From Terriglobus aquaticus (GTDB lineage Bacteria; Acidobacteriota; Terriglobia; Terriglobales; Acidobacteriaceae), in the NCBI RefSeq assembly GCF_025685415.1, contig NZ_JAGSYB010000001.1, positions 1,178,001 to 1,242,000 of the forward strand: a DNA stretch of 64,000 nt, written 5' to 3'. A program made the position numbers and the translations under genes. Positions 1-64,000 of this stretch are shown here, piece by piece. The notes beneath the pieces were generated by a model. It was not told where the DNA came from. It made no database searches and saw nothing but the letters and a program-made list of their open reading frames with translations. Every line of letters begins with the position of its first letter. Positions within the stretch are counted from its first letter, which is position 1.

Positions 1-1610
1 TGGCCGATGATGGGCTGCTGCACACCCGAGATCGTCACAGTGCCGCTCTCGTTCGAGATCTCCATCACCATCTTCAGCGTGATCTCGCGATCCTGGTGCA
101 CGGTTGGCGTCATCTCAATGTTCACGCCCACATCGATATAGGTGAACTGCGTGTTCACCAGCGAACTCACAATGGCCGTCGACGCGCCACTCGAAAATGA
201 TCCCGTAGCGATCGGAATACGCGACCCGATCTTCAACGTCGCCTTCTGGTTGTCCGTCGCACGTACGCGCGGGTTCTGCAGGATGCGCGTATCGCTGTCC
301 GTCAGCAAGGCGTTCACCGCGGCCGTACCAATGCTCACCGCGATGTTCGAAGCCGTGAAGTTCGCCAGGTCGTTCAACGAGGGGTTGGTGGTCGTGCTGC
401 TGGTGCTGGTTCCCGTCGTGGTGCTGCTCGTGCTGGTAGCGGAACTACTGTTCAGCGTCGACGATGTCCCGTTGTTCAACTGCGTTCCCAGTTGCACACT
501 CTGTGGCAGCGTAATGCCCAGGTTGCGCGTGCGGGTCTTGTTCACTTCCAGCACCGCAACGTCCACAACCACTTCACTGCGCGGCCGGTCCAGGTTATTC
601 AGCAGGCTTTCCACCAGCAGCAGTTGGTCGGGCGTGGAACGCATCACGATCGCGTTCTGGCTCGGCACCAGGAAGATCTTCGTCTGCGGGTCCAGCACAT
701 TACGCAGCGCCGTCAGCAGTTCATTCGCATCCGCCGCCGAAGCCGCGTTGGAAATGTAGAACGTCTGCACCGCGACCGTGTCCAGCTCTTGCCGCTTCTG
801 CTGTGTGTTCGCCGCAACAAAGATCGTGTTGCTCGTCACCGGCTTCCAAAAGGTGCCGCTGATCGTGCCCAGGATGCGCAGAGCGTCGTACAGCGACACG
901 TTCACCAGGTCCAGCGGAATGCGGCGAGACGTGTAGTCCGGGTCGAAGATCACGTTCAGCCCTGCGCTCTTCGCGATCGCCTGGTACAGCACCTTGGTGT
1001 CTTCCACCACGTGCAGCGTCACTGGCGCATTATCCACCGGCTTCAATTGGATCGGCCCCGCTACCGTCGACGCCGCGGCAGACGGTCCTACCGGCGCCTG
1101 CTGCAGCAGCGCCGCGCCGGGCGCGTTGCTCATGTCGCGCTCAACCGCAACAATCTCCTGCTGCGCCGTCTGGTTGCCGCCATCGATGGCCAGCGCGCGC
1201 TGAAACTCCGTCAACGCGCCGTTGAAGTCGCCGCTCTGGCGCAGGACCCTGCCGCGATCCACATGCGCCGCCGCGGCTGCAAACCGCACCCGCTCGAACT
1301 TGGTCTTGTAAATCAGGTTGTCCGGCCGCTGTAGAAGCGCCTGGCGATAGGCCTCGAACGCAGCGTCGTAGTCCTCATGCGCTTCCGCATCGGCGCCGCG
1401 CTTGGCCCAACTCTTCGCCGACTGCCCATGCGCCTGCACCGGCATCGCCGCGCCGCATCCTATGGCCAGTGTGGCGGCCAACGCCAGCCCCGCGCGCCAA
1501 CCTGGCGCCCGCCGCTCCGTGCCGCGGCATACGTCGGATGAGGGGACAAGCCCACCGCTAAGCGGGAAGCGAAACGGCCACGTTGCGCGGCGCGAACCTG
1601 CGGAAATCAA
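1..1610 (-). CDS. TPR-containing secretin (GspD/PilQ family), cut by left edge
   Basis: Outer-membrane secretin of a type II secretion or type IV pilus system, with its C-terminal part beyond the window. The minus-strand frame reads a hydrophobic leader (LALAATLAIGC), a short TPR region (EDYDAAFEAYRQALLQRPDN; then DFNGALTEFQRALAIDGGN), N-domain repeats (SLYDALRILGTISG; SNAASAADANELLTALRN) and the start of the secretin beta domain (NLGITLPQSVQLG; ILQNPRVRATDNQKA). A Ser/Thr/Asn-rich tract of about 33 residues lies at roughly nt 376-480. The start is unclear: no ATG or GTG precedes the leader in frame. I extend to a TTG at 1610 that has an AGGGG motif upstream; an ATG at 1530 is one frame off. 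It is a paralogue of the gene at 60738-62846. Confidence 0.85.
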   Translation of the reverse strand, partial: MISAGSRRATWPFRFPLSGGLVPSSDVCRGTERRAPGWRAGLALAATLAIGCGAAMPVQAHGQSAKSWAKRGADAEAHEDYDAAFEAYRQALLQRPDNLIYKTKFERVRFAAAAAHVDRGRVLRQSGDFNGALTEFQRALAIDGGNQTAQQEIVAVERDMSNAPGAALLQQAPVGPSAAASTVAGPIQLKPVDNAPVTLHVVEDTKVLYQAIAKSAGLNVIFDPDYTSRRIPLDLVNVSLYDALRILGTISGTFWKPVTSNTIFVAANTQQKRQELDTVAVQTFYISNAASAADANELLTALRNVLDPQTKIFLVPSQNAIVMRSTPDQLLLVESLLNNLDRPRSEVVVDVAVLEVNKTRTRNLGITLPQSVQLGTQLNNGTSSTLNSSSATSTSSTTTGTSTSSTTTNPSLNDLANFTASNIAVSIGTAAVNALLTDSDTRILQNPRVRATDNQKATLKIGSRIPIATGSFSSGASTAIVSSLVNTQFTYIDVGVNIEMTPTVHQDREITLKMVMEISNESGTVTISGVQQPIIG

Positions 1611-1805
1611 CCTCGTTGCCCCTCTGTGGCGCGCCAGGATGCACACCGCTTCCCGCCCTGAACCGCACGGCGAAAACAATTCGAAACGTGGCCTGGAATG
1701 CCTGAAAAGAATACCATCCGTGCCTGTTGGACGAGCCTCCGCGCAGAAGGGTAATGCCCGCTGTGCCCTGCCCGTCAACCCAGACTGGTAGCATCAAATC
1801 CAGCG

Positions 1806-2336
1806 ATGCCCCACATGGTTTCCATGCCGACGCAGTCTGCGCCTTCCAAAAAGGCAAAGCCGCGCGATCCCATCGCCGTGGGCGACCGCGACGCCGCCGT
1901 CAATCGCGCCGCCAGCCATAACTACTTCCTTACCGACCGGTTCGAAGCCGGCGTCGCCCTGCGCGGCACCGAGGTCAAGAGCATCCGCGAAGGCAAAGCC
2001 AACCTGAAAGACAGCTACGGCCTGGTCAAGGATGGCGAGTGTTTCCTGCTCAACGCCCACATCGGTCCTTTCTCGCATGGCAACGTCGAGAATCACGAGG
2101 CCACCCGCACCCGCAAGCTGCTCCTGCACAAGGAAGAACTCCGAAAGCTTGCCGCCCGCACCCGCGAAAAAGGCCTCACGCTCATCCCCACCCGTCTGTA
2201 CTTCCGCCGGGGCAAGGTCAAGTGCGAACTGGCCCTCGCCAAAGGCAAGCAGGACTGGGACAAGCGCGAAAGCGAGCGCAGCCGCGAGGCTGACCGCGAA
2301 GCCAAAGCCGCCATCGCCCGAGGCCAGCGCCGCTAA
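1806..2336 (+). CDS. smpB: SsrA-binding protein SmpB
   Basis: SmpB binds tmRNA and delivers it to stalled ribosomes for trans-translation in the cytoplasm. The 176-aa product has the family core: NYFLTDRFEAGVALRGTEVK, SIREGKANLKDSYG, HEATRTRKLLLHK, LIPTRLYFRRGKVKCELALA and the final GKQDWDKRESERSREADRE, where the basic C-terminal tail mimics the tRNA anticodon stem in the ribosome. It is slightly longer than usual because of about 30 N-terminal residues rich in Ser, Pro and Lys. In-frame ATGs at 1815 and 1824 are possible starts, and none has a clear ribosome-binding site. The tmRNA gene itself is not in the window. Confidence 0.95.
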   Translation: MPHMVSMPTQSAPSKKAKPRDPIAVGDRDAAVNRAASHNYFLTDRFEAGVALRGTEVKSIREGKANLKDSYGLVKDGECFLLNAHIGPFSHGNVENHEATRTRKLLLHKEELRKLAARTREKGLTLIPTRLYFRRGKVKCELALAKGKQDWDKRESERSREADREAKAAIARGQRR

Positions 2337-2465
2337 ACACGGCTTCGGCGCGCTCCGTCCCACACGCCTTTTCACAGGTTGTTCTCTTTCGGAACCGCAA
2401 GCGGTACGCTCATCGGTTTTGCAGACGTGAAAAATTGCGGGCCAGTCCTGTAGCCTAAAGCAAGC

Positions 2466-3986
2466 ATGCAGATCACGTTTGCTTCGGGAGAAGCCGCCTC
2501 CATCTCGTCGCCACTGCTCGCGGTTCTTGCCGTCGACACGTCTGACCCCTCGACCAAACCCGCATCGGCGACCCCCAACCTTCTCTCGGCATCCCTGTCC
2601 GGCTCGGCCTCGCTTGAGCGCGCCCTCTCCAGCGGTGAGTTCCGCGCCTCCGTCGGCGAAACCCTTCTCCTGCATACCCCCGCGAACCTGACTGCCGAAC
2701 GCCTCTTGCTGGTCGGTGCCGGCGCTGCATCCACCGTCAGCGCAAACAAGCTTCGCCAGGCCGCCGGCAGCGCGGTCCGGTTTGCACGCGAGCGCTCCAT
2801 CCGCTCCCTCAGCCTCCTCGTTCCCGAAACCGCGCTCGACCCCGCAGCGGTGGTCCGCGCCATCGCCGAGGGCGCGATCCTCGCCGACTTCGACCCGGAC
2901 CTCTATCGCTCCGACCGCAAGGACCGCTCCATCCTTCATCTGGATCTGCTCCTGCCCTCCGTTGTGCCATCCCCGGCTCAGGACGCGGCGCTCGAAGTCG
3001 GCCGCGTCCTCGCCGAATCGCAGAACTTCGCCCGCGCGCTCGTACTCGAACCCGGCAACATTCTTCCTCCCAGCGAGCTAGCCCGTCGCGCCTCCGCCAT
3101 GGCGGTCGAAGTCGGCCTCGCATGCCAGGTGCACAGCACCGAGTTCCTCCGCCAACACGGCATGAACGCCTTCCTTGCCGTGGCACAGGGCTCCGCGCAG
3201 CCGCCGGCGCTCATCCACCTCAGCTACGAACCGGCGAACACTCCGCCGGAAGGCGCTCCGCTGCTCGCCCTAGTCGGCAAGGGCATCACCTTTGACACCG
3301 GCGGCATCTCCATCAAGCCCGCCGACGGCATGGAAAAGATGAAGTACGACATGGCCGGGGCCGCTGCCATGCTCGGCGCCATGCGCGCCATCGCCCTGCT
3401 CAAGCCGGCCGTTCGCGTCCTCTGTATCGTCTGCTCGGCCGAAAACATGCCAAGCGGCACCGCCTACCGCCCCGGCGATGTTGTCACCGCCATGAGCGGC
3501 ACCACCATCGAAGTCATGAACACCGACGCCGAGGGACGCATGGTCCTTGCCGACGGCCTGCACTATGCCCGCACCCTGGGCGCCACCCATCTGATCGACG
3601 CCGCCACCCTCACCGGCGCGGTCGCGGTGGCGCTCGGCCGGCTAAACGCGGGCATGTTCAGCAACGACGAAGAGACCTGCGCCCGCTTTACCACCGCCGC
3701 AGAATCGGCAGGCGAAGCCTTCTGGCGCCTTCCCTGCACGGACGAGTACCGCGACCAGATCAAGAGCAGCATCGCCGACATTCAGAACACCGGCATCGAC
3801 CGCTGGGGCGGCGCCATCACCGCGGCCATGTTTCTCAAGGAATTTACCGCCGGCACGCCGTGGATCCACCTCGACATCGCAGCAATGGCCTGGATTGATG
3901 AAGCCCGAAACTACATCGGAAAGGGTCCCTCCGGTGTCGCAGTCCGATCCGTCGTCGACTGGGTACGGTCTTACGAAAGGCGTTAG
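2466..3986 (+). CDS. pepA: Leucyl aminopeptidase (M17 family)
   Basis: Cytosolic cytosol-type aminopeptidase that removes N-terminal residues from peptides using two divalent metals. The 506-aa length is normal for the family. The N-terminal macro-like domain is followed by the M17 catalytic domain with GKGITFDTGGISIKP (about residue 273), KMKYDMAGAAAMLGA, and the signature NTDAEGRMVLADGL (about residue 352), which carries the metal-binding Asp and Glu and the catalytic Arg. The response regulator starts 2 nt after the stop codon, so the two are probably cotranscribed. The gene starts 129 nt after smpB. Confidence 0.95.
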   Translation: MQITFASGEAASISSPLLAVLAVDTSDPSTKPASATPNLLSASLSGSASLERALSSGEFRASVGETLLLHTPANLTAERLLLVGAGAASTVSANKLRQAAGSAVRFARERSIRSLSLLVPETALDPAAVVRAIAEGAILADFDPDLYRSDRKDRSILHLDLLLPSVVPSPAQDAALEVGRVLAESQNFARALVLEPGNILPPSELARRASAMAVEVGLACQVHSTEFLRQHGMNAFLAVAQGSAQPPALIHLSYEPANTPPEGAPLLALVGKGITFDTGGISIKPADGMEKMKYDMAGAAAMLGAMRAIALLKPAVRVLCIVCSAENMPSGTAYRPGDVVTAMSGTTIEVMNTDAEGRMVLADGLHYARTLGATHLIDAATLTGAVAVALGRLNAGMFSNDEETCARFTTAAESAGEAFWRLPCTDEYRDQIKSSIADIQNTGIDRWGGAITAAMFLKEFTAGTPWIHLDIAAMAWIDEARNYIGKGPSGVAVRSVVDWVRSYERR

Positions 3987-3988
3987 CC

Positions 3989-4396
3989 ATGGCGAACCAC
4001 ACGCACACCTTCGACAAAACGGCCCTCTCCGGCGTTCGTGTGCTCATTGTGGATGACGAACCTGTGCTGGCTTCAACCTTCTGCCTCGTGCTGCAACTCG
4101 CGGGCGCCTACGCCCGCAGCGCCGAACACGGTGCCCTGGCACTTGCCACGCTTGAAACCGAGCGCTTCGACCTGATCCTCTGCGACAAGCACATGCCCGT
4201 GATGACCGGCCCCGAGTTCATCCGGGAGTTGAATCGCCGCGGCGACACCACCCCCATCCTGCTCTTCATCAATGCTGCCGACTATTCGAGCATGGAGCAG
4301 ATTCGCGACCTGCGCATCGACGGTACGCTCGCGAAGCCCCTACTCCCGGCAGAACTCGTGCAGGCCATCCGCGAAACGCTCCGCCGGAACGCCTGA
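3989..4396 (+). CDS. Single-domain response regulator (CheY-like receiver)
   Basis: A stand-alone receiver domain of 135 aa with no output domain. The phosphoacceptor pocket is visible: VLIVDDEPVLA (acidic pair, about residues 14-20), LILCDKHMPVMTG (phosphoacceptor Asp, about residue 64) and the beta5 Lys in TLAKPLLPAEL (about residue 113). The conserved Thr/Ser position reads FINAADY, so the switch residue may be replaced by Asn or Ala. It starts 2 nt after pepA. Its stop codon directly abuts the stop of argS on the other strand. The partner kinase is not in the window. Confidence 0.85.
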   Translation: MANHTHTFDKTALSGVRVLIVDDEPVLASTFCLVLQLAGAYARSAEHGALALATLETERFDLILCDKHMPVMTGPEFIRELNRRGDTTPILLFINAADYSSMEQIRDLRIDGTLAKPLLPAELVQAIRETLRRNA

Positions 4397-6376
4397 CTAC
4401 ATCGCCAGCGGCACCGCGATACCCAGCCAGCCCAGAACCCGCGTCAGCTCTCGTTGGGCTACCGCAACCGTCGCCAGCAGCAGCGCCTTGCGCTCCGGAT
4501 CGGCCTCGTTCACCACGTGATTGCGGTGGTAGAAGTTTGAAAACTCCTGCGCAATCTGAAACGCATACCGCGCCAGGATGGCAGGCTCCGCCGCTGCAAT
4601 GGCCTGCTCCAGGGTTGCGGTCACCCGCGACAGCAGCAGCCAGAAGCTCCAAATCTCATCCTCGCCACTCAGGCCGGTAAGAGGCAGCTCGGCCAGGTTC
4701 TCCAGAGCCTCCTCCGGTGCCACGCCCGCTTTGCGCAGAATGTTCGCGGCGCGCACCGCAGCGTATTGCACATACGGCCCGGTCTCACCCTCAAACGACA
4801 GCGCATCCTGAAAGTCGAACGCGAGAACCGTATTACGCGTGTACTTCAGCATGAAATAGCGCAGCGCGCCCACGGCGATCGCATTGCCGTTCTCCCGGCA
4901 TTCCTCGGCCGACATCTCCGGATTCCGCTTCTCGGATTCCGCTGTCTCCGCCGCGATCAGCCGGTCCAGCAGATCGTCCGCCTTCACGCCAAAGCCCTTG
5001 CGCCCGCTCACCTCTAGGTACGCCTTGGCGCGGTCTTCCTCGCTCAACGAGTAACCCAGATCTTCGGCGCACCGCGGTGTCAGCGCCACCATGGCGTAAT
5101 TCACGTGCGTGTACTGGTCCGCCGCTTCGGTATAGCCCATACCGCGCAGGGCCTCGCGCACATTCGCCTGAGGATCATTCTGCCGCGAATCTACGAAGTT
5201 ATAGATCGCGTCGGCATGCCCGAAGTGGGGCTGCTCACCATCGCCAAGCTCGGCCGAGATCCAGCAGGTGCGCCCCGGATATTCCCGGAAAACGCGATAC
5301 CCAAAATCGGTACCCAAGAGGCCGAACTTCCACAGGTGGTAGGCAATGTCTTTTCCGACATACGTGACCGTCCCGTTCGAACGCACGATCACCTTGGCGT
5401 CCAGGTCCGTCTCACCCTCTTCCACCGCCTCGGTTCCGGCCCGCCGCATTACCCAGCAGCCCGCGTTCTTGCCAGCCGTCTCCTGGTACAACACGCCGCG
5501 CTGCACCATGATCTGCCGCGCCCGCTCCCAGAAGTGCAGGTGCAGAATCTCGCTCTCCCGCGGCAGAAAGTCGTACTCGATGCCGAGCCGGTTCATCGTC
5601 TCCAGGTGCCGCGACAGCACCGCCGTCGCCAGCAGGTCGGCGATCTGTGCGGTCTCACCTTCCCCATGCTCCAGCGCGTGCAGCGTCTGCAACCGCACCG
5701 CGCGGCGCGCCTCTTTCTGTGCCGGGTCCGCGTCGTACCACTGCGAAACGCGCGCATACAGATCCCACAGGTAGTAGTCCACGCGCTCGCCACGCGCCGC
5801 CAGCTCCAGCAGCAACTCGTGTACGGCCTGCAGGTCCTTGCCCTGCAGGTGCTGCAGTGCAACCACCACGTCCGCAACCTGCACACCCGTGTTATCGATG
5901 TAGTTCTGCACGCCGATCTGCCATCCCGGCTTGTACGCGTCGGGCCGCAGCATCCGGGCAAACGTGTCGCCCAGGATAGCGTTGCGCAGGTGCCCCACGT
6001 GCGCCGCCTTGTTCGGGTTAATGCTGGTGTGCTCCAAGAGGCGGAAGCCCGGCCCACCTACCGCAGAGTGCTCATCCGCCGCAATCGCCTTCACCATCGC
6101 CGCGCGATCCAGTCGCACGTTCAGGTATCCCGCTCCCGCGACCTCCACCGAGCTCACACCCTCAACACCCTGCAACGACTCCGCCAGCTCCGTCGCAATC
6201 GCACGCGGCGCCTTCCGCAACCGCTTGGCCAGCTCAAACGCGACCGGCAGCGCGATCTCGCCCAGCGACACGGACGGCGGCTGTTCCGCCGCAATGCGCT
6301 CCAACGAAACGTCGTAGCGCTCCCGCAGCACCTCGCGAATGCGGTCCAGCACGGCCTGTTGCAGCTTGCGATACAT
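4397..6376 (-). CDS. argS: Arginyl-tRNA synthetase
   Basis: Class I synthetase that charges tRNA-Arg. The 659-aa chain is longer than the common 550-590 aa. It begins with the ArgS N-terminal add-domain (SLGEIALPVAFELAKRLRK), then the HIGH-type motif NPNKAAHVGHLRNAILGD at about residue 118. The KMSK-equivalent loop reads VSGRKGFGVKADDL, as in ArgS proteins that lack a canonical KMSKS. The C-terminal DALR anticodon-binding domain starts near FEGETGPYVQYAAVRAANIL. It is convergent with, and directly adjacent to, the response regulator gene. Confidence 0.96.
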   Translation of the reverse strand: MYRKLQQAVLDRIREVLRERYDVSLERIAAEQPPSVSLGEIALPVAFELAKRLRKAPRAIATELAESLQGVEGVSSVEVAGAGYLNVRLDRAAMVKAIAADEHSAVGGPGFRLLEHTSINPNKAAHVGHLRNAILGDTFARMLRPDAYKPGWQIGVQNYIDNTGVQVADVVVALQHLQGKDLQAVHELLLELAARGERVDYYLWDLYARVSQWYDADPAQKEARRAVRLQTLHALEHGEGETAQIADLLATAVLSRHLETMNRLGIEYDFLPRESEILHLHFWERARQIMVQRGVLYQETAGKNAGCWVMRRAGTEAVEEGETDLDAKVIVRSNGTVTYVGKDIAYHLWKFGLLGTDFGYRVFREYPGRTCWISAELGDGEQPHFGHADAIYNFVDSRQNDPQANVREALRGMGYTEAADQYTHVNYAMVALTPRCAEDLGYSLSEEDRAKAYLEVSGRKGFGVKADDLLDRLIAAETAESEKRNPEMSAEECRENGNAIAVGALRYFMLKYTRNTVLAFDFQDALSFEGETGPYVQYAAVRAANILRKAGVAPEEALENLAELPLTGLSGEDEIWSFWLLLSRVTATLEQAIAAAEPAILARYAFQIAQEFSNFYHRNHVVNEADPERKALLLATVAVAQRELTRVLGWLGIAVPLAM

Positions 6377-6466
6377 CCTCTACCCTCGTGCGGCGCGGTC
6401 AGCACGCCTCTGTTCTTTTCTCCGCTGCGGCATCCCGGCTCTCAGCGCAGCAATCGCCAGGCGAGC

Positions 6467-7612
6467 CTACGAAATGCCGGGAGGCGTCGCCGCGGGCAGC
6501 TCGCTCGGCAGTTCCGCCAGGTCGTCACGCAACGGCCGCGTCGCTGCGCCGCGCGCTACCCGGTGCGCCAGAAACGCAATGCCGCCCGCAATCGTAACGC
6601 TGAAAAACACCACAACGTGCACCAGGATGCCGTACAGCCCGGAGATACCCGGGGCCGCTCCCTGGCTCGTCATCGCCGCCTTGCAGAAGTTCTCATACAC
6701 GCCGATTGCTCCCGGCGAAGACGGGATCAGGAATCCCAGGTTGCTCAACGTCACCGCCAGCCAGGGCCCTCGCGGCAGCACGGCAATGTCCAGCATGCGA
6801 GCAATCGACACAAAGATCATGCCCTCGCACAGCCACACCGCCACGCTCGACACCAGCAGGAACATGCGCCCCGCAAAGCTCAGCTTCAGCACCGAATCAA
6901 ACAGCAGCAGCGCCCAACGCTGAACCTTTTCGGTGCGTGCGCCCCCAGGCATGCGACGCACCAGCGCCTCCACCATCCGCTGTAGCAGCGACGCCCCAAA
7001 CAGCAACAGCACCAGCCCCAGCGCAACCACCAGCAGCACCGGTTCTGCAAAGTGCAACACGTTCAGCGAATGGCCGCGCACCAGCACCGGCGGCAGGGCA
7101 TGCGCCGCATGCACCAGCAATCCCACCAGGAACAGCAGCAGCGTAAAGATGTCCAGCAGCCGCTCCAGGATCACGGTACTCAAAATCGTCGACGACGACG
7201 CGTTCAGGTCGTTCGCATACGTGAACACCCGCAAGAAGTCACCAATGCGGAACGGCAGCACGTTGTTCGCCGCAAAGCTGGTCAACAACACCCGCGAACA
7301 CACCGCAAAGCTGGCCGCCCCGCTGCGCCGCAGCATGAACCACCAACGGTAGATGCGCAGCGTGTAGCTGCCCACAAGGAACAGCGTCATGCCCACAATC
7401 CACACTGGATGAACCAGGTGCAGCGCGCGCAGGTCGTCGTAGTGGATGCCGCGGATCGTGCGCCACAGGAAAAACCCGGAGATGCCGAATCCCGGAATCA
7501 GCTTCCAGATCTCGCGTTTGCGGTCCTTGCGACCCTCTGTGCCGATGGCGGGCTCGGCCGGTGTCACGTCACCCGGACCCACTGTGTCTGTCTTCAAAGG
7601 TCCTGCCGGCAT
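6467..7612 (-). CDS. Flippase-like integral membrane protein (LPG synthase TM family)
   Basis: A 381-aa polytopic inner-membrane protein of the lysylphosphatidylglycerol synthase transmembrane family (often annotated UPF0104 or DUF2156-less MprF-like). Supporting stretches are SYTLRIYRWWFMLRRSG, SFAANNVLPFRIGDFLRVF, STVILERLLDIFTLLLFL and the C-terminal FLIPSSPGAIGVYENFCKAA, which are family hallmarks. About 8 membrane segments follow a soluble Lys/Arg-rich N-terminus. No aminoacyl-transferase domain is attached, so substrate and transport activity are unknown. It is encoded 90 nt upstream of argS on the same strand and is probably cotranscribed. It is divergent from the gene at 7717. Confidence 0.8.
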   Translation of the reverse strand: MPAGPLKTDTVGPGDVTPAEPAIGTEGRKDRKREIWKLIPGFGISGFFLWRTIRGIHYDDLRALHLVHPVWIVGMTLFLVGSYTLRIYRWWFMLRRSGAASFAVCSRVLLTSFAANNVLPFRIGDFLRVFTYANDLNASSSTILSTVILERLLDIFTLLLFLVGLLVHAAHALPPVLVRGHSLNVLHFAEPVLLVVALGLVLLLFGASLLQRMVEALVRRMPGGARTEKVQRWALLLFDSVLKLSFAGRMFLLVSSVAVWLCEGMIFVSIARMLDIAVLPRGPWLAVTLSNLGFLIPSSPGAIGVYENFCKAAMTSQGAAPGISGLYGILVHVVVFFSVTIAGGIAFLAHRVARGAATRPLRDDLAELPSELPAATPPGIS

Positions 7613-7716
7613 GCTCCTTGCATCATACGATGCCAGGCGCCCTGGCCTCGCCTGTTCCGAACGACGGAACCGGTGACACGGCCCTTGTCGCCCCGCCCAC
7701 GGAACTCATCTGACGC

Positions 7717-9252
7717 ATGTCACCCAGCCAGATCCGGCCCTTGCCGCACCAACCAAAGCCGCACGCGCCATCGCGATGGTCCAGTCACGCCTGGCTCGCC
7801 TTCATTCTCGCCGCGTCGGCGCTCGCCCTGCTCCTGCTTGGCTACCATCCTGACGCGGAGGACGGTGGCATCTACGGCGCAGCCATCGCGGCCCGAATCG
7901 ACCCCGCCCTCTTCCCTCACGACCGCGTCTGGGTCACCGCGCACACCCGTTTCGCCCTGTTCGTGCCCACCGCGGCAGCCGCCGTCCGCATCCTGCACCT
8001 TCCGCTGTCCGCCGTTCTTTTCGGCATCCAAGCCCTTGGGCTGGTGGCGTTGCTCTGTGCCGCCGCACATCTTGCGAAGAGCTGCTTCCCGCTGCAGACT
8101 CGGCCCTGGCTCCCGGTCCTCGCGGTAGCTGTCGCGGCGGGTCTTCCCGTCGCCGGCACGGGACTCTACGCCGTGGACCCCTACAGCACCGCTCGCAGCC
8201 TCACAACGCCGCTGCTGCTCTTCGCGCTAAGCTTCGCGCTCCGCCATCGCTGGCCGGCCGTAATCCTATGCTGGGCTGCCGCGGCCACCTTGCATCCCCT
8301 CATGGCCATCTGGGGAGCTCTCCCCCTTCTGGTTCTCGCCAGCCTGGCAACCTCAAAGCCGCGCCGTTGGATCATCGCTCTTGCCCTCGCGATCTTCCTT
8401 ATCGCCGCACTGTTGGTCACCACCGCTCCCGCTGAGACGGCCGGCACCTACGCCGTCGCCCACACCCGCGCGTACTGGTTCCCCGCTCAGTGGAGGTGGT
8501 TTGAGTGGGCCGGCGCCGTGGCTCCCTGCGCTCTGCTCCTTCTCATCGCCAGGCTGTCCGGTCTGCCCCGAACGTCGAACCTGCACCGGCTCACGGCCGC
8601 CGCTTGCCTCACCTCTGCCTTGGCGGTCCTACTCGCACTCACGTTCGCTCGCGAAAGCTCAACTAGCCTGGCGGTCGCGCGGCTCCAACCTCTGCGTAGC
8701 CTCCACCTGGTCTTCATCGCCCTTTTCCCAGCGGCCGCAGCCTTCCTCCAATCGCGCCTGAAGAGCCTGCCCCAGGCTGCCCTTCCCATCCTTGCCTGCG
8801 CTGCCCTGGGCGCGTCCACCTTTGCCATGCAGCGCTCGCTGTATCCGCACACCGCGCACATGGAATGGCCCGGATTACCGCCCTCCAACCCTTGGCAGGC
8901 CGCCTTCGCCTGGTGCCGTGACCACCTGCCCACCCCTGCCCTCGTCGCCCTCGACAGCAACTACATCAACTACCCCGGCGAAGACAGCCACGGCTTCCGC
9001 GCCGTCGCCCTGCACTCCACCCCTCCGGATAACGTGAAAGATGCCGGTATCGCCGCCGTCCTCCCCGGGCTCACCCCCTCCTGGCAAGCGGGCGTCGCCG
9101 CCACCACCGGCCTGAACACCGCATCGGACACCGAACGCCGCCAGCGGCTCCTGCCTCTTGGCGTAACCTGGATCGTTCTTCCGGCCGCGATGCCAACGGC
9201 TCTCACCTGCCCATACCGCAACGCGGCCGCGCAGGTCTGCGAGCTCCGCTAA
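7717..9252 (+). CDS. Polytopic membrane protein of unknown function, GT-C-like
   Basis: A 511-aa protein with about ten hydrophobic segments. An acidic motif follows the first membrane helix (YHPDAEDGGIYGAAIAARID, about residues 43-62). Acidic residues in the first periplasmic loop are typical of GT-C glycosyltransferases that use polyprenyl-linked sugars, but no family-specific motif is recognised. Other visible features are ATLHPLMAIWGALPLL in the middle and a soluble C-terminal part (VALDSNYINYPGEDSHGFRA). No operon partner is obvious: the upstream neighbour is divergent and the SDR gene is 131 nt downstream. Codon use matches the surroundings. Confidence 0.7.
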   Translation: MSPSQIRPLPHQPKPHAPSRWSSHAWLAFILAASALALLLLGYHPDAEDGGIYGAAIAARIDPALFPHDRVWVTAHTRFALFVPTAAAAVRILHLPLSAVLFGIQALGLVALLCAAAHLAKSCFPLQTRPWLPVLAVAVAAGLPVAGTGLYAVDPYSTARSLTTPLLLFALSFALRHRWPAVILCWAAAATLHPLMAIWGALPLLVLASLATSKPRRWIIALALAIFLIAALLVTTAPAETAGTYAVAHTRAYWFPAQWRWFEWAGAVAPCALLLLIARLSGLPRTSNLHRLTAAACLTSALAVLLALTFARESSTSLAVARLQPLRSLHLVFIALFPAAAAFLQSRLKSLPQAALPILACAALGASTFAMQRSLYPHTAHMEWPGLPPSNPWQAAFAWCRDHLPTPALVALDSNYINYPGEDSHGFRAVALHSTPPDNVKDAGIAAVLPGLTPSWQAGVAATTGLNTASDTERRQRLLPLGVTWIVLPAAMPTALTCPYRNAAAQVCELR

Positions 9253-9383
9253 CCCGCTCCGACCCATACGAACCGGCGTCTTTTGACAGCCCGCACTCGC
9301 GCCGCGCCACCAAGACAGTCGCCGGTGCGCGGCACACACCCGCATCTCACCATCGTGAGCTCGCTCACCTGAGGACCCGACCC

Positions 9384-10292
9384 ATGCCGGATGCAACACC
9401 CGAAGCAAACCCCACCTCGCAGACTTTCTCGCCGTCCGCCCTGCGCGGAAAGACCGCCGTGGTCACCGGCGCGGCTCGTGGCATCGGCCGCGCCGCCGCC
9501 ATCGCCCTTGCAGCCGCCGGCGCAAACGTCGCCGGAATCGACCTTGCGACCACGGTGGACCCGCGTTCCGGCGTTACCCCATCGACCCCCGACGAACTAA
9601 CCCAAACCGGCAATCTGGTCCAGGCCAAAGGTGTTCAGTGGCACCAAACTATCCTGGATCAGCGCGACCGCTCCGCCGTCCGGCGGGCCGCCAGCGAGAT
9701 CGAATCCGCTTTCGGCAAAGTAGACATTCTCTTTGCCAACGCCGGCATCCAGCAGTTCCACCCGTTGCTGGAGATGACCGACGACGACTGGGACATCACC
9801 ATCGACACCAATCTGACCGGCACCGCGAACGTCCTGCGCGCATTCGCCCCTGGCATGGTGCGGCACAAATCCGGGCGCATCATAATCACCACCTCGACAC
9901 AGGGCGAGCACGGAACGCTCAACGGCTCCGCCTACTCCTCGTCCAAGTTCGCCCTGATCGGCCTTATGAAGTCCGCCGCCCTCGAACTCGGCAAGCACGG
10001 CATCACCGTCAACTGCCTGGTTCCGGGGCTCATCGACACCCCGCTCACCCGCCACGAGGAGCGCTACGCCCAGGCACTCGAAAAGTCCGGCAAGACCCCG
10101 ACCGGGAATGTCGAGGAAGACGAGAAGGCGGCAAAAGAAGGCCTCACCAAGAGCTCGCCTCTCCGCGTGCCCTGGATCGATCCGGACGACATCGCACCGA
10201 CGGTTGTCTTTCTCGCGTCCGAAGCAGCGCGCATGATCTCCGGCGCCAGCTTCGCCGTTACCGCAGGAGACAGCGCCAACAACCTGGCTTAA
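9384..10292 (+). CDS. SDR-family NAD(P)-dependent oxidoreductase
   Basis: A classical short-chain dehydrogenase/reductase of 302 aa. The Rossmann motif is VVTGAARGIGRAAAIAL (about residues 28-44) and the stabilising NAG is in LFANAGIQQF. The catalytic Ser (ITTSTQGEHG), Tyr and Lys (SAYSSSKFALIG) are all present, followed by VNCLVPGLIDTPL and a C-terminal cap ending GASFAVTAGDSANNLA. The extended insertion after beta2 (DLATTVDPRSGVTPSTPDEL) resembles mycofactocin-coupled SDRs, but the substrate cannot be read from sequence. GAGGA lies 7 nt before the ATG. A strong hairpin separates it from bcsC, which converges on it. Confidence 0.88.
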   Translation: MPDATPEANPTSQTFSPSALRGKTAVVTGAARGIGRAAAIALAAAGANVAGIDLATTVDPRSGVTPSTPDELTQTGNLVQAKGVQWHQTILDQRDRSAVRRAASEIESAFGKVDILFANAGIQQFHPLLEMTDDDWDITIDTNLTGTANVLRAFAPGMVRHKSGRIIITTSTQGEHGTLNGSAYSSSKFALIGLMKSAALELGKHGITVNCLVPGLIDTPLTRHEERYAQALEKSGKTPTGNVEEDEKAAKEGLTKSSPLRVPWIDPDDIAPTVVFLASEAARMISGASFAVTAGDSANNLA

Positions 10293-10299
10293 CGTCGTC

Positions 10300-10326
10300 G
10301 GGGCGGATGCTCATCGCATCCGCCCC
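10300..10326. terminator. Hairpin between convergent SDR gene and bcsC
   Basis: An 11-bp perfect GC-rich stem (GGGGCGGATGC / GCATCCGCCCC) with a 5-nt loop sits between two convergent genes. There is no clean U-run on either side, so it may work as a weak or bidirectional terminator or as an mRNA 3'-end stabiliser. Confidence 0.6.
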
Positions 10327-10362
10327 GCATTCATCCTTCCCGATCGACTGACTCGACTGTCT

Positions 10363-13300
10363 CTACGGAACCCGCAGCGGCCTCAACCCGTTCGATGGGA
10401 AGAGCCCGGTCGGGTAATCGTCCGTCGGATACTGCGACTTGAAGAGGTAGCGCAGGAAGATCGTCGGCTGCACCAGCGTGTAGTTGTTGGTGTTGTTCGC
10501 CTCCAGCGCCAGCCCCGCATACCAGTGATCCGTCACGCGGTAAGACGCCTCGCCCGTAATGCTGAAGTTCGCTCCCGTTCCCGTGTTCAGCGGCTGGTAC
10601 GCGGTCGCACAGTTCCGCTGCTGCAGCGACAGCACCGTGCAGCCTTGCAGCGCCGCGGTTTGCAGCGCCGCATCTTCCGGCAGCGGGAAGTACGGATCGT
10701 TGTTCTCGTGGAACGTCTGCACACCGACGGCCGCCTGCGCAACGTAGTGCCACGCGTTCCCCGAGTGCCCTGTAAACGTCACCGGCACCGTCCCCAGGAT
10801 GTACACATCCGGACTGAAGTACCCGCCCAGGCCATACGACGTCGCACGCTCGTTGTGGTCGAAATGCGCCGCAAAGAGGCTTCCACCCACGTTGAGCGTT
10901 CCGATGCCCGGGAACGTGTGTACCCGGAAGTACGCTCCACCCGTACCCTCGATACGCCGGTTCTCCAGCACATGGAAGCCGGTCAGTGTCGCGTAATCCG
11001 CGCTGGCGTACAGCCCGGCACGCTCATTACCTTGATCCAGCCGAACGCCGCCACCGGTTGCGATTACACCGCCCCAGATATTGCCTGTGTTCGAGAAGCC
11101 GATGGACCCGGGATCGCGTAGACCGGCGTACGAAAGCTGCGTATCCTTCACCGGCTGCCGCTCGGCATAGAACGAGATCGGCCCACCCGCCGGACGGTAC
11201 CGGAAGCGGCCCGTGATGTTCGACACAAGGAACTCGTACGGCGTGTACCCGACCGCCAGGCCGAAGTTCTGCGTCGTCATCTGGATTTCACCACCCACAC
11301 CCGACGCATATTGCGGAGAAGGCGTGTTCGTCGCCGCAGCCGACAGCGATCCCAGGTACGGCACAAATCCGGTGGTGTACCGCGTCGCATCTACGGTTCC
11401 ACTGCTTAGGAAAACACCCGTCGGAACGATCGTGAACCGAGCCGACTTGCCGGCCACCACGCTTGCCTCAAACGGCAGCTCGAAGTCGTACAACCGATTC
11501 AGGCCGGGGTCGCCGCTGCGCGTCCGCACATAGGAGTTGCCGCCCACCCATCCGCTGTAACTCGCCTCCAGCTGTGCCAGGTCAAGCTCTTCCTGTTGGC
11601 GCTGCGTCAGTGGCGGCCCGCCATCCGCACCCGCCGTCGTATCGGGCAGGCTATAGCTGCCGCGCAGTGGCGGCACGTTCCGCGCCACCAGTTGGGCATC
11701 CGTGGGCGCGGTCTGTCCGTTGTTGTAGGGCGGCAGATCCGGGTACGGCTGCGACGAAAGCGCTGACGGCACGGCCGGATAGAAGATCGGAGGCGCTCCC
11801 GGACCAAACGCCGCCACTGAGCTGGGCTGCCGGCGCGCCGTCGATCTCCGCCGGGCCGTTGTGGTCGTCCCCCGGGTCGGCCTCGGATACTGCTGCCCAA
11901 ACCTGCCGTTATCCGGCGCCTGCGGGAACTGTGTCGTCACCGTGCGCGAGCTGTTCCCATTCGCCGACGAACTCGCCGCCGGGTAGCTCGTCGACACATC
12001 ACTGGGCGCAGTGTTCGTGGGCGCGGTCGCGGGCAGGCGCGACGGCCGGGCCGTCTGCCCAGCGGCGGGCGCCAGCGATCCATACTGCGCCTGGTGCGCA
12101 TCGCTCAGGTCTTCAGCCGAATCTGCTTCGGGAGGTCCCTGCACGATCTCCGGCTCCGACTGGCGGCGGCGCACCTCCGCAGCCTCTGCTGCGTCGTCCT
12201 GATCGTGATGCACTTTACCGCGCCGTGTCGTCTTCGCATTGTGCAGCGGCACCAGCTTGCCCTGCGCCGTCGGAAAATCCGTGATGATCGTCTGGCTCGG
12301 CAGATCGACCGTGCTCGCGTTGTACGACACCGCGGGGGATCCCTGCTGGGTGGGCGGAACATACGGCACGTACGGCCCGTACACCTCACCGTTCCCGAAC
12401 TGCCCGGTCTGCGCTCCCTCAGGATGTGCAGCCTCTACCCGGGCAACAACTTCCGTCAGCCCATCGCCGGTCGCGGGGGAACCCGCCGCCGTCGCCGACG
12501 CCACCGCTCGCCGGATCTGCTCCTGCTCGTCTGCCCGCTGTGCCGCCACGTAAACATCCGGCGCGGCGTTGCCACTCGGCTTCGCATCCGCGGGAATGTC
12601 CGTCTCCGACATACCGGGGTACCCCATCGTGGAACCCACCGCGGGGTTCGACAGGTTCGTCGCCGGAGGAGCATAACTGCCTTGCGGGATCACATAGGGA
12701 TCGCCGCCGTTCGCAGCCGGCGGTTGATAGTTACCCAGCGTCGATCGAGTCCTCGATCCATTTGCTCCGCCGCCCGGGTTGCGCATGTACTGCGGAACCG
12801 CGGGCGCACTTGCCTGCCCTCCGCCGCTGCCGACCTGAACCGGCGCCGGCCCGTACGCATTGCTGTAGCTGGGAAGATACGGCCTCGGTGCGGGCAATGC
12901 GGCCGCGCCCATGCCCGTCGGATCGCTGCCCGGTGCAAGTAGGGTCGCCAGGTCCTGCGGCTGGTTAGCCGACGGCAGCGCCCGAGGGTTCAACGGCATC
13001 GGCGCATTCAGAATGTTCGCCAACTCCGTTCCTGGATCTGGTGGCGGCAGCGCCGCCAACGACGCCTTGTAGTAGTCCGCCGCGCGCCCACTGTCTCCGC
13101 GAGCCTGCTCAAACTTGGCCGCCAGGTTCAGCATTTCGCCGTCTTTCGGGTATTGGTTCAGCCCGAAGCGAAGCCACGTCTCCGCGGCCTTCATGTCGTT
13201 CGCCGCAAGCGCGGCACCCACCGCCGTCTTGTAATCCGAAGCCGATGCCGAGGTCATATCCCCCGACTTGAAGATTGCAACCGCCTCTTTCGGCAGCCCC

Positions 13301-15792
13301 GCCCTCTGGTACCCACCGGCCAGCGCGCGAATTACTGCCGGATTATCCGGAAACGTCTTCGCCGCCGCATTCAGGATCTGCAGCGCCCGTTTGCCATTGC
13401 CCGCCGCGCTTGCCTGGTTGGCGCGCCGCACCGCCCAGCTTGCCCAGATGGTCTGCACCGTACGACGCTGATCGTCCGACAGGTCCTGCCGGCTGCCCAG
13501 CACCAGCAGCTGGCGGTACAGGCCCGTATCGTTGTTGCCGTTGAACAGCAGCCACGCGTTCTGAATGTCGATGTCCGCAGGCGGCATGGTGTGTTGCGCC
13601 GCGTAGTGCTGCTGCACCCGGTTCAGAAACAGCATCGCCTGCCGAGGCTGGCCAAGTCCGTTGTAGATTTGGCCAACCGTCTGCAGGTAATCCACGCTCT
13701 GCTCCAGTTGCTTGCGAACTTCGGGCGGAATCTGCTGAATCTGCGCCAGCGCCTCCTGGTCGCGACCCGAGCTGTGCAGCGTCGTCAGCAACCCGCGCCA
13801 CGCGTCCACGCGGTCCGGGTTCTGGCTCAGCACGCGCTGGTAGATCGGGTAAGCCCGTGCCGGATCGTTCCGCTGCAGGTAAAGCCCGGCCAACTGCAGC
13901 TGCAGCGGCACCGGAACCAGTTGACCCGTCGTGTTCTGCTGCGCAATCGCATTTTCCAGCAGGCCCTGCGCCAGGTCGTACTTGTTGTTGCTCTGGTACA
14001 CCGCCGCCACGGCGCTCAGGAATCCCGGATCCCGCAGCGCCTGGTCGTACACGCTCGGCGGCATGCTCTCCACCGTCTGCAGCGCAAGCTGGTCGTTGTG
14101 CATGGCATGCTCGGCATTCACCAGGCCCTGCCACGCCAGCACGTTGTTCGGGTCCTCCGCCAACACCTGCCGATACAGCCCGCTGGCTTGTTCAATGCGG
14201 TTCGCCTGCAGCAACAGGCTGGCGTACTGCAGCTCCGTTTCCGCCTTCACGCCCTTGGCCTCTGCCGGAAACGGCAGGTCCAGGGCCGACCGCAGCACCC
14301 GCTGGGCGTCGGCATCGCGGCCCACCGCGGAATACGCCGAAGCCAGCGTCCGCAGGTACTCCGGATCCCGCATCAACTGCGCGCGAATGCTCGCCGGAAT
14401 GCGCCGCTCGGTTCCCAGCGCTGCTGCCGCGTCTCCCGCCTGGTACTGCGCCATGAACAGCGAGCGCCACGACTCCGCCCCCGGCTTCACCTTCACAAAC
14501 TGCTCAAAGTACGGAACCGCCGCCTGCGCCTGCCCCGCCTTCATCAGCGTTCCACCCAGACCCTGCAAAGCCTCGGGGCTGGTTGGCCGCATCTGCAGCG
14601 CCTGCTGATACTTCTGCTCGGCTGTAGCCAGGTCATTCTCGTTCAGCGCCACGCCGCCCTCGCTCAGCGTGTAGTAGAAGCGCGAGGTCTCGAGGTTCTT
14701 GTCCAGCCCGGGGTCCTTCGCCCCGTTCTCTTTGGCCTGCTCCAGGAACGAGATCGCCCCGCCAAAGTTCTGCTGGTTCATGCGAAGGTAGCCCATCCCC
14801 GCCAGGGCACGCGCATTCTGCGGGTCCTTCGCCAGGATCGCCTTGAACCGGCTCTCCGCGTCGTCAAACCGCTTGCCGTTCAACGCCGAATACGCCGCCG
14901 CCAGCTCCGTGCCTTCGGCGCGCTCTTCCAGCGTCTCTTCGCTTACCACGGCCGATCCCGCACCTGCAGAACTCCGCCGCGCCGCAGCCGCCGAACGCGC
15001 TGCCTGCGCCTGCGTGTTGCGCAAAGCCTCTTCCAGTTGCGGATCCTTGTGCTTCTGCAGGTACGCCCGCAAATCCGCTGCCGCGGCCGGGTTCTGCGAA
15101 TCCCAAACCAGCGACTGCCGCAGCGCCTGCATCGCTTCCGGGTTGTTCGGATGACGCTCCAGGTACCGGCGCCCCTCCGACCGTGTCGACGGGTTGTAGG
15201 TCAGAATGCGACCCAGCGCAATCTGGTACCGCGAATCCTGCGGAAACCGATCGATCAGCGACCGGAACCCTGCAATCGCGTGCGGTCGCCCGTCTTCTGT
15301 CGCCGCTTCCGTCTGGTAATACGCCAGGGCCCAGTCGCCCGGCGGCGGCTGCGTTCCAAATACCTGGCGATAGATGTTCATTGCCTGGGCGTAGTTCCCC
15401 TGCTCGGCCAGCTTGCCCGCCCGCTGCAGCGCCGCAAGCTGGTTCGGCTGTGCCTGCGCCGACTCCGCCCGCGCGATCCCCGGATCGTTCGGGTTGATCG
15501 CCCGCAACTTCTCCAGGTACGTATTCGCCAGCGTCGTGTTGCCGGACACCTTGGCCGCCCTGGCAAGCCCACCCAGCGCTTCCGTGTTCTTCGGATCCGC
15601 GAGCAGCACCTGCTGCCAGGTCTGCGCCGCCATGTCCATGCGGCCCCGCGTCTCCAGGGCGTGAGCCTTGTCAAGCAACGCCTGCGTCGCCGCGGCATTG
15701 CCCTGAGCCCGGACCGGCACCACCATACATGCACTCAGCGCCAGCGCAACGCCGAGGCATGCCACGGCCGGAATGTGTCCCATCTGTCTCAT
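10363..15792 (-). CDS. bcsC: Cellulose synthase operon protein C (TPR plus outer-membrane barrel)
   Basis: BcsC carries the glucan across the periplasm and outer membrane. The product is 1809 aa, much longer than the roughly 1150 aa of Escherichia coli BcsC. An N-terminal export signal (VACLGVALALSACMVVPVRA) contains a possible lipobox LSAC. TPR repeats fill about residues 30-950 (for example LADPKNTEALGGLARAAK; ILAKDPQNARALAGMGYLRM). A Pro/Gly/Ser/Gln-rich disordered linker of about 400 residues follows, and the C-terminal 400 residues are the BcsC barrel (FTIVPTGVFLSSGT; YGLGGYFSPDVYILGT; FLRYLFKSQYPTDDYPTGLF). I prefer the ATG at 15792 to one 30 codons upstream because it starts just before the signal. 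It is the last gene of the bcs operon. Confidence 0.93.
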   Translation of the reverse strand: MRQMGHIPAVACLGVALALSACMVVPVRAQGNAAATQALLDKAHALETRGRMDMAAQTWQQVLLADPKNTEALGGLARAAKVSGNTTLANTYLEKLRAINPNDPGIARAESAQAQPNQLAALQRAGKLAEQGNYAQAMNIYRQVFGTQPPPGDWALAYYQTEAATEDGRPHAIAGFRSLIDRFPQDSRYQIALGRILTYNPSTRSEGRRYLERHPNNPEAMQALRQSLVWDSQNPAAAADLRAYLQKHKDPQLEEALRNTQAQAARSAAAARRSSAGAGSAVVSEETLEERAEGTELAAAYSALNGKRFDDAESRFKAILAKDPQNARALAGMGYLRMNQQNFGGAISFLEQAKENGAKDPGLDKNLETSRFYYTLSEGGVALNENDLATAEQKYQQALQMRPTSPEALQGLGGTLMKAGQAQAAVPYFEQFVKVKPGAESWRSLFMAQYQAGDAAAALGTERRIPASIRAQLMRDPEYLRTLASAYSAVGRDADAQRVLRSALDLPFPAEAKGVKAETELQYASLLLQANRIEQASGLYRQVLAEDPNNVLAWQGLVNAEHAMHNDQLALQTVESMPPSVYDQALRDPGFLSAVAAVYQSNNKYDLAQGLLENAIAQQNTTGQLVPVPLQLQLAGLYLQRNDPARAYPIYQRVLSQNPDRVDAWRGLLTTLHSSGRDQEALAQIQQIPPEVRKQLEQSVDYLQTVGQIYNGLGQPRQAMLFLNRVQQHYAAQHTMPPADIDIQNAWLLFNGNNDTGLYRQLLVLGSRQDLSDDQRRTVQTIWASWAVRRANQASAAGNGKRALQILNAAAKTFPDNPAVIRALAGGYQRAGLPKEAVAIFKSGDMTSASASDYKTAVGAALAANDMKAAETWLRFGLNQYPKDGEMLNLAAKFEQARGDSGRAADYYKASLAALPPPDPGTELANILNAPMPLNPRALPSANQPQDLATLLAPGSDPTGMGAAALPAPRPYLPSYSNAYGPAPVQVGSGGGQASAPAVPQYMRNPGGGANGSRTRSTLGNYQPPAANGGDPYVIPQGSYAPPATNLSNPAVGSTMGYPGMSETDIPADAKPSGNAAPDVYVAAQRADEQEQIRRAVASATAAGSPATGDGLTEVVARVEAAHPEGAQTGQFGNGEVYGPYVPYVPPTQQGSPAVSYNASTVDLPSQTIITDFPTAQGKLVPLHNAKTTRRGKVHHDQDDAAEAAEVRRRQSEPEIVQGPPEADSAEDLSDAHQAQYGSLAPAAGQTARPSRLPATAPTNTAPSDVSTSYPAASSSANGNSSRTVTTQFPQAPDNGRFGQQYPRPTRGTTTTARRRSTARRQPSSVAAFGPGAPPIFYPAVPSALSSQPYPDLPPYNNGQTAPTDAQLVARNVPPLRGSYSLPDTTAGADGGPPLTQRQQEELDLAQLEASYSGWVGGNSYVRTRSGDPGLNRLYDFELPFEASVVAGKSARFTIVPTGVFLSSGTVDATRYTTGFVPYLGSLSAAATNTPSPQYASGVGGEIQMTTQNFGLAVGYTPYEFLVSNITGRFRYRPAGGPISFYAERQPVKDTQLSYAGLRDPGSIGFSNTGNIWGGVIATGGGVRLDQGNERAGLYASADYATLTGFHVLENRRIEGTGGAYFRVHTFPGIGTLNVGGSLFAAHFDHNERATSYGLGGYFSPDVYILGTVPVTFTGHSGNAWHYVAQAAVGVQTFHENNDPYFPLPEDAALQTAALQGCTVLSLQQRNCATAYQPLNTGTGANFSITGEASYRVTDHWYAGLALEANNTNNYTLVQPTIFLRYLFKSQYPTDDYPTGLFPSNGLRPLRVP

Positions 15793-15952
15793 CGGTTCAG
15801 TCCAAGAGCCGCCAGGGCAGATTCTCCATCTCGCCGGTGCGGATCTTCGTCCGCCGGCGTAAAAGTTCCGGTGTAGCAGCATCTTACTGTCTGCCCCTCT
15901 TCCTGTGCATCAACGATCTTCGTTCTTGCAACTTATTTCTGAAATCTGCGCG

Positions 15953-17239
15953 TTAGCGCCACTTCAGCTTCAGGCGTCCGTTCCGGTCAAACCGGAAGCG
16001 GCCCTCCTTCCAGCCCTGGGCAAACAGCACCAGGTTCTGGTCGTAGTAGTCGCCGTTGTGCCCGTACAGGCCCGTCGCGGAATCCAGCGTGGCGTCCACG
16101 CGGTCCATCTGCGACTTCGCCGCCTTCTGCTCGCCCATGGCCAGCAGGTAGGGATACACCGCCGCCGAAAAGCCAACGGGGCTGTTCGCTTCCACCACGC
16201 TGCCGCTGTTGTCCACGCTGGCCGGAGGCGTTGCATTACCGGCCAAGTAATGCGCCATGCCAGGCATCGCTTGCAGGCTGTCGCTCACGCCCGGCGTATC
16301 CCGGTCGGCGATGCCCAGCCACAGATACACACGAATCGCGTCGTAGCTGCCCAGCGCCGGCGTGCCCGCCTTGCCCTGCGCCAGCACGTCCGGCGACGAC
16401 GAAGGATGCACGCCGCCGGCATCGCCCGCCACCCAGTCCATCGCAAAACCCGACGGAGCGCCCTGCGACAGCACCACCGGCAGGTCTTCCAGCACGCTTG
16501 ACCACGGCCCGCCAGGAAGCTGCTGCCGCAAACGCGCCACCACCTGCGGCGGCATATAGCTCGGGTTCAGCACCCATTTGTCCGGCGACGGGTGAAATCC
16601 CGTCGGTCCCGGAATCAGTACCGTTCCCAGACCCGGGATCAGCGAGATCTCGCTGTGCGACATCCTGTCTGCCAGCACCAGCCCCAGCTTGGTCAGCCGG
16701 TCGTCGTTCCACAGCCGGCCGGCCTCCAGGCAGTCATAGGCCAGCCACAGGTCTGCGTCTGCCGCGGAGTTCGAATCCAACTGTCTCCAGCTTCCGTCCT
16801 CCGCCTTGCCCCACTTCCACGCGGGCAGCCGCGCAGTCAGGTCGCCACCGGCCAGGTTGTCCTCGGTCCAGCGCAGCATCTGGTCAAAGCTCTTGCGATC
16901 GTTCACCACCAGAGCAAAGAACATGCCATAGGCCTGCCCTTCGCTGGTGGTCTTGTCGCCGCCGCTGTGATCGATAATGCGGCCGGAGCTGTCCAGGAAG
17001 CGCTCCCGGTAGTGCTGCCACAGAGGCCATTGCTGCTCTGCCCGGCAGCCCGCTTGGAAGGAGACCAGGCCTGCCACCACCGGCAGCAGCAGCGCCACCA
17101 CCTGCGACCATTTGCGGCGCACGCCCCCGCCCCGCTCTGCCTTGACGCGCGAGCGGCGCTGCTCCCGAGGCTGTCTCAGGACCCAGGCCTCAGACGCAGG
17201 TCCGGTAGCCGTCGTTGTAACGGCGATCTCGTCTGCCAT
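15953..17239 (-). CDS. bcsZ: Periplasmic endo-1,4-beta-glucanase (GH8), cellulose operon
   Basis: A 428-aa GH8 cellulase that trims nascent or misfolded glucan in the periplasm during cellulose export. A cytoplasmic N-terminus of about 40 residues precedes a membrane anchor or signal (SQVVALLLPVVAGLVSFQAG). Catalytic-domain markers are TTSEGQAYGMFFALVVNDR with the general acid Glu, WKWGKAEDGSWRQLDSNSAA, ADADLWLAYDCLEAGRLW with the conserved Asp, and NPSYMPPQVV. The ATG is 4 nt after the bcsAB stop, and GGCGAGGA in the end of bcsAB supplies a ribosome-binding site, so translation is probably coupled. Confidence 0.94.
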   Translation of the reverse strand: MADEIAVTTTATGPASEAWVLRQPREQRRSRVKAERGGGVRRKWSQVVALLLPVVAGLVSFQAGCRAEQQWPLWQHYRERFLDSSGRIIDHSGGDKTTSEGQAYGMFFALVVNDRKSFDQMLRWTEDNLAGGDLTARLPAWKWGKAEDGSWRQLDSNSAADADLWLAYDCLEAGRLWNDDRLTKLGLVLADRMSHSEISLIPGLGTVLIPGPTGFHPSPDKWVLNPSYMPPQVVARLRQQLPGGPWSSVLEDLPVVLSQGAPSGFAMDWVAGDAGGVHPSSSPDVLAQGKAGTPALGSYDAIRVYLWLGIADRDTPGVSDSLQAMPGMAHYLAGNATPPASVDNSGSVVEANSPVGFSAAVYPYLLAMGEQKAAKSQMDRVDATLDSATGLYGHNGDYYDQNLVLFAQGWKEGRFRFDRNGRLKLKWR

Positions 17240-17243
17240 GGCC

Positions 17244-20200
17244 CTAGTCCTCGCCCTGCAGCCGCAGCCGTGCGCGACGCCGCAGCCACACCCGCAACAG
17301 TGCCGCCAGCAGGATCGAAGCCAGGAACACCATGATCACAACCGCCCACGGGTAGCGCGCAAAGAACAGCTTCAGGTTCGTCCAGAGGCCCAGCGACCCC
17401 ACGTGGTAGTTGTCATTGCCAATGCGGTACGACGTGAACTGCGTCCCGTGCAGAACGCTAACCGACTGACCGATGTCCGACGACTGCGAAACGCGCAGAA
17501 ACGTAGTCAGGAAGCTCGGGATCACCGCGCGATCGCGCAACGCGATCACCACCAGTGAACGCTCCGATCGTTGCGGCCACTCCAGCCCTTCGATCATCGC
17601 GTCCGGCAGACCGCCAGAGGTCTCCAACTGACCCGTCTGCACGTGGTCCGACGACCGTACCTTCCACCACGCGTTCCGCAACTGCGAGAAGAAGCCTTGC
17701 GTGTCCTGCACGCTCAGCCCGTTGCTCTGAATCTGCACGGGCAGGCGGCCGCTCAACGCATTCAGCGCAGGCTGATCCTCCACCGTTCCCAGAACCAGAT
17801 AGTCCCGTTGACCGTCGCTCTTCAGGCCGTCCGGACCGGAAACGCTCACGTTGGTCACCGGGTATCCGGTCTGCGCTCCAAAGTGCCCCATCAAGGTCAG
17901 GTACAGCTCGATCTCATCCGCGCCCGGATTGTCGGGCAGCACCACCGTCGTCTCCGAGAGATCCTTCATGCGGGTAAACGGGTAGCCCGCGTTCGCAAAC
18001 AGCTCCAGATCCGGCAGGGCCGCCAAGTGAGGAATGTCCCGGATGTCGAGGTAGCTCTCCTTCAGTACCGAACCTTCCAGGTTTAGCGGAGCCGTGTCCT
18101 GGCACTTGTTCTTTTTCGCGATCTGAAAGACAAACTTCAGCATCATCGAATTGGAGAACGGCCGCATACTCACCCGCGGCACCGGAACCTCCGTCGACAG
18201 CACCTGCGACGCCTTCTCCGAATGCGGCATCGGCGTGGAGCTTACATACGCTCCGTTCGCATAGAACTGCAGCGTGCTTTCGTTCGCCAGCGGCACCGGG
18301 TTGTAGCGGTACTCCAGATGAAACGGGATGTTCGCCGGAGCGTAGTTAATGATGTCCGGCGGAATGCGGAAATACACGCCCACCGGGACCGATCCATCAC
18401 CCTGCAGGTCGCCGGTGTTCATGAACTGCCCAATGTTGACCGGATCCTTGGTGTTGGTCGGCAGCCAGCGCGGAGCGTCATCGGGCTGACTGACCGGCAG
18501 AGCCTTCATCGACACAGAAACCTGGTTGCCCTGCCACAGGTTGCGTTGCAAGGCCAGAGCCCGCGCTGCCGTGATCAGGTCATCCGCCGAATCGCCCGAG
18601 AGTATCAATACTTTCGAGTACGGGTCGGACGGATTCGTCCGCATGGAGATCGTGGCGCCGCCCGAGCTCTGCACATTCAGCGAAGCCGGCAGGTCGGCCG
18701 GGTTCTCGCTCAACAGAACCACGTTGCCCTGCGGGATTTGACCAAACGACACCGGAAAGCGCACCGGTCGGGCGTCCGTCGGCAGCAGGCCAAACCAGGA
18801 AGCCACGATCCCGGCGGCCCGCATCGCTTTGGCCGAAGGCTGGTTCAGAAACACCATCGGGACGACCGGGTGCAAGTTCACCGCGGCATCGTAAAACGGC
18901 AGCGGCAACAGCTTCAGGTCGTCCTGCAGCGGCAAGAGACTTCCTTGCAGTTCAATCGAAGTGTTCGCATCCACGTGCGCCCACAGCGTCGAGTGCGACG
19001 GATCTTCGCACTGCAAGGTGTAGTGGCCAACAAACTCAAACGTGATCTGGTTGTCGTGCACCAGCATTTCGGCCGGCATGGTGAGCGTCGCTTCCAGCAA
19101 GGCGCTGTTCTCTGCAGGTCGCCGCACCGAGAGCTGCTCCGACTCCGCAGCCTTCTCCTCGGGGGTCAGATCCGCTGGAGCGCCCGCGGTCAGCGGCTGC
19201 GTGGTCACCGGTAGCGTCGCGAACAGGGTTCCGTTCACGCTCACCTTTAGGTGCGACAGCGCGGGCAGCAACCCCGGCGAGAAGTGATACCGCAATCGCA
19301 TCGTCGCCGTTTTGATGACCTGCGTCTGCGGAACCGAGAAGTACAGCGAGTGGTACGCGTCCACGCCGCGCATCACGATCGTGTCTGCGGTTCCCACGTC
19401 GGCAAGCGTAAAGACGTTATCGAACTGTCCCGGAGGCACCGTTCGCCCGTTCGCGGCCGCCTGCGTCCCAGATGCACCCGCCGACGCGCCGCCCGGAGCG
19501 GCTGCTCCCGGTTGGGCTGTTGCACCTTTTGCCCCGGGCACAGCCACCTGCCCGGCGTTGGCCCGGCCCGAAGCCTGCATTGTCAGGCCCTGCGCCGCGG
19601 CAGAGTGCCCCGTCAGCAGCCCGAGCATGGCCGCGCACAACAGCAGCACCGGCGAGATGCTGGTTGCCAGCCGGCTCGATCCTGCCGCCTTTGCGGAGGA
19701 CGCAGGTTTCGACCCCTTGATCAGGCCCTTTGCCGTCTCGCGCAGACCGATCACCGCCAGCAGCATGATGCGCCCGAGGCTGCGAAGCGGGCGGTCCGGT
19801 TCCCGCGTTTCGCCCCATCCCAGCCATGTGTCGGCTCTCGAATACAACACCTGCGTCAGCGCCTCTTCTTCCTGGATCGTTAGGTCGTTGAACTGCGCCC
19901 GGAGCTCCGTCCCGTTCACGCGCAAAATCGTCGCCGGAATGCCAGCTTCGCCATCCAGCACTGGAAACAGCACACACGCCGCGGTGCCCGGTGCAATGGC
20001 GTTCTCTTCCATCATTTCCAGCATCACGCCGCCGCTCGAAACGTCTGCGGTTACGCCGTCAAACACCGTGCCGTCGGCCAGTTCAATGCGCGCCGGCACC
20101 TGCATGGTGACGCGAACCGTCTGCCGGCGCTGCTGGCTTTCCCACGCCACACCGCAGGCCACGCCCAGGATCAGCGTGTTGAAGATCGTCCAGATCACAT

Positions 20201-21911
20201 TCATCAGGATCGTGCCGGGGTGGGTTCCGTCCCACATGTTCGCGGGCACGTCCAACACCGTTGTCAGCAGTCCCAGGCCTTCCGGTCCGCGCGGGAACTG
20301 GATGTAGCGAGGAATCGCACACAGCACGCCGATCACGTTGAACAGAATCATCACTAGGAACGGCAGGGCAATGCGCTGGTCAAAGAAGCGGCTGCGCACC
20401 ACACCACCCTTTGCCGTCACGTTGAAGGAGCCCAGCTTGGGGTTGAACAGCGCCATCGTCGTCGGCAGAAAGATGTACGGCGCCAGCACCGTCTCGTAGA
20501 TCTCGTTCCAGAACGAGTGCCGGTGTTGGCCCTGGATGCGCGAGTTCGTCATGGACGAAAGCACCAGGTGCGGAAACGCATACGCCAGGATCGCCGCCCA
20601 GTATCCGGGAACGTTTGTGTAACCCCAGATCAGGTAGATCAACGGAGCAAACAGGAAGATCAGTCGCGGCAGCCCATACAGGAAGTGCGTCATCGCGTTG
20701 AAGTAGCAAAGACGCTGCAGTGGCCTCAGACCCTTCGCAAACAGGGGATTATCCGTTCGCATGATCTGGATCATGCCGCGCGCCCAGCGGATGCGCTGCT
20801 TCACGTGGCCGCTCAGACGCTCCGTGGCCAGGCCCGCCGCCTGCGCGATGTTGATGTAAGCCGTGTTCCACCCGTTCATCTGCATGCGCAAGCTGGTGTG
20901 CGCATCCTCGGTCACGGTCTCCACGGCGATGCCGCCGATCTCGTCCAGCGCAGAGCGGCGCAGCACCGCGCACGACCCGCAGAAGAACGTCGCATTCCAG
21001 AAGTCGTTGGCGTCCTGCACAATGCCGTAGAACAGCTCGCCCTCGTTCGGGATCGACCGGAACTGCCCCAGGTTGCGCTCAAACGGGTCAGGCGAATAGA
21101 AGTGGTGCGGCGTCTGCAGCATGCCCAGGTTCGGGTCGCGCAGGAACCAGCCGATCGTCACCTGCAGAAACGAGCGTGTCGGTACGTGGTCACAGTCGAA
21201 AATCGCCACCAGTGGCGAATCCAGGCGCTCCAGCGCCCGGTTGATATTGCCTGCCTTGGCATGGAAATTATCTTCGCGGGTCATGTACCCGATGCCGGCT
21301 TCTTCCGCGAACTTGCGGAACTCCTCCCGCTTACCGTCATCCAGGATGTAGACGTTCAGCTTGTCTGCGGGCCAGTCGATGTTGATGGATGCCAGAGCGG
21401 TGTACCGCACCACGCTCAGCGGCTCGTTATACGTGGGGATCAGAAGATCGATCGAGGGCCACTCTTCCGGATCGTCCGGCAGCGGCACGGGCGTGCGGCG
21501 TAGGGGCCACAGTGTCTGCGTGTAACCCAGGTACAGGATCGAAAACGCGTAGACCTCCGCACCCAGCAGCATCAGGATGAAGAACGCGTCCAGCGGTCCC
21601 CACAGCGTATTGCCGGGATCGCGGAAGAAGTTCACCACCGTTGCAATACGCCAGTACGCGTACCGGAAGGTCGAAAAACACGACGCCATCATCAGCGTCA
21701 GCGTGATCAGGTACGAGCTCGACGAACGGTCCATCCAGACGCCGATCAGAACACTGACCACCCCCAGGACCGCCTGCTGCGGCCAGGTCAGTTCCAGGCT
21801 GCCGCAGTACAACAACATGCCAACGCAGGCCAGCACAACTAAGAACCGCACGAACCGTGCCACGGCAGAGGTGCCGGTCTCAAACTCCTTCCATACGGAA
21901 GCTCTCGTCAT
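17244..21911 (-). CDS. bcsA: Cellulose synthase catalytic subunit fused to BcsB (BcsA-PilZ-BcsB)
   Basis: A single 1555-aa chain joining both inner-membrane synthase subunits. BcsA has N-terminal TM helices, the GT2 domain (TYNEPLSVVRYT; FDCDHVPTRSF near residue 237; FFCGSCAVL; TEDAHTSLRM near 333; QRIRWARGM near 370) and a PilZ domain near 595-690 with RQTVR and DVSSGG, the c-di-GMP contacts. After about residue 745 comes an internal hydrophobic signal ending GHSAAAQ, then BcsB with its carbohydrate-binding and flavodoxin-like repeats and a final TM helix (YPWAVVIMVFLASILLAALL). The ATG overlaps the upstream stop as ATGA, with GGAG 6 nt before it, so I choose it over a GTG 4 codons upstream. 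Komagataeibacter AcsAB is a known comparable fusion. Confidence 0.94.
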   Translation of the reverse strand: MTRASVWKEFETGTSAVARFVRFLVVLACVGMLLYCGSLELTWPQQAVLGVVSVLIGVWMDRSSSSYLITLTLMMASCFSTFRYAYWRIATVVNFFRDPGNTLWGPLDAFFILMLLGAEVYAFSILYLGYTQTLWPLRRTPVPLPDDPEEWPSIDLLIPTYNEPLSVVRYTALASINIDWPADKLNVYILDDGKREEFRKFAEEAGIGYMTREDNFHAKAGNINRALERLDSPLVAIFDCDHVPTRSFLQVTIGWFLRDPNLGMLQTPHHFYSPDPFERNLGQFRSIPNEGELFYGIVQDANDFWNATFFCGSCAVLRRSALDEIGGIAVETVTEDAHTSLRMQMNGWNTAYINIAQAAGLATERLSGHVKQRIRWARGMIQIMRTDNPLFAKGLRPLQRLCYFNAMTHFLYGLPRLIFLFAPLIYLIWGYTNVPGYWAAILAYAFPHLVLSSMTNSRIQGQHRHSFWNEIYETVLAPYIFLPTTMALFNPKLGSFNVTAKGGVVRSRFFDQRIALPFLVMILFNVIGVLCAIPRYIQFPRGPEGLGLLTTVLDVPANMWDGTHPGTILMNVIWTIFNTLILGVACGVAWESQQRRQTVRVTMQVPARIELADGTVFDGVTADVSSGGVMLEMMEENAIAPGTAACVLFPVLDGEAGIPATILRVNGTELRAQFNDLTIQEEEALTQVLYSRADTWLGWGETREPDRPLRSLGRIMLLAVIGLRETAKGLIKGSKPASSAKAAGSSRLATSISPVLLLCAAMLGLLTGHSAAAQGLTMQASGRANAGQVAVPGAKGATAQPGAAAPGGASAGASGTQAAANGRTVPPGQFDNVFTLADVGTADTIVMRGVDAYHSLYFSVPQTQVIKTATMRLRYHFSPGLLPALSHLKVSVNGTLFATLPVTTQPLTAGAPADLTPEEKAAESEQLSVRRPAENSALLEATLTMPAEMLVHDNQITFEFVGHYTLQCEDPSHSTLWAHVDANTSIELQGSLLPLQDDLKLLPLPFYDAAVNLHPVVPMVFLNQPSAKAMRAAGIVASWFGLLPTDARPVRFPVSFGQIPQGNVVLLSENPADLPASLNVQSSGGATISMRTNPSDPYSKVLILSGDSADDLITAARALALQRNLWQGNQVSVSMKALPVSQPDDAPRWLPTNTKDPVNIGQFMNTGDLQGDGSVPVGVYFRIPPDIINYAPANIPFHLEYRYNPVPLANESTLQFYANGAYVSSTPMPHSEKASQVLSTEVPVPRVSMRPFSNSMMLKFVFQIAKKNKCQDTAPLNLEGSVLKESYLDIRDIPHLAALPDLELFANAGYPFTRMKDLSETTVVLPDNPGADEIELYLTLMGHFGAQTGYPVTNVSVSGPDGLKSDGQRDYLVLGTVEDQPALNALSGRLPVQIQSNGLSVQDTQGFFSQLRNAWWKVRSSDHVQTGQLETSGGLPDAMIEGLEWPQRSERSLVVIALRDRAVIPSFLTTFLRVSQSSDIGQSVSVLHGTQFTSYRIGNDNYHVGSLGLWTNLKLFFARYPWAVVIMVFLASILLAALLRVWLRRRARLRLQGED

Positions 21912-24811
21912 CGCTCGCTCCACCGCGCCGGGCGCGCGTAGCTCAGCCCGGGATCGGCGAGTTTCCGTACCCAGTTCGCCAGGTTCATGTAATCCGTTGC
22001 AATCGGAGCGCGCGGCGCGTAGTCAATCACGGTCATGCCTTCCGCCAGTGCTTCGGAAACGACCGGCGTGCGCTGCAGCATGATCGGCAGGAGACGGTCA
22101 CCCAGGAACTGGCGCAGGACTTCACGCACGTCCAAATGCAGCGGCATCGAGGGGTCGTATTGGTTCAGCACGTAATAGGGCTTCACCGGCCGTCCGTCGA
22201 TTCCGGTCACATCCTGGAACAGCCGCTCCACCGCCTGTGTGCCCAACACCGAGTTCATATCCGGGGCCACCGGCACCAGCACCCACGGGTTCGTTCCTGC
22301 CACCGCGCGGGCCAGCCACGCGCTGTTTACGCCGGCGTCCACCAGCACACGTTGCACCTGGCTCGAACGCCGGTGCAGGTCTTCCAGAACACGCTTCTGC
22401 CCCGCGTCGTCGTAGGCCCGGCCATCCGCGTCATAGCTCACCAGCACCACGGGCGCGTCGCTGCTCCCGGGTGGTGGAGAAAATGTCCGAACCGCGCCCG
22501 GCTTTTGCTCGCGAGCGCCAAAGTAGTACGGCAAAATGCCATGAACGTTGGTGTCCGCCAGCATCACCTTTTCGCCCAGGGCAGACAAGGCCCGGCCCAG
22601 GGTCGCCACGATGCTGGTCTTCCCCACGCCACCGCTGATCGACAACACGGACAGGAGAGGTGCAGGCCGCGCCCCAGAGCGCTCCCCGACGCGCGGTTCC
22701 CCGCTTTGCCGTTCCGACCCCATCAAACCGCTCAAGGCAAACCACCGCGCCGCCACCCGCTCCCGTGACTGCTGCAGCGTGTCTGCCGTTTCAGGCAACG
22801 GTCCCGCCACGACCACATTCGGGTCTGAGGAAGCTCGCGTCGGCCGGACCTCCGGATTCGATCGCTGCGAGCGCGGCCGCAGGTTGGAAGGCTGGCGCCT
22901 AAGCACCGGTCGCGGCCCCGGCACGCCAGGGTCACCAGGCGTCGCCGGAACATCCGGTCCCGCTCCACCCTCTACCTTTGCTGCCTCGGCAGGCTGCGCC
23001 GGCACACGTTCTCCGCTGAGCCATGCCGGAGGCGCCGCATGATCCGCCACACTCTCCGCATCCTGCTGCGACCGGGGCTGCCGAACCGTGCGAGCCACCG
23101 GTTCTCTGCCCGGCTGCCGTCGCCGCCGAAAGCCGCTCTCGCCCGTCCGCGGCAGGGATCGCCATTGCACGGTTTGCTCCTGGTGCGCGACCACTTCACC
23201 CGACTTCAACACCGCTTCCGCCAGCATGCCCGGCGACACGTCGCTCACTGGAGCCCTTGCGCCCTCGGCATCCTGCACGAAGCGGTCGAGCTTGTCTCGG
23301 CTCTCGGCTTCCGCTTGCGACCGAACTTCGCCCTCCGCCGCAGCCGCGTCGCGCTGGCGCGTCTCCTCCAGCGTCGGCTCCGCTTCCGTCTGCAACACTC
23401 GCCGCCGTGGGCCCGGAAGAAACATCCTCGGACTCTCGACATCCTCCAGAAGCCCACTCTTCTCAAACGGCAGCGGCGGCAATGTCTCTTCGCCGTTGCC
23501 ACGGAGGTCCAGCGGGCTGAAGAACGGCACCCCGTGCTCCTTCACTGGTTCGCTCTTCGTCTCCTGCAAGGGGGCGTCACGGCGCCCTTCAGCACTGCTG
23601 GCAAGGAACACGGGACTTGGGTCATAGCGCTCCCTGACGACCTCCTCACCTGATCCCACTGCGACTGGACTTGCCTCCGGAACCGCCGCGGGTTCCGCTG
23701 TCTCCACAAAGATCTCGGGGACTCGCCGTTCTTCGACCGGTTGCTGGGGCACTTCGGACGGCGTCGCTCGCAGCGACAGCGGCGACGGTCGCACCGCGCG
23801 CACCGGACGCTCGCGTTCCCCGCTGACGCGGCTTGCAGGCCGGATATGCAGGTCCGAAGGCGCGCTCTCGCCACGTACTCTGGTTCGCGGCGACGGCGCA
23901 AAGACGCGCGCTACATGGTCTCCGTCGTAATAGTCCTCGTCCAGGTTGTAGCCGGTGTCCCGATCGTCCACAGCCGCAGCCGGTCGCCGCGACTCCGTCA
24001 ATCCCAAGCCGGTGTCGCTGCGTTCCCCGGCAGCTTCCGTCATCGGCAGACCCCGGTCCGGCAGACCGTTCAGCGGCGACGGCGCAAACTGCGCATTTCC
24101 GCGGAACGCCACGATGGTGCCCGAGTCGAAGTCCTCCGAGCCAGGATGCATGGGATACACGTAGGCCTTCCGCTCGGTCGACACACGCGCCGGCCGTGCC
24201 GTTCGTACGCCGGGCGTCGACGCAAAGAACGCCGGGTCCACAGGCCCCGAGTAGTAGTACGGGTCCGAGGTCTCCCCCGGCAGCATGCGCCCTTTCGGTC
24301 CGGCCTGGGGCTTCGACTGCTCAGCCTCCGCGTATCTGGCGGCCTGTTCTTCGGCCCGCTTGCGCGCCTCCAGCATCTCTTCCTGCGCACGCTCGGCCAT
24401 CACTCGCAGGTCTTCCGCGGATTGTTGCCGCCGCAGGGCCTCCTGCCGCTCCTGCTCTGCACGTTCCTCGGCACGCCGCAGTATCTCTTCGGCATGCCGT
24501 TTGGCTTCGGCATCCGCTGCAGCATCCGCCGCAGCCTTCGCTTCCGCCTGCCGGGACGCTTCAAGTTGTTTCTGTGCGCGCTCAACCTCTTGCTGGGCCG
24601 CCTCTTCCAGTTCGCGGGCAGCCTTCAGCTCCGCCTGCCGCTGCGCCTCTGCGGCACGAGCCCGCTGCTGCGCCCGGTACTCCCGGCGCGATGCGGAAAA
24701 GTCGCGGTACTTGGCTCCGGGCAGATTTGCCCACGAGTACAGAATCGCGACATCTTCCGGTGTCTCCGGAGCCAGGGGCTGCTCGTCGGCCCTTGCGTTT
24801 GCGTTGTCCAC
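21908..24811 (-). CDS. bcsQ: BcsQ-like ParA/MinD ATPase with long N-terminal coiled-coil extension
   Basis: A 967-aa protein. The C-terminal 240 residues are a BcsQ/YhjQ-type P-loop ATPase (SISGGVGKTSIVATLGRAL; VLADTNVHGILPYYFG-like switch region; VPVAPDMNSVLGTQAVE), needed for polar placement of cellulose synthase in enterobacteria. The first Lys of the deviant Walker A motif is replaced by Ser, as in other BcsQ proteins. At the N-terminus PEDVAILYSWANLPGAKYRD resembles the short BcsP/BcsR polypeptides. It is followed by an Ala/Glu/Arg-rich coiled coil (about residues 40-180) and a disordered Pro/Glu/Arg-rich region of about 500 residues. I choose the GTG at 24811 because GGAG lies 6 nt before it; a TTG lies 6 codons further out. 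It is the first gene of the operon. Confidence 0.85.
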   Translation of the reverse strand: MDNANARADEQPLAPETPEDVAILYSWANLPGAKYRDFSASRREYRAQQRARAAEAQRQAELKAARELEEAAQQEVERAQKQLEASRQAEAKAAADAAADAEAKRHAEEILRRAEERAEQERQEALRRQQSAEDLRVMAERAQEEMLEARKRAEEQAARYAEAEQSKPQAGPKGRMLPGETSDPYYYSGPVDPAFFASTPGVRTARPARVSTERKAYVYPMHPGSEDFDSGTIVAFRGNAQFAPSPLNGLPDRGLPMTEAAGERSDTGLGLTESRRPAAAVDDRDTGYNLDEDYYDGDHVARVFAPSPRTRVRGESAPSDLHIRPASRVSGERERPVRAVRPSPLSLRATPSEVPQQPVEERRVPEIFVETAEPAAVPEASPVAVGSGEEVVRERYDPSPVFLASSAEGRRDAPLQETKSEPVKEHGVPFFSPLDLRGNGEETLPPLPFEKSGLLEDVESPRMFLPGPRRRVLQTEAEPTLEETRQRDAAAAEGEVRSQAEAESRDKLDRFVQDAEGARAPVSDVSPGMLAEAVLKSGEVVAHQEQTVQWRSLPRTGESGFRRRRQPGREPVARTVRQPRSQQDAESVADHAAPPAWLSGERVPAQPAEAAKVEGGAGPDVPATPGDPGVPGPRPVLRRQPSNLRPRSQRSNPEVRPTRASSDPNVVVAGPLPETADTLQQSRERVAARWFALSGLMGSERQSGEPRVGERSGARPAPLLSVLSISGGVGKTSIVATLGRALSALGEKVMLADTNVHGILPYYFGAREQKPGAVRTFSPPPGSSDAPVVLVSYDADGRAYDDAGQKRVLEDLHRRSSQVQRVLVDAGVNSAWLARAVAGTNPWVLVPVAPDMNSVLGTQAVERLFQDVTGIDGRPVKPYYVLNQYDPSMPLHLDVREVLRQFLGDRLLPIMLQRTPVVSEALAEGMTVIDYAPRAPIATDYMNLANWVRKLADPGLSYARPARWSER

Positions 24812-25101
24812 TCGTCGCTCCACTGGCAATCGCGATGTCTGCGTTTGGGGGAGTCACGCCGCCAGCCCGGAAACCGGATAGAGCCGTGGTATGACGTGCA
24901 TCGCCTGTTGTGCAGTACTTGGGTCTGAGGCTACGTCGCACATGGGGTGAAGTCAACGAATTCGCCCTGCAACAAAAGTGTCAAACGCGTACCCGGAGGA
25001 CTCATTCAGACGGGCCGAAATTCCGCTAAAATCCGCGAACATCTCGACATTTCCGGCGAGGAAACCAGCACCGTGATCCCCGTCCGAAGAGCTAGCTGCC
25101 G
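24812..25101. other. Non-coding gap: bcs operon upstream region
   Basis: No gene is seen in about 290 nt between the bcsQ start and the tRNA-Gly promoter. It must hold the bcs operon promoter on the minus strand. I found no match to the conserved core of a c-di-GMP (GEMM) riboswitch. Confidence 0.4.
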
Positions 25102-25130
25102 TTGCACCACGAGCCGTGCTCTGCTACTAT
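25102..25130 (+). promoter_or_regulatory. Sigma-70-type promoter of tRNA-Gly
   Basis: TTGCAC (25102-25107) and TACTAT (25125-25130) are separated by 17 nt. Predicted transcription start is about 25137, six nt before the mature tRNA. Confidence 0.7.
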
Positions 25131-25142
25131 CAGTCCTGTTGA

Positions 25143-25217
<75 letters not shown>

Positions 25218-25293
25218 GGATTTCCTCAGTCCCCTTCAGGACCAGTTCCGCGTAGCAAAGCTCCCATCTCCGGTTGAGCACTGCAGCGGCAGG

Positions 25294-25368
25294 GGCGCGG
25301 TACCCAAGTGGTAAGGGAGAGGTCTGCAAAACCTTTATGCGTCGGTTCGATTCCGACCCGCGCCTCCA
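25294..25368 (+). tRNA. tRNA-Cys (anticodon GCA)
   Basis: A complete 75-nt cloverleaf with encoded CCA. The acceptor GGCGCGG pairs with CCGCGCC, the anticodon loop CTGCAAA gives GCA, and the T-arm is GTCGGTTCGATTCCGAC. It lies 76 nt after tRNA-Gly and is probably processed from the same transcript, which ends at the terminator at 25403. Confidence 0.97.
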
Positions 25369-25402
25369 TTCCTCAACCTCCCAGCATTCATAGAAGCAAT
25401 AG

Positions 25403-25435
25403 AAAAGGCACAGCGTTCGCTGTGCCTTTTTGCTT
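25403..25435. terminator. Rho-independent terminator between tRNA-Cys and thiG
   Basis: A 12-bp perfect stem AAAAGGCACAGC / GCTGTGCCTTTT with loop GTTC, followed by TGCTTTT. The A-rich and T-rich ends let it serve both the tRNA transcript and the convergent thiG transcript. Confidence 0.85.
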
Positions 25436-25448
25436 TTCGCGAATCGAC

Positions 25449-26219
25449 TTACCGCGAAACGCCCTCCAGCGGCGAACTCGCCGACGCGTAGAGCCGTCGC
25501 GGCATCCGGCCGGCCAGGTACGCCTGCCGCCCCGCCAGAACCGCGTGCCCCATCGCCTCCGCCATCAGAACCGGATTCTTCGCCTCGGCGATCGCCGTGT
25601 TCATCAGCACCGCATCGAACCCCATTTCCATCGCGACGGCAGCGTCGCTCGCGGTTCCAACCCCGGCGTCCACAATCAGCGGAACTTCGGTGATCAGCTC
25701 GCGCAGAATGCGAAGGTTCGCCGTGTTCTGCAGGCCAAGGCCCGACCCGATCGGCGCTCCCAGCGGCATCACCGCCGCCGCTCCCACGTCGATCAGCCTC
25801 TTTGCAAACACAATGTCATCAGAGGTATACGGCAGAACTGTGAAGCCTTCCTTCACGAGTACCTCGGTTGCCATCAGCGTCCCGGCCACATCGGGATACA
25901 GCGTCCTCTGGTCCCCGATCACCTCGATCTTCACCCAGTCCGACAGGCCGACTTCACGCGCCAGCATCGCCGCGCGGATCGCCTCCTCCCCCGTGTAACA
26001 ACCCGCCGTATTCGGCAGCAGGAAGTACCGCTCCGGGTCCAGGTAGTCCAGCAGGGACTCGGTCGAGCGGTCCAGGTTCACGCGACGCACCGCGACCGTC
26101 ACCATCTCCGCGCCGCTGCGCTCCACCGCGTCTCGCGTCTCCGGGCCGTCCTTGTACTTGCCCGTGCCCACGATCAGCCGCGACTCAAACGCCTTGCCCG
26201 CAATCACCAGAGGTTCCAT
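25449..26219 (-). CDS. thiG: Thiazole synthase ThiG
   Basis: ThiG forms the thiazole phosphate of thiamine from DXP, dehydroglycine (or glycine) and ThiS-thiocarboxylate. The 256-aa TIM barrel matches family length. Visible motifs are [18 protein letters not shown] with an active-site Lys region near residue 20, [58 protein letters not shown] and [20 protein letters not shown]. No ThiS, ThiF, ThiO or ThiH gene adjoins it, so the gene stands alone here. A terminator-like hairpin sits upstream on the same strand at 26306-26345, consistent with leader control or an independent small transcript. Confidence 0.95.
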
Positions 26220-26305
26220 AGAACCATTCTAAGAGCGTTGCGCCTTCATCGTCCCATCGTCCCGGGCGCGCTCCGCGCCACTTTGCCGACCCCCTCAGCA
26301 ACCAC

Positions 26306-26345
26306 CCGCAAAAGCAAAGGCCCACACCGTTTCCGGTGCAGGCCT
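26306..26345 (-). terminator. Rho-independent terminator upstream of thiG
   Basis: On the minus strand an outer stem AGGCC/GGCCT and an inner stem CACCG/CGGTG, with a GAAA tetraloop and a small internal loop, are followed by TTGCTTTT. It ends whatever is transcribed from 26550 leftward, before thiG. Confidence 0.65.
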
Positions 26346-26545
26346 CTAACTTTCGGTGAACTGTTGAGATTGACCTGAGGCGTCCACTCTTGCGGAGGGC
26401 CTCGGCGGAGTACAGCCGAAACGACGTTCAGTTCGGCGAAATGCCAGGTCTAGAGCGAACGCTCTAAGCCTCAGTCACCTCACGTGTTGAACCACATAAA
26501 CTACTGTCAGATTTCATAGGCTGGATCATCCTCCTTTCCCGTGTA
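26306..26545 (-). ncRNA. Candidate small structured RNA or thiG leader with a mini-ORF
   Basis: No protein gene covers this stretch, but a transcription unit can be drawn on the minus strand. It has the promoter at 26580-26551, then AAAGGAGG (26537-26530), then an ATG at 26529 or 26517 opening a 21- or 17-codon ORF that ends at 26464. Next come a hairpin TAGAGC/GCTCTA (26451-26466) and a branched fold closed by GACCTG (26372-26377) with CAGGTC (26445-26450). Inside it lie GCCGAA/TTCGGC (26415-26437) and GAGGC/GCCTC (26377-26403), and the unit ends at the terminator. It matches no RNA family I recognise. It may be a leader controlling thiG or an independent RNA. Confidence 0.4.
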
Positions 26546-26550
26546 AGAGT

Positions 26551-26580
26551 GTTGTACGCCTTGCTCCGGGGGTGGTGCAA
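26551..26580 (-). promoter_or_regulatory. Putative sigma-70 promoter of the small-RNA locus
   Basis: On the minus strand TTGCAC (26580-26575) and TACAAC (26556-26551) are 18 nt apart. The -35 hexamer is identical to that of the tRNA-Gly promoter at 25102. Confidence 0.4.
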
Positions 26581-26708
26581 GTGCCGGATTGCGCCAGCGG
26601 CGGTGGGCACCCCGACCGGGTGAAACGAACCCGCCAGCACAGCCCTGACCGGCCATCCGCTTGGCCCCGACTCGAGTCACCTCGCCCTTCCTATACTGGA
26701 AGGACCTG

Positions 26709-27587
26709 ATGCTCGCCGAGATCGCAACGCTCGCTTTCGCCCTTCTGCTGGGCCTTGCCTTTGGCAGCTTCCTCAACGTCTGCATCGCGCGCCTTCCAAG
26801 TGGTGAGTCGGTCGTTACTCCGCGCTCCCATTGCAGATCGTGCAACGCACCTCTGCGCAAGCGGGACAACATCCCGCTCCTCAGCTATCTCCTGCTGCGC
26901 GGACGCTGCCACGCCTGCGGCGCTCCCATCCCAATCCGCTATCCACTGGTAGAAGTCGCAACCGCCATCTGGTTCGCCCTCAGTGCCCTGCCACTTGCCC
27001 GCCTGCTCGCCGACCCCGCCAGCAGCGGCGACGCCCTGCTCGCGTCCGCGGTCCACTTCGTCGCCATGGCCGTGCTGGGCTTCCTACTAATCGGCCTCGC
27101 CGTCATGGACTGGACCGACCCGCGCCCCACCGGCTACCTGCCGAACGAGTTCACCCTCGGGGGCCTGGCCGCCGGCATCTTCTTCACTTTCGCCGAGTCG
27201 TTCTTCGTGCCACCTGTAGCGGTCAAGACCCTCTTCACCCCAGAAGAGGTCTTCATCGCCCACCGCCTGCTCGCCGCCCTGCTCGGCTTTTTGGTTCTCT
27301 GGCTCATCCGCACCGTATACCGCCTCGTCCGCAAGCGGCCCGGCATGGGTGCTGGCGACGCCCGCCTGCTCGCCATGATGGGCAGCTTTCTCGGCCTGGC
27401 CCCGCTCTGCGTCGCATTCCTGGTCGGCACCGGCCTCGCCGCCATCGTCGGCGCCGCACTTCTCGTCACCCGGCGAGGCACCGCCGCGACCCCTCTGCGC
27501 TACGGCAGCTTCCTCGCGGTCGGCGGCCTCTTCGCCGCCCTCTGGGGAGACCGCCTCGCCACCTGGTACCTCTCTCTTTTCCGGTAG
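26709..27587 (+). CDS. Prepilin peptidase (A24 family, PilD/GspO-like)
   Basis: A membrane aspartic protease that cleaves and N-methylates type IV prepilins and pseudopilins. The 292-aa chain has LAFGSFLNVCIARLP near the start, the zinc-type CxxC pair (CRSCNAPLRKRDNIPLLSYL and RCHACGAP), the first catalytic Asp in MDWTDPRPTGYLPNEFTLGG and the second in RPGMGAGDARLLAMMGSFLG. About eight membrane segments are visible. I choose the ATG at 26709 because GGAAGGA lies 5 nt upstream; an upstream in-frame start at 26661 lacks one. The partner secretins are at both ends of the window. Confidence 0.93.
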   Translation: MLAEIATLAFALLLGLAFGSFLNVCIARLPSGESVVTPRSHCRSCNAPLRKRDNIPLLSYLLLRGRCHACGAPIPIRYPLVEVATAIWFALSALPLARLLADPASSGDALLASAVHFVAMAVLGFLLIGLAVMDWTDPRPTGYLPNEFTLGGLAAGIFFTFAESFFVPPVAVKTLFTPEEVFIAHRLLAALLGFLVLWLIRTVYRLVRKRPGMGAGDARLLAMMGSFLGLAPLCVAFLVGTGLAAIVGAALLVTRRGTAATPLRYGSFLAVGGLFAALWGDRLATWYLSLFR

Positions 27588-27679
27588 TCCGACCCGGCTG
27601 CAACATGACCGTCACTGCGAACCAGCGGCTGAACACGCGGGGCCGCCCGGTCATCCGCTCGGCGCTAATATAGAAGCTG

Positions 27680-28090
27680 ATGAACACGGCGCATCCCTAC
27701 ATCTGGAATTACATTCCGCTCGCCTTCCAACTGCTCATCGCCATCGGCATGGCCGGTGGCATGGTCGGCGCTTCGTATTTCATCGGCAAGAAGCGCCAGA
27801 GCCGGGTCAAGGCAGGCGCCTATGAATGCGGCATGGAACCCATCGGCGACGCCCGCGGCCGCTTCTCGGTCCGCTTCTACATGGTCGCCATGCTCTTCAT
27901 CCTCTTCGACGTCGAAGCCGTCTTCATGCTTCCCTGGGCCGTGATCTTCCGCCAGCTCCACGGCATCACCGGCTCGCGCCTCTTCGGCTTCTGGGAAATG
28001 CTCGTATACCTCGGCTTCGTCGCCGTCGGCCTCTTCTACGTCTGGAAGAAGGGCATCCTCGACTGGTCCAACGACCGCGCCGACCTGTAG
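27680..28090 (+). CDS. nuoA: NADH-quinone oxidoreductase subunit A
   Basis: Complex I membrane subunit of 136 aa with three TM helices. The conserved loop KAGAYECGMEPIGDARGRFS with its Cys and the motif FYMVAMLFILFDVEAVFMLP identify it. It is the first gene of the complex I operon. nuoB, which normally follows, is not present: the next gene is nuoC, 119 nt downstream. Confidence 0.95.
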   Translation: MNTAHPYIWNYIPLAFQLLIAIGMAGGMVGASYFIGKKRQSRVKAGAYECGMEPIGDARGRFSVRFYMVAMLFILFDVEAVFMLPWAVIFRQLHGITGSRLFGFWEMLVYLGFVAVGLFYVWKKGILDWSNDRADL

Positions 28091-28141
28091 CCCGGCCTAA
28101 GCCGGCCCAAACGCTGGCTGACGCGCAATCAAGGTGTGTGA

Positions 28142-28209
28142 GGAAGCTTCAGCTTCCAAGGTAGAAACTCAACCTCACCGCAAACGGGCTTTAGCCCCCG
28201 AGGTAGAAA
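28142..28209 (+). repeat. Duplicated hairpin plus AGGTAGAAA element before nuoC
   Basis: Copy 1 is hairpin GGAAGCT/AGCTTCC (28142-28157) followed by AAGGTAGAAA (28158-28167). Copy 2 is hairpin GGGCT/AGCCC (28186-28197) followed, after two C, by GAGGTAGAAA (28200-28209), which abuts the nuoC ATG and supplies its AGG ribosome-binding site. Confidence 0.6.
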
Positions 28210-28692
28210 ATGTCAGAACCAATCCTTGGCCTCGAAGCCGTCGAAGCAGCCCTCCCCGGCAACGCCGGTATCGCCGCTCTCCGCAGCCTCGCCGCCCGCG
28301 TCAAGTGGGACCGCAACGAGCTGACCATCACCGTCGCGCCAGAGAACATCGTTGCCGCCGCTCGCGCCGTCCAGGCCGCCGGTTACAACTTCTTTGAGGA
28401 CTGCACCGCCGTCGACTGGTACCCGTCCGAGCCGCGCTTCCAGGTCACCTACCACATCGTTTCGCACAGCTTGAAGCAGCGCATCCGCCTGGCCGTCATG
28501 CTCTCGGGCGACGACCCCGCGGTCGAAACCATCACCTCCGTCTGGCCCTCCGCCAACTTCTACGAGCGCGAGGTCTTCGACCTCTTCGGCATTCACATCA
28601 CTGGTCATCCCAACCTCACCCGCATCATGATGCCGACCGACTGGAAGGGCCACCCGCTCCGCAAGGACTACCCCGTCGAAGGCTACCGCTAG
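28210..28692 (+). CDS. nuoC: NADH-quinone oxidoreductase subunit C
   Basis: Peripheral-arm 30-kDa subunit of complex I, 160 aa. The C-terminal signature is clear: FYEREVFDLFGIHITGHPNL followed by PTDWKGHPLRKDYPVEGYR. The N-terminal half (VKWDRNELTITVAPENIVAA) matches the family fold. It is separate from NuoD, unlike the NuoCD fusion of enterobacteria. The start is fixed by an AGG motif in a duplicated element directly upstream. Confidence 0.95.
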   Translation: MSEPILGLEAVEAALPGNAGIAALRSLAARVKWDRNELTITVAPENIVAAARAVQAAGYNFFEDCTAVDWYPSEPRFQVTYHIVSHSLKQRIRLAVMLSGDDPAVETITSVWPSANFYEREVFDLFGIHITGHPNLTRIMMPTDWKGHPLRKDYPVEGYR

Positions 28693-28748
28693 ACCGTCGC
28701 TGTTCCCTGTTCCCTGAACCCTGTTTCCTAGCCTGAAAGGCTCTTTCC

Positions 28749-30002
28749 ATGGCGACCATCACACCTCCCGAAGTTCTCATCCCCGGCATCGACGACGTCA
28801 TCCACGACGCCCAGAAGCACGCCAAGGATCCCGGCGGCGAACAGACCATGGTCCTCAACATGGGGCCGCAGCACCCGTCCACCCACGGCGTGCTCCGCCT
28901 GGTGCTCGAGATCGATGGCGAAACCGTCGTCTCCCTCGCGCCCGACATCGGCTACCTCCACACCGGCATTGAGAAGACCTGCGAAGCCAAGTTCTACCAG
29001 CAGATCGTCCCGCTCACCGACCGCATCGACTATCTCTCGCCCATGTCGAACGAGCTCTGCTACGTGCTCGCGGTCGAGAAGCTCCTCCAGCTTGAGATCC
29101 CAGACCGCGCCCAGACCCTGCGCGTCCTCATGAATGAGCTCACCCGCATCCAGTCCCATCTGGTCTGGCTCGGAACGCACGCCATGGACATCGGCGCGCT
29201 CACCGTCTTCCTCTACTGCTTCCGCGAACGCGAAGAGATCCTCCGCATCTTCGAAATGCTCAGCGGTCAGCGCATGATGGCCAGCTACTTCCGCGTTGGT
29301 GGCGTCAGCATGGAACCGCCACTCGACTTCTGGCCCAAGGTCCGCAAGTTCCTCAAGATCATGCCGGAGAAGATCGCCGAGTACGAAGCCCTGCTCAGCG
29401 GCAACCCCATCTGGATCTCGCGCCTCAAGGGCGTTGGCCCTCTGTCCGCGGCGGACGCGATCGCACTCGGCGTCTCCGGCCCGCCGCTGCGCGCCTCCGG
29501 CGTCGATTGGGATCTGCGCCGCGACATGCCCTACTCCGGCTATGAGAAGTACCAGTTCAAGGTGCCCACCAGCACCGTGGGCGATGTGTGGGCGCGCTAC
29601 GCCGTCCGCATGGAAGAGATGTACGAGTCGGTCAAGATCTGCACCCAGGCGCTCGACCGCATGCCCGAAGGCGCAATTGTCGCCGACGCTCCCAAGATCG
29701 TCCTTCCGGAACGCGAGCAGATGAAGACCCAGATGGAGTCCCTCATCCATCACTTCAAGATCGTCACCGAGGGCTTCGCCGTCCCCGCGGGCGAGGTCTT
29801 CCAGACCATCGACTCTCCGCGCGGCCTCATGGGCTACTACGTCGTCTCCGACGGCACCGCCAAGCCGCTGCGCGTCCACATGCGTAACCCCAGCTTCGCC
29901 ACGCTGCAGGCGCTTGAGACCATGTGTAAGGGCAAGCTGCTGGGCGACGTCGTCGCTGTCATCGGCTCCATCGACATCGTTCTCGGCGAAATCGATCGCT
30001 AA
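28749..30002 (+). CDS. nuoD: NADH-quinone oxidoreductase subunit D
   Basis: 49-kDa subunit that forms the quinone site together with NuoB. The 417-aa chain has an N-terminal extension of about 35 residues before LNMGPQHPSTHGVLRLVLE. Further markers are YLHTGIEKTCEAKFYQQIVP, RVLMNELTRIQSHLVWLG and the C-terminal DIVLGEIDR, homologous to [NiFe]-hydrogenase large subunits. Three orphan genes and an antisense gene separate it from nuoE. Confidence 0.97.
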   Translation: MATITPPEVLIPGIDDVIHDAQKHAKDPGGEQTMVLNMGPQHPSTHGVLRLVLEIDGETVVSLAPDIGYLHTGIEKTCEAKFYQQIVPLTDRIDYLSPMSNELCYVLAVEKLLQLEIPDRAQTLRVLMNELTRIQSHLVWLGTHAMDIGALTVFLYCFREREEILRIFEMLSGQRMMASYFRVGGVSMEPPLDFWPKVRKFLKIMPEKIAEYEALLSGNPIWISRLKGVGPLSAADAIALGVSGPPLRASGVDWDLRRDMPYSGYEKYQFKVPTSTVGDVWARYAVRMEEMYESVKICTQALDRMPEGAIVADAPKIVLPEREQMKTQMESLIHHFKIVTEGFAVPAGEVFQTIDSPRGLMGYYVVSDGTAKPLRVHMRNPSFATLQALETMCKGKLLGDVVAVIGSIDIVLGEIDR

Positions 30003-30094
30003 CCCCATCTCACCTACCGCCCTACCGAAGCGCGCCTTTCCCAAGTGGGCGCGCTTCTTCGTTGGGCATCCATCTCCCACGCGTTCAGGTCCAC

Positions 30095-31807
30095 ATGCTC
30101 CAGAAGCTTCTTTGGCCGTTTCACACGGAGGGCGTCATCCTCCTCGCGCTTCCCGCGATCGCGGCCCTGTCCCTGCTTCTGCGCCGCCCCGGCATGAATG
30201 CCTCTTTTCTGCGGAACCGCCGATCGATCCTTCGCTGGGCCGGCATCCTCGGTCTCGCCGCTGCGGCCTTCTTCCTTCTCGCCGACATCGCGACCATCCC
30301 CCAGCAGCGCTCCTTTCAGGACGACGAGAGCTCCGTTCTCTCCGTCGCCGCGGCCTGGGTGCATCACCAGCCCATGTACCCCTCGCTGGACGCGCCCGTC
30401 GACTACGGCGTTCTCTACGGCCCGGCCACCTACCTGCTCTTCACCCTGCCCATGCTCTTCCATGCGGAGAACGTCATGGCCTACCAGGCCTGGGTCGCCC
30501 TCGGACTCGCCGCTATGCTGGCGTTTTCCTTCGTGGCGATGCGTCGCCTTGCGCGACCCGCAGTCGCCGCCGCAGCCTTCGGCTACTACGTCTTCACAGT
30601 CGGCCTGAAAGCCGCAAACCAGTGGAGCAACAAGGGCGACCCCTGGATCCTGCTCTTCCTCGCCGTGGCGTTCTGGGCCGCTCTACGCCTCAAGCCGCGG
30701 CAAGCCGACGTCACCATCGCGCTCTGCGGTGCAGTCCTCATCGACATCAAAGCCAATCTCTTCCTGCTCGCGCTTCTGCCCTTCCTGCTTGTCTCCCGGC
30801 CCGACAGGAAGGCCCGCACAACCGCGATCCTGGCCATCCCCGGCATGGTGCTCCTCGCCCTAGTCCCGTTCCTTCTCCCCGGCATCAGCCTCTCTGGCTA
30901 CGGCATACAGCTCGCCCTCGCCTCGCGCCACGGCCTGTCGCGCTCCCTGTTCCTCATCAACGTCATGTACTTCGTCCGCGTCTTCGCCCTGCCGTTCGGC
31001 GCGAGCCTCTGGATGCTTCACCGCGGTGACCCCGAGCGTGCCTCCCGCTATCTCCACCGCCGGCGGTCCTTCCTGCTCCTGCTTGCAGCCGCCTCCCTGG
31101 TCGCTGTCGTCACTGGCGCAAAAAACGGAGCGGGTGCATGGCACCTCGTCCCGCTCGGGCTGCCCTTTGCCCTTGTCATCGCGGAGATGTGGAACGAAGC
31201 TCCGCCACTCACCCCCGCCAATCTTCCCCTGCGCCTCGCGCCTGCCCTGTGGGTCTTCGGCACGCTCGCCGTGCACGGCATCGAACGCACCGCCGACGCC
31301 ATCCACACCCGCTTCTACAACGACATCCCCTCGCTCAACGAGTACGATTTCGCAGACGTTCAGCGCGACATGCTCCAGGTGCAGGCCGATCACCCCGGCG
31401 ACACGCTTCAGGTCGGCGTCAGCGGCGGCCACGAGTACACGCTCACCCGCCTCCGCTACCTCTACGTCATGCGCGGACAGCCGCTCTTTACCGACCCCAA
31501 CGCACAGGCCGAGCGCGACGGCTCCCACGTCCCGTTCTCGCCAGCGGTTCTTCATGCACTGGCCGACTGCACGATAAGCCTCTGGCTCATCCCGTCCAGC
31601 AGCGAGCCTCCGTTCAGCATGGGTGGCGGCTACGCCTCCGCCGCCTCCGGCACAGCCGGCCTCCTCACCGACCCGCATCTCTATCCGCAGCCCTGGCCAG
31701 ACATCTTCCAGCAGCACTACCACCGTGTCGTAAAGAGCCGCTACTTCGATCTCTGGGCCTGCAACGCCGCACCACCACCGGGCAACCCTCCAGACCGCCA
31801 GAACTGA
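30095..31807 (+). CDS. Polytopic membrane protein, GT-C/ArnT-like, inside nuo operon
   Basis: A 570-aa integral membrane protein with roughly ten to twelve TM helices. An acidic motif RSFQDDESSVLSVAAAWVHH follows the first TM pair, then YPSLDAPVDYGVLYGPATYL. This layout recalls GT-C mannosyl or arabinosyl transferases that use lipid-linked sugars, but no signature is complete. A C-terminal soluble part (VGVSGGHEYTLTRLRYLYVM) is present. I choose the ATG at 30095 (AGG 5 nt before it) over an upstream TTG. Nothing in the sequence links it to complex I. It follows nuoD by 92 nt on the same strand. Confidence 0.7.
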   Translation: MLQKLLWPFHTEGVILLALPAIAALSLLLRRPGMNASFLRNRRSILRWAGILGLAAAAFFLLADIATIPQQRSFQDDESSVLSVAAAWVHHQPMYPSLDAPVDYGVLYGPATYLLFTLPMLFHAENVMAYQAWVALGLAAMLAFSFVAMRRLARPAVAAAAFGYYVFTVGLKAANQWSNKGDPWILLFLAVAFWAALRLKPRQADVTIALCGAVLIDIKANLFLLALLPFLLVSRPDRKARTTAILAIPGMVLLALVPFLLPGISLSGYGIQLALASRHGLSRSLFLINVMYFVRVFALPFGASLWMLHRGDPERASRYLHRRRSFLLLLAAASLVAVVTGAKNGAGAWHLVPLGLPFALVIAEMWNEAPPLTPANLPLRLAPALWVFGTLAVHGIERTADAIHTRFYNDIPSLNEYDFADVQRDMLQVQADHPGDTLQVGVSGGHEYTLTRLRYLYVMRGQPLFTDPNAQAERDGSHVPFSPAVLHALADCTISLWLIPSSSEPPFSMGGGYASAASGTAGLLTDPHLYPQPWPDIFQQHYHRVVKSRYFDLWACNAAPPPGNPPDRQN

Positions 31808-31856
31808 TCCGCGTCACCGCCCGCCCACGCCGCATCCAAGTCTGCTGAGGGACATC

Positions 31857-32336
31857 ATGGCAGACGAACAGCAAGGGCAGGCACCGGGTCAACCCAAGAG
31901 CGGCGCAATCGGGAAAGAGGCCGCCGAGGAACTCAGTGGCAAGATTCACAACGACGAGCAGCGCAAGCTGGACAACGAGAGCGACGAGAACTACGACGCC
32001 CAGTTCCAGCAACACCTCGTCGGCCGCCTGACCCCCGAAATCACCGCGTTCAACGACAAGGCTGAATTTGCCGATGCACTCAAGCTGCACAACGAGTCCG
32101 GCATGCTCCAGTTCTTCCGCGACAACAAACCTGCTTACGCCATCCTCATCCGCAATCGCCAGTTGCACTTCCTAGACCCCGGCAGCAGCACTCCTGTCAG
32201 CACACTCCAGATCAAGGGCGGCCCCGAAGAATACGTCTTCCATGGCGGCACCGGTGCCGCCGCACCAATTGACGAGAACGACGCCGTCAAAGGCTTCATT
32301 CGTCTTGCAGCCGGCGGCAAGTTCCAGGCGGAGTAA
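31857..32336 (+). CDS. Small acidic hypothetical protein
   Basis: A 159-aa soluble protein that I do not recognise. The N-terminal 60 residues are Lys/Glu/Gln-rich and probably disordered. The C-terminal part looks folded (AYAILIRNRQLHFLDPGSS; ENDAVKGFIRLAAGGKFQAE). It has no signal or TM helix. The next gene starts 3 nt after its stop, so the pair is very likely cotranscribed and may work together. Confidence 0.7.
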   Translation: MADEQQGQAPGQPKSGAIGKEAAEELSGKIHNDEQRKLDNESDENYDAQFQQHLVGRLTPEITAFNDKAEFADALKLHNESGMLQFFRDNKPAYAILIRNRQLHFLDPGSSTPVSTLQIKGGPEEYVFHGGTGAAAPIDENDAVKGFIRLAAGGKFQAE

Positions 32337-32339
32337 CCC

Positions 32340-32741
32340 GTGCCCACACCGACCAACATCCAGAGCGAGATCATCCGCCACCGCGAGTCCAACAACGAGC
32401 GGCTGAAGCAAATGGTCGACGACCAGGTCAACATGGAGACGACCCGGCCCGTCTTTCTCCGCTTCTCCGCCCACAACTACGACGACGCGGTCGGCCTCAG
32501 CCGCATGCTCTTCGCCAAGGGCATGCGCCTCATCCAGCCAGAGCCGCAGCAGGACGGCCATCACTGGACCGTCGAGGTTGCCACCAAGCACAACCTGCGC
32601 GAACTCACCCAGGAAGACTTCACCTGCGATCTGGTCACCCTGGCCAGCGGCGTCCACGCCACCTACGACTGCTGGGACTTTCTCAGCAACGACGTTGCGG
32701 AAGAAACCCAAGAGCACAACAAAGTGCCGGAAGCGCAGTAG
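32340..32741 (+). CDS. RraB-like (ribonuclease E inhibitor B domain) protein
   Basis: A 133-aa protein starting at GTG, with GGAG 7 nt before it. The segment FLRFSAHNYDDAVGLSRMLF, then WTVEVATKHNL, then ATYDCWDFLSND matches the layout of the RraB domain, in which a ferredoxin-like fold ends with a YDGW-type motif. RraB binds RNase E and alters mRNA decay in gamma-proteobacteria; whether that role applies here is inference. It is paired with the 159-aa gene 3 nt upstream. Confidence 0.65.
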   Translation: MPTPTNIQSEIIRHRESNNERLKQMVDDQVNMETTRPVFLRFSAHNYDDAVGLSRMLFAKGMRLIQPEPQQDGHHWTVEVATKHNLRELTQEDFTCDLVTLASGVHATYDCWDFLSNDVAEETQEHNKVPEAQ

Positions 32742-32826
32742 CGCACCATCGGTCTAGCCGCACACCCAAAAAGAGAGCGGCGGAGCATGGCATCTGCTTC
32801 GCCGCCCTATGTTCCACCAGACCGCC

Positions 32827-33171
32827 TTACGCGCCCGGCTGCATCACTGCAAGCTCATTTCCGGCCGGGTCCGTAAAGTGGAATCGGCGTCCGCCCGGGT
32901 AGGCAAACGTGGGCACTGTGATCGTGCCGCCGGCCGCACGCACCTGCTCTTCCGCCGCGGCAATGTCGTCCGTCTCCACCATCGGCAGCGGAGCCTTGGA
33001 TCGGCCATCCTCAGTGCCGTTGTACCCGATCTCCAGGCCGGACCCATGCACGGTCGCATACTCCGATCCCCAGTCCTGGTGCGTCCACCCAAAGACCTGC
33101 CCATAGAACGCCTTCAGCACCGCCGTGTCTTCGGTCGGCAGTTCCAGATACGTCACCTGATTCTTTGCCAT
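32827..33171 (-). CDS. VOC/glyoxalase-like protein
   Basis: A 114-aa vicinal oxygen chelate protein: VTYLELPTEDTAVLKAFYGQ, VFGWTHQDWGSEYATVHGSG, then PTFAYPGGRRFHFTDPAGNE. This is the typical paired beta-alpha-beta-beta-beta module, with a Glu near the end as a possible metal ligand. Substrate unknown. The ATG at 33171 has AGGAGGAG just upstream, so the longer open frame to 33660 is not used. It lies antisense to the surrounding nuo operon. Confidence 0.85.
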   Translation of the reverse strand: MAKNQVTYLELPTEDTAVLKAFYGQVFGWTHQDWGSEYATVHGSGLEIGYNGTEDGRSKAPLPMVETDDIAAAEEQVRAAGGTITVPTFAYPGGRRFHFTDPAGNELAVMQPGA

Positions 33172-33321
33172 GAGTCTCCTCCTGCGCTCGTTCGCGCGCT
33201 CTCGCAGGCCAGCCCCCATCCGCCGCGCGGCGAGGAGTTTCGCGCAGCAGGTAGACACGGCACAGTGCCGCATCGCGAGGAACACCGTGATCCTAACCGA
33301 CCCATGCGGTAGCGTGAAGAG

Positions 33322-33627
33322 GTGAATCCGCACTCCGATCTGCTCCAGCGCGAGCTCTGGTCCTCCTGGGCTGGCGTCCTCCGTTCCTACGCCGCCGTCC
33401 ACTCCCTCGGCCGCGATCAGCACGCCGTCGTCGAGGTCTCCGAAGCCGAAATCCTCCTCCGCTATGGCAGCCGCTGGATGCGCTTCACCCACGACCACAT
33501 CACCAGCAGCCAAGGCGCGGAACACACCTTCGCTCTGACGGAAAACGGCCGGGCGCGCATCGACAACACCGAAGACGAGATGGACCTTTCCGCGGAACGC
33601 CTTGCTCGGGAGATAATCACTCTGTGA
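33322..33627 (+). CDS. Small hypothetical protein translationally coupled to nuoE
   Basis: A 101-aa protein from a GTG start, not recognised. Its sequence (SEAEILLRYGSRWMRFTHDH; EDEMDLSAERLAREIITL) suggests a compact soluble domain. Its TGA overlaps the nuoE start as GTGA, so ribosomes finishing it could restart on nuoE. That points to a role near complex I assembly or simply to use as a coupling leader. Confidence 0.65.
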   Translation: MNPHSDLLQRELWSSWAGVLRSYAAVHSLGRDQHAVVEVSEAEILLRYGSRWMRFTHDHITSSQGAEHTFALTENGRARIDNTEDEMDLSAERLAREIITL

Positions 33628-34133
33628 GCACAGTCGCAGAGAGCATCTTCTCGCCGGCAACCGCCGAGCGATTCGACAAACTCGTCACGATTTACCCGGT
33701 CAAGCGCTCCGCGCTGGTCCCCATGCTGCTCTACGCGCAGGACGACCTGGGTTACGTGACCGACGCCGCCGTTTCGGAAATCGCACAGCGCCTTGACCTT
33801 CTGGAACTCGACGTCCGCAACGTCCTCAGCTACTACTCCATGCTGCGCACCAAACCTGCCGGCAAGTTCAACGTCCAGGTCTGCACCAACATCTCCTGCA
33901 TGATCGTCGGCGGCTACGACGTCCTCGACCACTGCAAGAAGCGCCTCGGCATCGGCCACAAGGAAGTCACCGCAGACGGCCAGTTCTCCCTCGAAGAGGT
34001 CGAGTGCATCGGCGCCTGCTGCTGGGCTCCCGCCATGCAGGTCAACTACGACTTCCACGAGAACCTGACGCCCGAAAAAGTCGACGCGATCCTGGATGAC
34101 TACGCCGCCGGTCGCGGAAAGGATGTGAAGTAA
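33624..34133 (+). CDS. nuoE: NADH-quinone oxidoreductase subunit E
   Basis: 24-kDa thioredoxin-like subunit of complex I carrying the N1a 2Fe-2S cluster, 169 aa. The four Cys ligands are in VQVCTNISCMIVGG and ECIGACCWAPAMQVN. The N-terminal helical part (VPMLLYAQDDLGYVTDAAVS) is typical. The start is a GTG overlapping the upstream gene, and the stop TAA shares its last base with the ATG of nuoF. Confidence 0.96.
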   Translation: MSTVAESIFSPATAERFDKLVTIYPVKRSALVPMLLYAQDDLGYVTDAAVSEIAQRLDLLELDVRNVLSYYSMLRTKPAGKFNVQVCTNISCMIVGGYDVLDHCKKRLGIGHKEVTADGQFSLEEVECIGACCWAPAMQVNYDFHENLTPEKVDAILDDYAAGRGKDVK

Positions 34134-35455
34134 TGCCTACCCTCGTTTCGCATCCCGATGAAGTCAAGATCCTCTCGCGCCGCTTCGGCCAGGGCGCAGC
34201 CGAGCTCGATCGCTACCTCGAACTCGACGGCTACAAGGCCGCCCAGCTCGCCATCGACAACGGTCCCGAGTGGGTCATCAACGAGATGAAAGCCTCCGGC
34301 CTGCGTGGCCGCGGCGGCGCCGGCTTCCCCACCGGCATGAAGTGGTCGTTCGTTCCCAAGCAGAGCGAAAAGCCCAAGTACGTCCTCGTCAACGGCGACG
34401 AATCCGAACCCGGCACCTGCAAAGACCACGTCATCTTCCTGCACGACCCGCACGCCATCATCGAGGGCACCATGATCGCCGGCCTCGCCATCGGCGCCAA
34501 GATGGGCTTCATCTACCTGCGCGGCGAGTACCGCTATCTCCTCAAGATCGTCGAAAAGGCGGTCGCTGACGCCTACGCCAAGGGCATCCTCGGCAAGAAC
34601 ATCTTTGGCCGCGAAGGCATCGACTTCGACATCGTCACCCAGACCGGCGCGGGCGCCTACGAAGTAGGCGAAGAGTCGGCCCTCATGGAGTCGCTCGAGG
34701 GCAAGCGCGGCGTCCCCCGCATCAAGCCGCCGTTCCCCGCCGTCGTCGGCCTCTACGGCGGCCCCACCGTTATCAACAACGCCGAGACCATCGCCTCCGC
34801 CCCGCACATCCTGCTCATGGGCGGCGCCGAGTACGCCAAGATCGGCTCGGAGCGCAACGGCGGCACTCGCCTGTTCGGCATCAGCGGCATGGTCGAGCGC
34901 CCCGGCGTCTACGAGCTGCCCATGGGCTACAACCTGAAGAAGGCGATCTACGACGTCGCCGGCGGCGTCAAGGGCGGCAAGAAGCTCAAGGCCGTCGTGC
35001 CCGGCGGCTCGTCCTGCCCGGTGCTTACTGCTGACGAGCTCGACGTGGGTCTCGACTTCGACCAGATGGCCAAGGCCGGCACTATGCTCGGCTCCGGCGG
35101 CATCGTCGTGCTCGACGAAACCGTCAGCATGGTCGAGTTCGCCCTGCGGACCATCAAGTTCTACCAGCACGAATCCTGCGGCTGGTGCATCCCCTGCCGC
35201 GAAGGAACGGACTGGCTCAAGAAGACCCTGACCCGCTTCTACGACGGCGGCGGCAATGCCAAAGACATCAACAACATTCAGTACCTCGCCGAGAACATGA
35301 TGGGCCGCACCTTCTGCCCGCTCGGCGACGCCGCTGCCATGCCCACCCTCGGCTTCATTAAGAAGTTTCGCCACGAATTCGAGGAGTACCTGCAAGGCAA
35401 GCGCACCGAAAAGCACTTCATCACCACCGACGAACTCGTCGGCGCGGCGCACTGA
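34133..35455 (+). CDS. nuoF: NADH-quinone oxidoreductase subunit F
   Basis: 51-kDa NADH- and FMN-binding subunit, 440 aa. Nucleotide-binding motifs are GLRGRGGAGFPTGMKWSFVP and NGDESEPGTCKDH. GAGAYEVGEESALMESLEG follows. The N3 4Fe-4S ligands are in ESCGWCIPCREG and RTFCPLGDAAA. It overlaps nuoE by one base, and its TGA overlaps the ATG of the next small gene by one base. Confidence 0.97.
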   Translation: MPTLVSHPDEVKILSRRFGQGAAELDRYLELDGYKAAQLAIDNGPEWVINEMKASGLRGRGGAGFPTGMKWSFVPKQSEKPKYVLVNGDESEPGTCKDHVIFLHDPHAIIEGTMIAGLAIGAKMGFIYLRGEYRYLLKIVEKAVADAYAKGILGKNIFGREGIDFDIVTQTGAGAYEVGEESALMESLEGKRGVPRIKPPFPAVVGLYGGPTVINNAETIASAPHILLMGGAEYAKIGSERNGGTRLFGISGMVERPGVYELPMGYNLKKAIYDVAGGVKGGKKLKAVVPGGSSCPVLTADELDVGLDFDQMAKAGTMLGSGGIVVLDETVSMVEFALRTIKFYQHESCGWCIPCREGTDWLKKTLTRFYDGGGNAKDINNIQYLAENMMGRTFCPLGDAAAMPTLGFIKKFRHEFEEYLQGKRTEKHFITTDELVGAAH

Positions 35456-35658
35456 TGAAGATCCTGCGGGGCATTCCAACTCTGGTTGCAATGCTCTGCC
35501 TTGTTTTAGTGCTGTGGTACCGACCGGCAGGCTACGGGATCATCGTTTTCGCCATCGTCGGCGCGTACGTTTTCGGCGGCACCATACTTTGGATCGTTTG
35601 GCATCGTGCCAAAAAGCAAAGAGAACTCCAGAAGCACGCTAGAACAGAGGGGCTCTAG
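35455..35658 (+). CDS. Small two-TM membrane protein between nuoF and nuoG
   Basis: A 67-aa protein with two hydrophobic stretches (GIPTLVAMLCLVLVLWY and GIIVFAIVGAYVFGGTILWI) and a basic tail (WHRAKKQRELQKHARTEG). It starts one base inside the nuoF stop (TGATG), so coupling is likely. Not recognised. Its composition is less GC-rich than nuoF and nuoG. Confidence 0.65.
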   Translation: MKILRGIPTLVAMLCLVLVLWYRPAGYGIIVFAIVGAYVFGGTILWIVWHRAKKQRELQKHARTEGL

Positions 35659-35699
35659 CTGAAGCATTTCGCGATGCCTCTCAATTTAGGATGAACTCC

Positions 35700-38096
35700 A
35701 TGCCAGACGTGACCTTCACCGTTGACGGCCAGCAGCTTACCGCACCCGCGGGCACGCTGCTCATCGATGCCTGCAAGGCCAATGGCATCCAGATACCCGC
35801 ATTCTGCTACTACCCCGGCCTCTCGCTCCAGGCCGCGTGCCGCATGTGCGTCGTCCGCATTGAAAAGATGCCCAAGCTGCAGACCGCCTGCACCACCCCG
35901 GTCGCCGAGGGCATGATCGTCTCCACTGAAACGCCGGAGATCGCGCAGGCCCGCAAGTCCACCCTGCAGCTCCTGCTCGGCAATCACCCGCTCGACTGCC
36001 CCGTCTGTGACGCCGGCGGCCAGTGCGAACTGCAGGACATGACCTTTAAGTACGGCGCGGCGGACTCCTTCTACACCGAGCCGAAGAACCACCGCGAAGA
36101 GCAGCAGTGGTCGCCCACCGTCTACTTCGACCGCCCGCGCTGCATCCTCTGCTACCGCTGCGTCCGCATGTGCGGCGAAGGCATGGATGTCTACGCCCTC
36201 GGCATCCAGAACCGCGGCTCCTCCGCCGTCATCGCGCCCAACATCCCCGCCTCGCAGTCCGAAGACGGTCTGCAGCACCTCGACTGTGAAGAGTGCGGCA
36301 TGTGCATCGACGTCTGCCCGGTCGGCGCTCTCACCTCGGACACCTACCGCTACAAGACCCGCCCGTGGGAGATGAACCACGTCGCCACCGTATGCACCCA
36401 CTGCGGCGACGGCTGCAAGACCACGCTCGGCGTCCGCGCCACCACCGAAGGCACCGAGATCATGCGCGGCGACAACCGCGACAAGTCCGGCATCAACGGC
36501 GACTTCCTCTGCAACAAGGGCCGCTACGGCTTCGACTTCGCCAACCGCGAAGACCGCATCACCCAGCCCCTGCTCAAGCAGGCCGACGGCACCTTCAAGG
36601 CCGTCACCTGGGAAGAGGCGCTCACCTTCGCCGGCAAGCGTCTGCGTGAGATCCGCGACACCCGTGGCGGCAGCTCGATCGGCGTGCTCGGCGGCAACCG
36701 CCTCACCAACGAGGAAGCCTACCTCCTCCAGAAGTTCGCGCGCACGGTGCTCCACACCAACAACATCGACCACCACCGCACGGCCGACTACGTCACCTTC
36801 GCCGCCGCGCTCTCTGGCCACCGCGACCGCTTCGCCTCGCAGCACGACAACGAGAACGCGCCCGCCATCCTGCTCATCGGCGGCGACCCCACCCAGCAGA
36901 ACCCGCTCACCGCGTGGAACCTCCGCAGCAACGTCCGCCTGAACCGCGCCCGTCTCTACGTCGCGAACCACGCGGAAATCAAGCTGCGCCGCCAAGCCAA
37001 GGCCTTCCTCCAGATCGCCCCGTTCGGCTACGGCGCCATCGCGAGCTACTTGGCAGGCGACGACAACGCCGCATCATCCGCCGCGCTCGACACGAACGCC
37101 CTCACCGGCTTCCGCGACGCCCTGCGCAACGAGCAGTCCCTCGTCATCCTCATCGGCAACGAACTCCGCGGTGCCGACCTCCGCCGCCTTATCGAGTTCG
37201 GCCTCACCCTGCCCAACACCAAGTTCGCCCTGCTGAACGACTACGCTAACGGACACGGCGCGGCGGACATGGGCCTGCTCCCAGACATGCTGCCCGGCTA
37301 CGTCCCCGTCGCCGGCCAGCACGCCTACGCCTCCGAGTACGAGAACCTGCCCACCGAGCCCGGCCTCGATCTCGTGCAGATGTTCGACGCCGCCGAAGCC
37401 GGCAACCTCGCCGCCCTCTACGTCGTCAATGCCAACCCGGTCGCGCGCTACTCCGCCGACCCCGCCACCCTTAAGAACACGTTCCTCGTCGTGCACGACA
37501 TGTTCCTCACCGAGACCGCGCGCCTCGCCGACGTCGTCCTTCCCTGCGCCAACCTCTACGAGAAGTCCGGTTCCGTCGTGAACAGCTACGGCGACCTCCA
37601 GCTCGTCAAGAAAGCCGCAGACAAAGCCGGCGTCCGCACCGACCTCGAGCTCCTCGTCCGCGTTGCCGACAAGATGGGTGCCAACATCCGCGCGCTCGTC
37701 CCCTTCGGCAAGTCGCAGCCGAACGGCATCCGCGCCGACGTCGGCCAGACCCGCGGCGCACAGACCGGCGAGGCCGACCGCCACGCCGTCTTCCTCACCG
37801 CCAACAACCTCGAACCGAAGCTCTCCCCCTTCGACCCGTTCGCCATTCTCGACGAGATCCAGCGCCTCGTCCCCGGCTACGACCTGCTCCGCCTGCAACT
37901 GCTCAGCGGCAACGACCAGCACCTCGCGCCCGCGGCACCCGCCGACCTCATCCAGATCGACACGCAGCGCCGCGACCTCGTCCTGCCCGCCAACGACAAC
38001 CTGTTCACCAGCGGCACCCTCGGCCGCTTCTCGCCCAAGCTGGTCGAACTCCAGGACAAGTACAGCCACGAACCCATCGGCATTCCGGCCGACTGA
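35700..38096 (+). CDS. nuoG: NADH-quinone oxidoreductase subunit G
   Basis: Large iron-sulfur subunit of complex I, about 798 aa. Cluster motifs in order are the N-terminal 2Fe-2S (IPAFCYYPGLSLQAACRMCV), the His/Cys cluster (DCPVCDAGGQCELQDM), two ferredoxin-type 4Fe-4S sets (RCILCYRCVRMCGEG; DCEECGMCIDVCPVGAL) and N7 (CTHCGDGCKTTLGV), followed by the molybdopterin-oxidoreductase-like domain. The ATG at 35700 has AGGA at proper spacing. An ATG at 35691 is too close to it. Confidence 0.97.
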   Translation: MPDVTFTVDGQQLTAPAGTLLIDACKANGIQIPAFCYYPGLSLQAACRMCVVRIEKMPKLQTACTTPVAEGMIVSTETPEIAQARKSTLQLLLGNHPLDCPVCDAGGQCELQDMTFKYGAADSFYTEPKNHREEQQWSPTVYFDRPRCILCYRCVRMCGEGMDVYALGIQNRGSSAVIAPNIPASQSEDGLQHLDCEECGMCIDVCPVGALTSDTYRYKTRPWEMNHVATVCTHCGDGCKTTLGVRATTEGTEIMRGDNRDKSGINGDFLCNKGRYGFDFANREDRITQPLLKQADGTFKAVTWEEALTFAGKRLREIRDTRGGSSIGVLGGNRLTNEEAYLLQKFARTVLHTNNIDHHRTADYVTFAAALSGHRDRFASQHDNENAPAILLIGGDPTQQNPLTAWNLRSNVRLNRARLYVANHAEIKLRRQAKAFLQIAPFGYGAIASYLAGDDNAASSAALDTNALTGFRDALRNEQSLVILIGNELRGADLRRLIEFGLTLPNTKFALLNDYANGHGAADMGLLPDMLPGYVPVAGQHAYASEYENLPTEPGLDLVQMFDAAEAGNLAALYVVNANPVARYSADPATLKNTFLVVHDMFLTETARLADVVLPCANLYEKSGSVVNSYGDLQLVKKAADKAGVRTDLELLVRVADKMGANIRALVPFGKSQPNGIRADVGQTRGAQTGEADRHAVFLTANNLEPKLSPFDPFAILDEIQRLVPGYDLLRLQLLSGNDQHLAPAAPADLIQIDTQRRDLVLPANDNLFTSGTLGRFSPKLVELQDKYSHEPIGIPAD

Positions 38097-38104
38097 GAGC
38101 AGAC

Positions 38105-38875
38105 GTGAAGGCTCTCATCGCAGTACTGGTTTGCAGTTCGGCATGCGCGCAAGCGCAAATCTCAACCGCGGATGGATCCTTCCTCGACAGGGCCCGTCAT
38201 GCTCAGGACGCTCCGTTCTCGCGAGGGCTGCAGTCGTTTACCTGTGCCGTTGCCTTCGATTGGCCACAGCACTTCCAGGAAGCGCCCCGCGTGGGCGACG
38301 AAGGATCGGATGAGCAGATTCGCACACTCATTCAGCCCATCAAGACAAAAGTGACCGTAAGCAGTCGTAGTGCTATACCCACCTCCAACCTGAGTGAGAG
38401 CGACGAACGGAACCTGCCCTACGGCGGTATGGCGGAAGGTCTGCTGAAGCACGCCGTCCAATTCAGCTTGAATCAGTGGCTTATGGCGGCAAACAATGGG
38501 CTGCTGCCACCCTCCGGAACAAACGCAACGGTAGGAAAAGGTACGAACGGCTTTCACTTGCATTTTGCGATGCAGGGCGCCCAGGCTGAAGCGCTGCTCA
38601 CGACCGACCTCCGTCTGCAGCAAGTCAGTGCCGAAGGTGACGATACAGACCGACTCGAAACCAAATTTGCTGCGGGCCCCAACGGATACACGGTGACGTC
38701 CCTCGCCGTGGGAGAAGATGGCAGGTTCGCTCCGGGTAACCGCATCATCGCCACCTACACCTACCAGACTGTCAGCGGCTTTCAGCTTCCCGCGGATGTT
38801 GTGCTCAATCGCGAGAGTCACCACGAAGTCTGGCATTACAAGTTGACCGGCTGTTCTGTCACTTCTTCGAAGTGA
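38105..38875 (+). CDS. Secreted hypothetical protein between nuoG and nuoH
   Basis: A 256-aa protein with a GTG start and an N-terminal signal (MKALIAVLVCSSACAQAQ) that could be cut after AQA, or at a lipobox-like SSAC. The mature part is soluble with no recognised domain (LPYGGMAEGLLKHAVQFSLN; VSGFQLPADVVLNRESHHEV). Base composition and codon use are less GC-biased than in nuoG and nuoH. It starts 8 nt after nuoG on the same strand. Confidence 0.65.
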   Translation: MKALIAVLVCSSACAQAQISTADGSFLDRARHAQDAPFSRGLQSFTCAVAFDWPQHFQEAPRVGDEGSDEQIRTLIQPIKTKVTVSSRSAIPTSNLSESDERNLPYGGMAEGLLKHAVQFSLNQWLMAANNGLLPPSGTNATVGKGTNGFHLHFAMQGAQAEALLTTDLRLQQVSAEGDDTDRLETKFAAGPNGYTVTSLAVGEDGRFAPGNRIIATYTYQTVSGFQLPADVVLNRESHHEVWHYKLTGCSVTSSK

Positions 38876-38949
38876 GCCGCACAGCATAGTCGGTACTGAA
38901 CATAACGTAAGCTGCTGATCGAGTGCGGTTCAGCGGTTAGGATGTTGAT

Positions 38950-40002
38950 GTGACGCTCTCGCCAACTGCAATCTTTCTCCTGCTCACGCTCGTCAAGATC
39001 GCGGTCGTGCTCCTCATCACGCTCACCTCGGTCGCCTACACCGTGCTGCTCGAGCGCAAGGTCATCGCGCTAGCCCAGAACCGCTGGGGACCCAGCCGCA
39101 CCGGCCCCTTCGGCCTGCTGCAGCCCTTGGCCGACGGCATCAAGCTTTTCCTCAAGGAAGACCTGATGCCCCTCGCCGTCGAGCGTCCGCTCTTCGTCAT
39201 CGCACCCATGATCGCGCTGGCCTGCGCTCTCGTCTCCATCGCGGTCGTTCCCTTCGGCAAGCTCACCGTCTATCACGGCGTCGATCTCTTCCAGATCTCC
39301 GACGTCAACATCGGCCTGCTCGTCATCCTCGGCATCACGTCCATCGGCGTCTACGGCATCGCGCTCTCCGGCTGGTCCTCGAACAACAAGTACTCGTTGC
39401 TCGGCTCACTGCGTGCCTCGGCCCAGGTCATCAGCTACGAACTCGCACTCGGCCTCTCGCTGGTCGGCGTCGTCATGCGCGCCGGCTCGCTGCGCCTGCG
39501 CGATATCGTCACGTCCCAGGCGCACCACGGCCTGCTTTCCTGGAACATCTGGCCCCAGCTGCTCGGCTTCTTCATCTACCTGATGGCCGCCTACGCCGAG
39601 ACCAACCGCGCTCCCTTCGACCTTCCCGAAGCCGAATCCGAGCTTGTCGCCGGCTACCACACCGAGTACTCCTCGATGAAGTTCGCCATGTTCTTCATGG
39701 CGGAATACGCCAACATGATCACGGTCTCCTGCGTGGCCACGCTGCTCTTCTTCGGCGGCGCATCCTCCCCGCTCGGCCACCTGCTGCCCGACAACTTCGG
39801 CGGCCCGATCCTGTCGGTCATCTTCCCGGTTCTCTGGTTCGTCGCCAAGGTCTTCGCCTTCCTCTTCCTCTACATCTGGGTGCGCTCCACGCTGCCCCGC
39901 TTCCGCTACGACCAGCTCATGAGCTTCGGCTGGAAGTTCCTCCTTCCGCTCGCCATGGTCAACATCGTCGCCACCGCCCTCGTCCTCGCCTTCCGCAGCT
40001 AG
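38950..40002 (+). CDS. nuoH: NADH-quinone oxidoreductase subunit H
   Basis: Membrane subunit that, with NuoB and NuoD, forms the quinone entry, 350 aa and about eight TM helices. Signatures are LERKVIALAQNRWGPSRTGP near the N-terminus and the charged loop ETNRAPFDLPEAESELVAGY followed by HTEYSSMKFAMFFMAEYANM. The start is GTG with AGGA upstream. nuoI, which usually follows, is absent. Confidence 0.96.
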   Translation: MTLSPTAIFLLLTLVKIAVVLLITLTSVAYTVLLERKVIALAQNRWGPSRTGPFGLLQPLADGIKLFLKEDLMPLAVERPLFVIAPMIALACALVSIAVVPFGKLTVYHGVDLFQISDVNIGLLVILGITSIGVYGIALSGWSSNNKYSLLGSLRASAQVISYELALGLSLVGVVMRAGSLRLRDIVTSQAHHGLLSWNIWPQLLGFFIYLMAAYAETNRAPFDLPEAESELVAGYHTEYSSMKFAMFFMAEYANMITVSCVATLLFFGGASSPLGHLLPDNFGGPILSVIFPVLWFVAKVFAFLFLYIWVRSTLPRFRYDQLMSFGWKFLLPLAMVNIVATALVLAFRS

Positions 40003-40095
40003 CACCGCCGAAGCAGGCGCAATGAGATGTCGGGTGCGATCTTGAGAGCGCAAGTACGCGAGCGTGGAGCGTCGGAGAGAAGCATAGAAACGCCT

Positions 40096-40503
40096 ATGCC
40101 CTCATGGGTCAAGAACGTTGCTGCGATCTTCGGGATGACGCTCATGAGTTGCCTACTCAACGGCTGTCTCGAATCCGAATTCGACTTGGCTGATGCATCC
40201 AAGCTTCCAAAAGCTCTGGCGCTCCCGACCGGTCAAGCCCGCGCAAACTACCGGGTAAGGCTTCGGTTCTACTCAACGTATGGGTACGACGCGACGTTTG
40301 CCCTAATTGATTCAAGCGGGCATACCGTTCGTGAAGTCAGAGGCAAGACCGTCGGCTCATGTGCGGACAGCTCCTCATGTCGAATTACTACCGAAGACGG
40401 CGAGACAGAAGTTCTAAAACTCAGACCCTACGAGCAACACGCCGGCATGGAGAAGAATCGCAGACCGGTCGCGCTCTTCGAATTCATAGGCGAGAAGCCC
40501 TGA
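40096..40503 (+). CDS. Putative small lipoprotein in the position of nuoI
   Basis: A 135-aa protein from an ATG at 40096. The hydrophobic leader VAAIFGMTLMSCLLNGC ends in a lipobox (LLNGC), which predicts a lipid-anchored periplasmic product. The mature part (YRVRLRFYSTYGYDATFALI) contains a later Cys pair (GSCADSSSCRI). No family recognised. Composition is lower in GC than its neighbours. An upstream ATG at 40027 would put 23 residues before the leader and is less likely. Confidence 0.6.
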   Translation: MPSWVKNVAAIFGMTLMSCLLNGCLESEFDLADASKLPKALALPTGQARANYRVRLRFYSTYGYDATFALIDSSGHTVREVRGKTVGSCADSSSCRITTEDGETEVLKLRPYEQHAGMEKNRRPVALFEFIGEKP

Positions 40504-40586
40504 CTCGGGTCAGACACAACGCGCGATACAATCAGCAGTGTTCCCTAAGCTGTAACCTGCAACACCTGTAAGGACTTGCCCGGACG

Positions 40587-41096
40587 ATGCAACTAGCCCT
40601 GTTCCTCATCTTCGCCGTGCTATGCGTTCTCGGAGCGCTGAACCTGCTCTTTCAGCGGCACCCGATCAATTCCGCGCTCTCGCTGGTCGTCGTTATGATG
40701 TCGCTCGCCGTCATCTATTGGACGCTCGGCGCCGAGTTCCTCGCCGCCGCCCAGGTCATCGTCTACTCCGGCGCAATCATGGTGCTCTTCACCTTCGTCA
40801 TCATGCTTCTGAACGCCGGAGAAGAGGTCCGCACCCGCGGCTCAAGGGCCGCCTACCTGGCCGGCATCCCAGGCGTCGTCGGCGTCCTCGCCCTGCTCAC
40901 CTTCATCTTCCTGCGTGAGAAGAGCGCCCTCGGCAACGCCGTCATCGGCGGCGGCATGAATCCCAACGGCGAGTCCAACATCACCGCCATCAGCCGCATC
41001 CTCTTCACCGACCTCCTGCTTCCCTTCGAAGTCACTTCGATCCTCATCCTCGTCGCGATCCTCGGCGCTGTCGTCCTCGCCCGGAAGGAGAACTAG
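40587..41096 (+). CDS. nuoJ: NADH-quinone oxidoreductase subunit J
   Basis: Membrane subunit of 169 aa with five TM helices. Family markers are [40 protein letters not shown] and [17 protein letters not shown], including the pi-bulge helix TM3. It is followed by a 33-aa one-TM microprotein and then nuoK. Confidence 0.96.
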
Positions 41097-41101
41097 ACCG
41101 G

Positions 41102-41203
41102 ATGCACTTCACCCAGCAGAGCCTCATTCTCTTCGCCGCCGTCCTCGCCCTCCTTGCCATCGGACTCGGCATCTACTCCGCCAATCGGCCGAAAGGAAAG
41201 TAG
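41102..41203 (+). CDS. 33-aa single-TM microprotein between nuoJ and nuoK
   Basis: An ORF of 34 codons begins 5 nt after the nuoJ stop and ends 14 nt before nuoK. It reads [20 protein letters not shown] then [13 protein letters not shown]: a short polar N-terminus, one hydrophobic helix and a basic tail, so an N-out/C-in single-pass protein. AGGAGA in the end of nuoJ lies 12-13 nt upstream. It is not a recognised complex I subunit. Tight packing and good hydrophobic pattern support a real gene. Confidence 0.55.
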
Positions 41204-41217
41204 CCGCGAGGCACACC

Positions 41218-41520
41218 ATGGTTCCCATCGCCTACTACCTCATCCTCGCCGCGGTGCTGTTCTCCATCGGCATCGGCGCGTTCCTCATCAAGCGCAACAT
41301 CATCACCGTCTTCATGTCGATTGAGCTCATGCTCAACGCGGTGAACCTCACCTTTGTTGCCTTTGCCCACATGCGCCACGCGCTCCAGGGCCAGCTCTTC
41401 GTCTTCTTCGTCATGGTCGTCGCCGCGGCCGAAGCCGCCGTCGGCCTCGCCATCATCATCGCCGTCTTCCGCTCGCGCCAGACCCTCGACGTCGACCAGA
41501 TCAACCTGATGAAGAACTAA
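41218..41520 (+). CDS. nuoK: NADH-quinone oxidoreductase subunit K
   Basis: A 100-aa MrpC-like membrane subunit with three TM helices. [20 protein letters not shown] with the essential Glu, and [17 protein letters not shown] with the second Glu, are the family hallmarks. GAGG lies 6 nt before the ATG. nuoL follows 21 nt downstream. Confidence 0.96.
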
Positions 41521-41541
41521 CGGGAGCAGACGAACACACCC

Positions 41542-43605
41542 ATGAATCCCGAACACCTCCTCTGGTTCATCCCGCTTCTGCCCTTCGCCGGCTTCGTGCT
41601 CAACGGCCTCATCGGCCGCCGCCTGCCGCGCACCGGCGTTGCTGCGATCGCGCTGCTCTTCTCTGCGCTACCGGCACTGCTTGTCGCTGACCTGTGGCAG
41701 CACATGCTTTCCACCGGCACGCTCGCCATTACGGCGAACTCCGCCCCGTGGATCCAGGTCACCGGCTTCGTCGTCCGCTTCGCCTTCACGGTCGACCACC
41801 TCACGCTCATCATGCTGTCGATCATCACGGGCGTGGGCTTCCTCATCCACCTCTATTCGGTCGGCTACATGGCAGAGGACCAGGGCTACTGGCGCTTCTT
41901 CGCCTACCTCAACCTGTTCCTCTTCTTCATGCTCGTTCTGGTCCTCGCCCAGAACTTCCTCCTGCTCTTTGTGGGCTGGGAGGGCGTGGGTCTCGCCTCG
42001 TACCTGTTGATCGGCTTCTACTGGCAGAAGCCCGCCGCCAACGCCGCCGCGCGCAAGGCCTTCGTCGTCAACCGCGTCGGCGACTTCGGCTTCCTGCTCG
42101 CCATGTTCCTCCTCATCCGGAACTTCGGCACGCTCGACTTCACGGGCATCTTCTCCAACATCTCCGCGCACCCCGGCATGCAGGGCGGCATCCTCACAGC
42201 CATCGCTTTGCTCCTCGTCGTCGGCGCCGCCGGCAAGTCCGCCCAGATCCCGCTCTACGTCTGGCTGCCGGATGCCATGGAAGGCCCCACCCCGGTCTCC
42301 GCACTGATCCACGCCGCCACCATGGTCACCGCGGGCATCTACCTGGTCGCCCGCGCCCACGTCCTCTTCGACCGCTCGCCCTTTACCCTCGGCGTCATCG
42401 CGATCATCGGCGCAGCCACCGCGCTCTTCGCCGCCACCATCGGCATGGTGCAGCACGACATCAAGCGCGTCCTCGCCTACTCCACCATCTCGCAGCTCGG
42501 TTACATGTTCCTCGGCTGCGGCGTGGCCGCCTACTCCGCCGCCGTCTTCCACCTCATGACGCACGCCTTCTTCAAGGCGCTGCTCTTCCTCGCCGCCGGT
42601 TCCGTCATCCACGCCCTCTCCGGCGAGCAGGACATGCGCGCCATGGGCGGCCTTCGCAAGCGCATCCCGACCACCTTCTGGACCATGACTGCCGGCGTCA
42701 TCGCCATCGCGGGCATCCCGCCCTTCTCCGGCTTCTTCTCCAAGGACGAGATTCTCTACCGCGTCTGGGACAGCTCCATCAACCCCGGCCTGAGCAAGCT
42801 GCTCTGGGCCGTGGGCCTCGTCACCGCCGGCCTCACGTCCTTCTACATGTTCCGGCTCTGGTTCAAAACCTTCTTCGGCGCCGAGCGCTTTGACGAGCAC
42901 GCCCTCGGCGCCACTTCACACGCCGCCCACGCTCCGCATGCCCACACCGCCGGCACCAACGCGCACGCCGCCGAAGACGAACACGACGAAGGCCAGGCAC
43001 ACTCCCACGGTGTCCACGAGTCGCCCTGGGTCATGCTCGGCCCGCTCGTCATCCTTGCCGTCCTGTCCGTCGTCGGCGGATGGGTCGGCGTACCGCAGGC
43101 GCTCGCCGGCTCCAATCACTTCGAGCACTTCCTCGACCCCGTCTTCGCAGCCACTACGCACGCTGAAAACGCCATCAACGCCGACCAGGTCTCGCACGGC
43201 CTCGAGCGCGGTCTCGCCGTCGTCAGCGTTCTGGTCGCCCTCTTCGGCTGGTTCGTCGCCGACCTCTTCTACCGCCAGCGCCCCGGCACCCTTGGCGCCC
43301 GCGCAGCCGGCACGCCGCTCTACCGCCTCGTCGCCCACAAGTACTACATCGACGAGCTCTACAACGGCCTCATCGTCCTGCCGATCGCCGGCCTCACCCG
43401 GCTCGTCCTCGGTGGCCTCATCGAGGGCGGCATCGTCAACGGCTCCGGCAAGCTCGCCGCCTTTGCCACTCAGGCCGCCAGCTCCGGCACCCGGCGCATG
43501 CAGTCCGGCAACATCCGTTCCTATGCCGGCTGGCTCGCCGCTGGCGCCGCCATCGTCATCCTCGTCATGACCTACACCGTCCTCGCCCACACGGCCATAC
43601 GCTAA
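41542..43605 (+). CDS. nuoL: NADH-quinone oxidoreductase subunit L
   Basis: Distal antiporter-like proton-pumping subunit, 687 aa. Core motifs are FVGWEGVGLASYLLIGFYWQ, the Lys/His-containing TM segments GKSAQIPLYVWLPDAMEGPT and SALIHAATMVTAGIYLVARA, then MTHAFFKALLFLAAGSVIHA. The long lateral helix and final TM are at the C-terminus. Between two TM segments, near residues 453-495, is a His-rich hydrophilic loop with ten His in about 43 residues, which is not part of the common core. Confidence 0.97.
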   Translation: MNPEHLLWFIPLLPFAGFVLNGLIGRRLPRTGVAAIALLFSALPALLVADLWQHMLSTGTLAITANSAPWIQVTGFVVRFAFTVDHLTLIMLSIITGVGFLIHLYSVGYMAEDQGYWRFFAYLNLFLFFMLVLVLAQNFLLLFVGWEGVGLASYLLIGFYWQKPAANAAARKAFVVNRVGDFGFLLAMFLLIRNFGTLDFTGIFSNISAHPGMQGGILTAIALLLVVGAAGKSAQIPLYVWLPDAMEGPTPVSALIHAATMVTAGIYLVARAHVLFDRSPFTLGVIAIIGAATALFAATIGMVQHDIKRVLAYSTISQLGYMFLGCGVAAYSAAVFHLMTHAFFKALLFLAAGSVIHALSGEQDMRAMGGLRKRIPTTFWTMTAGVIAIAGIPPFSGFFSKDEILYRVWDSSINPGLSKLLWAVGLVTAGLTSFYMFRLWFKTFFGAERFDEHALGATSHAAHAPHAHTAGTNAHAAEDEHDEGQAHSHGVHESPWVMLGPLVILAVLSVVGGWVGVPQALAGSNHFEHFLDPVFAATTHAENAINADQVSHGLERGLAVVSVLVALFGWFVADLFYRQRPGTLGARAAGTPLYRLVAHKYYIDELYNGLIVLPIAGLTRLVLGGLIEGGIVNGSGKLAAFATQAASSGTRRMQSGNIRSYAGWLAAGAAIVILVMTYTVLAHTAIR

Positions 43606-43623
43606 AGAAAGGACCGAGCTTTC

Positions 43624-45267
43624 ATGCATTCCTTCGACCACTCGATCCTCTCGCTCATCATCTTCACGCCACTCGTCGGCGCGCTGATCCTCGCGCTTCT
43701 GCCCGACCGCGGCAAGCTCCAGCCCGCCGCTGCGCTGGTCGTCACGCTGGTCACCTTCGTCCTCACGCTGCACCTTCCCGCGAACTTCAACGGCACGGAC
43801 GTCAGCCGCACCTTCGGCTCGCAGCAGACCTTCCGCTTCGTGCAGGACGTCCTCTGGATTCCGCAGCCCGCCATCCACTACCACCTCGGCGTCGACGGCC
43901 TCGGCATGTGGCTCGTCGTCCTCTCCGGCTTCCTCGCACCGCTCGGCGTCCTCGCCTCCTGGAACGCCATCAGCGGCCGCCGCAAGCTCTTCTACACGCT
44001 CTTCCTGCTCCAGCAGGTCGCAATGCTCGGCGTCTTCGTCTCGCTCGACCTGTTCCTCTACTACGCCTTCTGGGAACTGTCGCTCGTGCCGATGACCATC
44101 CTCATCGCCACCTTCGGCCGCACCGAGAACCGCCGCCGCGCCGGCATCAAGTTCTTTCTCTACGCCTTCATTCCCTCGGCACTCCTGCTCGTCGGCATGC
44201 TCTGGCTCTACGTCCAGACCGGCACCTTCCAACTGCCCGACCTCGCCGCCCTCGCCGCCACTCACGCCATCCCGGGCTCGTCGCACGCGCTCTGGCTCTG
44301 CTCGCTTGCCTTCCTGGTCGCCTTCGCCGTGAAGGTCCCGGTTTTCCCGCTCCATGGCTGGATGATCGACGCCTTCGCCGAAGCTCCCACCGCCGCCGTC
44401 ATGGTGCTCGCCGGCAAGCTGGGCCTCTACTCGATCCTTCGCTTCTCCTTCGGCATCTTCCCGGAGCAGTCGCGCCACGTCGCTCCTCTGCTCATCGTCC
44501 TCGGCGCCATCGGCATCGTCTACGGCGCCTGCCTCGCCCTCGTGCAGGACGACCTCAAGCGCCTCGCCAGCTTCTCCACACTCGGCCACCTCAGCTTCTG
44601 CGTTCTCGGCATCTTCACCTTCACCGTCAACGGCCTCGACGGCGGCATGTACCAGATCCTGAACCACGGCATCTCGGGCGGCGCGCTCTTCCTGCTCATG
44701 GGCATGCTCTACGAGCGCTATCGCACCTACGACATGCGCGACCTCGGCGGCCTCTCCGGCAAGCTGCCCTGGATGGTCACCCTCTTCGTCATCACGGCCC
44801 TGTCCAACGTCGGCCTGCCCGCGCTTAACAGCTTCGTCGGCGAGTTCCTCATCCTCAGCGGCACCGCGCAGACCGCGCTCTCGCACCACAACATGCTCTG
44901 GACGACTATCGCCACCACCGGCGTCATCTTCTCCGCCGCGTACCTGCTCACCATGATCCAGCGCGTCTTCTACGCCGACCTTGGCAACATCTCCGCCGAG
45001 CGCAAGGGCTGGGACCTGACCGCCCGCGAGCACCTCGCGCTCTGGCCGATGGTCGCCCTCTTCGTCATCATGGGCGTCGCATCTCCCTATTTCACGCGCC
45101 AACTTGATCCGCTCGGAACAACCTACGCCAACGTGCCCGCGCGCTTCGACGCCGATCAGACCCACGCTGCCCTGACCAAGGCGGGTCCTGCCTGCCCGAC
45201 TCCGGCCGCCATACAGGCCCAAATCGTCGCGGCAAACACCAAGGTCATGGAGGCCGCCACTCGATGA
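43624..45267 (+). CDS. nuoM: NADH-quinone oxidoreductase subunit M
   Basis: Antiporter-like membrane subunit, 547 aa. Motifs are [40 protein letters not shown] with the essential Glu, [20 protein letters not shown] with the Lys, and [20 protein letters not shown]. The C-terminal 35 residues are a soluble tail with a Pro-rich segment. Its TGA overlaps the nuoN ATG by 4 bases. Confidence 0.97.
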
Positions 45268-46865
45268 ACAGCCCCAACCTCCTCGCGCTTCTCCCCGAGT
45301 ACATCCTTACTCTGGCCGGCATCGCCATCATGCTGCTTGAACCGGTTCTGCCGGCCGGCAGCAGCCGTAAGCCTCTCGGCTGGCTCGCCTTGCTCGGCAC
45401 CATTGCGGCAGGAGTCGCGAGTTTCGTCCAACTCGGTCACGGCACAATCGTCGCCTTCGCAAACACGATCCAGGTCGACAGCTACTCGGTCTTCTTCCAG
45501 GTCCTCATCGCCGCTATCGTGGCAGTCACCCTGCTCTCCTCGCTCGACTACTTCCAGGGCAACGCGGGTCACGCTGGCGAATACTTCGCGCTCACCTGCT
45601 TCGGCGCCGTTGGCATGATGCTCATGGCCTGCTCGACCGAGCTGCTCATGGTCTTCATCGGGCTTGAGATCTCGTCCATCTCCACCTACATCATGGCTGG
45701 CTTCCGCAAGACGCAGGCCGCCGCCAGCGAAAGCTCCATCAAGTATTTCCTGCTGGGCTCCTTCGCCACTGCATTCTTCCTGTACGGCATCGCCCTAACC
45801 TTCGGTGCCACCGGCTCGACCAACCTGCGCGTCATCGCTCCGGCTCTGGCCACCACGACCACGCCGCTGCTGGCTCTGCTCGCAATCGCCATGATCGTCA
45901 TCGGCATCGGCTTCAAGGTCTCCGCGGCCCCGTTCCATGTCTGGACACCCGACGTCTACCAGGGCGCTCCGCCGCCGGTCGTCGGCCTTATGTCCACCGC
46001 TCCCAAGGCCGCAGCCTTCGCCGTCCTTCTTCGCATCCTCTTCGGTGGCTTCCCGCTCTATCAGTCCAAGTGGTCTTGGCTGCTCTGGGGCATCGCCGCT
46101 CTCTCCATGACCATCGGCAACCTCGGCGCCCTGCTGCAGCGCGACGTCAAGCGCATGCTCGCCTACTCGTCGATTGCGCACGCCGGTTACCTGCTGGTCG
46201 CCTTCACGGCCTTCCCGCAGGACGGCATCGCCGCTGCCGCCTTCTACACCGCCGCGTATGCCGCCATGAACGTCGGCGCCTTCGTCGTCATCTCGCTCGT
46301 CTCGGGCTACCGCGAACGCCTCCGCACCGGCGAGGACTACACCGGCCTCGCCGTCCAGCACCCCGTGCTCGCCGCCGCGTTCAGCTTTTTCCTGCTCTCG
46401 ATGATCGGCATCCCGTTCACCGGCGGCTTCTTCGGCAAGTTCTACGTCTTCGCCGGAGCCCTGCACGCCGGGCACGTCTGGCTCGCCGTCATCGGCCTGC
46501 TCAACTCCGGCATCGCCTGCTTCTACTACCTGCGCCTCATCGCCCGCGTCTACTCCGTCCCGACCGGCTACTCCGCTCCGCTCGCCATCGACTTCGACCC
46601 GGTCGGCTCGACCAACCCGATGCTGAACCCGGTGGCCATTGCGAACGGTTCGGCGGCCGCCGAGCCCACTTCCGCCGCTGCCATTCCGGCCTATTTCGGC
46701 CTGGCCGTCTGCGTTCTGGCTACCCTGCTCCTCGGCATCCTCCCTGGCCACGTCCTCACCTTTATCCAGGGCAGCACCGGTCTCGGCAACCCGACCCACA
46801 CCGTCGCCACGAAGAGCTGCTGCCCACCGCGCAGCACAGCCGCCACAGAACTGGCCAGCAAGTAA
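45264..46865 (+). CDS. nuoN: NADH-quinone oxidoreductase subunit N
   Basis: Third antiporter-like subunit, 533 aa, last gene of the operon. Motifs are [20 protein letters not shown] with the essential Glu, [20 protein letters not shown] with the Lys, and [20 protein letters not shown]. It starts in an ATGA overlap with nuoM. A strong terminator lies 19 nt after the stop. Confidence 0.97.
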
Positions 46866-46884
46866 GCCTCACCCGGACCACCCG

Positions 46885-46922
46885 CGGCCCCACTCAGCAT
46901 CTGAGTGGGGCCGAACCTTTTA
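46885..46922 (+). terminator. Rho-independent terminator of the nuo operon
   Basis: A 13-bp perfect stem CGGCCCCACTCAG / CTGAGTGGGGCCG with a 3-nt loop, followed by AACCTTTT. Confidence 0.9.
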
Positions 46923-47329
46923 AGTGAGTGCCACCCGCTCGGTAGACAGTGACTGTTGCTAGATCGGGCACCAGTAACGCTCTCCACCTCTAAGGGTGAC
47001 CCACACGTAGGAACTACACGCCGGCCGTCGAGCGTTGACGCGCGATTCAGTCCCACGGAAGCTGTCAAGCCTTCTGAACACCTAAGGCCAGTGCCTACAG
47101 CCACTTAGGCTTGGCATACAATTACAGCGAGCTAGCTACAATAGAGATAGGACCTCTCCAAACCAGTCGATCCATCCTAATTACCCCGCTCGCCTACAGA
47201 CTCGCTCGTAAATTGCTGACGGGCAGGAACTTACACGTAAGTTCTATTCACAGAAGAACTTACACGGCATAGCCCTCCGAAACTGCGAAGAATGAAGAAC
47301 TTGCCTCAGAGGCGGGGTGGGGTATCTAG
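46923..47329. other. Gene-free, AT-richer gap with a palindrome and repeat
   Basis: No credible gene lies in about 400 nt between the nuo and atp terminators. The tract is visibly less GC-rich than the rest of the window. It holds two TACAAT hexamers (near 47118 and 47136) and an 18-nt near-perfect palindrome with halves GAACTTAC and GTAAGTTC (47227-47244). A further copy of GAACTTACAC is at 47256-47265. Function unknown. Confidence 0.5.
47227..47265. repeat. Palindrome plus direct repeat GAACTTACAC
   Basis: GAACTTAC-AC-GTAAGTTC forms an inverted repeat at 47227-47244, and GAACTTACAC recurs at 47256-47265, 29 nt after the first. It could be an operator or the relic of a mobile-element end. 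Confidence 0.5.
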
Positions 47330-47366
47330 CCGCAAAGCAAAAGGCCCTCACCGAAGCGAGGGCCTT
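47330..47366 (-). terminator. Rho-independent terminator of the atp (F0) operon
   Basis: The minus-strand stem AAGGCCCTC / GAGGGCCTT with an 8-nt loop is followed by TTGCTTTG. It lies 18 nt after the atpE stop. Confidence 0.85.
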
Positions 47367-47383
47367 GCACGTGCGTACCCGAA

Positions 47384-47689
47384 CTACGAGAGTTTCAGGA
47401 AGATGATGACGAAGGTGAACAGAGCCAGCGACTCGATAAACGCCAGACCCAGAATCAGGAAGGTGAAGATGCCAGGACGCGCACCCGGATTGCGCGCCAG
47501 CGCCTCCGCGGCCGAAGCCGTCGCCTTGCCCTGACCCAGACCGCACAGGCCGGCCGCAATGGCCATGCCGATGCCGGCGCCCAGGTAGAGGTAACCCTTG
47601 GAAGCCGCACCAGCAGCCTCCTGCGCAAACGCCGGAACTGCCATCAGCAGAACCGCCATCACCGTAAACATGTACTTCATCATCTTCAT
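47384..47689 (-). CDS. atpE: ATP synthase F0 subunit c
   Basis: Rotor-ring subunit, 101 aa. The hairpin core is intact: GYLYLGAGIGMAIAAGLCGL, the polar loop ARNPGARPG and the second helix with the ion-binding Glu in LGLAFIESLALFTFVII. The chain is about 20 residues longer than usual because of an N-terminal signal-like segment (MKYMFTVMAVLLMAVPAFAQ) ending in an AFA-Q cleavage-type site. Q in GLGQGKA and ES in IESL match two ligand positions of Na+-binding c subunits; the third position is Leu. It is the last gene of the F0 operon, before a terminator. Confidence 0.95.
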   Translation of the reverse strand: MKMMKYMFTVMAVLLMAVPAFAQEAAGAASKGYLYLGAGIGMAIAAGLCGLGQGKATASAAEALARNPGARPGIFTFLILGLAFIESLALFTFVIIFLKLS

Positions 47690-47776
47690 AGTCGAACTCC
47701 GCCTTCAAAGTTCCCGGCCAGTGGGTGGTTGAGGATCACCGTGCTGTCCCCCTCACGCTGCACTCGGGTCGAACCC

Positions 47777-47803
47777 GGCTGTGGCGAAGGCATCTCCACA
47801 GCC
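47777..47803 (-). promoter_or_regulatory. Intercistronic hairpin between atpB and atpE
   Basis: An 8-bp perfect stem GGCTGTGG / CCACAGCC with an 11-nt loop in the 140-nt atpB-atpE gap. There is no U-run. It could protect or enhance the atpE message, which must be translated far more often than atpB. Confidence 0.45.
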
Positions 47804-47829
47804 GTCAAAGTCAAGTTCTGCACCGCAGT

Positions 47830-48561
47830 CTAGTGGTCGTGCGAAACGGCCAGGCTCAGGTAAATCGCCGCCAGCAGCATGAACACGTACGCCTGCACCA
47901 GCGACACCGCAAGGTGCAAACCCATAAAGATCAGCGGAATGCCAACCGGAACCAGCGAGAAGAACGCGAGCGTGACCAGGTCGCCGGCGAACATGTTCGC
48001 GTACAAACGGACCGTCAGCGAGAGCACACGCGCGCAGTGCGAGATCAATTCGATCGGCAGCATCAGCCAGCTGATCGCCCACACCGGCCCTAGAAACTGC
48101 TTGATGTAGCCCACGCCGTTCGCCCGGACACCGTGGTAGTGGTAGTACAAGAACGTGCACAGCGCCAAACCCAGCGGAACCACAGGCGTCGCGGTCGGCG
48201 ATTCGAAGCCCGGAACCAGGCCGAGCAGGTTCATCGCCAGGATGAACAGCCCGAGCACACTCAGATAGGTGACGAACCGCTCGTAACCGTGCCCGATGAT
48301 GCTCTCGCCCTGGCCGGAGACAAACTCGTGCACCAGCTCTGCCGAGTGCTGAACGGCGCTTGGCTTTTCCACGCTGAGCGAAATGCGAACGGCCACAAAG
48401 TACAGCAGCAGCAGCACAAACACCAGCAACTCCATGGCGAAGCCATTGCTGATGGGGGCCGCTGGATCGGCAACATGAATGTGCAGCGCACGCAGCACGC
48501 CGTCTGCCGGCGAGGCAAACAGGTGGTTCAACAAACGGGTAAAAACTAGCTGTTCCGGCAT
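47830..48561 (-). CDS. atpB: ATP synthase F0 subunit a
   Basis: Stator membrane subunit, 243 aa, five to six TM helices. The essential Arg is in VLSLTVRLYANMFAGDLVTL, and the preceding HGVRANGVGYIKQFLGPVWA and following LVQAYVFMLLAAIYLSLAVS are typical. Two C-terminal His and Asp residues end the chain. It lies 23 nt after the AtpI-like gene. No b subunit gene follows. Confidence 0.96.
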   Translation of the reverse strand: MPEQLVFTRLLNHLFASPADGVLRALHIHVADPAAPISNGFAMELLVFVLLLLYFVAVRISLSVEKPSAVQHSAELVHEFVSGQGESIIGHGYERFVTYLSVLGLFILAMNLLGLVPGFESPTATPVVPLGLALCTFLYYHYHGVRANGVGYIKQFLGPVWAISWLMLPIELISHCARVLSLTVRLYANMFAGDLVTLAFFSLVPVGIPLIFMGLHLAVSLVQAYVFMLLAAIYLSLAVSHDH

Positions 48562-48584
48562 GGTCTGATCTTGGTCTGCCCCGG

Positions 48585-49115
48585 CTAGATTGTGCCGCTG
48601 CGCAACAGCCGAAGACCCTCAATCAGAAGCGCAAGAACGCTCATCGCGAGTCCGGCCGCAAGTGCGAGCACACTTCCGTGCAGATACCTAAGGCTAGCAT
48701 AGAGAACCGCGATCACCACACCCAGGCGTACGATGAAACCGGCAACCGCGAAGCCGATCGACGGCGCTTTGCGGTCTTCCAGCGGAACCGGTTGAGGCAG
48801 GGAGGCCTGCACCGCATCCTGTGCATCCATGCGGTGCAGCAGGGCCGTCATCAATCGGCGCCATTCGTACAAGCCGCTTGCGGAGATGCCCGCACCGACC
48901 AGCAACAGGCACGCCGACTGCCACCCGCGCAGGTACCACGCCACCGGAGCGCCGAGGGCAGCAAAGGCCAGCACCAGCCACACAGCTCGCTGCAAACTTG
49001 CCGCTGCCTGCGCCTGGGTATACGGCGTCGGTGGAACGGTTGCGACGATCTCCTCGTCGGGTACCTGCATCGGCTCATCCCACAGGTTGCGCTTCTGGTC
49101 CCCATCGTCGATCAT
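48585..49115 (-). CDS. ATP synthase subunit I-like membrane protein
   Basis: A 176-aa protein with a soluble N-terminus of about 45 residues and four TM helices (VWLVLAFAALGAPVAWYLRG; ACLLLVGAGISASGLYEWRR; then two near the C-terminus). Size, topology and position just before atpB fit the AtpI family, which helps assemble the c ring. The sequence is divergent, so the call rests largely on context. Its ATG overlaps the atpZ stop by 4 bases. Confidence 0.7.
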   Translation of the reverse strand: MIDDGDQKRNLWDEPMQVPDEEIVATVPPTPYTQAQAAASLQRAVWLVLAFAALGAPVAWYLRGWQSACLLLVGAGISASGLYEWRRLMTALLHRMDAQDAVQASLPQPVPLEDRKAPSIGFAVAGFIVRLGVVIAVLYASLRYLHGSVLALAAGLAMSVLALLIEGLRLLRSGTI

Positions 49116-49354
49116 TCGTCGCTGCTCTTCATGTACCTGCTGGCAACCGTAAAGATCTGGATAAATCCGCCCACCGCGCCCAGCAGGATGCCGACCACGC
49201 CGATCCAGTTCTGGTGAAACTTGCCGTCCAGCCAGTGCCCGACGAGCCAGCCAATCAGGCAGCCCGCGGGCAGGCCGATCGCCAGCTGAATCATCGACTC
49301 GGCTTTCACGAGATCGCCAAGGGTCCCCTTCGGTTTGCCGGGAGTGCTATCCAT
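49112..49354 (-). CDS. AtpZ/AtpI-type F0F1 ATPase assembly protein
   Basis: An 80-aa protein with two TM helices: SMIQLAIGLPAGCLIGWLVG, HWLDGKFH, then GVVGILLGAVGGFIQIFTVA. This matches the AtpZ (ATPase gene 1) family, with GxxxGxxxG packing and the DxxF/H turn. It overlaps the upstream 50-aa gene by 8 nt and the downstream AtpI-like gene by 4 nt. Confidence 0.8.
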   Translation of the reverse strand: MDSTPGKPKGTLGDLVKAESMIQLAIGLPAGCLIGWLVGHWLDGKFHQNWIGVVGILLGAVGGFIQIFTVASRYMKSSDE

Positions 49355-49499
49355 CGTTCCTTATCGTATCGTTCCGCGATCCCCGACCGGCATTTTCGAT
49401 TGCCCGGCTGATGCGCTGAACTGCCCAGATGAAGAGACCAACTGGCAAAAGCCATCCAAACAGAAGCATCACGTGAACCGGTTGCAACAACTCGCCCAT
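49347..49499 (-). CDS. 50-aa membrane protein at head of F0 operon
   Basis: Starts at an ATG with AGGGG 6 nt upstream. It reads MGELLQPVHVMLLFGWLLPV followed by GLFIWAVQRISRAIENAGRG and a polar tail: one TM helix and a basic amphipathic segment. It overlaps atpZ by 8 nt, so coupling is likely. Not a recognised ATP synthase subunit; an assembly or small accessory factor is inference. Confidence 0.6.
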   Translation of the reverse strand: MGELLQPVHVMLLFGWLLPVGLFIWAVQRISRAIENAGRGSRNDTIRNDG

Positions 49500-49580
49500 G
49501 GAGTCCCCTTCGCGCTTCCACTCTACTCCGGAGACGAACTTTATACTTGCCTCTGACACACGCAAAGTGAGGCACCCACG

Positions 49581-51215
49581 TTGTTTGCATCCGAGTTCGA
49601 AGAGCGGCTCTTTGAAGAGCGCAAAGAGAAGCTGAAGAAGATCGCCGCACTCGGCGCACAGGACGGCCTGAGCGAGCTGGCCGCGACCTACCCGAACCAG
49701 TTCAAACTCGAGCCGGAGGGCGGCGTTCCCTCAATTCGTGCGCAGTTCGACGATGCCTCTGCGGAGACGCTCGAAGCGGATCGCCCGCACGTCGCCCTCG
49801 CGGGACGTTTGATGGCTCACCGTCGCCAGGGCAAGGCGGGTTTCGCGGTACTGCAGAACAACGGCCGCCGCCTTCAGATCTATGTTCGCCAGGACGCCGT
49901 GGGCGAGCGCGCCTTTGAGCTCTACAAGCTGCTCGACCTGGGCGATCACGTTGGCGTAAGCGGGTATCTGTTCCGCACCAAGACCGGCGAACTCACCATC
50001 CACGCCGAGACGCTCACCTTTCTCGCCAAGGCCATGATCCCGCTGCCGGACAAGTTCCATGGTCTGCAGGACATTGAGCTTCGCTACCGCCAGCGCTACC
50101 TCGACCTCTTCACCGATGAGGGTGAGGAGGCGGCAGCTCCCTCCGCCGAGGAGGCAGCCGCCGACAGCGACAACCCGGAGGCAATCGCCGTCGCCACGGC
50201 CGGCATGAAGAGGCTGCCCGCCCGCGAAGTTTTCGTGAAGCGCGCGCAGGTATTGCGCGCCTTGCGCACGTTCTTCGACAGCCGCGGCTACCTGGAAGTG
50301 GAAACGCCGATGATGCAGCCCATCGCGGGCGGCGCGGCGGCACGGCCTTTCGTCACGCACCACAACACCATGGACATGGAGTTGTACCTGCGCATCGCGC
50401 CGGAGCTCTATCTGAAGCGGCTGGTGGTCGGCGGCCTGGACCGCGTGTACGAGATCAATCGCAACTTCCGCAACGAGGGGATCAGCACCCAGCACAACCC
50501 CGAGTTCACGATGCTGGAGTTCTACCAGGCCTACGCGAACTACTGGGACATGATGGACCTGACGGAAGAGTTGATCACCTTTGTCGCGAACGAGGTGAAT
50601 GGAACGACGGTAGTCGACTTCCCCCTGCCGAAGGGCCCGCGCGCAGGCGAGATGGTGCAGATCGATCTTGGCAAATGGCAGCGCCTGAGCATGGTCGAGG
50701 CGATCCGGAAGTTCTCACCTCAAGGTGAGGCTCAGGAGATACCGAGGGACGGCAAGGCTATCGCCGAACTCTTCGAAAACGTTGCCGAGCACCACCTGAT
50801 CCAGCCGACGATCATCTACGACTTCCCTCTTGCCGTATCGCCCCTCAGCAAGGTGAAGCCGGACGAGCCCGAGTGGGTGGAGCGCTTCGAGTTCTACATT
50901 GGCGGTTTCGAGGTCGGCAACGCGTTCAGCGAGCTGAACGACCCCGAGGACCAGCGCCGCCGCTTTGAAGCGCAGCTTGGCGAGCGCGAGCGCGGCGACG
51001 ACGAGGCGCACCAGATGGACGCCGACTACGTCCGCGCTCTGGCCTACGGCCTGCCGCCCACCGGCGGCGAGGGCATTGGCATCGACCGGCTCACCATGCT
51101 CCTCACCGGCTCCCGTTCCATCCGCGACGTCATCCTCTTCCCGCTACTGCGGCCGGCGAAGAAGCCCGTGCTGGAGGCCTCAGACGAAAAATCTTCAGAC
51201 AGCCCCGAAGCATAA
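49581..51215 (+). CDS. lysS: Lysyl-tRNA synthetase, class II
   Basis: Charges tRNA-Lys. The 544-aa chain has an N-terminal OB-fold ([20 protein letters not shown]) and class II motifs: motif 1 near [20 protein letters not shown], motif 2 near [20 protein letters not shown] and motif 3 in [20 protein letters not shown]. An acidic Ala/Glu-rich insertion of about 30 residues (near 178-212) sits at the junction of the OB-fold and the catalytic core. The start is TTG, with GTGAGG upstream. It diverges from the F0 operon. Confidence 0.96.
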
Positions 51216-51222
51216 TCCTGAA

Positions 51223-51741
51223 ATGCGGGTTCTAACCGGCATCATGCGTTCCCTGCCCCTCCGCGCTCTGCGGCGGACTGCCTGCTTCGCGGCAGCGGCC
51301 CTGCTGCCCGTGTCGGCCCGCCCGCAGATGCCGACGTACCGCGTGCTGCCTCGCATCACCATCGCGGAGCAGTACCTGCTGCGCAGCATCAACGCCGAGC
51401 GCGCCGCGGTTGGTCTGCGACCCGTTCATTTCAGCTTGGAGTTGCAGGATGCAGCGCACCGCCATGCCCTGCTTATGGCTCGCACCAACTCGCTCGAGCA
51501 TCAGTTGCGCGGCGAACCCGACCTCCTGCACCGTGGCATCAGCGCCGGCGCGCGCTTCTATCGCATCACGGAAAACATTGGCGTGGGCCCGTCGATCCTC
51601 GACATGCACGTAGCGCTGATGCATTCGCCGCACCACCGTGAAAACATCCTGGACGACCAGGTCAGCGCCATCGGCATCTCGGTAATCCAGGTGCGCGGCT
51701 ATTTCTGGGCTGTAGAAGACTTCAGCGACACGGCCGGCTAG
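51223..51741 (+). CDS. Secreted CAP/SCP-domain protein
   Basis: A 172-aa protein with an Arg-rich N-terminus and signal (ACFAAAALLPVSARPQ). A CAP domain follows: LLRSINAERAAVGLRPVHFS, then LQDAAHRHALLMAR with the conserved His, ITENIGVGP with Glu, and HSPHHRENILDDQVSAIGIS with the second His. Bacterial CAP proteins of this kind have unknown function. It starts 8 nt after lysS. Its TAG shares the bases CTAG with the stop of the convergent gene. Confidence 0.85.
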   Translation: MRVLTGIMRSLPLRALRRTACFAAAALLPVSARPQMPTYRVLPRITIAEQYLLRSINAERAAVGLRPVHFSLELQDAAHRHALLMARTNSLEHQLRGEPDLLHRGISAGARFYRITENIGVGPSILDMHVALMHSPHHRENILDDQVSAIGISVIQVRGYFWAVEDFSDTAG

Positions 51742-52175
51742 GCGGTCCCCTCGGGAATTGCTGCATTCGGAAGCTGAGACATCCGCTCCATCATGGCCCG
51801 GCCACGCACCATCGCTTCTTCCCGCGACCGTCCGTGCACCAGCAGGCCGGCTGGGTCCATCAGCTCGGCTGTCCAGCCATGGCGATCCTCTCGCAGGGTC
51901 ATGCCCGGCTCGAACGCCTCGTTCTTGTCTTCGAACGTATGCAGAACTTTGCCGACACTTTCCTGCGCCTCATTTAGTGCGAAGACTTCAAGACCACGGA
52001 CTCGGCTACTCGCCGCATATTGGGCCTGCACCATGGCGTCCAGCAGGCGCTCCACCTCACGCTCGTCCGCACCCGCATCACCGGCGATCGCTGCTGCGGA
52101 TTGCGGCATCCCGCGACGGTCTACGAGTACCCCCACGACCTTGCGCTTCAGATTGAAGTCGTGGAGAAGACCCAT
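51738..52175 (-). CDS. Hypothetical protein with N-terminal winged-helix-like and HicB-like parts
   Basis: A 145-aa soluble protein, not firmly recognised. The first 70 residues (RKVVGVLVDRRGMPQSAAAI; ADEREVERLLDAMVQAQY) look like a small helical or winged-helix unit. The C-terminal part LREDRHGWTAELMDPAGLLV followed by HGRSREEAMVRGRAMM has the G-W-x-A-E ... G ... S-x-E-E-A pattern of HicB-like folds. No HicA toxin gene adjoins it. It converges on the CAP gene. Confidence 0.65.
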   Translation of the reverse strand: MGLLHDFNLKRKVVGVLVDRRGMPQSAAAIAGDAGADEREVERLLDAMVQAQYAASSRVRGLEVFALNEAQESVGKVLHTFEDKNEAFEPGMTLREDRHGWTAELMDPAGLLVHGRSREEAMVRGRAMMERMSQLPNAAIPEGTA

Positions 52176-52251
52176 GGAACAGCTAGATGCAGACGCGGAT
52201 CAGAACGCCGTGCGCTCTACGGCTAGAAACGGCATTGGCGCTTGCTGACAG

Positions 52252-53073
52252 ATGTTCCGGGCTGCAACACTGGCGGATGTGAACATTCTTTTTGTTGGCG
52301 ATGTCTTCGGATCCGCCGGGCGCGCCATTGTCGCCGAACATATCGGCCATGTGTTGGAATCCAACGCCGTCGACCTTTGCATCATGAACGGCGAAAACGC
52401 AGCAGGCGGCTTCGGCATCACGCCCGCGATCGCCGGCGACCTGTTCGACTTGGGTGCTGACGTGATCACCACTGGCAACCACTTCTGGGACAAGAAAGAA
52501 CTGCTGGACTGGATCAAGGTGCCAGCCGACTCGCACGATCGTCCGCGCCGGATCATCCGGCCAGCAAATTTTGCGCCAGCCACCCCTGGCTTCGGGGTGT
52601 ACGAAGGCACACTGCCCACCGGCCAGACCTACGCTGTCATCAACCTGCAGGGCCGCGTCTTCATGCAGCAGAACGATGATCCGTTCCGGAAGGCGGACGA
52701 ACTGCTGAGATCGATTGCGGCCAAGGTCATCTTCGTTGACTTTCACGCCGAGGCCACCAGCGAAAAGGTCGCACTTGGATGGTACCTGGACGGCCGCGTG
52801 ACTGCGGTTCTGTGCACGCATACCCACATCCCGACGGCCGACGAACGCATCCTGCCGGACGGCACGGCTTACCAGACGGACGTAGGCATGAGTGGCCCTT
52901 ACGACTCGGTGATCGGCGTGGAACGCGATGCCGTGATCGAAAAGTTCCTGACAGGGCAGCCGCGCAAGTTTGAGGCGGCCAAGGGCAATCCCAAGATGTG
53001 CGCGACGTTGATCGAATGTGACGGCGGCACCGGGCGAGCGTCGCATGTGCGCCGGATCATGCTGGGCGAGTAG
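52252..53073 (+). CDS. ymdB: YmdB family metallophosphoesterase (TIGR00282)
   Basis: Dinuclear metal phosphodiesterase related to Bacillus YmdB, which hydrolyses cyclic nucleotides in vitro and affects biofilm and motility choice. Metal ligands visible are ILFVGDVFGSAGR, IMNGENAAGGFG, TTGNHFWDKKE, VDFHAEATSEK and CTHTHIPTADE. The ATG gives 273 aa. A GTG at 52279 (VNILFVGDVFG) would give 264 aa, the usual family length, and is a plausible true start. Confidence 0.92.
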   Translation: MFRAATLADVNILFVGDVFGSAGRAIVAEHIGHVLESNAVDLCIMNGENAAGGFGITPAIAGDLFDLGADVITTGNHFWDKKELLDWIKVPADSHDRPRRIIRPANFAPATPGFGVYEGTLPTGQTYAVINLQGRVFMQQNDDPFRKADELLRSIAAKVIFVDFHAEATSEKVALGWYLDGRVTAVLCTHTHIPTADERILPDGTAYQTDVGMSGPYDSVIGVERDAVIEKFLTGQPRKFEAAKGNPKMCATLIECDGGTGRASHVRRIMLGE

Positions 53074-53147
53074 CCTCTGCCGCTGCAAGAGGCGCGGAAA
53101 AGGGCGGCCATGGCGGCCGCCCCCTTTCTGTGTTGCGCCGATCTGAC

Positions 53148-54506
53148 CTAGCGGCGGCGGGTGGGTGTCGCGCGGCGTGCCGGAGCGGTACGGGCGGGTG
53201 CCTTCGCCTGGATCTCGCCACCGGTCATCTTCACCAGCAGCGGCTGCTGCGTGTAGCTGTCGAACGTGCCGACTACGTCTACCGTCGCGTCAACCGCCGG
53301 TGTCGTCTTCGGAGCCTCCTTCAACGTCACTTCCACGTCGGCCGTCTTCGGGTTTGCCGCCTTGGCATCGTCGGTCACGGCCAGCTTCAGGTCTGTTCCG
53401 TCGATCGAGACAACAACGCCCGAGAGGCGAGCTTCCTTGCCCTTGATCGGCGTGAACTCCTGCTCCGCCTGATCGGCGGTGCCGTTTTGGATGACAAACA
53501 TACGGTCAGCCAGGTTGGTCTTTGCCAAAGTCGGATCGTCCTGCTTGTCTGAAGCCAGAACCTGCGTCGCCTGATCGGCCGGCGTTGGCGCAGGCTTGAT
53601 CGAGGTCTTCAGGGTGTCCGGCATACTTACGCTCGCCGCAGCGGCCGTCTTCACCGCGTCATAACCATCGTCGCCACCGTGGTACTTCTTGTAGCAATAC
53701 GTGGCAACGGGCTGGAACTGCGCCTTGAACTGGTCCGGCGCGTAGGTCACGGCGCGGGTCGCGTAAAAGGTGCAGCTCAGGTAATCGGGCGGCGTGGACT
53801 GGTAGTAGGCCGTGCCCAAGTAATAGGTGTCCTGCAGGATCGGACCCGGCTGCTTGGTCTGGTCTTCCGGAACCGCCTTCAACTCGGAGGTGTACGCGGA
53901 GATGGCGGCCGGGTAGTCCTTCTTGCCCAGCGCGTCGATGCCGATGGCACTGTAGAAGATGGGCGCCAACTGCTTGGTTACGGTATCCCACTGACCCTGG
54001 TCCATCGCCGCCGGCTTGGTTGCGGCGAGACCGCGCGTGGCATAGCCGGCAGCCTTGTCATAGGCCGACTGGCGCGCCGCGGCGTCAGAGGACTGATCAC
54101 CCTGCGTCTTTGCGGCCGAAGTGGCGATGAACAGACCCTGGATGCTGTTCGGGTCGGCCTGCAGCAGGCGGTCTGCCGCATCGGCGGCTTTGGCCCAGTT
54201 CTGCTGGCTGTAGTAGGCCACGGCGAGCTGCTGCAGCACGGCGCTCTTCACGCTGCTCTGCGGGAACTGCTGAAGAAAGGCTTCTGCTGCCGCCGCTTTA
54301 CCGGCCGGATCGGCTGCCGTTGTCACCTTGTTGTACGCGTCAAATTCCGGCGGCGACAGCTGGACCTGGCCACCCGCGGCTGCCTGACCACCTGCTGCTG
54401 CTTGGCCGCCTGCGGCCGGCTGAGCCGCCGCCTGCGCTGCTGCCGAGTACGGTGCAGCCGCAATGGCTGCGGCCGCGAGCATCGAGGCGAAAATTGCCTT
54501 CTTCAT
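53148..54506 (-). CDS. Secreted TPR-like protein with Ala/Gly/Gln repeats
   Basis: A 452-aa exported protein. The signal peptide (IFASMLAAAAIAAAPYSAAA) is followed by three near-identical hexapeptides of the form QAAAGG. Then come helical TPR-like repeats (AVLQQLAVAYYSQQNWAKAA; YSAIGIDALGKKDYPAAISA). A C-terminal OB-like beta region (GVVVSIDGTDLKLAVTDDAK) ends in a basic tail TPTRRR. The ATG at 54506 has GGGAG 6 nt upstream. Function unknown; a periplasmic scaffold or binding role is inference. Confidence 0.75.
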   Translation of the reverse strand: MKKAIFASMLAAAAIAAAPYSAAAQAAAQPAAGGQAAAGGQAAAGGQVQLSPPEFDAYNKVTTAADPAGKAAAAEAFLQQFPQSSVKSAVLQQLAVAYYSQQNWAKAADAADRLLQADPNSIQGLFIATSAAKTQGDQSSDAAARQSAYDKAAGYATRGLAATKPAAMDQGQWDTVTKQLAPIFYSAIGIDALGKKDYPAAISAYTSELKAVPEDQTKQPGPILQDTYYLGTAYYQSTPPDYLSCTFYATRAVTYAPDQFKAQFQPVATYCYKKYHGGDDGYDAVKTAAAASVSMPDTLKTSIKPAPTPADQATQVLASDKQDDPTLAKTNLADRMFVIQNGTADQAEQEFTPIKGKEARLSGVVVSIDGTDLKLAVTDDAKAANPKTADVEVTLKEAPKTTPAVDATVDVVGTFDSYTQQPLLVKMTGGEIQAKAPARTAPARRATPTRRR

Positions 54507-54925
54507 CGAACACTCCCTGTGTGGTTCTAAATCGACTGGTCCCAAGAGAGACTCTGGCACTGCAAATACAGCGATACGATGCAAGCACTGTAACAGGTGT
54601 CGCTCGGCAGCGAATAACGGACCGATCTGCCGCGGAGCACCTGCGCCGGCTTCGAACGGTAAACGAGCGCCTACTGCGCCACCCCGCCCACGCCGTGCTG
54701 CTTTGGACGCCGCTCGGGGACAAACGTGTGCCTGCGCTCGCGGAGGTTAAAGTGACCCTTGCACGCCACGCCTTGCGGTTCCGGACTGCTTATCCACAAC
54801 AGATTGCGAGTACATTGCTTGATTCCGGCGGGAATGCCCTCTAGCCTGAATACATCCCGGCCGGTCCAACGGTGCGGGCGTCAGTCGCGCAACGCGGTTG
54901 TGCGGTTTTCGTGGAGGTCTCGACC
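54507..54925. other. Intergenic region between divergent secreted-protein and smc genes
   Basis: About 420 nt without a convincing gene. It must hold both divergent promoters. It also contains one perfect DnaA box (54790-54798). An open plus-strand frame runs through 54541-54844, but it has no good start signal and overlaps the start of the minus-strand gene. Confidence 0.4.
54790..54798 (+). promoter_or_regulatory. Perfect DnaA box upstream of smc
   Basis: TTATCCACA, the canonical nine-base DnaA site, lies 128 nt before the smc start. It is a single copy, so an origin is unlikely. DnaA control of smc or chance are both possible. Confidence 0.35.
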
Positions 54926-57900
54926 TTGCTCAAGCTCAAACGCGTTCAGATTCTTGGGTTCAAATCGTTTTGTGACCGCACCGACATGCAGCTTTCCGGC
55001 AACGGAATCGCCGCTGTGGTGGGACCGAACGGCTGTGGCAAGTCGAACATCTCCGACGCGATCACCTGGGTGCTGGGCGAGCAGTCGGCGAAGAGCCTCC
55101 GCGGAATCAAGATGGAAGACGTCATATTTGCGGGCACGCGGGACCGCAAACCAACCGGCATGGCGGAAGTTTCGCTGACGCTGGTCGACCCGGAGGTTTA
55201 CGACGGGCACGACCTGAACGAGCCGGTTGCGATTGACACGGCGTCGGTGGCCGACTGGGACGAAGCCGCCGAACGCCGTGCCGCCGCTGAGGCGACCGAG
55301 GCTGCCGTTGCAGAAGCGCAGCCCGGTCCACTTCAGCCTGAAGAAGAGGCTGAGGAGATCTTGGGCGAGGACGCCGCGGCTGCACCGGGCGAAGAAAACG
55401 CCCCCGCAGACGGTGCCCAGGCCGGTACGCAGACACAACCCGGCGTTGTGCTGAAGATGCGTCGGCGCAAGTTCAACCGCGCCCCGGTGCGCGCAGGCGA
55501 AATCACCGTGACGCGGCGCCTGTTCCGCTCCGGCGACTCCGAATACCTGCTGAACGGCAAGCTCTGCCGTCTTCGCGACATCCAGGACATCTTCTTCGGC
55601 ACGGGGCTGTCCGGTGAAAATTACGCCATCATCGGGCAGGAGCGCATCGGCCAACTGCTCAGCTCGAAGCCTCTGGATCGCCGCTCGATCATCGAGGAGG
55701 CTGCCGGCATCACCCGCTTCAAGACCAAGAAGCGCCTTGCCGAGCTGCGCCTGGAAGCTGCCAAGCAGAACCTCTCCCGCGTGGACGACATCTTCGACGA
55801 GGTCACGCGACAGATGGCGTCGCTGAAGCGCCAGGCGGCCAAAGCCGAGCGCTACGGTGAGCTGCGCGACGAGTTGCGCGGCAAACTGCGCATCGTCCTG
55901 CGCAGCCGGCTGCTGCAGATGGATGGTGAGCAACAGATTGCCACCGCCGCCGTGACCGATCTGACCACCAGGATCGACGCGCACGCTGGCACGCTGGAGT
56001 CGCTGGACGCCGAGCACGCGGCAGGCGTGGCGCGCGGATACGAACTCGATGAGGAGCTGCGCGCTGCGAATGGACGCGTGAACGAAACGCGCGTCGAAAT
56101 CGAACGCGCCACCGCGCGCATGCATTCGAACACCGACCGAGTGCAAGACCTGGCCGCGCGCCTGGCCAGCGGCGCCGATGAACTGCAGCAGGTGAAGCAC
56201 CACCTGGAAGCGCTCCGTGCCGATCGGGACGGTTTGCAGCTCTTTCTGGAAACCGCCACGGCAGACACTGCTGCTGCGCGCGACGCGGCCCAGGCCAAGC
56301 AGCGCGAGGCCTCTGAGTCCGCGGCGCAGGTGAACAACGCCGACCGCGAAGCACAGCAGGGCCGCCAGCAGAGTATGCAACTGGTGCAGCGCATCAGCCA
56401 GGTGCACCGCGAGGAGGCGCAAGCGACCGAGTCTCTGGCCGGTCTGGATCGCGAGGCGCAGCGACTGCAAACGGAGAGCCAGACGGCGCGCCAGGAGCTG
56501 GAAGCGCTCGGAAAGCAGCGCGGCCAGGTCTCGATCACGTTCGAAGGTGTAACCGATCGCCTGAAGCGCCTAGAGGCCGAGATCGCGCAATTGCGTCTTG
56601 ACCTGGAAGCGCGCCGCCGTGAAGAGATGGAGACGCGCCGCCGCGGCGACCATCTGCGCGCCGAGGCCGCGACGCTGCTGGGCCGCAAGAACTCGCTGGA
56701 GTCGCTCATCCGCGACCACAGCTACTCCACGGAAACGGTACGCAAGATCTTCAAGGCGAACCAGGCGAACGCGGGTGTGGCCCCGGTCGGAACGCTTGCC
56801 GACTTCCTGGAAGTCGATGATCAGTACGGTGCCGTTGTCGACGAGTTCCTGCGCGAAGAGCTGAACTACATCGTGGTGAAGAGCTGGGACGCCGCCGACC
56901 ACGGCATCGGCATGCTCAAGGGCAACGTAGACGGCCGCGCAACCTTCCTCGTTCACGAAGAGAACCCCCAGACCGGGTTCCCGTTCGCCGCAGGCATGGA
57001 AAGCCGATCGCACAACGTGGATCGCGTGCAGCCGCTGAAGAACTGCATCCGCGTTTTGAACGGCTTCGGTCGATCACTTGAGGTTGTGCTGCCCAAGCTG
57101 CGCGAAGGCTACATCGCGCCGGACAGCAACACCGCCCGTTCGCTCGCGATGGAGAACCCAGAGGCGTTCTTCCTTTCACCAAGTGGTGAGACGTTTCACA
57201 ACCTGACCGTGACCGGCGGCAAGGCACGTAGCGAAGGTCCGCTTGCCTTGAAGCGCGAGCTGCGCGACATCCAGGCGAAGCTCGAGCACGTACAGCAGGA
57301 ATTGAGCAACACCGAGCTTTCGGTTGGCGGCTTGACGAAGCAGATTCAGGAGCATCAACACGCTCTGGAATCCAAGCAGAACGAGCGTCGCGACGCTGAG
57401 CGTGAAGCCGCCAACAGTGGCGCTGCCCTGCGCCAGATGGAATCGGAAGCGGCCCGCATCGAGCGCCGCCTGACCGACTGGCAACTGCACTCAGAGCGCA
57501 ACCGCGACGCCCGCGCGCAAAAGCAGGACCTGATCGAGCGCAAGCAGGCCGAGGCGGCGCAACTGACCGCCGAGCGCGAGGCCATCGAGGCTCGCGTGAA
57601 CGAGGCCGTCTTGCGCGTAGACGATCTGCGCCGCAAGCGCGAAGAGGTGCAGGCCGCTGCCGCCGCCGCTGCCGCCGCATTGGCTGGCCTGGAAGAGCGC
57701 CGCCGTAACGCCTCCGCCAACTTCGAGCAGAACCAGCGCATGCAGAACACCCAGCAGCAGCGCCAGATGCAGCTTGAGTCGCAGATCGCGGCGAACACGG
57801 CCGAGCGCGCGCGTCGCGAAGAGGAGAACGTGCAACTCGCGGCGCAGCACACCGAGCTGACCGCCGCCCGCGAGCAGGCCGCCGCTGACGTGCAGCGCTT

Positions 57901-58801
57901 GACGGCCGAGGCGTCGGCTCTGCGAGCGTCGCTTGCAGAAAAGAACACCGCCCTGCGCACCCTGCGCGGCGAAGTCGAGACTCTGCGCGAACAGCGCAGC
58001 GGCCTGCAGCAGAAGATCGCCAAGCTGACCAGCGACATCGAGCACCTGGAAGCGCAGACCCTCGAAGACTTGAGCCTCGAGGCGGCTGCCCTGCGTGCAG
58101 ACGAAGCCGTGCAGCGCATCGACGATGCAACCACACTCGCCGCAGCGGAGCAGGAGACCCGGACCCTTAAAGGCAAGCTGGAAGCGATGGGTCCGGTCAA
58201 CATGATGGCGCTGGAAGAATTTGCCGAAGCGCAACAGCGCCACGGTTTCCTCGAAACCCAGCGCAAGGACCTGCTCGACTCCATCGGCAACACGCAGGCG
58301 TCGATCAAGGAGATCGACGAGATCAGCAAGGCCAAGTTCGACGAGGCCTTCGAGATCATCAACAAGAACTTCGCAGACACGTTCGTGAAGCTCTTCGGCG
58401 GCGGTCAAGCGTTCATGAAGCTGACCGACGAGGCAAACTCCGCCGAAAGCGGCATCGACCTGGTCGCGTCACCGCCGGGCAAAAAGCTGCAGAACGTTCT
58501 CCTGCTCTCCGGTGGCGAAAAGGCGCTCACTGCACTTTCGCTCCTCGTCGGCATCTTCGAATTCCAGCCCAGCCCGTTCTGCGTGCTGGACGAAGTGGAC
58601 GCCCCGCTGGACGAGGCCAACGTGGGCCGCTTTGCGCGCCTGATTCACGAGATGAGCAAGAACACGCAGTTTGTCGTCATCACGCACCACAAGCGCACCA
58701 TGAGCGAGGCCGACGTGATCTACGGCGTGACCATGCAAGAGCCAGGCGTGAGCAAGATCGTCAGCGTGAACCTGAACCGGGCTGAACGCCGCGTCGCGTA
58801 A
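54926..58801 (+). CDS. smc: Chromosome segregation protein SMC
   Basis: Condensin ATPase, 1291 aa, about 100 residues longer than usual. N-terminal head: LKLKRVQILGFKSFCDRTDM and Walker A GPNGCGKSNISD. Coiled coils flank a hinge near residues 605-755 (YGAVVDEFLREELNYIVVKS). C-terminal head: signature LLSGGEKALTALSLL and Walker B SPFCVLDEVDAPLDEANVGR. An acidic Ala/Glu/Pro-rich insertion of about 90 residues lies within the N-terminal head (nt about 55205-55470). I choose the TTG at 54926, where the conserved sequence begins, because GGAGG lies 7 nt before it. Confidence 0.96.
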   Translation: MLKLKRVQILGFKSFCDRTDMQLSGNGIAAVVGPNGCGKSNISDAITWVLGEQSAKSLRGIKMEDVIFAGTRDRKPTGMAEVSLTLVDPEVYDGHDLNEPVAIDTASVADWDEAAERRAAAEATEAAVAEAQPGPLQPEEEAEEILGEDAAAAPGEENAPADGAQAGTQTQPGVVLKMRRRKFNRAPVRAGEITVTRRLFRSGDSEYLLNGKLCRLRDIQDIFFGTGLSGENYAIIGQERIGQLLSSKPLDRRSIIEEAAGITRFKTKKRLAELRLEAAKQNLSRVDDIFDEVTRQMASLKRQAAKAERYGELRDELRGKLRIVLRSRLLQMDGEQQIATAAVTDLTTRIDAHAGTLESLDAEHAAGVARGYELDEELRAANGRVNETRVEIERATARMHSNTDRVQDLAARLASGADELQQVKHHLEALRADRDGLQLFLETATADTAAARDAAQAKQREASESAAQVNNADREAQQGRQQSMQLVQRISQVHREEAQATESLAGLDREAQRLQTESQTARQELEALGKQRGQVSITFEGVTDRLKRLEAEIAQLRLDLEARRREEMETRRRGDHLRAEAATLLGRKNSLESLIRDHSYSTETVRKIFKANQANAGVAPVGTLADFLEVDDQYGAVVDEFLREELNYIVVKSWDAADHGIGMLKGNVDGRATFLVHEENPQTGFPFAAGMESRSHNVDRVQPLKNCIRVLNGFGRSLEVVLPKLREGYIAPDSNTARSLAMENPEAFFLSPSGETFHNLTVTGGKARSEGPLALKRELRDIQAKLEHVQQELSNTELSVGGLTKQIQEHQHALESKQNERRDAEREAANSGAALRQMESEAARIERRLTDWQLHSERNRDARAQKQDLIERKQAEAAQLTAEREAIEARVNEAVLRVDDLRRKREEVQAAAAAAAAALAGLEERRRNASANFEQNQRMQNTQQQRQMQLESQIAANTAERARREEENVQLAAQHTELTAAREQAAADVQRLTAEASALRASLAEKNTALRTLRGEVETLREQRSGLQQKIAKLTSDIEHLEAQTLEDLSLEAAALRADEAVQRIDDATTLAAAEQETRTLKGKLEAMGPVNMMALEEFAEAQQRHGFLETQRKDLLDSIGNTQASIKEIDEISKAKFDEAFEIINKNFADTFVKLFGGGQAFMKLTDEANSAESGIDLVASPPGKKLQNVLLLSGGEKALTALSLLVGIFEFQPSPFCVLDEVDAPLDEANVGRFARLIHEMSKNTQFVVITHHKRTMSEADVIYGVTMQEPGVSKIVSVNLNRAERRVA

Positions 58802-58872
58802 GCCGCATCGTTGGTAACCGAGTGGGTGCGGCCCGGCTTCAGCTACAGGCCGGACCGTGTTCCACTAACAGC

Positions 58873-59814
58873 ATGGCGAACGAAGTTCCAGCGCTGGGCG
58901 GTCTGCCGCACGTTCTTTCCGGCAAGGTGCGTGACCTGTACGACGCGGGCGACGACCGCCTGTTCTTCGTCGCGTCCGACCGCATCTCGGCCTTCGACCA
59001 CGTGCTCGCCAGCACAATCCCTGACAAGGGCAAGGTGCTCACACAGATCTCGCTGTTCTGGTTCGATCACCTGCGCGAGATTGTGCCGAACCATCTAATC
59101 ACGGCCAGCATCGACAGCTACCCGCCTGCACTCCGCGCGTATCGCGATCAGCTTCAGGGCCGCAGCATGCTGGTTCGCCGCGCCCGCATGGTGCCGGTGG
59201 AATGCGTTGCTCGCGGCTATCTTTCCGGCTCCGGCTGGAAGGATTACCAGCGCGACGGCGCGGTCTGCGGCATCAAGCTTCCCGCCGGCCTGCGCGAAAG
59301 CGATCGCCTGCCCGAGCCGATCTTCACACCCGCTGCGAAGAACCACACCGGTCACGATGAAAACATCGGCTTCGACGCCGTGGTCGCCGCCGTCGGCGCA
59401 CCGCTGGCCGAGCACTTACGTGAGCTGACGCTCCGCATCTACGCGAAAGCCTCCGAGCACGCGGAAAGCAAGGGCCTCATCCTTGCCGATACCAAGTTCG
59501 AATTCGGCTTCGTCCCCGGGTCCGACCTCCACGGCACCCTTGCTGCACACGGGCAGGCTGCCGACGGTGACGTCCTGGTCCTTGCGGACGAGGTTCTCAC
59601 GCCGGACTCCTCTCGCTACTGGCTTGCCAGCGGTTACGCTCCCGGCGGGGCGCAGCCGTCGTTCGACAAGCAGTTCGTGCGCGATTACCTGCTCTCGATT
59701 CGCTGGAACCAGCAGCCGCCCGCGCCCGCCCTGCCGGATGAGGTGGTCGCGCAAACCCGAGCCAAATATCTGCAGGCATTTGAACTGCTAACGGGGCAAC
59801 CGCTGAAGGTCTAG
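58873..59814 (+). CDS. purC: Phosphoribosylaminoimidazole-succinocarboxamide synthase
   Basis: SAICAR synthetase of purine synthesis, 313 aa. Markers are LSGKVRDLYDAGDDRLFFVA, SDRISAFDHVLASTIPDKGK, VPVECVARGYLSGSGWKDYQ and ILADTKFEFGFVPGSD. The length is that of the longer, yeast-like type. The start at 58873 fits the family N-terminus. It follows smc by 71 nt, and cvpA starts 7 nt downstream. Confidence 0.96.
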   Translation: MANEVPALGGLPHVLSGKVRDLYDAGDDRLFFVASDRISAFDHVLASTIPDKGKVLTQISLFWFDHLREIVPNHLITASIDSYPPALRAYRDQLQGRSMLVRRARMVPVECVARGYLSGSGWKDYQRDGAVCGIKLPAGLRESDRLPEPIFTPAAKNHTGHDENIGFDAVVAAVGAPLAEHLRELTLRIYAKASEHAESKGLILADTKFEFGFVPGSDLHGTLAAHGQAADGDVLVLADEVLTPDSSRYWLASGYAPGGAQPSFDKQFVRDYLLSIRWNQQPPAPALPDEVVAQTRAKYLQAFELLTGQPLKV

Positions 59815-59821
59815 ACGGACG

Positions 59822-60436
59822 ATGCTACAGCTTCACCACGCCGTGGATCCTGTCGCGCCAACCACGTTCGGCGGGCTCAACGCTCTGGACTGGGCGCTGA
59901 TTGTGCTGGTCGGCGTGAGCACCGCCATGGCGTTCGTGCGCGGTCTCATCCGTTCGCTCATCTCCGCACTTGGCGTGCTGCTGGGCATTGTCCTGGCCGC
60001 CTGGTACGCTCCGGCGCTGGCCGACATTCTTCAGCAATGGATCCGGCAGCCGCAACTTGCAGAGATTGTGGCATTTCTGCTGATTCTTACCGGAACTTAT
60101 GTGGTGGCCGCGCTCATGGGCCGCGTTCTGCGCGGGGCGGCAAAAGCAGTGGGGCTGGGTTTCTTCGACCGGCTCGGCGGCGCCGCGTTCGGTTTCGCCA
60201 GGGCGGTGCTGGTGCTCGCGGTCGCGCTCATCCCAGCCGCGCCGTTTTTTTCCGCGCTGCCGTTTGCGCGAAATTCGATCCTTTTGCCCTATTTGCAGAC
60301 CGCCGCGCATGGGGTATCCTTCGTGATGCCGCAGGACTTTGGAAGAAGGCTGCTGTCCGGCAGCGTCCGTCGTGGCGGCGCTGCGGCAAAGCGCGGCTTC
60401 GCAACACAAACCACCGTTGAGGGAGAGGCACAGTGA
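59822..60436 (+). CDS. CvpA family membrane protein
   Basis: A 204-aa inner-membrane protein with four TM helices: LDWALIVLVGVSTAMAFVRG, LIRSLISALGVLLGIVLAAW, IVAFLLILTGTYVVAALMG and a fourth after LGFFDRLGGAAFGFARAVLV. The DRLGGxxFG motif is diagnostic of CvpA, first linked to colicin V production near purF. The C-terminal tail is basic. It is probably cotranscribed with purC and overlaps the next gene by 4 bases. Confidence 0.85.
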   Translation: MLQLHHAVDPVAPTTFGGLNALDWALIVLVGVSTAMAFVRGLIRSLISALGVLLGIVLAAWYAPALADILQQWIRQPQLAEIVAFLLILTGTYVVAALMGRVLRGAAKAVGLGFFDRLGGAAFGFARAVLVLAVALIPAAPFFSALPFARNSILLPYLQTAAHGVSFVMPQDFGRRLLSGSVRRGGAAAKRGFATQTTVEGEAQ

Positions 60437-60714
60437 GGCGTGAACTAGACATGCTGGTGGGACAGATGCATGCAAGCGGGATCTCGTACGAAGAGGGCGT
60501 CCGCGAGTTCAAGCGCCGCTTTCTGCTGCACGTCCTGACCAATCATCGCGGCAATCAGTGCAAGAGCGCGACCGAGCTCGGCATGCACCGCAACACCCTC
60601 AGCCGCACATTGACCGAGCTTGACCTGGACACCAGCCAGATCCGCAGCGGCATGAAGCGTCCGCCGCGTTCGGAGCGCCTGGCCAAGGTGCAGTCCATCA
60701 GCAGCGCCCGTTAG
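60433..60714 (+). CDS. Small Fis-type helix-turn-helix protein
   Basis: A 93-aa protein starting at GTG in a GTGA overlap with the cvpA-like gene. The segment RRFLLHVLTNHRGNQCKSAT then ELGMHRNTLSRTLTELDL matches the Fis-type HTH (GN..K.A..LG..RNTL.R.L.EL). It has no receiver or AAA+ domain. It probably acts as a nucleoid-associated or local DNA-binding factor. The basic C-terminus may help bind DNA. Confidence 0.82.
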   Translation: MRRELDMLVGQMHASGISYEEGVREFKRRFLLHVLTNHRGNQCKSATELGMHRNTLSRTLTELDLDTSQIRSGMKRPPRSERLAKVQSISSAR

Positions 60715-60737
60715 TTCCCTCTCTCGTCTAACCGTTG

Positions 60738-62846
60738 ATGCCTGTATGCTCCCGTCGCTGCGCGATGATCCTGCCGCTGGCGGCGACGCTTGCCCTGATT
60801 GGCACAAGTTCTCTTGGTGCGCAGGCCGACCAGCCCACACCTTCCGCACCCGCGGCTTCGGCCGCCGACGCGGGAGCGCAGTCCGCCGCGTCCGCGACTC
60901 CCGCACCGCAGGCTGCAGCGAGCCAGGGTAGCGCGACCACAGACTCGGCCTCCGCTGCCGCAGCGAGCGCCAGCGGCACTGCAGCATCTTCGGCCCCACC
61001 CGCAATCCCAGCTCACCCCATCACAGCGCACGAGCGGCGACTCGCCGATCGTGCCTACGATCGAGGGCTTGCGCACATGCGCGAACGCCGCTACGAAGAT
61101 GCGGCACGCGACTTCGCAACCGCCATCCAGCAGGATCCTTCACGGCCCAGCTTCTACCAGGCGCTTTCCGTTGCACAGGAGGCCCGTGTGACAGGCCTGC
61201 TGCAGCACGCGGCGCAAGAGCGCTCCAGCAATCCCGCGGCTGCGGACCGCCTGCTGGCGCAGGCCCGCGGCATCGACCCTGCGAACCCGCGTGTTCTGCA
61301 GCACGACACGACTGCCCTGCCAAGCCCGCTGGTCGCGCGACCGGCTCTGCAGCAACTTGCCTTTGTGCCCGCCGGTGCCATTGTTCCGCAGGTAAACCGA
61401 GTGGTCCACACCTTCCACGAGTCCACAGATACTCGCGCCTTCGCCGCAGAGCTTGGTTCCATCTACGGCTTGCGCCTTGCATTGGACCCGGATCTGCAGA
61501 GCCGCTCGTTCCGCGTAGACCTGGACGACGCCGATTACAACACGGCCATGAACGTGTTCGGCATGGTGGCGGGCGTCTTTCCCACGCCGCTCGACGAGCA
61601 CAGCATCCTGATTGCAGCGGACACGGAGCAGAACCGCAAACGCTTTGAGCACCTGCTCGAAGAGACGGTCCCGCTGCCCGGCTATAGCGCCGAGCAGATC
61701 AACGAAGTCGGCACGATGCTGCGGACCGTCTTCGAGCTTCCCGATCAGAAGCAGGTGCAAAGTTCGCCTCTGCTGAATGCTCTCGTCATCCGTGCTCCGG
61801 AAGACACGCTGCACGCGATGGACGCGGTGCTCGCCGACCTGATCGACAGCAGCAGCGAAGTCACCGTCGACGTGAAGCTGTACAGCGTGGACAGCAGCAA
61901 GGTACGCAATCTGGGCGTGACTCTGCCGACCTCCTTTACGCTGTTCTCCGCCCGTTCTGAGATTCAGAACGTGCTCAATAGCAACGCTTCCCTAATTCAG
62001 CAACTCATCGCGAACGGCGCTCTGCCGGCAGGTGCCACGGGCGCCCAAATCGCGGCGTATCTCGTCTTTGTCGCGGGCCTTGGGAACGGCAGCATCCTGC
62101 AGAACACATTGTTTCTCTTTGGCGGCGGTCTCAGCGCCCTTACCTCCGGCACCGGGAGCACGAATAGCTTCGGCGTAACGCCCATCGGCGTGGCGACCGC
62201 CTCTTTTCCCGCGTTGAACTTTGCCCTGCAGACCTCGCAGGCGGTCGCCCTGGACGACCTGCAGTTACGCGTCGCCGACCGGCAGACTGCAATCTTCAAA
62301 GCGGGTTCGCGCTATCCAATTCAGACGGCGATCTTCAGCGACATCGCGACCGGCACGAACGCCACCGGCTCGTTGTCGTCCCTGCTTTCGCAGTACCTGG
62401 GCAGTTCGGCAGCCAGCGCTCTCACGTCTGTGCCGACCATCCCGCAGTTTCAGTACGAAGACATCGGCCTGACGGTCAATGCGACGCCGCGTGTGATGAA
62501 TCGCGAAGAGGTCGCCCTGAAGCTTGAGGTAAAGATCTCCGCGCTGTCCGGCAACTCCATCAACGGCATCCCCATCCTGGCCAGCCGCGACATCGCATCC
62601 TCACTTTCGCTGCGTGACGGCGAAACCGTCGTCATGACCAGCCACGTTGCGGACAGCGAAGCCGCTGCGGTCACTGGCATTCCGGGCCTGAACTCTATCC
62701 CCGGTCTGCGCAACCTGACTGATAGAACCGACAACGATTCGCACACCACCCTCGTGCTGCTCGTCACGCCACACATCGTGCGCCACAGCCACGACCTACG
62801 CCGCGGCCCCTACGTTCCCGTGCAGAACCGACCCGACAACGAATAA
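60738..62846 (+). CDS. TPR-containing secretin (GspD/PilQ family)
   Basis: A 702-aa outer-membrane secretin. The signal peptide (AMILPLAATLALIGTSSLGA) is followed by an Ala/Ser/Pro-rich linker of about 70 residues, a TPR-like unit (RAYDRGLAHMRERRYEDAAR), N-domains (DADYNTAMNVFGMVAGVFPT; LLNALVIRAPEDTLHAMDAV) and the secretin domain (RNLGVTLPTSFTLF; MNREEVALKLEVKISALSGN; DGETVVMTSHVADSEAAAVT; LVLLVTPHIVRH). It is a paralogue of the secretin at the left edge but complete. No gsp or pil genes adjoin it. Confidence 0.88.
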   Translation: MPVCSRRCAMILPLAATLALIGTSSLGAQADQPTPSAPAASAADAGAQSAASATPAPQAAASQGSATTDSASAAAASASGTAASSAPPAIPAHPITAHERRLADRAYDRGLAHMRERRYEDAARDFATAIQQDPSRPSFYQALSVAQEARVTGLLQHAAQERSSNPAAADRLLAQARGIDPANPRVLQHDTTALPSPLVARPALQQLAFVPAGAIVPQVNRVVHTFHESTDTRAFAAELGSIYGLRLALDPDLQSRSFRVDLDDADYNTAMNVFGMVAGVFPTPLDEHSILIAADTEQNRKRFEHLLEETVPLPGYSAEQINEVGTMLRTVFELPDQKQVQSSPLLNALVIRAPEDTLHAMDAVLADLIDSSSEVTVDVKLYSVDSSKVRNLGVTLPTSFTLFSARSEIQNVLNSNASLIQQLIANGALPAGATGAQIAAYLVFVAGLGNGSILQNTLFLFGGGLSALTSGTGSTNSFGVTPIGVATASFPALNFALQTSQAVALDDLQLRVADRQTAIFKAGSRYPIQTAIFSDIATGTNATGSLSSLLSQYLGSSAASALTSVPTIPQFQYEDIGLTVNATPRVMNREEVALKLEVKISALSGNSINGIPILASRDIASSLSLRDGETVVMTSHVADSEAAAVTGIPGLNSIPGLRNLTDRTDNDSHTTLVLLVTPHIVRHSHDLRRGPYVPVQNRPDNE

Positions 62847-62903
62847 CCGAACGCGCGTTCATAATCTGTCGGAAGAAATGGGGCTTCAGATCGTCTCCAT
62901 GTA

Positions 62904-64000
62904 TTAGCGATGCAGTGGGTTGGCTGACACTCCAGGGTACGAAGGCGGAGGTCCGCCAGTGTCCCAGCGAACAGGCGACGGTCCCATGGTGAGCACAAGC
63001 CGACCGCCCTGCGCGATCTCTTTGTGTCGCAGCCATGCCCGGTCGAGCCGCTGCCCATTCCACTCCGCCGCTGTGACGTACCGGTTGGTCGCTGAGGTGC
63101 CGGGCGCTACAATCACGAGATCTTTCCCGCCCGTGAGATGCAGTGTGACCTCGGGCAGCGCAGGGCTGCCGATCAGGTAGATGTCCTGCCCTGCGTTTGG
63201 AAAGATCCCGATCTGGCCGAACGCGTACCAGGACGACATGGCGCCCGAGTCGTCGTTGAAAGCCATGCCCATCTTGCCGGGATGATAGTTCTTCGCCAAG
63301 ATGTCGCGAATGTGCTCGGCCGTCTTGTCCTGGCGGCCCGCATACACATAAAGGTAGGGCGACAGAAAGCCGGGCTCATTGCCAACATCGTAGAGACCGG
63401 GGTTCGCGAAGAAACTATCCAGCCGTGCGACAAAGCGCTCGGGACCGCCACACTGTTCGATCAGACCGGCGACATCCTGCGGAACGAAAAGCGAGTAGGT
63501 CCAGGAATTGCCCTCGTAGAAGGTCTTGCTTTCCCAACTGCCCGAATCCGTGGTTTTGAACGGCTCCAGCCATTGACCGTCGCGATGCCGCGGACGAATG
63601 AACCCCTGAAAGCCTCTGTCGCTTAGAGTGTTATCCCAAAGCTTGCGCCAGTTCGCCGAGCGCGCCCGGTACTTTGCGGCGTCGTCCCGCTTTCCTAAGC
63701 CATCTGCGAGCAGCGAGATCTCGAAATCGTCCGCTGCATATTCCATCTGCTTGGAACCGGGCCGGTCCACCCCTTCTATCGAGACATAGCCCAGCGTCTT
63801 CCAGTCGTCGAGTCCACCGCGCCCTTCCTGGATCTGGTCTGGGGGCGTGCTCTCCGCATCCTTCACTTCCGCCGCGTATGCTGTCGCCCAGTCGATCCCG
63901 CCCAGTCCTTTCAGATACGCGTCCGTGATCAGGAACTCCGCATTGCTCCCGCCCTGCGTCCGTCCGGTGAAGTTGCCGCTGCGAGCATCCGGCAACCAGC
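62904..64000 (-). CDS. GH92 alpha-1,2-mannosidase-like, N-terminal part beyond right edge
   Basis: The C-terminal 365 residues of a glycosidase of family GH92, a calcium-dependent exo-mannosidase that is usually secreted. Recognisable stretches are NTLSDRGFQGFIRPRHRDGQ, YEGNSWTYSLFVPQDVAGLI, NEPGFLSPYLYVYAGRQDKT and MGMAFNDDSGAMSSWYAFGQ, which corresponds to the family catalytic GNDDxGxMS motif, then IYLIGSPALPEVTLHL. The frame runs open to the window edge. It converges on the secretin gene 57 nt away. Confidence 0.9.
   Translation of the reverse strand, partial: WLPDARSGNFTGRTQGGSNAEFLITDAYLKGLGGIDWATAYAAEVKDAESTPPDQIQEGRGGLDDWKTLGYVSIEGVDRPGSKQMEYAADDFEISLLADGLGKRDDAAKYRARSANWRKLWDNTLSDRGFQGFIRPRHRDGQWLEPFKTTDSGSWESKTFYEGNSWTYSLFVPQDVAGLIEQCGGPERFVARLDSFFANPGLYDVGNEPGFLSPYLYVYAGRQDKTAEHIRDILAKNYHPGKMGMAFNDDSGAMSSWYAFGQIGIFPNAGQDIYLIGSPALPEVTLHLTGGKDLVIVAPGTSATNRYVTAAEWNGQRLDRAWLRHKEIAQGGRLVLTMGPSPVRWDTGGPPPSYPGVSANPLHR

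Follow-up and report, generated by a model that had tools for sequence, protein, structure and literature searches.

A predicted small RNA gene of Terriglobus aquaticus, homologous to the Actinobacterial RNA Ms_IGR-5, with a mini-ORF framed by conserved helices

The minus strand of the window (the whole analysed stretch of 64,000 nucleotides from Terriglobus aquaticus) displayed, between positions 26580 and 26310, a promoter, a ribosome-binding tract complementary to 16S rRNA, a mini-ORF of 17 codons, a structured domain and a terminator, in this order. Read from 26580, the succession is TTGCAC-18-TACAAC, CACGGGAAAGGAGGATGATCCAGCC, the mini-ORF, a hairpin at its stop codon, a branched domain, the tail AATCTCAACAGTTCACCG and the terminator. 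Judged from its sequence and that of its relatives, this ensemble is predicted to be a free-standing RNA gene, some 230 nt long, and a homologue of the Actinobacterial small RNA Ms_IGR-5. Its features are as follows, with the main evidence in brackets.

26551..26580, minus strand: promoter, TTGCAC (26580-26575), 18-nt spacer and TACAAC (26556-26551) (coordinates; position conserved among relatives)
26540..26543, minus strand: 5' strand of helix P1, CACG, at the putative 5' end of the RNA (covariation)
26519..26537, minus strand: Shine-Dalgarno (SD) AAAGGAGG followed by (A)TGATCCAGCC, together matching the complement of the 16S 3' end except for one extra base
26464..26517, minus strand: mini-ORF MKSDSSLCGSTREVTEA, ATGAAA..TAG, starting at the second ATG and stopping at TAG (frame conservation)
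26481..26484, minus strand: 3' strand of P1, CGTG (covariation)
26472..26479, minus strand: 5' strand of helix P2, GGTGACTG, within the last ORF codons (pairing score against swapped partners)
26451..26466, minus strand: P3 hairpin, TAGAGC-GTTC-GCTCTA, beginning at the stop codon (covariation)
26400..26448, minus strand: P4 region, CCTGGC ... GCC(G)AGG (RNAalifold consensus, counts)
26373..26405, minus strand: P5 hairpin, CGAGGC ... GCCUC (minimum-energy fold of 26479-26354)
26354..26371, minus strand: conserved 3' element AATCTCAACAGTTCACCG (conservation, fold)
26363-26355, minus strand: 3' strand of P2, CAGTTCACC, part of the 3' element (pairing, fold)
26310..26347, minus strand: intrinsic terminator AGAGGCCTGCACCGGAAACGGTGTGGGCCTTTGCTTTT (14-pair stem in the whole-RNA fold)

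Two tRNA genes were located downstream of thiG, at 25143-25214 and 25294-25365 on the plus strand.

An initial annotation, made from the letters alone, had proposed a small RNA or a thiG leader with a TTGCAC-18-TACAAC promoter and a terminator. Both signals are present, at 26580-26551 and 26347-26310 (minus strand). A generic promoter/terminator scanner run on the window listed neither, and they were assigned because their position is conserved in relatives. A strict TTGAC-17..20-TAnnnT motif, which the window's own TTGCAC/TACAAC fails, stood directly before P1 in 42 of the 55 Acidobacteriota relatives (letter-shuffled mean 0.015, maximum 1 of 55). Examined by eye, a GC-rich terminator hairpin of differing sequence occupied the same place in all 30 loci of the family set described below, with a short T tract in some of them.

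The gene thiG adjoins on the same strand in the window and in many relatives, and this neighbourhood is what speaks for an RNA acting as leader or attenuator of thiG. Genes downstream varied among 12 loci, with AhpD/Rrf2, toxin-antitoxin or TonB-like genes standing before thiG; other downstream genes were a TonB receptor, MBOAT, ruvC, guaA and mgtE, and once an opposite-strand ORF (names read from translations, without profile search). A constant position upstream of thiG was thus not observed, and the terminator hairpin intervenes in 30 of 30 family loci. We consider a thiG leader very improbable and rejected it. Likewise, Rfam gave only the two tRNAs at gathering in the window, and neither a TPP riboswitch nor another known thi leader for the RNA stretch at E up to 5. 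The sub-threshold names ctRNA_p42d (on the terminator), MIR477, Thr_leader, Vault and sR14 were taken as chance.

Under an E limit of 1, a blastn search recorded a match in 85 of 101 genomes; many of these matches were weak and chance-like. The family set was composed of the window and the loci of its 29 best relatives (30 in total; L002-L008, weak own-genome matches, were left out), and 19 family sequences provided a covariance model, R1. At E up to 0.01, R1 found a single match in each of 82 of 250 genomes of the class, and in the window's family 56 hits with two misses among those listed. Forty weaker or divergent places were also retrieved. A second model, R2, was built from the promoter and 5' module of 55 Acidobacteriota sequences, a diverse set selected for a recognisable GAGG signature. 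It matched 67 of 396 genomes of the phylum, other classes among them, again at a single place in each.

Reference genomes were also scanned with the pattern GAAAGGAGGTGRTC-N25..55-GAGGTGRC, which is blind to frame, start and stop. At least 120 stretches were obtained, with 112 unique among the matches listed. The phyla among the matches listed were Actinomycetota (88), Acidobacteriota (18), Planctomycetota (3) and Myxococcota (2), together with one match each in Nitrospinota, Nitrospirota, Zixibacteria, Sumerlaeota and Ignavibacteriota and 4 without assigned phylum. The same layout was found by this frame-blind scan in Actinomycetota, Myxococcota, Nitrospinota, Zixibacteria and Sumerlaeota. 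Model R2 scored 39 of 41 chosen pattern loci, mostly Actinobacterial, at E up to 0.01 (L165 and L222 were missed), and matched Streptomyces and others with E down to 1.6e-14. Searched in the own genomes of 20 pattern loci, it marked a single place in 16 (one partial, at E 0.007) and did not recover L222, L244, L270 and L185, the last of which is a probable chance match. The RNA usually occurred once per genome, in several very different bacterial groups.

The ribosome-binding tract AAAGGAGGATGATCCAGCC (26537-26519, minus strand) had been described in the initial annotation as complementary to the 16S 3' end apart from one additional base. This match was right, and it is the single occurrence in the window even when 3 mismatches are allowed (shuffles expect 0.01). 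In the 4.16 Mb genome, AAAGGAGG[N]TGATCC was found at two places, namely here and in the complement of the sole 16S match, the host 16S ending in ..GGCTGGATCACCTCCTTTCT. The segment GRTCC was retained in 50 of the 55 Acidobacteriota sequences and the extra base varied among relatives. The GAGGTGA of the P2 5' strand is also an anti-SD complement. A chance copy of the 16S 3' end, or a fossil of it as the initial annotation had also suggested, would account for a 19-nt match with one insertion. The window gave no match to the 16S family RF00177, no similarity was found beyond the ribosome-binding tract, the sole genomic 16S match lies elsewhere, and the extra base is variable; above all, the tract is found across phyla at a constant place of one structured RNA with promoter and ORF. 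This conservation refutes the fossil, to which we give practically no credit.

The tract is best read as a very strong Shine-Dalgarno sequence for the mini-ORF and, mainly in other phyla, as the 5' strand of an additional helix, P1b; its UGAUCC may also pair with 16S in the cell. In P1b, GRUCC pairs with GGAC/GGAU upstream of the P1 3' strand, which was observed in 68 of the 88 unique listed pattern loci (swap control: mean 49.6, maximum 58 of 300). P1b is mostly missing in Acidobacteriota (at least 5 bp in only 14 of 88 unique sequences), and this second role of the tract reads as applying outside most members of the phylum.

The signature and an in-frame mini-ORF ending in REVTEA or a close variant occurred in all 30 family loci. 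All 55 Acidobacteriota sequences likewise had a frame open from start to stop, the stop lying 5 codons after the start of GAG in 54. Of the 17 to 21 codons initially annotated, the 17-codon ORF (26517-26464) was retained, whereas the 21-codon version was abandoned because its upstream ATG, located within the tract, is missing from several family loci or stands out of frame there. Since the wide set, used for the swap controls of P1, P1b and P2 and for the peptide comparison, was pre-filtered to a stop 15 nt after GAG, stop statistics were drawn from unfiltered pattern hits. Among the 112 unique listed ones, stops before GAG amounted to 1 in 897 codons in the GAG-GTG frame, against 66 in 911 and 165 in 961 in the other frames. 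A stop exactly 15 nt past the frame start was present in 108 of these 112 hits; for each of the two other frames the count was 0. TAG, TGA and TAA all serve as this fixed-place stop, which points to termination and not to a mere RNA word. The mini-ORF, mostly 11-22 codons long, begins inside P1 and ends within the domain closed by P2.

As to possible starts, CTG was the first in-frame one in 15 of the 112 unique listed pattern hits, and L165, L171, L180, L210 and L231 were without ATG, GTG or TTG near the SD.

The encoded peptide behaved differently from its frame. In 38 close pairs, compared without a formal neutral model, differences by codon position were 26/33/31, with 17 synonymous and 57 non-synonymous codon changes. 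On these comparisons, frame, start and stop are selected as far as sequence can tell, and the peptide seems to bear no sign of selection, its amino acids apparently not being conserved beyond those codons that double as helix strands. A tiny protein gene, with the peptide as product and the RNA structure regulating its translation, would agree with the maintenance of open frame, start and stop, with the Ser-rich variable parts (23.4% Ser) and with EV[AT] close to the C terminus. We hold it for rather improbable: the codon counts display no third-position excess, the conserved C-terminal codons are the P1 and P2 strands, and in three putatively homologous Planctomycetota loci the ORF uses a different frame over the same nucleotides. 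These loci (L195, L244 and L270) carry GAAAGGAGGTGRTC...CGAGGTGGC with a mini-ORF reading, by eye, ..QRGGVV, ..HRGGAL and ..QRGGCF, respectively; R2 recovered one of the three in its own genome (L244 and L270 were missed). Dual-function small RNAs such as SgrS and RNAIII also carry a small ORF, whose peptide is a product. The small ORF is thus common to both, whereas the peptide sequence displays no conservation of its own here.

L195 and L244 also displayed a downstream ATCACCT, which is like the 16S anti-SD and could pair with their own SD.

Two helices surround the ORF. In P1, the CACG of the 5' end pairs with the CGUG that precedes AGG. Over the 55 Acidobacteriota sequences, 95.5% of the cells were paired and 30 were changed on both sides, a level reached by 0 of 500 shuffles; its fourth pair was GC in 23 sequences, UA in 13, CG in 5, AU in 4 and other in 10. 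In the wide set, pairing over the 4 bp was perfect in 46 of 82 unique combinations (swapped mean 13.0, maximum 22 of 500). P2 joins GGUGRCUG to CAG.YACC in the 3' element. Within 270 nt, the best complement to GGTGRCTG scored 18.9 on average, against 16.5 in shuffled regions, and fell on the 3' element in 145 of 211 cases under a strict rule (a looser rule gave 181/211 but admitted other sites). Because these counts start out from the best complement, searched with a bulge allowed to move, they overstate pairing, an effect from which the swap control alone is free: 100 unique pairs scored 19.2, against 17.3 for swapped partners (maximum 17.75 of 200). In the looser set, the fifth pair was AU, GC, GU or UA and the seventh UA, CG, UG or GC; within the window's family P2 hardly varied. 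The 6-bp hairpin of the initial annotation corresponds to P3 (26466-26451), for which covariation within the family amounted to 14 cells changed on both sides (0 of 500 shuffles as high). The stems are conserved in relatives, with covariation in P1 and P3 and a P2 that exceeded its swap control. Together with the promoter, the terminator and the homologues in many genomes, these covarying stems support the small RNA initially suggested.

In L012, from the window's genus, an A to G change in GGTGACTG accompanies CAGC for CAGT in the 3' element and looks compensatory. It was dropped as proof of P2, GGTGACTG also occurring with CAGC, the bulge being moved, in L022, L028, L030, L032 and L049.

Folding gave a mixed picture. 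The minimum-energy fold of 26479-26354 was closed by P2 (z = -3.4) and paired the P4 region differently from the RNAalifold consensus. The fold of 26552-26300 had z = -3.9, with 0 of 200 shuffles equally stable. The whole-RNA minimum-energy fold contained neither P1 nor P2 and preferred a hairpin inside the ORF; the 5' part folded alone (26543-26464) was no better than shuffles (z = -1.2), also without P1 and with the hairpin inside the ORF. This whole-RNA fold and the strict P2 recount slightly lowered our confidence in the explanation favoured below.

Concerning the branched fold of the initial annotation, the domain is present, but its closure by GACCTG/CAGGTC is disfavoured. This stem was set aside, together with the RNAalifold stem TGACTGAGGC/GCCTCAGGTCA, for GGUGACUG/CAGUUCACC, which was preferred because it is kept across phyla and used by the minimum-energy fold of 26479-26354. 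Within the family, TGACTGAGGC/GCCTCAGGTCA and GGUGACUG/CAGUUCACC were indistinguishable, and the whole-RNA fold displayed neither. The RNAalifold pairing (26477-26468 with 26381-26371) is an alternative to both P2 and P5, equally conserved within the family, and possibly represents a second state of the same RNA.

In another reading, the RNA acts on the ribosome itself: by binding the anti-SD and adjacent nucleotides of 16S, the extended tract would titrate or park 30S subunits, with the mini-ORF as a by-product of this binding site. The complementarity to the host 16S tail is indeed extended, GRTCC is kept although most Acidobacteriota sequences have no local helix partner for it, and a second anti-SD complement, GAGGTGR, stands shortly before the stop. 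Extended SD-aSD helices are moreover real in S. aureus, where, according to the available part of the source, pairing proceeds past GGAGG toward the start codon; the S. aureus sites are on ordinary mRNAs, whereas that of the window is on a structured RNA with a mini-ORF (PMC13009471). A pure sponge needs neither an open frame, a start codon or a fixed-place stop codon nor helices flanking the ORF, and we regard this reading as unlikely, although it has more in its favour than a tiny protein gene.

Relationship with Ms_IGR-5 (RF02471) was established through intermediates. In the window, RF02471 gave nothing at gathering and nothing at E up to 5, and its 45-bit cut-off was not reached; the Rfam search that had been recommended thus left the window unmatched beyond its tRNAs at gathering, but did connect homologues elsewhere. 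RF02471 passed this cut-off in 12 of 18 pattern loci. Several loci from other classes of Acidobacteriota were matched as well, L137 over the cut-off at 47.3 bits (44.5 in its genome) and G430 at 50.6 bits. Among 199 Acidobacteriota genomes 8 were matched, all at R2-marked places and outside the window's family. The 14 control genomes gave no match, so the RNA is not universal. RF02471 and R2, which come from different phyla, marked the same places in 8 of 8 cases. This coincidence, together with the extension of R2 to Streptomyces, argues for common descent via intermediates. On this sequence evidence we regard the RNA of the window as a divergent branch of the Ms_IGR-5 RNA, beyond the present reach of Rfam.

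Both share the order of their parts, namely ACAC..GGAAGGAGGUGGUCC, GUGAGGUGGCUG, central hairpins, GCAGUCACC and a terminator. The Rfam structure leaves ACAC and GCAGUCACC unpaired and therefore holds neither P1 nor P2, and the window differs from RF02471 by its extra tract base, a longer distance from SD to start and the lack of P1b. Ms_IGR-5 was reportedly discovered by Li and others (RNA, 2013). Its occurrence as a transcript is supported, in the accessible parts of the respective sources, by an overlap of IGR-5 with the M. smegmatis ncMSMEG15794c (PMC10454040), ribosome-protected reads on MS_IGR-5 homologues of M. abscessus and M. smegmatis (PMC4974804), RNA-seq in S. lividans (PMC8079986) and an sRNA transcription unit in S. 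avermitilis (PMC8780764). No function of Ms_IGR-5 was found in the literature searched. The epithet "undescribed" of the initial annotation accordingly fails for the Actinobacterial form, present in Rfam as Ms_IGR-5, but holds for the Terriglobia branch, the mini-ORF logic and the helices, which were not found in the literature searched. What is new here are the covarying helices P1 and P2 around the ORF, the open frame, the fixed stop and a peptide without sign of selection.

A more distant resemblance was observed with CC2171 (RF01867), a Caulobacter small RNA that the available part of the source also lists for Mesorhizobium (PMC5596092). RF01867 scored 21.1 bits in the window (E 0.02), short of its cut-off of 75, and exceeded this cut-off in 0 of 21 genomes. 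Both display a 5' GAAAGGAGGUGAUCCAGUG. Read by eye, the printed consensus of CC2171 has an open frame between the GUG that follows GAAAGGAGGUGAUCCA and a UAA, and CAAC/GUUG could stand in the place of P1; in contrast, neither a GAGGUGRCUG word nor an CAGUCACC element was seen. CC2171 is a possible Alphaproteobacterial cousin.

Frame, start and stop appear selected, the peptide apparently not, and the last codons double as helix strands. This combination is most simply explained by a fold that one ribosome, halting at a fixed place, opens. The likeliest reading, to which we assign a probability of roughly 0.52, is a small RNA in which translation of the mini-ORF opens the fold. The selected feature would be the act of translation. 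A ribosome moving over these few codons would have to open P1, then P2, and would halt at the stop codon, its mRNA channel then occupied by the P2 5' strand. Opening of P2 would free the conserved 3' element AAUCYC..CAGUYCACC. The RNA would thus alternate between two states, one closed, with P1, P2 and terminator stacked, and one opened by the ribosome. It may in this way report ribosome supply or translation state to a reader of the 3' element, and this element may act in trans.

In RNAs that have P1b, the 16S tail could first pair with the SD as a toehold and then extend this pairing through UGRUCC, thereby displacing P1b; the mimicry of the entire 16S 3' end by the tract would be explained in this way. 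For the window in its present form, such a toehold does not apply, since P1b is missing in most Acidobacteriota. A broader proposal, made here more tentatively than the opening of the fold by translation, is a widespread class of translation-gated RNAs sensing free ribosomes or termination, in which the ORF would be maintained for its translation and its termination at a single point instead of its peptide, a single ribosome would open both P1 and P2 and set free the conserved 3' element, and the 16S tail would act as toehold-displacing strand, from the bulged SD into the GRUCC strand.

A small RNA filed as Actinobacterial thus appears to be a single branch of an RNA that is distributed among several phyla. 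Its open frame and exact stop, associated with a drifting peptide, are unusual and point to translation as the signal, and the wider alignment may give Rfam a better-supported structure and a broader model.
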